DNA of 24,926 bases from positions 1 to 24,926 of IMG/VR virus record IMGVR_UViG_3300013101_000088, one strand, 5' to 3'. Below, piece by piece: positions 1-24,926 of this stretch (position 1 is the first letter of the stretch; each line of letters starts with the position of its first letter). The translations under genes were made by a program, and so were the position numbers. Under the pieces are notes generated by a model that was not told the origin of the DNA, did not search any database, and saw only the letters and a program-made list of their open reading frames with translations. This DNA comes from a virus.

Positions 1-317
1 ACGGCCGAGGTAATGTACATTACGGAACAGTTAATATTGAATTGTACGATCCTAAATCTAACATAGAAACAGAAGCAGAGATTGAAGTAAAATGGACATA
101 CGACAACGGTGATGTTGGCTTCGGTACCGGCCCAGGAAATTCGCCTTACCCAGATGGAATGTGGGAATTTGAATCTGCAACGTTTAACGAGCCTATGAGA
201 TTTAGAGGCAAGGTGTACAATAAAGGCGATCATTTCGACAGCGATGATTTCAGCCAATACCTCCAAAACGAAGAAGCACTCGAAGCACCATCGGCATCTA
301 GTCTAGAAGATTACTAA
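1..317 (+). CDS. 3' end of an unknown protein (5' truncated by window)
   Basis: The reading frame is open from the first complete codon at position 3 to a TAA at 315-317, so the gene starts outside the window. A TTG at 42 is in frame but there is no reason to prefer it as a start. About 104 residues are visible. They are acidic, with a Gly/Pro-rich turn (GTGPGNSPYPDG) and a Ser/Glu-rich tail. I recognise no domain. The stop overlaps the ATG of the next gene by one base (TAATG), which suggests translational coupling. Confidence 0.75.
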   Translation, partial: GRGNVHYGTVNIELYDPKSNIETEAEIEVKWTYDNGDVGFGTGPGNSPYPDGMWEFESATFNEPMRFRGKVYNKGDHFDSDDFSQYLQNEEALEAPSASSLEDY

Positions 318-814
318 TGAAAATATCCCATTTATTTGAAGAGGCGTTAACTATCACTCCTATGCAAATGGGGATGACTGCAATGCAAAATTCAGACGTA
401 GCACTTGTTGGAGGAATGCGCTCAGGCAACTCCCGCGCAGGATACACTCGTTTAAAATACATGATATATGATTTGCGCGGAGTTGAAGGACAACTTGATG
501 ACGCAGGGTGGGCTGAAGCTGACTCTGGTATTGTTGAATTGTTTGTTAAAGATGGATCGGGCGACCACACAGGCGCAGACATTGAAGGTTTAGTAAACAT
601 AGAACTCCATCCTAAAAAGAGAAAGTCCGGCATAGGTTCTGTTGTAATACGAGCTCTTAAAGACACAGCCGGCGAATTAAACATATACGATATCCAGCAA
701 AAGGCAGTTCCGTTCTGGCGCAAAGTAGGCGCAACGTTTTATAAAGACAGTCATTTCAAGAACGTAGCTACTAAAACCACTGGCGTCAAAACTGGTCTCT
801 TCGCCAAGATATAA
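317..814 (+). CDS. GNAT-like acetyltransferase-fold protein
   Basis: This 165-residue protein probably has an acetyl-CoA-dependent N-acyltransferase fold. The visible sign is the segment HPKKRKSGIGSVVIRAL (about residues 98-114), which matches the R/Q-x-x-G-x-G/A acetyl-CoA pyrophosphate-binding turn followed by a helix. Near the C-terminus PFWRKVGATFYKD resembles the usual final GNAT strand and helix. The N-terminal third looks unlike classical GNATs, and its substrate is unknown. The start overlaps the upstream stop by one base. The 3' end lies next to a hairpin (GCCAA/TTGGC, 803-822) that could act as a weak terminator. The GNAT call is inference from two motifs. Confidence 0.6.
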   Translation: MKISHLFEEALTITPMQMGMTAMQNSDVALVGGMRSGNSRAGYTRLKYMIYDLRGVEGQLDDAGWAEADSGIVELFVKDGSGDHTGADIEGLVNIELHPKKRKSGIGSVVIRALKDTAGELNIYDIQQKAVPFWRKVGATFYKDSHFKNVATKTTGVKTGLFAKI

Positions 815-921
815 TTTTGGCAAAATATAAAAACCTGCATTTAAACCTCCATAAGTAACACAAATATTAAAAATATCAGTGTTTACACTTTGAACAAAAA
901 ATAAAGAAAGACACAAAATTA

Positions 922-929
922 GATAAATA
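922..929 (+). promoter_or_regulatory. GATAAATA box in the gp32 leader (late-promoter-like)
   Basis: The 204 nt between 815 and 1018 hold no gene. They contain TAGATAAATAAAA, close to the T4 late promoter element TATAAATA. The same 13-mer precedes the nadM leader at 7145-7157. The position about 90 nt before the gp32 start is reasonable for a promoter, but activity is inferred only. The gp32 ribosome binding site is TTAGGAG, about 8 nt before the ATG. Confidence 0.25.
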
Positions 930-1018
930 AAAGTGTAATACGCAGAGTGTTACAAAGTTAGGCGTTGGCGAAGATCAATAGTCTATCAGATAAACATGGA
1001 AAATTAGGAGATTAAAAC

Positions 1019-2062
1019 ATGAAATCATTAGCAGAAATACGCGCGAATATTAAGGCGCAAGAAGAAGCACAATCCGGGAATTCCTTTTCCGGCGACAACT
1101 TAACATACCCACACTGGCTTATTAAAGATAATGAATCTACAAAGATTCGATTCTTGCCGGATGCAAACAACGATAATCCCTACGGATTCTATCAAGAAAA
1201 ATTAACAATCAATCTAGCGTTTCCTGGAATTAAAGGAGAAGCAGGCAGTAAAGCGATGGTAGTTAAAGTTCCTTGTATGGAACAATGGGAAGAAGTTGGT
1301 TCGTGTCCTGTACTAGCTGAGATCCGTCCTTGGTTTAAGGCTAACGACAAAGATCTTGAAGCTATCGCAAGAAAGTATTGGAAGAAGAAGTCATTCTTTA
1401 TGTCAGGTTTTGTAATTGAGAAGCCAGCAGGTTTCCAAGAAGACGAAAACGATCAACCAGAAGGTCTTATTCGACGCTTCCAGTTCACCCCACAGATTTG
1501 GGAAATAGCTAAAGCAGCGATTATGGATCCGGAGTTGGAAGATTTACCTTACGACTACGATAACGGTTTGGATTTTGTAATTACAAAGACACCAGGTAGC
1601 CCACATTCATCATATGCGACAAGTAAGTACGTTCGTAAAGAAACAGCACTTACACAAGAGCAACGTGATGCAATCGAAGAAGATGGCTTACTTGACCTGT
1701 ATTCGTTCTTACCTAAGAAGCCCGACGACGCACATTTAGCAGCAATTAAAGAAATGTTCGAAGCAAGCATCGACGGTGAGTTATACGATCCTGAGAAATG
1801 GTCGAAGTTTTATCGTCCACAAGGCATGCAAGCACCGACAACACCTAAAGCTGAAAATGGTGACAAGAGTGATGATATGGAAGAAGCAGTTAAAAAGACT
1901 GAAGCTGACGTAATCACTACAACCAAAAAAGTTGAAGATGTAGTTGAAAAGGAAGTTGAAGAAACAGCACCAGCTGAGACTACAACGACTGAAGAAAACC
2001 CAGGCAAAGCAAACGCTATGGATATCTTAGCTAAAATTCGGGCACGTCCGGAAACATCGTAA
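1019..2062 (+). CDS. 32: gp32-like single-stranded DNA-binding protein
   Basis: The protein coats ssDNA at phage replication forks and recombination intermediates and works with UvsX and UvsY encoded just downstream. The 347 residues keep the gp32 plan. There is a short basic N-terminal arm (about 1-20), the start of the OB-fold core at HWLIKDNESTKIRFLP (32-47), YWKKKSFFMSGFVIEKP and FQFTPQIWEIAKAAI in the core, and a long acidic, Thr/Glu-rich C-terminal tail (about 275-347) of the kind that recruits partners in T4. The T4 zinc site is not intact: GSCPVL (C96) stands where T4 has DSCPVC, although C86 and C96 remain. A good AGGAG precedes the ATG. An intrinsic terminator follows the stop. Confidence 0.9.
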   Translation: MKSLAEIRANIKAQEEAQSGNSFSGDNLTYPHWLIKDNESTKIRFLPDANNDNPYGFYQEKLTINLAFPGIKGEAGSKAMVVKVPCMEQWEEVGSCPVLAEIRPWFKANDKDLEAIARKYWKKKSFFMSGFVIEKPAGFQEDENDQPEGLIRRFQFTPQIWEIAKAAIMDPELEDLPYDYDNGLDFVITKTPGSPHSSYATSKYVRKETALTQEQRDAIEEDGLLDLYSFLPKKPDDAHLAAIKEMFEASIDGELYDPEKWSKFYRPQGMQAPTTPKAENGDKSDDMEEAVKKTEADVITTTKKVEDVVEKEVEETAPAETTTTEENPGKANAMDILAKIRARPETS

Positions 2063-2068
2063 AACCTA

Positions 2069-2100
2069 GAACAGCGGTCAACCGGCCGCTGTTCCTTTAA
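2069..2100 (+). terminator. Intrinsic terminator after gp32
   Basis: A perfect 9-bp stem, GAACAGCGG (2069-2077) with CCGCTGTTC (2086-2094), is closed by an 8-nt loop and followed by CTTTAACTT. It lies directly behind the gp32 stop and just before the homing endonuclease, so gp32 mRNA can end before the inserted gene. Confidence 0.75.
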
Positions 2101-2106
2101 CTTGTT

Positions 2107-2745
2107 ATGGTTTTTAAATCGTATGTTTATAAACTTACAAATAAAATTACAAAGCAATTTTATTTTGGTTCCCGGCGGAAAAATGTTAAAGAAGGTCGGC
2201 ATGCAGTAGATGATATTTGGATTCATTATTTTTCATCTTCGAAGAAGATTGCCAAGTTGATAGAACAACATGGCAAATATTCTTTTGACGTTGAGGTTGT
2301 ATTTGAGCATGTTAATTTTGATAATACGTTTTGGTATGAACAAAAATTAATAATGGATTCTAGGACAAATGAATTAAATTTGAATAGAACATATATTAAT
2401 CCCAACACTAGCAATAAAATATTACGATCTGATTTAGAAACCGATGAAGAAAAATTGCAAAGAATTAAAAAAATGCAATTGCATAAGAAAGGACGATTTA
2501 ATTCAAACGGACACCTAGGTTTAAAACATAGCAAAGAAACTAAACAGCGAATGTCTATTATTCGACAAGAAATGAAATATAGACACACAGGAGAGGATAA
2601 AAAGAAAATGTCAAAAATAGTAAAAGAACAAAGAGCTAAATTATCAATTAGCGAAAAGAAAAGAATATTCGGCCAGCACAATCTCGGTAAATCGTGGAAA
2701 GTGGTTGATGGTAAACGAGTATGGTTTAATAAGGAGGTGATGTAA
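2107..2745 (+). CDS. GIY-YIG homing endonuclease (Seg-like)
   Basis: This is a free-standing homing endonuclease of 212 residues. The GIY-YIG signature is present in diverged form as YVY (residues 6-8) and YFG (19-21), with a following Arg (R23) and the WYEQKLI stretch that normally carries the metal-binding Glu. A NUMOD3-like DNA-binding segment follows at about 138-150 (LGLKHSKETKQRMS), with further Lys-rich repeats behind it. The gene sits between gp32 and uvsX, is visibly more A+T and Lys rich than both, and starts without an obvious ribosome binding site straight after the gp32 terminator. Its last codons supply the strong ribosome binding site of uvsX. These are typical signs of a mobile intergenic gene. 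Confidence 0.85.
   Translation: MVFKSYVYKLTNKITKQFYFGSRRKNVKEGRHAVDDIWIHYFSSSKKIAKLIEQHGKYSFDVEVVFEHVNFDNTFWYEQKLIMDSRTNELNLNRTYINPNTSNKILRSDLETDEEKLQRIKKMQLHKKGRFNSNGHLGLKHSKETKQRMSIIRQEMKYRHTGEDKKKMSKIVKEQRAKLSISEKKRIFGQHNLGKSWKVVDGKRVWFNKEVM
2731..2740 (+). promoter_or_regulatory. Strong ribosome binding site of uvsX inside the endonuclease gene
   Basis: AAGGAGGTGA is a near-perfect anti-16S match ending 4 nt before the uvsX ATG. It encodes the last residues of the homing endonuclease, whose TAA overlaps the uvsX ATG (TAATG). Removing the insert without keeping these bases would cost uvsX its translation signal. Confidence 0.8.
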
Positions 2746-3821
2746 TGACAAAGCCCTTCGACGCAAGCAAATTTCGACGTAAAGTTACAAAATCAATAAA
2801 AGGCCTTAGTGTAGGTTATAACGATCCTACAGATTGGGTAAGCACTGGAAATTATGCACTGAACTATTTAATCAGCGCAGACTTTTATAAGGGCATTCCA
2901 ATGGGCAAGGTTACAGTTTTCGCAGGTGAGTCCGGATCAGGTAAATCTTATTTTGCTGCGGGCAACATTGCTAAGGCTGCACAAGAAGCAGGCATTTACG
3001 TAATTTTAATCGATTCAGAAAATGCCCTAGACGAAAAATGGCTACAAGCTTTAGGCGTTGAAACAACTGAAGACAAACTATTGAAATTAAACATGAGTAT
3101 GATTGATGACGTTGCAAAAACGATTTATGAGTTCATGGATGATTATAAAAAGCTCGAAGAAGAAGAACGACCTAAGGTTATGTTCATACTAGATAGTTTA
3201 GGTATGATGATGACTCCAACGGACGTTAACCAATTTGAGAAGGGCGATCTTAAAGGCGACTTAGGTCGTAAGCCGAAAGCCTTAACAGCATTAGTTCGTA
3301 ACTCAGTTAACATGTTTGGCTCGCACAATATAGGAATGGTGTGCACCAACCATACATATGCATCACAGGATATGTTTGATCCTGATGACAAAATTAGTGG
3401 CGGGCAAGGATTTATTTACGCGTCATCAATTGTCGTAGCAATGCGCAAATTAAAACTAAAAGAAGATGCCGAAGGAAACAAAGTGTCTGACGTTAGGGGA
3501 ATCCGCGCAGCATGTAAGGTTGTGAAAACACGTTACTCGAAACCTTTCGAGGGCGTTCACGTTAAGATACCGTACGAAGAAGGAATGAATCCATATAGCG
3601 GATTGTTTGATCTATTGGAGAAAAGAAAGATCGTAACTAATCCAAAAGGCAACAGCTGGATTTATAACGATGCTGAAGGAGCCGAGCACAAATACTTCAA
3701 GAAGGGTTTTGAGCAAAATAAAAATGGCGTACTTGATCATATTATGAAAGATGTGATGGATAGCGGTATAAATATTGCTGACATGAATGTTGAAGAAGTT
3801 GAAGAGCCGGAGGAAGCGTAA
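2745..3821 (+). CDS. uvsX: UvsX-like RecA-family recombinase
   Basis: This ATP-dependent strand-exchange protein drives recombination-dependent replication and repair in T4-type phages. The RecA core is clear in the 358 residues. Walker A is GESGSGKS (61-68), the acidic IDSENALD follows at about 89-96, and Walker B is VMFILDS (145-151). The DNA-loop region with NMFGSHNIGMVCTNHTY and the GGQGFIYASS stretch come after it. The C-terminus is acidic (VEEVEEPEEA), like the regulatory tails of RecA proteins. Length is slightly below T4 UvsX (about 390). The gene is coupled to the upstream endonuclease by TAATG and to the next gene by GCGTAATG. Confidence 0.92.
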   Translation: MTKPFDASKFRRKVTKSIKGLSVGYNDPTDWVSTGNYALNYLISADFYKGIPMGKVTVFAGESGSGKSYFAAGNIAKAAQEAGIYVILIDSENALDEKWLQALGVETTEDKLLKLNMSMIDDVAKTIYEFMDDYKKLEEEERPKVMFILDSLGMMMTPTDVNQFEKGDLKGDLGRKPKALTALVRNSVNMFGSHNIGMVCTNHTYASQDMFDPDDKISGGQGFIYASSIVVAMRKLKLKEDAEGNKVSDVRGIRAACKVVKTRYSKPFEGVHVKIPYEEGMNPYSGLFDLLEKRKIVTNPKGNSWIYNDAEGAEHKYFKKGFEQNKNGVLDHIMKDVMDSGINIADMNVEEVEEPEEA

Positions 3822-4045
3822 TGGACGAAATAGAAAATATATCTGAAATTTGGAACGTGTTGAAAACATACATTCCAGAGAAGGAACGACAGATAGCTGC
3901 CGACCATTTAATTCCTTTGATTGTCGATATGGATTTCCCAGATCACGAATTCCAAAAGTTTATTAAATCCGATTCGTTTTTGGAAAGCGCAGCAAGCGAA
4001 TACCTAGACGAAGAAGAAGAATACGACGAGGAAGATTGGGGCTAG
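3821..4045 (+). CDS. Small acidic protein between uvsX and uvsY
   Basis: A 74-residue protein whose ATG overlaps the uvsX stop. It is strongly acidic, ending in EEEEYDEEDWG, with a hydrophobic helix-like stretch (ADHLIPLIVDMDF). I see no known domain. Its place inside the uvsX-uvsY operon suggests a role in the same recombination process, but this is context only. Confidence 0.75.
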   Translation: MDEIENISEIWNVLKTYIPEKERQIAADHLIPLIVDMDFPDHEFQKFIKSDSFLESAASEYLDEEEEYDEEDWG

Positions 4046-4046
4046 T

Positions 4047-4502
4047 ATGTGGTACAACAAAGTAACCGCAGACGTTTCCAATTTGCCAGATTTTCTTAAT
4101 CATTATGATAAGCAATTGGAAATAGCTAGGACAGAGTGCAAAATAAGAGGCAATCTTGAAAAACAGATTGCCGCTTTGCCTGGCATTACAGAATGGCGTT
4201 TTAATCAGCTACAAGAAATTGAAGCTGTTTTAGAATACATGGAGATAGAGCTTAGACGTATTCGTCGCAAGTGGTTTAAAAAATATCTCGAAGGATACAA
4301 CAAAGCTCTTACAAGCCGAGACGCTGAAAAATTCGCAGACGGTGAGGAAGAAGTTATTAATTGGGAAATGTTGATGAACGAAGTTGCGCTATTGCGTAAC
4401 CGTTACCTAGGCATTTTAAAAGCGATCGAGTCAAAGAACTTTATGCTAGGACACATTACTAGATTACGTTCTGCCGGACTTGAAGACGTTACTCTTTCTT
4501 AG
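4047..4502 (+). CDS. uvsY: UvsY-like recombination mediator
   Basis: UvsY loads UvsX onto gp32-coated ssDNA. This 151-residue protein has the right size (T4 UvsY is 137), is largely helical and is rich in charged residues. It ends with LLRNRYLGILKAIESKNFMLGHITRLRSAG, which resembles the conserved UvsY C-terminal pattern of an AI(K/E)S(R/K)xF segment followed by HIxxxR. Position two genes after uvsX supports the call. The start is the ATG one base after the upstream stop (TAGTATG). About 175 nt without a gene follow. Confidence 0.7.
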   Translation: MWYNKVTADVSNLPDFLNHYDKQLEIARTECKIRGNLEKQIAALPGITEWRFNQLQEIEAVLEYMEIELRRIRRKWFKKYLEGYNKALTSRDAEKFADGEEEVINWEMLMNEVALLRNRYLGILKAIESKNFMLGHITRLRSAGLEDVTLS

Positions 4503-4585
4503 ACACATCATTATACACCCTGTTAATTTGCAGGCCCGCAGCTACAAGATTTGGCATATATCTGCTTCAAAATTTAACCAAAACC

Positions 4586-4601
4586 TTAGATAATTATCTA
4601 A
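4586..4601 (+). repeat. 16-bp perfect palindrome before a promoter
   Basis: TTAGATAATTATCTAA is a perfect palindrome about 20 nt upstream of the -35 element at 4620. It could be an operator for the following transcription unit or simply an A+T-rich hairpin. Nothing else gene-like lies in 4503-4678. Confidence 0.4.
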
Positions 4602-4619
4602 AATAGGCACGGAAAGTTG

Positions 4620-4648
4620 TTGTAATTAACCTTGGTAGCCTGTATAAT
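4620..4648 (+). promoter_or_regulatory. Sigma-70-type promoter of the 4679 operon
   Basis: TTGTAA (4620-4625), a 17-nt spacer and TATAAT (4643-4648). The downstream sequence TATAATACACGTAT plus a TTAAACAA-ACAGG leader is almost identical to the promoter at 23741-23769, so the two transcription units are probably controlled together. Confidence 0.75.
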
Positions 4649-4678
4649 ACACGTATAAGTTAAACAAACAGGACACAT

Positions 4679-4924
4679 ATGCGCAGTTTATACATGACAG
4701 GTTTTGAGTATCATGACAACTACGTGGATCACACAGTTTGTGAGTTCACTCCCGAAGAGTTGAAGGAGTGGATGGATGACGATAGCTCTTATGGGCAGGG
4801 ATATGCATATTACTACGAGGTAGTCGGCCCTGTCCAACAGTACGTGGCCCCGGTGAATATCGATTACACTACTCCCGAGACCAGCCCGTTTGCCGGCCTC
4901 CGAGATTTGCTGGAGGCAGCGTAA
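4679..4924 (+). CDS. Unknown 81-residue acidic protein
   Basis: This is the first gene behind the promoter at 4620-4648. The ATG follows an ACAGGACACAT leader, where AGG is the likely ribosome binding site. The protein is acidic and Tyr-rich (GQGYAYYYEVVGPVQQY) and has no domain I know. The stop overlaps the next start (GCGTAATG), so the two genes are coupled. Confidence 0.75.
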   Translation: MRSLYMTGFEYHDNYVDHTVCEFTPEELKEWMDDDSSYGQGYAYYYEVVGPVQQYVAPVNIDYTTPETSPFAGLRDLLEAA

Positions 4925-5169
4925 TGAAAACACGCAAATACAAACATCCAGCATTGCAAAAAGTATATGATCTCTTTCGCGAAGATGCCACGGCACAACG
5001 TATACGTTCTATTGCAGCCAACGAAATTTATCCGGGAACTGCATTGCAATCTGCTTACCAACGTGGAGTGAATGGCATTGTTCAAAAGTATGTTCAGACA
5101 TCACTGCAATCAGCTGCATACGCAGCAGGCGTTGATAACCGCACAGAACTTTGGGCAAACTTTGTATAA
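4924..5169 (+). CDS. Unknown 81-residue basic protein
   Basis: A small basic protein starting MKTRKYKHPALQKVYDLF with an Ala/Gln-rich helical second half (SLQSAAYAAGV). Its start overlaps the previous stop by one base. I recognise no family. The last codons overlap a TATAAATA box at 5165-5172 that may serve the next gene. Confidence 0.7.
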   Translation: MKTRKYKHPALQKVYDLFREDATAQRIRSIAANEIYPGTALQSAYQRGVNGIVQKYVQTSLQSAAYAAGVDNRTELWANFV

Positions 5170-5172
5170 ATA
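5165..5172 (+). promoter_or_regulatory. TATAAATA (T4-type late promoter motif)
   Basis: An exact match to the T4 late promoter consensus recognised by the gp55 sigma factor. It lies at the end of one gene, 5 nt before the ATG of the membrane protein at 5178. Function is inferred; A+T-rich octamers also arise by chance. Confidence 0.35.
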
Positions 5173-5177
5173 TTAAT

Positions 5178-5330
5178 ATGGTAGACAGAGCAGTAATTTG
5201 GGCTATAGTATTAGGAATGACATATTTCATTATGTCAGTCGCAGTGACGGTCGAAGATGCAGCACTGAGAGGATTTGTTGTTGCAGCGATCTTCCTTTTT
5301 ATGACTACCGCATTATCTAAACCACAGTAG
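5178..5330 (+). CDS. Small two-helix membrane protein (50 residues)
   Basis: A short frame from ATG 5178 to TAG 5328-5330. It encodes two hydrophobic segments, AVIWAIVLGMTYFIMSVAV and GFVVAAIFLFMTTAL, joined by a short acidic turn (VEDAALR), which is the pattern of a helical hairpin in the inner membrane. It sits tightly between flanking genes (8 nt to the next ATG). No function can be given. Confidence 0.65.
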   Translation: MVDRAVIWAIVLGMTYFIMSVAVTVEDAALRGFVVAAIFLFMTTALSKPQ

Positions 5331-5337
5331 GTTACTA

Positions 5338-5634
5338 ATGACCACTATTCGAATCACCCTATCCGGGCCTAGCGGAAATTCTTTTCGCATACTTAAAATC
5401 GCAGAAGAACTAGGTCAGCAAATGGGAATGGAGGATGAGGAAATAAAACTCATCCAAGCAGAAATGAAAGGAATCGTTTGGGTCGCCTTAGGTGGCAACC
5501 AAACAGGTTATGATCATTTGTTGGAAGTGTTCAAAAAGCATTTCCCTTTTGTTGAACTGTATTCAACAATAAAATTACCAATCAACCCGGACTTGTATAC
5601 TTACGACCCAACACCGGCAATACGAGAATTATGA
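5338..5634 (+). CDS. Unknown 98-residue protein
   Basis: The frame starts at ATG 5338 after GTTACTA and ends four bases inside the next gene (TTATGA). The N-terminus MTTIRITLSGPSGNSFRIL followed by an acidic helix and a GGNQTGYDHLL loop suggests a small alpha/beta protein. I do not recognise it. Confidence 0.7.
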   Translation: MTTIRITLSGPSGNSFRILKIAEELGQQMGMEDEEIKLIQAEMKGIVWVALGGNQTGYDHLLEVFKKHFPFVELYSTIKLPINPDLYTYDPTPAIREL

Positions 5635-6035
5635 AAGCGTACGACGACAACACTAGAATTTTATATCTTATCCGCGGCCTCCCGGGCGCAGGAAAATCCA
5701 CCTTTGCAAATTACATCTGCGACAAAGTAGTCTCCGCGGATGATTATTTTACTGATAGCGAAGGCAAGTATCATTTTAACGAAGCGCAAGCACACATCGC
5801 CCATCGTTATTGCACTAAGAAAACTCGTACCATTATGGAACACGGGCAAGATGTTGCAGTGGCAAACGTTTTTGTTAAAGGTCAGGATATGCGTCCTTAC
5901 CGTAAATTGGCTGTAGAATTTGATTACAAGGTTATTGTCATTGTTGTGGAAAATCGCCACAAGGGCAAGTCTATCCACAATGTCCCGAAGGAAAAGATGA
6001 AATCAATGCGGGCAAACTTTAAGGTGATGTTATGA
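5631..6035 (+). CDS. P-loop kinase-like ATPase (AAA_33 / N4BP2-type)
   Basis: A small P-loop NTPase of the AAA_33 group, which includes polynucleotide and nucleotide kinases. Walker A is GLPGAGKST (residues 16-24), followed by VVSADDYF (about 33-40), the usual acceptor-side acidic motif. An RYCTKKTRTIMEHGQDVAVANVF stretch corresponds to the strand holding the Walker B region. The C-terminal NVPKEKMKSMRANF matches the family's closing helix. The phosphate acceptor is unknown; RNA or DNA end repair is possible. The gene overlaps both neighbours by 4 nt. Confidence 0.8.
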   Translation: MKAYDDNTRILYLIRGLPGAGKSTFANYICDKVVSADDYFTDSEGKYHFNEAQAHIAHRYCTKKTRTIMEHGQDVAVANVFVKGQDMRPYRKLAVEFDYKVIVIVVENRHKGKSIHNVPKEKMKSMRANFKVML

Positions 6036-6217
6036 GTACTAGTTTAGTTTTATTTTATGTTTGGATTGCTGTATCTTGTTTTCTGATAGTAGGCGGAGTC
6101 ATAGCAATGATAATTGATAAGAGCGCAGGCGACGGAATGGCAGTAGGAGGATTCGTTAGTCTGGTTGTCGTATCCTTCGTCGCGCTTGCATTCGATCTCG
6201 TCCAAACAGCAAGTTAA
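6032..6217 (+). CDS. Small membrane protein, two TM segments
   Basis: 61 residues with two clear hydrophobic helices, LVLFYVWIAVSCFLIVGGVIAMII and AVGGFVSLVVVSFVALAF, separated by a short charged loop (DKSAGDG). It overlaps the kinase gene by 4 nt and the next gene by 1 nt, so it is expressed within this operon. No known family is recognised. Confidence 0.75.
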   Translation: MSTSLVLFYVWIAVSCFLIVGGVIAMIIDKSAGDGMAVGGFVSLVVVSFVALAFDLVQTAS

Positions 6218-6537
6218 TGAAATCCCCCTCCGGGAAGGTTACGTGGATTTGTCCGTGCTGTAGTTCCGAGGATATCGAAAAAGAGCATATTCCATTATCC
6301 TGGGCAGCACTTCTTCATGAGGATGACATCCGGTATGAAAACAGCTGGTACCAAACTGCCAATTACGGACATTGCATTAAATGTGATTCTTGGTTCCCTT
6401 GGACAGGCAGGACAAAAATTTCCAGTAAGAATATGCACAGCACCACTTTTACAACAGTTACGGATCATCCAGATAAGGATTGGTTTTATACTAAGGAGGA
6501 CTGGGAGAAATCTGGCCCGCGGTGGCGAAATTTTTAA
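6217..6537 (+). CDS. Zinc-ribbon-like protein
   Basis: This 106-residue protein carries CPCC at about residues 12-15 and CIKC at about 53-56, two knuckles that could bind one zinc ion. The rest is Trp/His-rich with no enzymatic motif. It could be a nucleic-acid-binding or adaptor protein. The start overlaps the previous stop (TTAATG). A new promoter follows its stop. Confidence 0.75.
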   Translation: MKSPSGKVTWICPCCSSEDIEKEHIPLSWAALLHEDDIRYENSWYQTANYGHCIKCDSWFPWTGRTKISSKNMHSTTFTTVTDHPDKDWFYTKEDWEKSGPRWRNF

Positions 6538-6547
6538 ACCAAATTAG

Positions 6548-6575
6548 TTGCTCCAGCTTGCATTTACTGTATACT
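6548..6575 (+). promoter_or_regulatory. Promoter with -10 only 6 nt before an ATG
   Basis: TTGCTC (6548-6553), a 16-nt spacer and TATACT (6570-6575). The first in-frame ATG is at 6582, so the transcript would begin at or within a base or two of the start codon. The same layout is seen at 14302 and 17297. Confidence 0.55.
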
Positions 6576-6581
6576 GACAAT

Positions 6582-6680
6582 ATGACTGACAAAATAATTA
6601 AACAAGATTGGAAGTACCGAGGCATCGAATTGCCAGGGAAGTTTCGCAACATCGGCCACGCAATGGATATGAAATATTAA
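6582..6680 (+). CDS. Possible leaderless 32-residue peptide
   Basis: A short frame from ATG 6582 to TAA 6678-6680. The peptide is basic (begins MTDKIIKQDWKYRG) and its stop overlaps the next ATG (TAATG), as in most real gene junctions here. The promoter -10 lies 6 nt upstream, so there is no ribosome binding site and translation would be leaderless. It may serve to couple translation into the next gene rather than to make a working product. Confidence 0.45.
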   Translation: MTDKIIKQDWKYRGIELPGKFRNIGHAMDMKY

Positions 6681-7147
6681 TGGCTTGGAAGCAAACAATA
6701 TTCTTATATGCAAAAGTCGCTAATGCTCTGGATGCTCAATTCCGATCAGAAATAATACACGACGGTCCCTTTGAATATGCTAAGACATTTTTACTGATTC
6801 AGACAGACTGGAACGAAGTTGAAAAGATTGTTATTGAGGATTTGGATCCTCCCCTTCTCGGCGCCATTGTATCGATGTACGTGGTTGTGAATAGCAAAGC
6901 GGGCGTTGAATTCCGGCCGTTTGCGTTTTATGATTCGGTGTACGACGAATTCGGATTCATGACCGCAGACCAAGCAGCCGTTAAATTGATGTTAGAAAGA
7001 ACTGCATTACTAGGAGAATCCTCACCCGATGCAAGACACGGGTATGATTATGTTAAGGCAATAGAAGCATTACGTGGATTGCGCGAGATGCGAGAATTGC
7101 GCGAGATGTACACTGAACAAGAATTAGCAGTCTCTGCAACAGACTAG
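6680..7147 (+). CDS. Unknown 155-residue protein
   Basis: I place the start at ATG 6680 (MAWKQTIFLYAKVANAL), which overlaps the upstream stop as TAATG. A longer version from a TTG at 6608 would bury the small frame at 6582 and has no support. The protein looks alpha/beta in its first half and ends in a charged helix with a short tandem repeat (LREMRELREMY). No domain is recognised. Confidence 0.7.
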   Translation: MAWKQTIFLYAKVANALDAQFRSEIIHDGPFEYAKTFLLIQTDWNEVEKIVIEDLDPPLLGAIVSMYVVVNSKAGVEFRPFAFYDSVYDEFGFMTADQAAVKLMLERTALLGESSPDARHGYDYVKAIEALRGLREMRELREMYTEQELAVSATD

Positions 7148-7156
7148 ATAAATAAA

Positions 7157-7211
7157 ATTATAACAGAGGGGTTCTGTTATAATCATACAACATATATAGG
7201 GAGACTATACT
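7157..7211 (+). promoter_or_regulatory. nadM leader: GGGGT-loop hairpin plus shared AGGGAGA ribosome binding site block
   Basis: A perfect 11-bp hairpin, ATTATAACAGA (7157-7167) with TCTGTTATAAT (7173-7183), has the loop GGGGT. It is followed by ACATATATAGGGAGACTATA and the ATG. The same block and a hairpin with the same GGGGT loop but a different stem precede nadV (9122-9173). TATAAT lies in the 3' arm (7178-7183) and could also be a -10 box. I read the pair as a shared RNA or operator element controlling both NAD genes. Confidence 0.6.
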
Positions 7212-8330
7212 ATGAACAATAATAAAGAGTACGACTTAGTCGTATACATTGGGAGGTTTCAACCCTTCCACATTGCACACCAAAAAACAATAGAACGCGG
7301 TTTTGAATTAGCAGACAATGTCTTGGTACTTGTCGGTTCCGCGTACGGCGCGAGATCCATTGATAATCCATTTAGTTTTGATGAACGGAACATGATGATC
7401 TCCAGCACATTCTATGATGAATACTTCACATCAGCTACCGAGCATAATCTCGAGGTAAAGCCTGCAAGGGATTTTACTTACGATATTAATGCTTGGATTG
7501 CAAACACCAACAAAATTGTCAACGCACATGTAAAGGAAAATCTATTAGATGAAACCAAAATTGCAATTATCGGGCACGATAAAGATGCTACATCATTTTA
7601 CCTAAACCATTTTCCACAGTGGGCAGAGATCGAAATGCCAGCCTATCCTCCAGTAGGAGATACAATAGACGCAACTAAGATTAGGCGTTTGATGTTTGAA
7701 AAGAACTATCACTTTACTAAAGGCGTGTTGCCCTTCCCGGTATATGCAATGCTATTTGAAACCTACGATACCGCCTCGGGAATGGACGAGTCCTGGATTG
7801 ATACTCCGCAAGCCGAGTTAATGTTTCTAGAATGGGAGAACGATCAGGTCCAGAGAGCGAAATGGGATGGTGCGCCGTACCCTGTTCAATTTGTAACAGC
7901 AGACGCGGTTGTAATACAATCCGGCCACATTCTTCTTATTAAACGAGCAACCTTCCCAGGATACGGACTATGGGCAATGCCCGGAGGCTTTGTTGAATTT
8001 TGGGAACGATGCAGACCTGCAATCTTACGTGAGCTTTTTGAGGAAACTGGAATTAAGGTTCCGATAAAGGTACTAGACAGAGCAATTGATGGGTATGAAC
8101 ATTTTGACGATCCAAAAAGATCAACACGTGGTCGCACATACAGTCATACCTATCGCATTACATTAGATCCAACGCAGAAGTTGCCTAAGGTAAAAGGCGA
8201 TGGTAAGGAAACATTCGAAGCGAAGTGGTTTACATTGGCCGAATTTGATGAAATGGAAGGCGTGATGTTTGAAGACCATTATCACATTATTAAAACCATG
8301 CTGTCGCAGTCAGCTCGCAGCGTACGATAA
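7212..8330 (+). CDS. nadM: Bifunctional NMN adenylyltransferase / Nudix hydrolase
   Basis: The N-terminal domain (about 1-185) is a NadM-type nucleotidyltransferase that makes NAD+ from NMN and ATP. GRFQPFHIAH (14-23) is the HxGH-type ATP site, here with Ala for Gly, and FDERNMMISST (56-66) is the family's second signature. The C-terminal domain (about 225-372) is a Nudix hydrolase with a complete box, G259-x5-E265-x7-RELFEETGI. The same fusion is known in bacteria and phages, where the Nudix part is usually assigned to ADP-ribose or related nucleotides. With NadV it forms the two-step nicotinamide to NAD+ route. It has its own structured leader. The start ATG follows AGGGAGA. Confidence 0.93.
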   Translation: MNNNKEYDLVVYIGRFQPFHIAHQKTIERGFELADNVLVLVGSAYGARSIDNPFSFDERNMMISSTFYDEYFTSATEHNLEVKPARDFTYDINAWIANTNKIVNAHVKENLLDETKIAIIGHDKDATSFYLNHFPQWAEIEMPAYPPVGDTIDATKIRRLMFEKNYHFTKGVLPFPVYAMLFETYDTASGMDESWIDTPQAELMFLEWENDQVQRAKWDGAPYPVQFVTADAVVIQSGHILLIKRATFPGYGLWAMPGGFVEFWERCRPAILRELFEETGIKVPIKVLDRAIDGYEHFDDPKRSTRGRTYSHTYRITLDPTQKLPKVKGDGKETFEAKWFTLAEFDEMEGVMFEDHYHIIKTMLSQSARSVR

Positions 8331-8339
8331 GGAGTAGAT

Positions 8340-9068
8340 ATGAAATTTATCAAATGGGTAGGTACTACAATGAAAGAAGCAGTTTTTGAATTCTTAGCAC
8401 CACTCACAAGGTGGAGTCCGTTAGCTCAATTTAGGCTGGCAATTTTTCTCATTGTAATAGTCGCCATAGCAATGGGATTGTCATTTCCTGCAGAGGCAAA
8501 CACACCATTTGAGCCCGAGGTATGGGTGACCGAAGGTGCTGAAGAAGATGAACTCCCGGCACATCGAGCCATGGATTTGTTTGATGAGGAATCACACCCG
8601 GATGTATATTGCATTGCTCTCAATGTTTATTATGAATCCAGGACAGACAACTTAGCAGGCAAATATGCTGTGGCAGATGTTGTGTTAAATCGGGTTGAAG
8701 ATTCGTACTTTCCGAATACCATCTGCGAAGTAGTATACGATGCGATAATGCTTGAAAAATGGAAAACTGCTAAAGATCCAGATCTGCCCGATGAACAGCG
8801 AGAGTATTATCCAAAGCGCAATGGCTGTCAGTTTAGTTGGTATTGCGATGGCGCACCAGATGTGCCAATGCATGAAACGGCTTGGCTCGACGCGCAACTA
8901 ATCGCATACAACATTGTTAATCACGATCAGTTCCGGGGCATTACAGAAGGCGCGACACATTACCATGCCACCTACGTAACTCCAGATTGGGGCACAATGG
9001 AATGGCGCAAAGTGTATCACTTAATAGGAAGGATTGGTGAACACATTTTTTACAAATGGGTACATTAG
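8340..9068 (+). CDS. SleB-type cell wall hydrolase with N-terminal membrane anchor
   Basis: A Hydrolase_2 (SleB/CwlJ) family enzyme that cleaves peptidoglycan, so it is a likely endolysin or membrane-tethered wall enzyme. A hydrophobic segment (FRLAIFLIVIVAIAMGLSF, about 32-50) ends in AEA, which may be a signal-arrest-release anchor or a cleavable signal. The catalytic domain spans about 85-242. It begins CIALNVYYESR (the E of YYES fits the family's catalytic Glu) and continues with VLNRV, GCQFSWYCDG and GATHYHATYVTPDW. It lies 9 nt behind nadM with its own AAGGAG and separates the two NAD genes. Confidence 0.85.
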   Translation: MKFIKWVGTTMKEAVFEFLAPLTRWSPLAQFRLAIFLIVIVAIAMGLSFPAEANTPFEPEVWVTEGAEEDELPAHRAMDLFDEESHPDVYCIALNVYYESRTDNLAGKYAVADVVLNRVEDSYFPNTICEVVYDAIMLEKWKTAKDPDLPDEQREYYPKRNGCQFSWYCDGAPDVPMHETAWLDAQLIAYNIVNHDQFRGITEGATHYHATYVTPDWGTMEWRKVYHLIGRIGEHIFYKWVH

Positions 9069-9082
9069 GAGAAGAATTTATT

Positions 9083-9184
9083 ATGAATACAACATTTTGT
9101 ATAAATAATACTAACAAGCAATGCGGGGGGTCCGCACTGTTTCAAACCACTACATATATAGGGAGACTATATTATGAACTATAA
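9083..9184 (+). CDS. Possible 33-residue leader peptide overlapping nadV
   Basis: ATG 9083 follows AGGAGAAG at 9067-9074. The frame runs to a TAA at 9182-9184, past the nadV start (9174) in another frame, and the GGGGT-loop hairpin is inside it. Translating ribosomes would melt the hairpin and reach the nadV start, which could control initiation. The peptide itself resembles nothing known. It could also be a chance frame. Confidence 0.35.
   Translation: MNTTFCINNTNKQCGGSALFQTTTYIGRLYYEL
9100..9107 (+). promoter_or_regulatory. TATAAATA (T4-type late promoter motif) before nadV
   Basis: An exact TATAAATA about 67 nt upstream of the nadV ATG. A transcript starting just behind it would begin close to the GGGGT-loop hairpin, which makes the hairpin a 5'-end structure of the nadV mRNA. 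Activity is inferred. Confidence 0.4.
9122..9173 (+). promoter_or_regulatory. nadV leader: GGGGT-loop hairpin plus shared AGGGAGA block
   Basis: The stem TGCGG (9122-9126) with CCGCA (9132-9136) is closed by the loop GGGGT, followed by ACATATATAGGGAGACTATA and the ATG. The block from ACATATA through ATGAAC differs from the nadM leader by one base. The two stems differ in sequence but both pair, so structure rather than sequence appears to be kept outside the loop. Confidence 0.6.
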
Positions 9185-10571
9185 TAACATCAGTTTTATC
9201 ACAATGGCGGATAGCTACAAATATTCGCATCACTTACAAACAGAAGAAGGAACAGAATTCATTACATCTTACGGTCGCGCTCGAGGCGCAAAGGATCCAG
9301 ATTACAAATGGTACATTCCGTTTGGTCCGCAAATGGGAATTATGAAATATTTCCTTGCTCGTATTACGATGGAAGAAGTTGAATACGCTAAGGAGCTAGT
9401 TGAATCCCACGGCGAACCCTTCAACTACGAAGGCTGGAAATACATTGCCGAAAAGCTCGATGGAAAGCTTCCGCTGTCAATTGAAGCAGTCCCGGAAGGA
9501 ATGCCTATTAACATTGGCATGGTAATGTTCCAAGTTACAAATACCGTAAAAGGTTTTGCATGGTTGTCATCCTTTGCAGAAACTATCCTAATTAGGGACG
9601 TTGGTTGGTACGGCACAACTGTCGCAACTAACAGCTGGACTATCAAGCAGTTCCTTAAAGAGTACCATGAGAAATCTGGCTCAGTCCAAGGCGTTGATTT
9701 CAAATTGCATGACTTTGGTTGCAGGGGTGTTTCGAGCCATGAATCTGCAGAGATTGGTGGCCTCGCGCATCTTGTAAACTTTATGGGCACTGACACAATT
9801 CCAGCTTTACTTGCAGGACGTAAATACTACGACGAACACATGGCTGGTTTCAGTATTATTGCATCTGAGCACAGCACAATCACTCCGTGGGGTGAGGAAA
9901 ACGAAAACAAAGCTCACGCCAATATGGTGAGCCTGATCAAACCGGGCGGCATGGTTGCATCAGTAATCGACAGTTTCGATCCGCGCAGGACTGCACGTGA
10001 CATTATAGGCGGCGAACTAAAGCAAGCTATTATTGACAGCGGCGGAACATTTGTTGCTCGTCCAGATAGCGGCGATCCAACTACAATGCCAATTGAGATA
10101 ATCGAAATCCTCATGGAGCAATTCGGATACACAACTAACGACAAAGGTTACAGAACCTTACCGGACTGCATCCGCGTTATCCAAGGCGATGGGATTAACA
10201 AGGATAGCATCAAACAAATCCTTGCTAACCTTGACGAAGCTAAGATGACATTAGACAACTTGGCATTTGGAATGGGCGGGGCATTACTGCAAGGACTCGA
10301 TCGAGATACATTGCAGTTTGCAATGAAAGCGAACAGCACCACAGTTAACGGCGAACAAAAGGATGTATGGAAGCGTCCAGTAACTGACATGGGCAAAGCG
10401 TCACACGCAGGCGAGCAGGCATTAGTGTATGATGCTTATAACAAAGTGTTCGACACTGTCCGCAAAGATGAGCTCGGCGACCGCGAAAACATCATGCGCG
10501 AAATATACAGAGATGGTGAGCTGTTGATCAAAGATGATCTTGCAACGATTCGAGCGCGCTCTAATGTATAA
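9174..10571 (+). CDS. nadV: Nicotinamide phosphoribosyltransferase (NadV/NAMPT)
   Basis: The enzyme joins nicotinamide and PRPP to give NMN, the substrate of the adenylyltransferase encoded upstream. At 465 residues it has normal NAMPT length. Visible family landmarks are ADSYKYSHH (12-20), HDFGCRGVSSHESA (179-192), ASEHSTITPWG (230-240, with the catalytic His H233), VIDSFDPRRT, RPDSGDP and IQGDGIN. The gene is read from the second of two matching leaders. It is followed by a TATAAATA box overlapping its stop, then an intrinsic terminator. Confidence 0.95.
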   Translation: MNYNNISFITMADSYKYSHHLQTEEGTEFITSYGRARGAKDPDYKWYIPFGPQMGIMKYFLARITMEEVEYAKELVESHGEPFNYEGWKYIAEKLDGKLPLSIEAVPEGMPINIGMVMFQVTNTVKGFAWLSSFAETILIRDVGWYGTTVATNSWTIKQFLKEYHEKSGSVQGVDFKLHDFGCRGVSSHESAEIGGLAHLVNFMGTDTIPALLAGRKYYDEHMAGFSIIASEHSTITPWGEENENKAHANMVSLIKPGGMVASVIDSFDPRRTARDIIGGELKQAIIDSGGTFVARPDSGDPTTMPIEIIEILMEQFGYTTNDKGYRTLPDCIRVIQGDGINKDSIKQILANLDEAKMTLDNLAFGMGGALLQGLDRDTLQFAMKANSTTVNGEQKDVWKRPVTDMGKASHAGEQALVYDAYNKVFDTVRKDELGDRENIMREIYRDGELLIKDDLATIRARSNV

Positions 10572-10574
10572 ATA
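10567..10574 (+). promoter_or_regulatory. TATAAATA overlapping the nadV stop
   Basis: An exact copy of the T4 late promoter octamer. No gene starts before the terminator at 10663, so either it drives a short untranslated RNA or it is a chance match. Confidence 0.25.
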
Positions 10575-10662
10575 ACTATGTGAGCGACAAAAAGGATAAG
10601 GATTTTCCGAAATTAAAATAAGGTACATTACGTCAACTGTAATCCCATAATGGGAAGGATAG

Positions 10663-10687
10663 AAGGACTTTCGGGTCCTTTTATTTT
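10663..10687 (+). terminator. Intrinsic terminator after nadV
   Basis: AAGGAC (10663-10668) pairs with GTCCTT (10675-10680) around a TTTCGG loop and runs into TTTTATTTT. A second small hairpin, TCCCAT-A-ATGGGA (10643-10655), lies just upstream. Together they close the NAD module. Confidence 0.8.
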
Positions 10688-10700
10688 GGCTGAAAACTCG

Positions 10701-10729
10701 TAGACACGCATCCGTATTGAGCGTATAAT
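10701..10729 (+). promoter_or_regulatory. Sigma-70-type promoter of the TPM/LemA operon
   Basis: TAGACA (10701-10706), a 17-nt spacer and TATAAT (10724-10729), directly behind the terminator and 30 nt before the ATG at 10759. Confidence 0.65.
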
Positions 10730-10758
10730 TTATATACATTTAACGAATATGGATTACT

Positions 10759-11151
10759 ATGTACCTTCAAAAGAAATTGCTATTGGAACAAGTTGGGCGC
10801 TGGGAGAAAGTTAAACCCTACCTCGATCAAATACCAAAAGCTGCAAAATGGGCCGAATCTATGCCCGAAGATTATACATCAGAACATTACCTGCATTGTT
10901 ACCCATGGGAAGGCGGTGCAGCTATTTGGTCGGACTTCGTAGACGTTGAAGCCCTCGGCATGTTCCTTGTAGTTCGCAACAACGGTCCTTTTGAGATCGT
11001 ACAAGCCTGGGAACAAATTTATAAATGGAACGATATGGTCTTTATCGAGTCCAATCAAAAGCGCGACATCGATCCCCAGGATCCCGTTGTCGTAAAACGA
11101 AGAGAAGAATACGAAAAGCGTAAAGCAGAACGCGAATTGGAGAAAAAGTAA
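10759..11151 (+). CDS. Unknown 130-residue protein
   Basis: First gene of the operon behind the promoter at 10701-10729. It is soluble, Trp-rich (WEKVKPYLDQIPKAAKW, PWEGGAAIW) and ends in a highly charged helix (RREEYEKRKAERELEKK). I recognise no family. Its stop overlaps the next ATG (AGTAATGGG), which ties it to the TPM-like gene. Confidence 0.75.
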   Translation: MYLQKKLLLEQVGRWEKVKPYLDQIPKAAKWAESMPEDYTSEHYLHCYPWEGGAAIWSDFVDVEALGMFLVVRNNGPFEIVQAWEQIYKWNDMVFIESNQKRDIDPQDPVVVKRREEYEKRKAERELEKK

Positions 11152-12323
11152 TGGGTACTCTTGCACTTATTTTATTGCCGTTTTTGGCGTGGCCCTGGGT
11201 CGCATCGTACATTTGGAAAACCAAAGTTACTTACCAAGAAGTGTTCCTACATATGGTTGCAGTTACTTTACTCTCCATGATTATATGGTTTGCTGGAGGC
11301 TGGGCAGCAACACAAGACATTGAAAAATGGAACGGTGTTGTCCAATCCAAAGATAGGCATCATGGACAATATACAGAAAGTTACGAATGTAATTGTACCT
11401 CCAGCACAGATTCAAAAGGTAACACAACAACCAGCTGTCAAACTTGTTACAGGGAACATTATACAGTTACCTGGAGCGCAGATACTACCGTTGGAGATAT
11501 TACGTTCCAACATTTAGACAGGACTTCTCGCAGTGTCTACAACACGCCTAACCCGCCCCTGTACACGCAATGCGAAAAAGGCCAGCCTGCAACAATATCC
11601 CACAGGTATAAAAATTGGGTACAGGCGGTCCCGGAAAGTTTGTTCTCTAGCAATGAAGCACTTGCCAAAATGTTTGAAGGGAAGATCCCCCAGCCACCGG
11701 AAGTATACAACTTTTACAGGTACAACCGTATTGTAGATCCTAGCAACATTGTTCCTAAGGATAAAGAAATAATGATGGACACAATACTTGACACAGCATT
11801 GATAACATTAGGTGCTACCCACCAGGTGAATATTATTGTAGTGGTCACGGACATACTCGATCCAAACTTCAAAGTCGCTGTAGAAAATGCGTGGCTAGGT
11901 GGAGAGAAGAATGAAGTGATTGTGTTTATTGGCATGAAGGATGGTGCTGTAAAATGGACTGACACAATGACCTGGGCACTTAATGCTAAGAATGCTGACC
12001 TGATCGTTAAGATGAACAGGTCCTTAAAGGAAGTGACCCCCGGCGATGATATGTGGTACGAAATTGCAGATAAGATTTTGTTCAACGTTAACAAGTATTT
12101 TGTTCGTCCAGAAATGAAAGATTACGATTACCTAGAGGATGCGATACAACCTGCTAACTGGTTAATCATAACGTTGCTTATCGTTCAAGTATTGGTAAGT
12201 GGATTCCTAACGTGGTTGTTTATGAACTACGAAGTGGATATATTCGGCGGTGGTTTTCGTCGCAACAGTTCTAGGTTCGTCGGCGGCGGAAGTCGGTGGG
12301 TTACGGGACGTAGGAGAAAGTAA
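11151..12323 (+). CDS. Membrane protein with a TPM-like domain
   Basis: A 390-residue membrane protein. Two hydrophobic segments lie at the N-terminus (about 3-20 and 30-50), then a Cys-rich loop (CNCTSSTDSKGNTTTSCQTC, about 79-98). A domain from about 195 to 320 contains MDTILDTALITLGATHQVNIIVVVTD and EVIVFIGMKDG, a strand-helix pattern like the TPM (YgcG/DUF477) domain. One more hydrophobic segment (about 338-362) leads to a Gly/Arg-rich basic tail. TPM proteins are commonly encoded beside LemA proteins, and a LemA-like gene lies two genes downstream. The domain call is inference; the membrane topology is clear from the sequence. Confidence 0.6.
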   Translation: MGTLALILLPFLAWPWVASYIWKTKVTYQEVFLHMVAVTLLSMIIWFAGGWAATQDIEKWNGVVQSKDRHHGQYTESYECNCTSSTDSKGNTTTSCQTCYREHYTVTWSADTTVGDITFQHLDRTSRSVYNTPNPPLYTQCEKGQPATISHRYKNWVQAVPESLFSSNEALAKMFEGKIPQPPEVYNFYRYNRIVDPSNIVPKDKEIMMDTILDTALITLGATHQVNIIVVVTDILDPNFKVAVENAWLGGEKNEVIVFIGMKDGAVKWTDTMTWALNAKNADLIVKMNRSLKEVTPGDDMWYEIADKILFNVNKYFVRPEMKDYDYLEDAIQPANWLIITLLIVQVLVSGFLTWLFMNYEVDIFGGGFRRNSSRFVGGGSRWVTGRRRK

Positions 12324-12526
12324 TGAATGATAGCGTAGATCCAAACAATTATCGAGAATTCACCCGCGCAGAAGCAATTGCGGCATGTGAGACTTTGTTT
12401 GATCCAGATTATATGGAAGAGGAAGATCGCGAAGATTATGAAGCGATGACAGACGATGAGTTAGGTGAAGTTCTTTGCACGTCAGGTATTATACATGATT
12501 CAGATTTCGGCGGCATAGTCGGATAA
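12323..12526 (+). CDS. Small acidic protein (67 residues)
   Basis: The start overlaps the previous stop (AGTAATGAATG). The product is very acidic (DPDYMEEEDREDYEAMTDDELGEVL) with a single Cys pair far apart and no motif I know. It sits between the TPM-like and LemA-like genes and may be a partner of either. Confidence 0.7.
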   Translation: MNDSVDPNNYREFTRAEAIAACETLFDPDYMEEEDREDYEAMTDDELGEVLCTSGIIHDSDFGGIVG

Positions 12527-12551
12527 TTTTTAAACAACAGAGGAAAGTAAA

Positions 12552-13124
12552 ATGGGTAAAGGTACAATAGCAACACTGGCAATAATCGGACTGGTCGTCG
12601 CACTCGGCGCGCAGCAATACATCAGCAATGCCAACTATGGTAACCGCGCAGAAGAAGGGGTTGACAAAGAATACGAAAACCTGCAAAACGTTCTATCCGC
12701 GTACACCTTGAAAATTGGCGATATGGCTCAGGTGCCTGGTTTGATGCGAGATGACATGAAAGACGTAATGGTCTCTGTTATGACTGCACGACAAGGTCCC
12801 GACGGTAGCAAGGCGATGTTCCAATGGTTCAAGGAACACGAGATCAACTTGTCCCCCGAGGTTTACATAAATATCCAGGACGCAATGGTTGCAGGTCGTA
12901 ACGAATACAAGAACCAGCAAACACGTTTTATCGACATTAAGGCGACATACGTGGTCAACTTGGGTTACTTCTGGAAAGGCACAATGCTCAGCGCAGCAGG
13001 CTATCCCAACATCAACGTTGGCTTCCCGCGTGGTTCGCAAGACGATTACGAAATTGTTAAGTCGCAATCAGCACTTGATACTTTCGAAAGCGGCGTCGAT
13101 CAAGGCATCAAGCTAGGCGGCTAA
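12552..13124 (+). CDS. LemA-like membrane-anchored protein
   Basis: 190 residues with one N-terminal hydrophobic helix (IATLAIIGLVVALGAQQYI, about 5-23) and a long helical body. YGNRAEEGVDKEYENLQNVLSAYTLKIGDMAQVPGLM resembles the N-terminal LemA helix. EYKNQQTRFIDIKATYVVNLGYFWKGTML resembles the LemA C-terminal pattern of an EYN-type helix followed by a hydrophobic turn. The ribosome binding site is AGAGGAAAG. LemA function is poorly understood, but pairing with TPM proteins is common, and that pairing is repeated here. The similarity is remote. Confidence 0.5.
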   Translation: MGKGTIATLAIIGLVVALGAQQYISNANYGNRAEEGVDKEYENLQNVLSAYTLKIGDMAQVPGLMRDDMKDVMVSVMTARQGPDGSKAMFQWFKEHEINLSPEVYINIQDAMVAGRNEYKNQQTRFIDIKATYVVNLGYFWKGTMLSAAGYPNINVGFPRGSQDDYEIVKSQSALDTFESGVDQGIKLGG

Positions 13125-13471
13125 TGAAGTACCTGCCTAGCAAACGCGATTTAAAAGTATTAGTAATCGCAATCATTTTGGCCCTTGCCCTCCCCTTCCC
13201 TAGGGAGGCTGGGGCTGAGATCTTAGCGCAACGGTTAGCTGACCATTGCGAATCATCTAGGGTAGGAGTAAACATAATATGTCTTGCCTGGATAAACGGA
13301 TATAAGGCAGCAGACGGTCGGTGTGATGCAAGCACAGAAACAATGTCACAATGGTTTGTAGAAGAAGTAAAAGTAGCACAGTTCGAACATTCGGACCTCA
13401 TCGTTGCAGGGATACTGCCAATACCTGCTAGCGACATAATGAAAAAAGTAGTAATCAAAAGGTGTAAATAA
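13124..13471 (+). CDS. Secreted Rap1a/Tai-like protein
   Basis: 115 residues starting with a signal peptide: basic MKYLPSKRDLK, hydrophobic VLVIAIILALALPF, then a cleavage-like AGA. The mature part has LADHCESS and IICLAWINGYKAADG, which resembles the two-Cys core of Rap1a/Tai periplasmic proteins (a Cys before a CxxxxxGY-type helix), plus a final Cys. Rap1a proteins are immunity factors, but the wider family has other roles. It starts one base inside the previous stop (GGCTAATG). The family call is tentative. Confidence 0.55.
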   Translation: MKYLPSKRDLKVLVIAIILALALPFPREAGAEILAQRLADHCESSRVGVNIICLAWINGYKAADGRCDASTETMSQWFVEEVKVAQFEHSDLIVAGILPIPASDIMKKVVIKRCK

Positions 13472-13473
13472 TA

Positions 13474-13734
13474 ATGACAACATATACAAGAACAGAATTA
13501 AAATCAGCATTACAACAAGGTATCATTAAAGTATCCTTTGAAAAGGTAAATGGTGAAACTAGGATAATGGATTGCACATTGCAAAACCAACTCCTTAACG
13601 AGGCAAAGATGCCCAGCAAGACAACCGACCGTATCAAAAAGCAAAACGAAGATGTCCTTTCAGTTTGGGACGTGAATGCAGAAGGTTGGCGTTCGTTCCG
13701 CGTTGATAAGGTATTCGATATGCAGCCAACCTAG
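13474..13734 (+). CDS. SH3-barrel-like phage protein (DUF2693-type)
   Basis: 86 residues matching a pattern common in T4-type and cyanophage genomes: a short N-terminal helix, then KVSFEKVNGETRIMDCTLQNQLL (about residues 19-41), a Lys/Pro linker, and DVLSVWDVNAEGWRSFRVDKVFDM (about 60-83). These fit an SH3-like beta barrel described for this group. Function is unknown. The ATG lies 2 nt after the upstream stop. Confidence 0.6.
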   Translation: MTTYTRTELKSALQQGIIKVSFEKVNGETRIMDCTLQNQLLNEAKMPSKTTDRIKKQNEDVLSVWDVNAEGWRSFRVDKVFDMQPT

Positions 13735-13748
13735 GCCATTAAAGAATA

Positions 13749-13967
13749 GTGTTTCTATATGCCTTTGGCAAATTACACGGATTGCACATAGAAGGTCTTA
13801 TGCTGTCCACAACCCATATTTACAACGTCCATCCAGTTAAACAGTGGTTTTTGAGATGGTTGCCTTATCGCATAGTAGGACAAGGAAAACATAATGAGCA
13901 GACATTATGTTTCTTTTGGTTAGGAACAGCATATTTTGTTGGCAGCAGTCAGGATCACGGATGGTAA
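13749..13967 (+). CDS. Small protein, GTG start, paralogue of the next gene
   Basis: 72 residues from GTG 13749, preceded only by a weak AAAGAA. It contains VKQWFLRWLPYRIV and WLGTAYFVGSS. The next protein carries the same arrangement (WKKYLLRKLPKYFD and WLGTEVVHGSG), so the two look like diverged tandem copies. The stop overlaps the next ATG (ATGGTAA). Function is unknown. Confidence 0.55.
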   Translation: MFLYAFGKLHGLHIEGLMLSTTHIYNVHPVKQWFLRWLPYRIVGQGKHNEQTLCFFWLGTAYFVGSSQDHGW

Positions 13968-14278
13968 TAAAATTCAGACACGTTTTTAAATTTCTAGCAG
14001 GTGGCCTCGTCTTCTTGCCGGACGTCATTACTATTGTTAAGTACGATGACATACCTGCGTGGAAGAAATACTTACTCCGCAAGCTTCCTAAGTATTTTGA
14101 TTTAACGGTCTACTTCCGTGATTGGTGGCTCGGTACAGAAGTAGTACACGGAAGTGGTAAATTCTTTTTAACTAAAATGTACAGTTTGGATAAGGATATA
14201 GAAGATCCTGCAATGCTGCATTACGCAGAGATATATGTACGCAAACACGGATGGGCACAAAAGCCTCCTTCAAAGTAA
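13961..14278 (+). CDS. Unknown 105-residue protein, paralogue of the upstream gene
   Basis: I place the start at ATG 13961, which overlaps the upstream stop. A frame extension to 13907 would overlap the previous gene by 60 nt. The protein begins with a hydrophobic stretch (VFKFLAGGLVFLPDVITIV), then WKKYLLRKLPKYFD and FRDWWLGTEVVHGSGKFF. The shared W-x-x-L/F-LR-x-LP and WLGT pattern links it to the upstream product. It may be membrane associated. Confidence 0.65.
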   Translation: MVIKFRHVFKFLAGGLVFLPDVITIVKYDDIPAWKKYLLRKLPKYFDLTVYFRDWWLGTEVVHGSGKFFLTKMYSLDKDIEDPAMLHYAEIYVRKHGWAQKPPSK

Positions 14279-14307
14279 TTGCATTTAATCGCAACTTCCT
14301 GTATAAT
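14279..14307 (+). promoter_or_regulatory. Promoter with -10 next to the ATG of the phosphoesterase
   Basis: TTGCAT (14279-14284), a 17-nt spacer and TATAAT (14302-14307), then a second TATAAT and the ATG at 14314. Initiation from the first -10 would give a leaderless mRNA. Confidence 0.65.
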
Positions 14308-14313
14308 TATAAT

Positions 14314-15132
14314 ATGAAACTACGAGTAATGAGCGACTTGCATCTTGAATTCCACGATGGGAAATGGATGCAAGAGTTTGACATTCCGCCCATGGACGAT
14401 GATAAAGATACCGTCCTAGTAATCCCTGGTGACATCCACAATTACAAGCAACTGTCTAAAGTGTACGAGCGTTTCGCTCCACAGTTCAAAGCCATTGTCG
14501 GCTGCTTCGGCAATCACGAATACTGGAAGGGCAGCATCGTAAATGCTGTTTCCAAAGTCCAAAACCAAATCACGCATCTGGACAATGTCCATTTGCTCGA
14601 CCAAACTGTATGCGAAATCGACGGAGTAGTATTTGTCGGAGCTACGCTTTGGGCAGACTTTAATAACTGCGATCATCTTGCGATGTACTTTGCAGGACTT
14701 GAAATACGAGACTACAAAAAGATTCGTGATGGCAGTCCTACTGCGCCTCACCTGCGTAGGCTTCGTCCTGTTGTAACTGCAAATTTGCATAACCAACACC
14801 GGCAGTTTATTTTCCAAGAAGTTGCAATAGCTAAAGCTTTGGATAAGACTGTGGTTGTTGTTACACATCACCTGCCTACTGAAATGTGTTTGCACGATAA
14901 ATTCAAGCAACGGTTTACTGGTCAGGTATGGCGGAACGGTGCATACGCTTCTGAACTGTTTGAAGACATTGCAGACCACAAACCCGATCTTTGGATCCAT
15001 GGACATACACACGAAAGCGTCGACATAATGGTTGCCGATACACGTATTGTCTGCAATCCGAGAGGTTACGTAAATGAATCTGCAGAAGATTTGAATGAGG
15101 ATTTTGACATCAACTTCTGGGTAGAAGTATAA
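14314..15132 (+). CDS. Calcineurin-like metallophosphoesterase
   Basis: A dimetal phosphoesterase of 272 residues. All five metal-ligand blocks are present in order: SDLHLEF (7-13), GDIH (about 41-44), GNHEYW (about 67-72), VTHHLP and GHTHES. The substrate is not evident; the family includes nucleases, protein phosphatases and nucleotide phosphatases. The start at ATG 14314 is preferred over an in-frame ATG at 14251 because the promoter -35/-10 lies between them and the DxH motif should be near the N-terminus. It has no ribosome binding site and is probably translated from a leaderless transcript. The stop overlaps the next start (TATAATG). Confidence 0.88.
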   Translation: MKLRVMSDLHLEFHDGKWMQEFDIPPMDDDKDTVLVIPGDIHNYKQLSKVYERFAPQFKAIVGCFGNHEYWKGSIVNAVSKVQNQITHLDNVHLLDQTVCEIDGVVFVGATLWADFNNCDHLAMYFAGLEIRDYKKIRDGSPTAPHLRRLRPVVTANLHNQHRQFIFQEVAIAKALDKTVVVVTHHLPTEMCLHDKFKQRFTGQVWRNGAYASELFEDIADHKPDLWIHGHTHESVDIMVADTRIVCNPRGYVNESAEDLNEDFDINFWVEV

Positions 15133-15374
15133 TGTTATGGCTCCTAGACTTTTTAGAAGATTGTGTGCAATTCACAGCAGTCATTCTTGTTTGCCTATTC
15201 CTGATTTTAATGATGTGCGTAGGCATAGTGATAGTATTGATAGGATTTTACTTTCTTGGATGGTGGGCGACACCGTTGTGTATTCCATTAATTGTACTGT
15301 TCCTTAGAATAGGAAGTTGGACTATGGATCGTTGTCAAAGTTTCCTCGCAATGCTTGGGTGTGATTATATATAA
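15132..15374 (+). CDS. Small membrane protein
   Basis: 80 residues, almost entirely hydrophobic: FTAVILVCLFLILMMCVGIVIVLIGFYFLGWW and TPLCIPLIVLFLRIG give two to three membrane helices. It is coupled to the phosphoesterase by TATAATG and to the next gene in the same way (TATATAATG). No family is known to me. Confidence 0.75.
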   Translation: MLWLLDFLEDCVQFTAVILVCLFLILMMCVGIVIVLIGFYFLGWWATPLCIPLIVLFLRIGSWTMDRCQSFLAMLGCDYI

Positions 15375-15559
15375 TGGCACCGCAAGCACCAGACATGGGA
15401 AATAAGCGCAAGGGTCCGAGCTGGATAGCAAGGAAGTTTGATTGGCTTACTGTTGAGGGAATGAGTTTAGTTGCGTGGATTGCATTGTTCGCAATGTACA
15501 AATTACATGGTTACAGATTGAACAGGCAAAAAGAAACCAGGTGGACTAAATGGCGATAA
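15374..15559 (+). CDS. Small membrane-associated protein (61 residues)
   Basis: A basic, Pro-rich N-terminus (MAPQAPDMGNKRKGPSW) leads into one hydrophobic helix (GMSLVAWIALFAMYKL), then a basic tail. The ATG overlaps the preceding stop and the end overlaps the next gene by 10 nt. Function unknown. Confidence 0.65.
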   Translation: MAPQAPDMGNKRKGPSWIARKFDWLTVEGMSLVAWIALFAMYKLHGYRLNRQKETRWTKWR

Positions 15560-15732
15560 TCGAAGGCGGCATCGGCGTTCGTAATGAAATTGAACGCGAG
15601 CTTAGAATTATAGAACAAGGCGCCCCGGGGCTCGGCGATTTCATAATATACGGCGTGTTTATCGCTCCGTGGATAATTAGCATACGTTTAACGCTCGGCC
15701 TTAAATTTAGAAATAATGGGATCTGGTGGTGA
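15550..15732 (+). CDS. Small membrane-associated protein (60 residues)
   Basis: It begins MAIIEGGIGVRNEIERELRI, a charged helix, then has a hydrophobic segment (FIIYGVFIAPWIISIRLTLGL) and a short C-terminal tail. The start lies 10 nt inside the previous gene. No domain is recognised. Confidence 0.6.
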   Translation: MAIIEGGIGVRNEIERELRIIEQGAPGLGDFIIYGVFIAPWIISIRLTLGLKFRNNGIWW

Positions 15733-15743
15733 CTGGTTACGAA

Positions 15744-15899
15744 ATGACACTGCTAGAAAACGTGGAACGATCTGCAAAAAACTTGCAGAGATTAGTTCAC
15801 ACTGATCTTGACGAGTATGATGTGCTTGTGGATCTAATTAATCACATGCTGTCACAAATTGATTTGATAAAGTACGAGAACGAACATGACAGGTCCTGA
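15744..15899 (+). CDS. Small acidic helical protein (51 residues)
   Basis: The frame runs from ATG 15744 to TGA 15897-15899. A GTG at 15729, overlapping the previous TGA, is an alternative in-frame start. The product looks like two amphipathic helices rich in Leu and Asp (MTLLENVERSAKNLQRL, DVLVDLINHMLSQIDLI). Its end overlaps the next frame by 14 nt. It is supported mainly by its fit into a continuous chain of overlapping frames. Confidence 0.5.
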   Translation: MTLLENVERSAKNLQRLVHTDLDEYDVLVDLINHMLSQIDLIKYENEHDRS

Positions 15900-16017
15900 A
15901 GATTTTGTGCGCTCTGGCCGTGAACAGCTAGACACTTGGATAAACTTTATCGGCTTGTTTACAAGACTAGCACATAGGATCAGAATCGAAGGACCCTCAC
16001 ATAATAGGTGGTTTTGA
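15886..16017 (+). CDS. Small protein (43 residues)
   Basis: ATG 15886 to TGA 16015-16017. The sequence has a charged N-terminus and one moderately hydrophobic helix (TWINFIGLFTRLAHRI), then a basic tail. The next gene begins one base after the stop. No function can be proposed. Confidence 0.5.
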   Translation: MTGPEDFVRSGREQLDTWINFIGLFTRLAHRIRIEGPSHNRWF

Positions 16018-16018
16018 C

Positions 16019-16405
16019 GTGAAAATGCTTAAAGAGTATTTCGAGCTGCAAAATAAGATCCACAGGCACTTTGGATACAAAGAAGACTGGGTCTCAATTC
16101 CGTTACGCGATGAAACAGGAACTTATTGGAACTTGGTGGTAGATTGCATAGACGAGGAATTGAGCGGCGGAGAAGTTTGCTTTGCTGACAGCATTGATGA
16201 TTTGCTTGATGTTGAGACTGGCAATTGTTATTCAGCCATTATTTATCAACAGCGTTTCTTGCCAAAATATATTTACAGGACTGACGAACATACAATGATC
16301 GTAGGTGATTCCCGAGTTGATGGAAATGTATTCTTGTATGTGTTCACTAATGATAACGAAGTCAAGCCTGGCCAGTACTGGAAGGACAGGACGATAGATG
16401 GATAG
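16019..16405 (+). CDS. Unknown 128-residue protein, GTG start
   Basis: The start is GTG 16019, one base after the previous stop. ATG 16025 would shorten it by two residues. The product is acidic and looks like a compact alpha/beta protein (DWVSIPLRDETGTYWNLVV, VDGNVFLYVFTNDNEV). It overlaps the next gene by 8 nt. I recognise no family. Confidence 0.7.
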   Translation: MKMLKEYFELQNKIHRHFGYKEDWVSIPLRDETGTYWNLVVDCIDEELSGGEVCFADSIDDLLDVETGNCYSAIIYQQRFLPKYIYRTDEHTMIVGDSRVDGNVFLYVFTNDNEVKPGQYWKDRTIDG

Positions 16406-16616
16406 ATTCGATCCATCTTTCGAAGTAGACGCAGTCACTAAAGATTATGTGGATTCGCAAGTCCAGAAAGATACAGCGAGTCTTGTATTGTTACGAGAAG
16501 TCTTAGAAAAACATGTTATAAAGGTTGGTAGAGTTTGCTTCAACATATTCTACCATGTTCACAAAATTGATCATCGGACTTGGCTAGCACCTAAGCGAGT
16601 TGGTGATCCTAGATAA
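16398..16616 (+). CDS. Unknown 72-residue protein
   Basis: ATG 16398 lies 8 nt inside the previous gene. The protein has an N-terminal part DAVTKDYVDSQVQKD, reminiscent of coiled-coil surface segments in phage proteins, then a helix and RVCFNIFYHVHKI. Unknown function. Confidence 0.6.
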   Translation: MDRFDPSFEVDAVTKDYVDSQVQKDTASLVLLREVLEKHVIKVGRVCFNIFYHVHKIDHRTWLAPKRVGDPR

Positions 16617-16628
16617 CAGGAGAAGACG

Positions 16629-16907
16629 ATGGAAAAGTATGAATTGTGGGTAGCAGGGACAACAGTTGAAACACGCCAACGCCTATTTGTTAGGGAAGAT
16701 CATAACGGCGATCGCCTCCGCAAACGTTTGCCTGAGGATGCGATAGTTGAATGGTTTTGTTCTGCGGATTCGTTTTTCGAAGCAATGCAAAAATATTGGA
16801 AGTACAGTGGTTTCGGTGAATACACTTCCGAAGACCATATCTTCCCAGGAGAGGAGTTGCTTCCAGAAGTTGTCGAAGAAGATGAAGCTGTCATTAGCGA
16901 CGAATAA
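16629..16907 (+). CDS. Unknown acidic 92-residue protein
   Basis: A good ribosome binding site (AGGAGAAG) precedes ATG 16629. The product has an ELWVAGTTVETRQRLFV start, a Trp/Phe-rich middle and an acidic tail (EEDEAVISDE). No domain is recognised. Confidence 0.7.
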   Translation: MEKYELWVAGTTVETRQRLFVREDHNGDRLRKRLPEDAIVEWFCSADSFFEAMQKYWKYSGFGEYTSEDHIFPGEELLPEVVEEDEAVISDE

Positions 16908-17055
16908 AGTTGTACTAGAAGTCCACCAAACTGCTAGTCTCTGTCTTATTATATTTATAATATACGGACTTTGTTCTATGGCAAGTGTTATGAATTTCTT
17001 ACATAGAATAGATTTGACCGAAGAATTTAAATGGGCGGATTTGCGAGATGAGTGA
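16882..17055 (+). CDS. Small single-pass membrane protein (57 residues)
   Basis: I start at ATG 16882, 26 nt inside the previous gene. A longer in-frame version from 16747 would overlap it by 161 nt. There is one membrane helix (ASLCLIIFIIYGLCSMASV) followed by a charged C-terminal part (RIDLTEEFKWADLRDE). It overlaps the next gene by 8 nt. Confidence 0.5.
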   Translation: MKLSLATNKVVLEVHQTASLCLIIFIIYGLCSMASVMNFLHRIDLTEEFKWADLRDE

Positions 17056-17275
17056 GTGGTTTTATGATTGGATCGATAGTGGCAAGTTGTTTGGAATGGA
17101 CATACTTCCGGATGATCCTAGTGGGCGGCCGGGAGTATTAAACATAACTCTTTATTGCGTAAAGTGGATTCTGGTTGCTCTCGTAATCGGCACCCTGCTT
17201 GCTATAAATTTTGCCACAATGACTACACACAGAATCAATACATCTGGCATGTTATATTACAAACCAAATAGATAG
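17048..17275 (+). CDS. Small single-pass membrane protein (75 residues)
   Basis: It begins MSEWFYDWIDSGKLFGM and carries one clear hydrophobic helix (WILVALVIGTLLAINFATM). The rest is polar. The ATG lies within the end of the previous frame (GAGATGAGTGA). Unknown function. Confidence 0.65.
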   Translation: MSEWFYDWIDSGKLFGMDILPDDPSGRPGVLNITLYCVKWILVALVIGTLLAINFATMTTHRINTSGMLYYKPNR

Positions 17276-17302
17276 CATTCTATTCGCGTATTCGCGTATA
17301 AT
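17273..17302 (+). promoter_or_regulatory. Possible promoter with -10 five nt before an ATG
   Basis: TAGCAT (17273-17278), an 18-nt spacer and TATAAT (17297-17302). The spacer contains a direct repeat (TTCGCGTA twice). ATG 17308 follows after 5 nt, so the mRNA would be leaderless. The -35 is a weak match. Confidence 0.45.
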
Positions 17303-17307
17303 AAAGT

Positions 17308-17499
17308 ATGGCAGCTAAGAAAAATATTGCAGCAAGATTGATGGGACAGCTCGTAGCATCGTGCTCGTGCATGACCAAAACCAATCTCCCGGAGTACCAT
17401 AAAGAGGATTGTTTGTACAGAGTTTTGCTTGATGCTATTGATATAATACAAGAACAACGACTAGTAATTAGAAACTTAAACAAAGGCAAAAAGAAATGA
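17308..17499 (+). CDS. Unknown 63-residue basic protein
   Basis: Begins MAAKKNIAARLMGQLVASCSCMTKTN and ends in NLNKGKKK, so it is basic at both ends. SCSC and a later Cys could bind metal, but this is not a standard motif. The stop overlaps the next start (AAATGATGG). Probably expressed from the adjacent promoter. Confidence 0.65.
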   Translation: MAAKKNIAARLMGQLVASCSCMTKTNLPEYHKEDCLYRVLLDAIDIIQEQRLVIRNLNKGKKK

Positions 17500-17639
17500 T
17501 GGATTACAGTAAACATTCAACAGCATTATTAAAACAAATACTGTCTCCCGGTGGTTTACATTTCGACGAAGAACATTTTAGAATCGCGATCAAAAAAGAA
17601 CTTAAACGCAGAGAGAAGGAAGCAAAGGAAAAGAAATGA
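17496..17639 (+). CDS. Small basic protein (47 residues)
   Basis: ATG 17496 to TGA 17637-17639. It begins MMDYSKHSTALLKQIL and ends in a strongly basic helix (IAIKKELKRREKEAKEKK). The 4-nt overlaps at both ends (ATGA) match the style of the surrounding genes. Confidence 0.55.
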   Translation: MMDYSKHSTALLKQILSPGGLHFDEEHFRIAIKKELKRREKEAKEKK

Positions 17640-17752
17640 TGGATTTTGCCTTAGGCACAGTGTTTGGATTCTGGTTGATTAAGGTTGCCTTCCCACTTGT
17701 TCTAGGATATACGTTTACAGAATTTTTAATGACAGTATGGATATTTTATTAA
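17636..17752 (+). CDS. Small hydrophobic peptide (38 residues)
   Basis: ATG 17636 to TAA 17750-17752. Nearly the whole product is hydrophobic (ALGTVFGFWLIKVAFPLVLG, FTEFLMTVWIFY), so it is probably a one- or two-helix membrane peptide. The ATGA overlap with the upstream stop supports expression. Confidence 0.5.
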   Translation: MMDFALGTVFGFWLIKVAFPLVLGYTFTEFLMTVWIFY

Positions 17753-17911
17753 ATGGACCGAATATTTAAATTGATTAATAATTTCGCAGAGAGGATAAGA
17801 ATAAACGCAATTGATTTGTTCGTGTTCTGCACCTTCGGAATTCCAATGTATATTGCGGTCTTCTTTTATAAGATTTTTGACAAAGATGAAAAAGATGAAA
17901 AAGATGAATAA
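17753..17911 (+). CDS. Small membrane protein with KDE repeat tail (52 residues)
   Basis: ATG 17753 follows the previous stop directly. A basic N-terminal helix (MDRIFKLINNFAERIRI) precedes one membrane helix (LFVFCTFGIPMYIAVFFY). The tail is KDEKDEKDE, encoded by a 9-nt unit (GATGAAAAA) in tandem, a site prone to slippage. TAATG couples it to the HNH gene. Confidence 0.55.
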   Translation: MDRIFKLINNFAERIRINAIDLFVFCTFGIPMYIAVFFYKIFDKDEKDEKDE

Positions 17912-18363
17912 TGCATTTAACTGAAGAATACATTAAGTTGCCACAAGAAGAACGGCAACAGCATTTAGATTTGTCCGAAGCGTGTTTATACCGCGGCGGG
18001 AATTCTACTTGTCACAAAGGTGTGTTAGCACAGTTTTTAAATACTGACATTGCGAAGCGTGGAGTTGATATATGTCATGCTTGCCATGACGGAGACTGCT
18101 CAAACCCCAGACATTTATATTGGGGAACGAGGAAAGAGAATGTGCAGGATGCAATTGAAGATGGTAAACATGTTGGCATTTGGCATTCTACTGTTAAGAA
18201 ATATGGTTATGAAGAAGCATGTAAAATGAATCAACGTGGCGACAAAGCAAAAGGTGGCCACGCAGGCAAGGGTAAAGTTTTAACAGAAGAGCATAAAGAG
18301 AAAATCAGGCAAGGAGTTTTAAAGAATTATGCGGGTATGGCGGAATCAGGCAGACGCAATTGA
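17911..18363 (+). CDS. HNH homing endonuclease overlapping tRNA-Leu
   Basis: A 150-residue HNH nuclease of the homing type. The core is CLYRGGNSTCHKGVL followed by ICHACHDGDCSNPRHLYWGTRKENVQDAIEDG (about 50-85), with Cys pairs and the NPxHLxxGT pattern of HNH_3 enzymes. A NUMOD3-like DNA-binding segment follows (LTEEHKEKIRQGVLKNY, about 124-140). The stop codon lies inside the tRNA gene that begins at 18331, so the last 11 codons are tRNA sequence. The start is coupled to the upstream gene (TAATG). This points to insertion at, and probably recognition of, the tRNA locus. Confidence 0.85.
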   Translation: MHLTEEYIKLPQEERQQHLDLSEACLYRGGNSTCHKGVLAQFLNTDIAKRGVDICHACHDGDCSNPRHLYWGTRKENVQDAIEDGKHVGIWHSTVKKYGYEEACKMNQRGDKAKGGHAGKGKVLTEEHKEKIRQGVLKNYAGMAESGRRN

Positions 18364-18416
18364 CTTAAAATCAATCGGAGAAATCCATCCCGGTTCGAGT
18401 CCGGGTACCCGTACCA
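18331..18416 (+). tRNA. trnL(uaa): tRNA-Leu (anticodon UAA), CCA encoded
   Basis: A full class II cloverleaf. The acceptor stem GCGGGTA pairs with TACCCGT (one G-T pair), followed by A73 and an encoded CCA at 18414-18416. The D arm is GCG/CGC around a loop with GG. The anticodon stem ATTGA/TCAAT holds the loop CTTAAAA with anticodon TAA (18366-18368). There is a long variable arm, and the T arm is CCCGG-TTCGAGT-CCGGG. The first 33 nt overlap the HNH gene. It reads UUA (and UUG) Leu codons, which A+T-rich phage genes use often. Confidence 0.97.
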
Positions 18417-18432
18417 AACAATAGAAGATAGC

Positions 18433-18537
18433 ATGAAGGTAAAAATACCGTTTTTTGAATTTGAAGGGAAAGAGATTGCCGCCGGCCGGTATATCCTCAA
18501 ACCGATTAAAATACTTTTCGATTCGTACCATTTTTAG
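18433..18537 (+). CDS. Possible small protein (34 residues)
   Basis: ATG 18433 to TAG 18535-18537, with a weak AGAAG ribosome binding site. It begins MKVKIPFFEFEGKEIAAGRY. It fills the gap between the tRNA and the next gene without overlap. The evidence is limited to position and frame. Confidence 0.4.
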   Translation: MKVKIPFFEFEGKEIAAGRYILKPIKILFDSYHF

Positions 18538-18545
18538 GAGATAAT

Positions 18546-18794
18546 ATGACAATAGCAACAGAACATACAGCAGACTTAGATGACGCAGTGTCGAATGTCA
18601 AACGTTTAGGTTTTGATATGCAAATCGCGAGACCGTGTCCTCAATGCGGCGTTAATTGCATACATGATTTCAATGAACATTATATTAGCTACGGCGACCT
18701 AACTGAGATATATTTTTACTGTGAGGACTGCGGTGTTGAATGGTACGTCCCTGCCAAGTATGAAGTGTACATTACAATCCAGGCAGATATGTAA
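18546..18794 (+). CDS. Zinc-ribbon protein (82 residues)
   Basis: The start follows TTTAGGAGATAAT, a good ribosome binding site. Two CxxC knuckles, CPQC (about 32-35) and CEDC (about 60-63), form a zinc ribbon, with FDMQIARP before and GVEWYVPAKYEVY after. This pattern is common in small phage nucleic-acid-binding or anti-host proteins; no specific role can be given. The stop overlaps the next ATG (TGTAATG). Confidence 0.75.
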   Translation: MTIATEHTADLDDAVSNVKRLGFDMQIARPCPQCGVNCIHDFNEHYISYGDLTEIYFYCEDCGVEWYVPAKYEVYITIQADM

Positions 18795-19057
18795 TGGAAA
18801 TAACTAGAGAAGAGACAGTAACTCGTGTATACTGTGATGTATGCAACTTAGATATTACACATCGCAGCAAGCGCGGACCCGGAACCGATTATATAGACGA
18901 GGGTTGGGTGACTTGCATGGAGACTAAGTACGAATTGAACACAAATAAGAAAGGTACTACCACTATTGCCTGCGACATGTTGGCCGAATTCTATGTCTAT
19001 TATCCAGAACTTGCAAATCAACACTGGATCAACGCAAGAGCACATGACAATGGATAA
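18794..19057 (+). CDS. Small Cys-containing protein (87 residues)
   Basis: It begins MEITREETVTRVYCDVCNLDITHRSK, with one CxxC knuckle near residue 14. Later single Cys residues (TCMETK, IACDML) might complete a zinc site. Coupled to the upstream zinc-ribbon gene by TAATG. I recognise no family. Confidence 0.65.
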   Translation: MEITREETVTRVYCDVCNLDITHRSKRGPGTDYIDEGWVTCMETKYELNTNKKGTTTIACDMLAEFYVYYPELANQHWINARAHDNG

Positions 19058-19379
19058 GCCCGGCGAAGACACACGAACCGAAGTATTTTACAGCTGGAAC
19101 AAATGCGTTGAATACCTCGAAGAAAAACACAGCATGAAAATCCGAGACTACGCCGGACATTTTGGCGAGCCTCGTAATTACGATGCGCCATATCAGGATT
19201 ATTGGCACTTTGTTTACGAATACTACGAATTTAATCGGAATTCATTTTTCTACATGGATAACGATTTGCTTGATCCTTATGATGGTATTGAGGATTGGCA
19301 GAAAGAAATTACAGAAATGTTTTTGAGTGAATTTGGCAAAGGTGACAATCGCCAAATTCGATTTTGGGTATCTTGGTAA
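19044..19379 (+). CDS. Unknown 111-residue protein
   Basis: I take ATG 19044 as start; ATG 19050 is an equally possible choice. Both lie in the last codons of the previous gene. An in-frame extension to 18966 would overlap far more. The product is acidic and aromatic-rich (YQDYWHFVYEYYEFNRNSFFYMDND). No family is recognised. Confidence 0.65.
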   Translation: MTMDKPGEDTRTEVFYSWNKCVEYLEEKHSMKIRDYAGHFGEPRNYDAPYQDYWHFVYEYYEFNRNSFFYMDNDLLDPYDGIEDWQKEITEMFLSEFGKGDNRQIRFWVSW

Positions 19380-19390
19380 CAGGAGTAACA

Positions 19391-19627
19391 ATGGAAACTT
19401 TAACAGTAGCATTATTAACTTCATCAATGTTTTTCAGCTCGCCGGTAGTAGAGGTTGGCGATAGGTATTTCCGAATTGGATTTACCGATGACCAAGTACA
19501 AACAAAAATCGACATTTGCGAGAGCAAGAACATGCATGATATTCGATTTTGGTTCGACGACGAGTCCAGGCCTTGGCGCGTAACACGAATGAAATGTACG
19601 CCGGAAAATGCTCGAGGATGGGGTTAA
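19391..19627 (+). CDS. Unknown 78-residue protein
   Basis: ATG 19391 is preceded by ACAGGAG, so I reject an in-frame upstream start at 19364. The N-terminus is hydrophobic (LTVALLTSSMFFSSPVVEV), followed by a mixed polar part with two Cys (ICES, MKCTP). Directly abuts the next gene. Confidence 0.65.
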   Translation: METLTVALLTSSMFFSSPVVEVGDRYFRIGFTDDQVQTKIDICESKNMHDIRFWFDDESRPWRVTRMKCTPENARGWG

Positions 19628-19987
19628 ATGGAAGAGGTTAAACAAAAGACATGTATCACAGCATGGGCTAAGATTTATATTGCAGGCCCACTAGCAGTAA
19701 TTGAACAAACGTGTAGAGACTGGTGTATGGAAGGAGCCTGCGTTACAGTGACACCGACCAATTACATTTACACGATGGGGGAAGAATCTGGAGCAGAGAT
19801 CGGGTTGATCCATTATCCTAGATTTCCAAAGGTACCCCCGGGGGATTCTCATCCAATCGCACAAACAATGATCACAGAAGAAGCAATACACCTCGGAGAG
19901 CAAATTATGAAAGATGCTTGCCAGGGTAGCTTTACAGTAATGACACCGGAGAAGACCTTTTTCTATTCGAGGCGCAAAGGAGACTAA
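19628..19987 (+). CDS. Unknown 119-residue protein
   Basis: It starts at the base after the previous stop. The sequence has KIYIAGPLAVIEQTCRDWC near the N-terminus, then ACVTVTPTNYIYTMGEESGAEIGL and a polar C-terminal part ending FFYSRRKGD. It is probably a compact alpha/beta protein. It is the last gene before the 870-nt non-coding region. Unknown family. Confidence 0.65.
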   Translation: MEEVKQKTCITAWAKIYIAGPLAVIEQTCRDWCMEGACVTVTPTNYIYTMGEESGAEIGLIHYPRFPKVPPGDSHPIAQTMITEEAIHLGEQIMKDACQGSFTVMTPEKTFFYSRRKGD

Positions 19988-19992
19988 ATTTC

Positions 19993-20016
19993 TGCGGTAT
20001 TGTTCTAAATGCCGCA
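19993..20016 (+). terminator. Hairpin closing the upstream operon
   Basis: TGCGGTAT (19993-20000) pairs with ATGCCGCA (20009-20016), 8 bp including one T-G pair, with an 8-nt loop, directly after the 19628-19987 stop. The tail is A-rich rather than T-rich, so it may stabilise a 3' end rather than terminate. Confidence 0.4.
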
Positions 20017-20022
20017 AAAATG

Positions 20023-20067
20023 GTACATTATATATAGCTTTTATTAATATAGCATATATACATGTAC
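20023..20067 (+). repeat. Long imperfect inverted repeat
   Basis: GTACAT (20023-20028) and ATATATAGC pair with GC-ATATATA and ATGTAC (20062-20067), giving a 45-nt A+T-rich hairpin or extended operator at the start of the non-coding region. Confidence 0.45.
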
Positions 20068-20083
20068 AAAATGAATGTTTCGT

Positions 20084-20157
20084 CCAAGCAAACGAAAACT
20101 AATAATAAGAATGATTATAACAATAATGTGAGTTGAAACATGCTCAACAATGCTTGG
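20084..20157 (+). other. Possible further structured RNA in the non-coding region
   Basis: CCAAGCA (20084-20090) can pair with TGCTTGG (20151-20157), 7 bp, enclosing a 60-nt A-rich domain with an internal GTTGA/TCAAC hairpin (about 20133-20149). It lacks the ACAGCAA element of the three RNAs downstream, so it could be a degenerate or different member, or chance. 20158-20197 shows nothing else I can name. Confidence 0.25.
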
Positions 20158-20197
20158 CAGGAACATTTAGTATGTTGGAAATTTTGGTTAGATAGAG

Positions 20198-20230
20198 AGT
20201 ATACACATTCTTAGAAATGTGTATAATACT
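20198..20230 (+). promoter_or_regulatory. Inverted repeat with TATAAT upstream of the RNA array
   Basis: AGTATACACATT (20198-20209) pairs with AATGTGTAT...ACT (20216-20230) apart from a 3-nt bulge. The 3' arm contains TATAAT (20222-20227), about 35 nt before the first RNA. It may be the array promoter with an overlapping operator, or a hairpin isolating the array from upstream transcription. No good -35 is visible. Confidence 0.4.
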
Positions 20231-20261
20231 AATTATATACTTCAAACATATATTAAAGACT

Positions 20262-20384
20262 TAGAGTGGTTACAGCAATAAAACTAAACCAAGAGAGCTG
20301 AGACGGGAAACCCAAGTACAGCAAGCACTAGATGAAATGCATCGGTACTGGTGTGAAAACTTAAAAACGGTCCAGCCCACTCTG
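20262..20384 (+). ncRNA. Y RNA-like RNA 1 (about 123 nt)
   Basis: The terminal stem is AGAGTGG (20263-20269) with CCACTCT (20377-20383), plus a U-G pair outside. The conserved element TTACAGCAATAAAA (20270-20283) follows the 5' strand at once. GCTG (20297-20300) pairs with CAGC (20373-20376), directly adjoining the terminal stem on the 3' side, so the conserved element is a one-sided bulge. Inside is a hairpin CCAAGTAC/GTACTGG (20312-20351) capped by GATG-AAATG-CATC. GTTAA follows the 3' strand. The layout equals RNAs 2 and 3. I see no tRNA-like arm here. It is probably a partner RNA of the Ro60-like protein encoded at 20858. Confidence 0.75.
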
Positions 20385-20400
20385 TTAACCAAATTAGGTT

Positions 20401-20647
20401 TTGGATAGATACAGCAACAAAAAATTACTGATGAAGTTGATGTAGAACCACTGTAGTCCAGTAAGATTAAGTACCTTCGGCCAAATACGTTGATAGCGGA
20501 TTGGGGGACAAGCAGGTTTTCAACAGCCCGGTGGATGATTATCATAGACGCCCGGGTGCCGAGGTACGCCAAAGCACACAAAGCAAATAGATACGTGCCA
20601 TTAAGTTGGGTCTTCGGATAAAGCGTATACGTGATATAACTATCCAG
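20401..20647 (+). ncRNA. Y RNA-like RNA 2 (about 247 nt)
   Basis: The terminal stem is TGGATAG (20402-20408) with CTATCCA (20640-20646), followed on the 5' side by ATACAGCAACAAAA (20409-20422) and on the 3' side by GTTAA. The inner part is larger than in the other two. It has a TTACTG/CAGTAA hairpin (20425-20464), a long helix GTACCT-T-CGGC with GCCGAGGTAC (20471-20481 / 20558-20567) enclosing hairpins GTTGA/TCAAC (20489-20524) and CCCGG/CCGGG (20527-20556), and a 3' hairpin ATACG/CGTAT (20591-20628). It has the same ends as RNAs 1 and 3 with a different interior, as expected for RNAs sharing one protein partner. Confidence 0.72.
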
Positions 20648-20667
20648 TTAAATTAAAAGTACGAATT

Positions 20668-20793
20668 TAGGATTATTACAGCAACTAAATTATAAGCCAA
20701 ACGGGCATATGCAGGTTCGAGTCCTGTCGCATCACAAATTGTGATGTGTGGTGGAACTGGTCTACACACCCGTCTATATATAATATAATCCTG
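20668..20793 (+). ncRNA. YrlA-like Y RNA with circularly permuted tRNA domain (about 126 nt)
   Basis: The terminal stem is AGGATTA (20669-20675) with TAATCCT (20786-20792), followed by TTACAGCAACTAAA (20676-20689) and, 3' of the stem, GTTAA. A second stem ATTATA/TATAAT (20689-20694 / 20779-20784) leads to a permuted cloverleaf. Its anticodon-stem 3' strand is ACGGG (20701-20705), then a 5-nt variable loop. The T arm is GCAGG-TTCGAGT-CCTGT (20711-20727). The acceptor strands CGCATCAC and GTGATGTG (20728-20748) are joined by an AAATT loop. After TG comes the D arm GTG-GAACTGGTCTA-CAC (20751-20767), then the anticodon-stem 5' strand CCCGT (20769-20773). Bacterial YrlA RNAs are known to carry a tRNA-like domain, and a Ro60-like gene follows 65 nt downstream. 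Confidence 0.85.
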
Positions 20794-20802
20794 TTAACTT
20801 TT

Positions 20803-20848
20803 ACTCCGTGTCAAAATTTAACTGGTAACAATTACCGAACAAAGGAGT
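20803..20848 (+). promoter_or_regulatory. Leader of the Ro60-like gene with possible ribosome-site pairing
   Basis: AAAGGAG (20841-20847) is a strong ribosome binding site 10 nt before the ATG. A small hairpin GGTAA-CAA-TTACC (20824-20836) lies directly upstream, and ACTCC (20803-20807) could pair with GGAGT (20844-20848) to hide the site. The leader begins where RNA 3 ends, so RNA processing could affect translation. This is inference. Confidence 0.4.
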
Positions 20849-20857
20849 TCAATAATA

Positions 20858-22282
20858 ATGACATTCAAGACAGCAGCACAGAACACACAAGAAGAAACTC
20901 GTACCGAAAACGGTATGAAGACCTATACCTCAAGCTTGAACGCTTGTGTAGATTTGTTCTTCACCATTGGCGCAAGCCGTGGTAAGGATATCACTGCACG
21001 ATTCGAAAAGGCTGTCCGAGAAGATGCAGAACTTGCAAGTCAGATTTTGCTTTGGTCACGTGACGTCCGTGGTGGCGCAGGTGAACGTCAAATCTTCCGA
21101 GACATGCTAGTCAACATCGAGGAAAACCACCCAACACTTTTGGATCCAATCATGAAGGCAGTGCCAGAACTTGGTCGCTGGGATGACCTGTTGGTCCTTA
21201 AAACTACAAAACATCGCGCGGCAGCATTTGACATGATCGGACAAGCACTTCGTTCCGGCGACGGGCTTTGCGCTAAGTGGATGCCACGTAAAGGTGACAC
21301 TGCGGTTGAATTGCGTAAGTACCTAAGTTTCACTCCGAAGCAATATCGTAAGACTTTGGTTAGTTTGACAGAAGTTGTCGAAACCCAAATGTGCGCGAAG
21401 GAATGGGATAAGATTAATTTCAACCACGTTCCGTCTGTAGCATCTTCACGTTACCAGACAGCGTTCCACCGCAATGCGGATGAACAGTACCAGGAATACA
21501 AGGACAACTTGTCTAAGGACGATGGTTCCGCAAAGGTTAACGCTGGAGCAGTTTACCCGTACGATGTAATCAAGCCAGCACTTGGCGGACGTTACGGCGA
21601 CGAGATTATCACAACCAACAAGGAAGTGATCTTGGCGCAGTGGGAAGCATTGCCTAACTACGTTGGCGACGAAAAGATTTTGCCACTAGTTGACACATCT
21701 GGTTCTATGTCTTGGACACCGATTCCAAACTCAACCCTAACTCCAATTGATGTTGCGTTGAGCCTAGGTCTTTACTTGTCTGACAAAAACACCGGAACCT
21801 TTAAGGACATGTTCCTTAACTTCAGTTCCGACTCTAAGATTAACATCTTGGGTGGCGACTTGTTTGCGAAGTTGCGTCAGCTTAAGGGCGCGTCATGGGG
21901 TGGTAGCACTAACCTTGCAAGCGCGTTCCGTTCAGTACTGAACGTTGGTACACAGAACAAGGTCGCAGCAGAAGACATGCCGGGTTACATTTTGATTTTG
22001 TCAGACATGCAATTCAATTGTGTTAGTAACAATGACGCAAGCGCAATGCAGATGATTGAAGACCAGTACGCGGCAGCAGGTTACGAGGTTCCTAAGGTAG
22101 TATTCTGGAACTTGGCAGCTCGCAGCGATAACGCACCGGTTCGTTTCGACAAGAGCGGCGCGGCTTTGGTAAGCGGATTCAGCCCAGCAATTATGAAGTC
22201 TATTCTTGCTGCACAGGATTTCACACCGAAGGCTATCATGCTTGACGCAGTTAACATTCCGCGTTATAGCGTATCTAATTAA
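20858..22282 (+). CDS. Ro60-like RNA-binding ring protein (DUF2828/TROVE-like with vWA)
   Basis: The 474-residue protein has the two-part design of Ro60. A helical-repeat RNA-binding half (about 1-265) carries LLWSRDVRGGAGERQIFRDM (65-84), a DUF2828-type signature, and GRWDDLLVL. A C-terminal von Willebrand A domain has a full metal site: DTSGS (279-283), T351 in GGSTNLASAF and D383 in ILSDMQF. In known systems Ro60 forms a ring that binds misfolded RNA ends and Y RNAs; Y RNA tethers it to partners such as PNPase. Y RNA-like RNAs lie immediately upstream, as in bacterial Ro60 loci. DUF2828 is a distant relative rather than a canonical TROVE protein, so RNA binding here is inferred. A strong terminator follows. 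Confidence 0.82.
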   Translation: MTFKTAAQNTQEETRTENGMKTYTSSLNACVDLFFTIGASRGKDITARFEKAVREDAELASQILLWSRDVRGGAGERQIFRDMLVNIEENHPTLLDPIMKAVPELGRWDDLLVLKTTKHRAAAFDMIGQALRSGDGLCAKWMPRKGDTAVELRKYLSFTPKQYRKTLVSLTEVVETQMCAKEWDKINFNHVPSVASSRYQTAFHRNADEQYQEYKDNLSKDDGSAKVNAGAVYPYDVIKPALGGRYGDEIITTNKEVILAQWEALPNYVGDEKILPLVDTSGSMSWTPIPNSTLTPIDVALSLGLYLSDKNTGTFKDMFLNFSSDSKINILGGDLFAKLRQLKGASWGGSTNLASAFRSVLNVGTQNKVAAEDMPGYILILSDMQFNCVSNNDASAMQMIEDQYAAAGYEVPKVVFWNLAARSDNAPVRFDKSGAALVSGFSPAIMKSILAAQDFTPKAIMLDAVNIPRYSVSN

Positions 22283-22287
22283 ACCAC

Positions 22288-22311
22288 AGGGGGCACAATC
22301 GTGTGCCCCCT
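22288..22311 (+). terminator. Strong hairpin terminator after the Ro60-like gene
   Basis: AGGGGGCACA (22288-22297) pairs perfectly with TGTGCCCCCT (22302-22311) around the loop ATCG. The following TAACTCC is not T-rich, but a 10-bp stem this G+C-rich should end or protect the transcript. Confidence 0.75.
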
Positions 22312-22329
22312 AACTCCCTGGAGTAGAAT

Positions 22330-22503
22330 ATGAGTAAAGTAGAATCGGGTGTTGATCTAGCTAGGTTAGATTCAATTGAGATCCATCCCGTAGAAAATGG
22401 TTTTCTGGTTACTACAAGAACAGACGAGACCGAGAAAGAATTTGTTTTTGACTCGCATCAAAAGACGTTGCGCTTTATCAAAGGCGTGATTTGGCCCGAG
22501 TAA
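22330..22503 (+). CDS. Small protein (57 residues)
   Basis: ATG 22330 follows GGAGTAGAAT, where GGAG is the ribosome binding site. TAA is at 22501-22503. The sequence reads like a small beta-rich domain (SIEIHPVENGFLVTTRTDE, EFVFDSHQKTLRFIKGV). It lies 4 nt before the first sulfotransferase gene and is probably co-transcribed with the pair. No family is recognised. Confidence 0.65.
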   Translation: MSKVESGVDLARLDSIEIHPVENGFLVTTRTDETEKEFVFDSHQKTLRFIKGVIWPE

Positions 22504-22507
22504 GTAG

Positions 22508-23086
22508 ATGACGATTTTAGCTGGGCCGGATTTTTTAGTAGTAGCTTTAACAAAAACAGGAACAACTAGTTTAGAAGCTTGGACAGAGTCTAATGCCCTT
22601 CTAAATATTGCCTCGCGTCAAGATAAAATCGATATGAAAGATGATTCCACAATACCTATATATGCAGCTTACCGCGATCCCTTCAGCCGCGCCCTAGCAG
22701 GAGTATACGAAGGATTAAAACATCATGCTATTCGGGATGATGTGACAATTGACAGCTATGTTGCAGACTGGCTACGAAATCCAACACTTGAAAGAATTGA
22801 TGTAAAAAACCATACCCAGTTAATTGTAGATAGGTTCCGGGCTTGGTCTTACGAATCATTTACTTGGTTTCATTATTCTCAGCTCAATGACCTTCCTGCT
22901 TATATAAACCAAACTCACCAATTGGATCTTGTTCCAATTGATACCAAGCATGTTCAAGGCCCCGAACGGGACGAAATGTTTGGTAAAGACTTTGAGAACC
23001 TTACCCCACAGGCAACCGACTTTCTATTAGAACATATAAAACGAGAACATGTTCCGAAAATCTTTTTATCGTTAAAAATAATTTAA
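22508..23086 (+). CDS. Sulfotransferase-like protein 1
   Basis: 192 residues with the two PAPS-binding motifs of the sulfotransferase family. The 5'-phosphosulfate loop is LTKTGTTSLEAW (14-25). The 3'-phosphate motif is AYRDPFSRALAGVYEGL (54-70), with the Arg and Ser of the RDPxSR pattern. Members move sulfate from PAPS to sugars, lipids or proteins. This copy is short, so only the core fold may be present, and the acceptor is unknown. The stop overlaps the start of a paralogue (TTTAATGCAG). A modification of host surface or virion is possible but unproven. Confidence 0.7.
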   Translation: MTILAGPDFLVVALTKTGTTSLEAWTESNALLNIASRQDKIDMKDDSTIPIYAAYRDPFSRALAGVYEGLKHHAIRDDVTIDSYVADWLRNPTLERIDVKNHTQLIVDRFRAWSYESFTWFHYSQLNDLPAYINQTHQLDLVPIDTKHVQGPERDEMFGKDFENLTPQATDFLLEHIKREHVPKIFLSLKII

Positions 23087-23691
23087 TGCAGAACGGTCAC
23101 ATCTGGCAAGGACCTGGATTTTATATAGTTGCCCCGCCGAAAGCAGGTTCCAGAAGTATAGAAGACTGGTGCCAAAGAAAAGCACATGTTAATTTAATTA
23201 CAAGGTGCAGCGAAAACGAGTTAGCAAAATCACGTAAACGTGATCAAGTTTTTCCAGTCTATGCTGCATGGCGGGATCCGTATTCCCGCGCCGTTGCAGG
23301 AATATACGAAGGATTAACATATCACTCAAAGCTAGAAGGAAAAACAAAAGAAGAATGTATTTCGGCCTGGTTAGAGAATCCGTCGTTTGTTGAAAAACAT
23401 TCTGTGAAGTGGCACACTACAAGACTAATAGATCAGGTCCTAGGACCAGCGCCCTGCGAATCATTTAATTGGTTCCACTACTCTCATCTTAACAAACTTC
23501 CCGATTATATAAACCGAATACACCACCTGTCGTTCTTACCAATGAAAACTAAGAATTCCCATGGGGACGAAAGGGACAAGTTATTCGGCAAAGATTTTAA
23601 GAAAGAGTATCCGCACGTTGACAGGCTAATAAAAGCATTTATTCATAATGAATTTATGCCAAACACCTTTTTAGACTTAGATAAACCCTAA
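23086..23691 (+). CDS. Sulfotransferase-like protein 2 (tandem paralogue)
   Basis: 201 residues, clearly related to the preceding product along the full length. It shares GPGFYIVAPPKAGSRSIEDW (9-28) against GPDFLVVALTKTGTTSLEAW, WRDPYSRAVAGIYEGL (62-77), ESFNWFHYSHLNKLPDYIN and a C-terminal GPERDEMFGKDF-like block. The phosphosulfate loop differs (PKAGSRS for TKTGTTS), so substrate choice or activity may have diverged. The pair probably arose by duplication and may work as a heterodimer. An inverted repeat follows the stop. Confidence 0.7.
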   Translation: MQNGHIWQGPGFYIVAPPKAGSRSIEDWCQRKAHVNLITRCSENELAKSRKRDQVFPVYAAWRDPYSRAVAGIYEGLTYHSKLEGKTKEECISAWLENPSFVEKHSVKWHTTRLIDQVLGPAPCESFNWFHYSHLNKLPDYINRIHHLSFLPMKTKNSHGDERDKLFGKDFKKEYPHVDRLIKAFIHNEFMPNTFLDLDKP

Positions 23692-23700
23692 AATAATTTT

Positions 23701-23723
23701 AAGTCTTTGATATATAAAGACTT
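23701..23723 (+). terminator. Inverted repeat behind the sulfotransferase pair
   Basis: AAGTCTTT (23701-23708) pairs perfectly with AAAGACTT (23716-23723) around GATATAT. It sits between the last stop and the next promoter. The 3' tail (CTGC) lacks a T run, so termination would be weak. Confidence 0.5.
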
Positions 23724-23740
23724 CTGCAGTTAGGTAGAGG

Positions 23741-23769
23741 TTGTCCAATGGACCAATGGTCCGTATAAT
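23741..23769 (+). promoter_or_regulatory. Promoter of the AAA+ gene with operator-like spacer
   Basis: TTGTCC (23741-23746), a 17-nt spacer and TATAAT (23764-23769). The spacer holds GGACC-AAT-GGTCC (23750-23762), and CCAATGG occurs twice, so a regulator could sit between -35 and -10. The -10 and downstream leader match the promoter at 4620-4648. Confidence 0.75.
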
Positions 23770-23804
23770 ACACGTATTACTTAAACAACACAGGTCTCCA
23801 GCTT

Positions 23805-24884
23805 ATGAAGTATGTAAAAGTCTTATCAGGTACTTACCGCAACCAGCCAGTTATCGGCTCGGTCTTCCCATTAATTAAAGGCGTAACCAAAGGTAAGAAA
23901 GGGTTATCCATTACGGTTGATGCAACTAAAAAGTTCGGCCGCAACAAAGCTCGCATCTCGATCGATGATGCGACTCATGTTGTTAACGCCACTCCTAGCG
24001 AGTACGAAGCAGAACGCGCTTCGGGCATTGCTGTTGAAACTGCAGGCATTAGCAACTCAGCTCTTACTGCTCCGGTTGTTGTTATTCCGGAAGTTGTTGA
24101 AACTGACGAAGAAATCCTTAAGCGTTTGGACGAGCGGTTTACTGTACTCGACCTGATGACGCAGGCAACTGTTGAAGGCAAGGTACGCGGACTGATCGTA
24201 ACTGGTCCTCCTGGCGTAGGAAAATCTTACGGTGTTGAAAAGATACTGGACCAAGTTGCACTGATGGCAACAATCGACACTGGCATGAAGCAGAAGACCA
24301 AGTACCACATTGTTAAAGGTCAGGCAACTCCCCTGGGACTGTACGCTAACCTTTACAAAGCTTCAGGAAAAGGCCAGGTCATTATATTTGATGACTGTGA
24401 CGGCGTACTGCAAGACGAGCTTTGCTTGAACCTGCTGAAGGGCGCACTGGACTCCGGCAAGAAGCGTAGGTTGGCTTGGAACAGCTCTAAGAGCACATAC
24501 CTGGAAGAGAACGGAATCCCTGAGCAGTTTGAATTTGAAGGCGCTGTTATCTTTATCACTAACTTGAAGTTTGATGAAGTTACTGGTCGCAACGCTCCGC
24601 ACATGGAAGCACTGCAAAGCAGATGTCATTACCTGGATCTTAAAATGGACACTATGCGTGAAAAGTTTTTGCGCGTTGAGCAGGTCATTGCTAAAGGTTG
24701 TGTATTTCAGGACTACGAAGACGTCCTGACCGAAGACGACCAACTGGAAGTGATCGAGTTCATGAAAGAGAACCAAGATGTGTTCCGCGAGATTAGCATC
24801 CGGATGGTGCTGAAAATTAGCGACACCAAAGTGATCAACCCTACTGATTGGAAGATGATTGCTAAGACAACTTGTTGTTACTAG
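23805..24884 (+). CDS. AAA+ ATPase
   Basis: A 359-residue AAA+ ATPase. The N-terminal part (about 1-100) looks like a small beta domain with basic residues (YRNQPVIGSVFPLIKGVTKGKKG), then a Pro/Val/Glu linker. The ATPase module has Walker A TGPPGVGKS (about 132-140), Walker B IIFDDCDG (about 193-200), sensor 1 VIFITN and an arginine-finger-like QSRCHYLDL. The arrangement resembles single-ring phage and MoxR-type ATPases found in T4-like genomes; its target is unknown. The gene has its own promoter, shared in design with the operon at 4679, and ends at TAG 24882-24884 before a terminator-like hairpin. Confidence 0.85.
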   Translation: MKYVKVLSGTYRNQPVIGSVFPLIKGVTKGKKGLSITVDATKKFGRNKARISIDDATHVVNATPSEYEAERASGIAVETAGISNSALTAPVVVIPEVVETDEEILKRLDERFTVLDLMTQATVEGKVRGLIVTGPPGVGKSYGVEKILDQVALMATIDTGMKQKTKYHIVKGQATPLGLYANLYKASGKGQVIIFDDCDGVLQDELCLNLLKGALDSGKKRRLAWNSSKSTYLEENGIPEQFEFEGAVIFITNLKFDEVTGRNAPHMEALQSRCHYLDLKMDTMREKFLRVEQVIAKGCVFQDYEDVLTEDDQLEVIEFMKENQDVFREISIRMVLKISDTKVINPTDWKMIAKTTCCY

Positions 24885-24894
24885 AAGTATAGGA

Positions 24895-24917
24895 GCTGGG
24901 ATCGGGAGACCCCCAGC
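24895..24917 (+). terminator. Hairpin at the window end
   Basis: GCTGGG (24895-24900) pairs with CCCAGC (24912-24917) around an 11-nt loop, just behind the AAA+ stop. The window ends too soon to see whether a T run follows. Confidence 0.55.
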
Positions 24918-24926
24918 CCCGAGTAG

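Follow-up and report, generated by a model that had tools for sequence, protein, structure and literature searches.

A Ro60-like gene and the RNAs in front of it

The window, i.e., the whole 24,926-nt stretch of viral DNA that was analysed, carries on its plus strand a gene (20858..22282, phrog_850) for a 474-aa Ro60-like ring protein with DUF2828 and DUF7788 vWA domains, preceded by three RNAs of approximately 123–247 nt within positions 20263–20794. All three are built in the same way: one strand of a 7-bp terminal stem is followed by exactly 2 nt, the heptamer ACAGCAA and a core particular to each RNA, after which come the second stem strand and GU (together, the frame). In RNA1 (20263..20385, plus strand) the stem is formed by 20263–20269 and 20377–20383, with ACAGCAA at 20272–20278 and GU behind the stem. 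RNA2 (20402..20648, plus strand) is the large member, with the stem at 20402–20408/20640–20646, ACAGCAA at 20411–20417 and an outer pair that is U-A instead of A-U. RNA3 (20669..20794, plus strand) has its stem at 20669–20675/20786–20792, ACAGCAA at 20678–20684 and a permuted tRNA-like core. On the 3' side of the six core pairs follows UGUUAA (RNA1 and RNA3) or AGUUAA (RNA2), whose first base makes the seventh pair. The initial annotation had described at least three tandem RNAs with common ends and differing interiors; its coordinates were correct, and a strict architecture scan of the entire window recovered exactly these three on the plus strand, none on the minus strand and none in shuffled sequence.

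RNA1 was additionally supported by conservation of its frame across loci, and RNA3 by its fold and a sub-threshold alignment to YrlA. The folding energies were modest (z of -1.05, -0.11 and -2.61 for RNA1, RNA2 and RNA3, respectively), and single-sequence energy was rejected as uninformative for RNA1 and RNA2; the case for the RNAs is, therefore, comparative and not energetic. Counterparts of RNA2 with 237–261 nt, the same frame and the same place were present in five other phage loci (L002, L040, L052, L064 and L079). Some of these have internal helices with compensatory changes, and the copy in the window is divergent. A sigma-70-like promoter (TATACA-16-TATAAT, 20200..20227, plus strand) may lie about 36 nt before RNA1, but it rests on a consensus scan only, and a weak one, with 8 sites found against 5.0 in shuffles.

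The Pfam scan of the protein gave DUF2828 (PF11443; 1.6e-29), DUF7788 (PF25043; 1.7e-40) and a weak VWA match, but no match to the TROVE profile (PF05731), and the PHROG match was to phrog_850 (E 4e-147), a family called RNA-binding protein. Relatives were found in 681 phage records. The AlphaFold model, built from 47 related sequences (pLDDT 91), is a HEAT-like ring closed by the vWA domain. All seven significant Foldseek matches in the PDB were Ro60/TROVE structures, VIA-align superimposed 408 of the 474 residues on Ro60 with bound RNA (1yvp; Z 20.4, 3.9 A), and the top 10 places of the structure ranking were taken entirely by Ro60 entries, while a PDB profile search reached TROVE chains weakly, via the metal-site region (E 0.26). 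The annotated Ro60-like gene thus withstood a test that had been set beforehand as capable of refuting it. The vWA metal site, also proposed by the initial annotation, was intact, with D279-x-S-x-S (D279, S281, S283), T351 and D383 invariant in 47 sequences. The protein is, accordingly to the model, a predicted Ro60-fold protein, yet it stands outside the TROVE sequence family as currently curated. The Ro60 of Thermus phage phiLo (PDB 9l5y, 2025) is likewise a phage protein with this fold (Z 14.8); in contrast to the window protein it is a TROVE-domain protein, and the likeness is structural only, with 15% identity. One phage homologue was annotated as similar to Arabidopsis T31B5.30, which makes eukaryotic relatives of the DUF2828/DUF7788 protein likely.

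Association of the frame with the gene in phages and prokaryotes

Of 120 independent loci sampled from phages and bacteria, 90 had the frame next to the gene, often in tandem copies, which yielded 146 framed RNAs with the consensus of a 7-bp terminal stem, a 2-nt spacer (in 141 of them), WCAGCAA and GU after the stem. In IMG/VR the stretches upstream of relatives contained the 9-mer GTTCAGCAA 42 times, against 1.24 expected. At 80 bacterial and archaeal loci the frame was detected 100 times in forward and 5 times in reverse orientation, whereas shuffles gave 4. Its position was almost always immediately 5' of the gene. The stem test spanned the 120 independent loci and included a swap control, in which stems were exchanged between loci. 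A matching 3' strand followed 53 of the 83 phage upstream motifs (8.7 with swapped and 4.7 with scrambled stems) and 87 of the 150 bacterial ones (27.3 and 5.4, respectively), the reverse strand of these loci having only 4 (phage) and 3 (bacterial) motifs. Frame detection used six stem pairs and left the seventh, outer pair free on the 5' side; this pair was A-U in 78 cases, U-A in 8 (window RNA2 among them), G-U in 3 and other in 2 (Fisher p 1.5e-8). Furthermore, compensatory changes were present at all seven frame pairs among 45 short members. Loss of the stems in related phages would have spoken against the initial annotation; instead, they are kept, with covariation.

The association also held in the opposite direction. 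The exact pattern TTAGGATAGNWWCAGCAA had at least 120 matching stretches in viral contigs, and, among the matches listed, phrog_850 was encoded in 18 of the 20 motif-bearing records of at least ~60 kb (once as a fragment at a contig edge); incompleteness of the two contigs without the gene is not excluded. A control core, CGACAA, matched 9 stretches only, and none of those 9 records, which were mostly smaller than the motif-bearing ones, encoded the gene. Taken together, the comparisons show that a protein with a predicted Ro60-ring fold is co-inherited with RNAs that have a fixed frame and differing, often tRNA-like cores.

An Rfam scan at gathering thresholds of 10 phage loci returned tRNAs only, and a scan of 13 further loci (12 bacterial or archaeal genomes and one Listeria phage) returned tRNAs, some of them inside frames, together with one group II intron and one ZTP riboswitch, both away from frames. 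Hence, none of the curated families accounts for the frame at threshold. No framed RNA adjoined the gene in five classical TROVE loci (from the phylum of G067), a weak negative result, with only about 1.5 kb searched per side.

The initial annotation regarded a multi-RNA array beside such a gene as unusual. This did not hold, since arrays commonly accompany members of the family, both in phages that infect many different hosts and on bacterial chromosomes. Two framed RNAs each were present in Campylobacter phage Los1, Enterococcus phage Porthos and Synechococcus phage BUCT-ZZ01, three in Listeria phage LMTA-34, four to five in Vibrio phage BUCT194 and seven in Aeromonas phage LAh_9, while Staphylococcus phage CoN_Ph4 (three), mycobacteriophage LeBron (three), one Felixounavirus (four) and Klebsiella phage KP13-16 (five) had them downstream of the gene. 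In some large phages the copies were scattered among tRNA genes or located tens of kb from the gene. By the rule used, seven or eight of the 19 named gene-bearing phages had no frame; no convincing one was found in KVP40, Aeh1, DLP6, Ochrobactrum phage OC, Serratia phage BF, Milchi and Ci1. A recurrent framed RNA of 146–150 nt, with GTGAGTT...CTCAC and either AAAAAGTAG or AAAAAGGCA near its 3' end, was located approximately 90–160 nt upstream of the Ro-like gene in six loci (L036, L041, L048, L054, L078 and L080). In a Woesearchaeota archaeon (L241) a DUF2828 relative had a framed 57-nt RNA upstream, and a TROVE-like gene was present in the same genome.

tRNA-like cores and resemblance to known RNAs

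A T-arm motif was present in 29 of the 146 framed RNAs, compared to 1 in reverse complements and 1.2 in shuffles. In RNA3 the T-arm mimic is evident from the sequence (GCAGG-UUCGAGU-CCUGU, 20711..20727) and is followed on the same plus strand by an acceptor-like hairpin deduced from the fold (20728–20748) and by a D-arm-like stretch at ~20750–20770, indicated by the sub-threshold YrlA alignment. The description of this RNA as a tRNA mimic with a permuted cloverleaf was, therefore, upheld. The same order of T-arm, hairpin and D-arm, characteristic of YrlA, and closure of the core by the terminal stem were found in L002, L009, L028, L046 and L078. In Clostridia the arms had the canonical order, and either Rfam or ARAGORN called a tRNA inside the frame. 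Many other cores were without tRNA similarity. In Cronobacter phage S13 the core of one framed RNA (L300:5116-5248) reads as a circularly permuted tRNA in which a loop connects the CCA and acceptor strands. The same phage (L300:4857-5099) and Citrobacter phage Ci1 (L082:4973-5086) have 'tRNA' genes with about 40 inserted nt in the anticodon arm; the two inserts share ACGCAAACTGAYAAGTTTGTATTCAGCA, reminiscent of the frame motif.

With the YrlA model (RF02553; cut-off 69 bits) RNA3 scored 20.6 bits and the best relative, from L078, 33.7 bits (E 8e-6 on 321 nt), both far below the cut-off. Contrary to the expected kinship of the shared element with YrlA, ACAGCAA does not belong to the YrlA consensus and is nearer to the Class I RNA of Dictyostelium. 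The known analogue is the RNA repair operon rsr-yrlBA-rtcBA of Salmonella (PMC7790460), where, as here, a Ro60-fold protein has several small RNAs beside its gene, at least one of them with a permuted tRNA-like domain, and rtcB follows in many bacterial relatives of the window gene. Different from Rsr, the window protein has DUF2828/DUF7788 and no TROVE profile match, and, different from YrlA, the terminal frame consists of the stem, WCAGCAA and GU, often in more copies. An rtcB homologue was present in about 37 of the 80 bacterial loci; in about 35 it came close behind the gene, mostly some 50–150 nt after it. A Listeria phage had an rtcB homologue near the gene and Serratia phage BF an RNA ligase upstream of it; no ligase adjoined the Ro-like gene in the window.

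The best Rfam model for the frame was Dictyostelium Class I RNA (RF01414; curated cut-off 41.5 bits), with E 0.028 on the window array and 24.8 bits for RNA3. Among 37 gene-bearing phage records it matched 30, at best with E 4.2e-7 and 36.4 bits, and no record passed the cut-off. No match was obtained in 9 smaller control records, and the 4 matches in 14 bacterial and archaeal control genomes were at chance level. Among the extracted matches, 18 of 20 fell on the frame and one more on a frame with a single changed letter. Class I RNAs start with AAG, end with CUGU and have a 6-bp covarying stem, whose 5' strand is adjoined by an 11-nt motif, and they were described as unique to dictyostelids (PMC7919456). 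Features in common with the framed RNAs include a short end-joining stem, in which the first G is paired with the last C, an A preceding and UGU following this stem, ACAGCAA directly inside its 5' strand, a variable core, a size of ~60 nt for the short members, a high copy number and compensatory stem changes. Class I RNAs also have an upstream DUSE promoter element, a eukaryotic feature that a phage would not be expected to carry. The spacer between the stem and ACAGCAA, however, is 2 nt here and 3 nt in the Rfam consensus, and Class I RNAs are known to be bound by the RRM protein Rnp1A, without any known partner of the Ro type. With no phage RNA above the cut-off and a spacer off by one nucleotide, membership in Class I is not claimed. 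A link, through either homology or a common protein partner, remains a live hypothesis. That the framed and the Class I RNAs form a single family, so that the latter would be the Y-type RNAs of a DUF2828/DUF7788 Ro-like protein, is a tentative proposal with slightly less in its favor than against it. If true, Class I RNAs, so far without a full mechanism, would gain a Y-type role, and the frame resemblance offers a direct test of their partner and origin.

A putative Ro-type particle and its alternatives

In Y RNAs, it is the lower stem to which Ro60 binds. By analogy, and without binding data, the Ro-like protein may bind the frame, so that a single protein could display several interchangeable tRNA-mimic cores. 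We consider it likely that the locus encodes such a Ro-type RNP, in which the ring binds the frame and shows the exchangeable mimics for tRNA surveillance, although binding, expression and role are all inferred. During infection the particle might act in tRNA surveillance, repair or as a decoy: the mimics would recruit tRNA-handling enzymes or, alternatively, act as a gate that bars damaged or misfolded tRNAs from the ring, or else serve as decoys for host anticodon nucleases, the last being suggested by shape alone. In many bacterial chromosomes rtcB comes after the gene, which points to cleaved tRNAs being repaired or cleared.

The decoy function can also be taken as the entire explanation, with the framed RNAs shielding phage and host tRNAs from anticodon nucleases and the Ro-like protein only stabilising them. 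The tRNA-like part of YrlA has been proposed as a possible inhibitor of such nucleases (PMC7790460), and anticodon-like hairpins (5-bp stem, 7-nt loop NU-NNN-RN) were present in 41 of 127 short phage copies compared to 1.35 in dinucleotide shuffles, or, after clustering at 60% identity, in 8 of 54 clusters compared to 0.5, with seven different anticodons. However, the window's own RNAs have no obvious anticodon-like loop, and the permuted forms, being without an anticodon arm, could not serve as nuclease substrates. The bacterial loop test is confounded by T-loops, which fit the same pattern, and its signal was discounted. On balance, this explanation is rather unlikely, albeit it cannot be dismissed.

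Much less support remains for explanations in which the elements are not separate RNAs. Their usual position 20–200 nt before the start codon would suit cis-acting leaders for translation or stability of the Ro-like mRNA, which we nevertheless judge improbable: copies are located downstream of the gene in Felixounavirus, LeBron and the Klebsiella and Staphylococcus phages, others lie between tRNA genes or at distances of tens of kb, and the cores differ freely between copies. Least credible of all is a chance location near the gene of decayed tRNA genes or of a mobile repeat. It is true that tRNA-rich regions often harbour the arrays and that pieces of tRNA occur in some of these, but the frame is under selection, as seen from the covarying 7-bp stem and the 2-nt spacer (141/146), many cores are without tRNA similarity and the motif tracks one protein family.

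Chen et al. reportedly described in 2014 likely Y RNAs with tRNA-like domains close to Ro60 for over 250 species of bacteria and phages, and phage Y RNAs as such are, therefore, not new. No description of the RNAs reported here was found in a search of the open literature on DUF2828 and phage Y RNAs that did not extend to the key Y RNA papers. Judged by this literature and Rfam 15, there seems to be no precedent for the DUF2828 clade, the WCAGCAA frame or the likeness to Class I RNAs, and the RNA partnership appears to be a little-studied one that is widespread in phages and bacteria. It would provide the DUF2828/DUF7788 proteins, which in hundreds of phage records are annotated as hypothetical or at most 'RNA-binding' or 'Ro-like', with a predicted RNA partner and its exact recognition element. 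Ro60-Y RNA biology would thereby gain a second protein clade, one that is common in phages and Clostridia and has a link to rtcB. A further suggestion is that a single scaffold lets phages present interchangeable tRNA mimics, as a testable counter to tRNA-cutting defences of the host.

Three observations concern other genes in the window. Two adjacent genes (22508-23086 and 23086-23691) are 41% identical, i.e., a tandem duplication, and had no Pfam or PHROG match. A gene resembling His-Me-type homing endonucleases (17911-18416) overlaps the start of tRNA-Leu(UAA). Finally, the region 7212-10571 contains phage NAD salvage genes, consisting of a cytidylyltransferase-Nudix fusion and a nicotinamide phosphoribosyltransferase.
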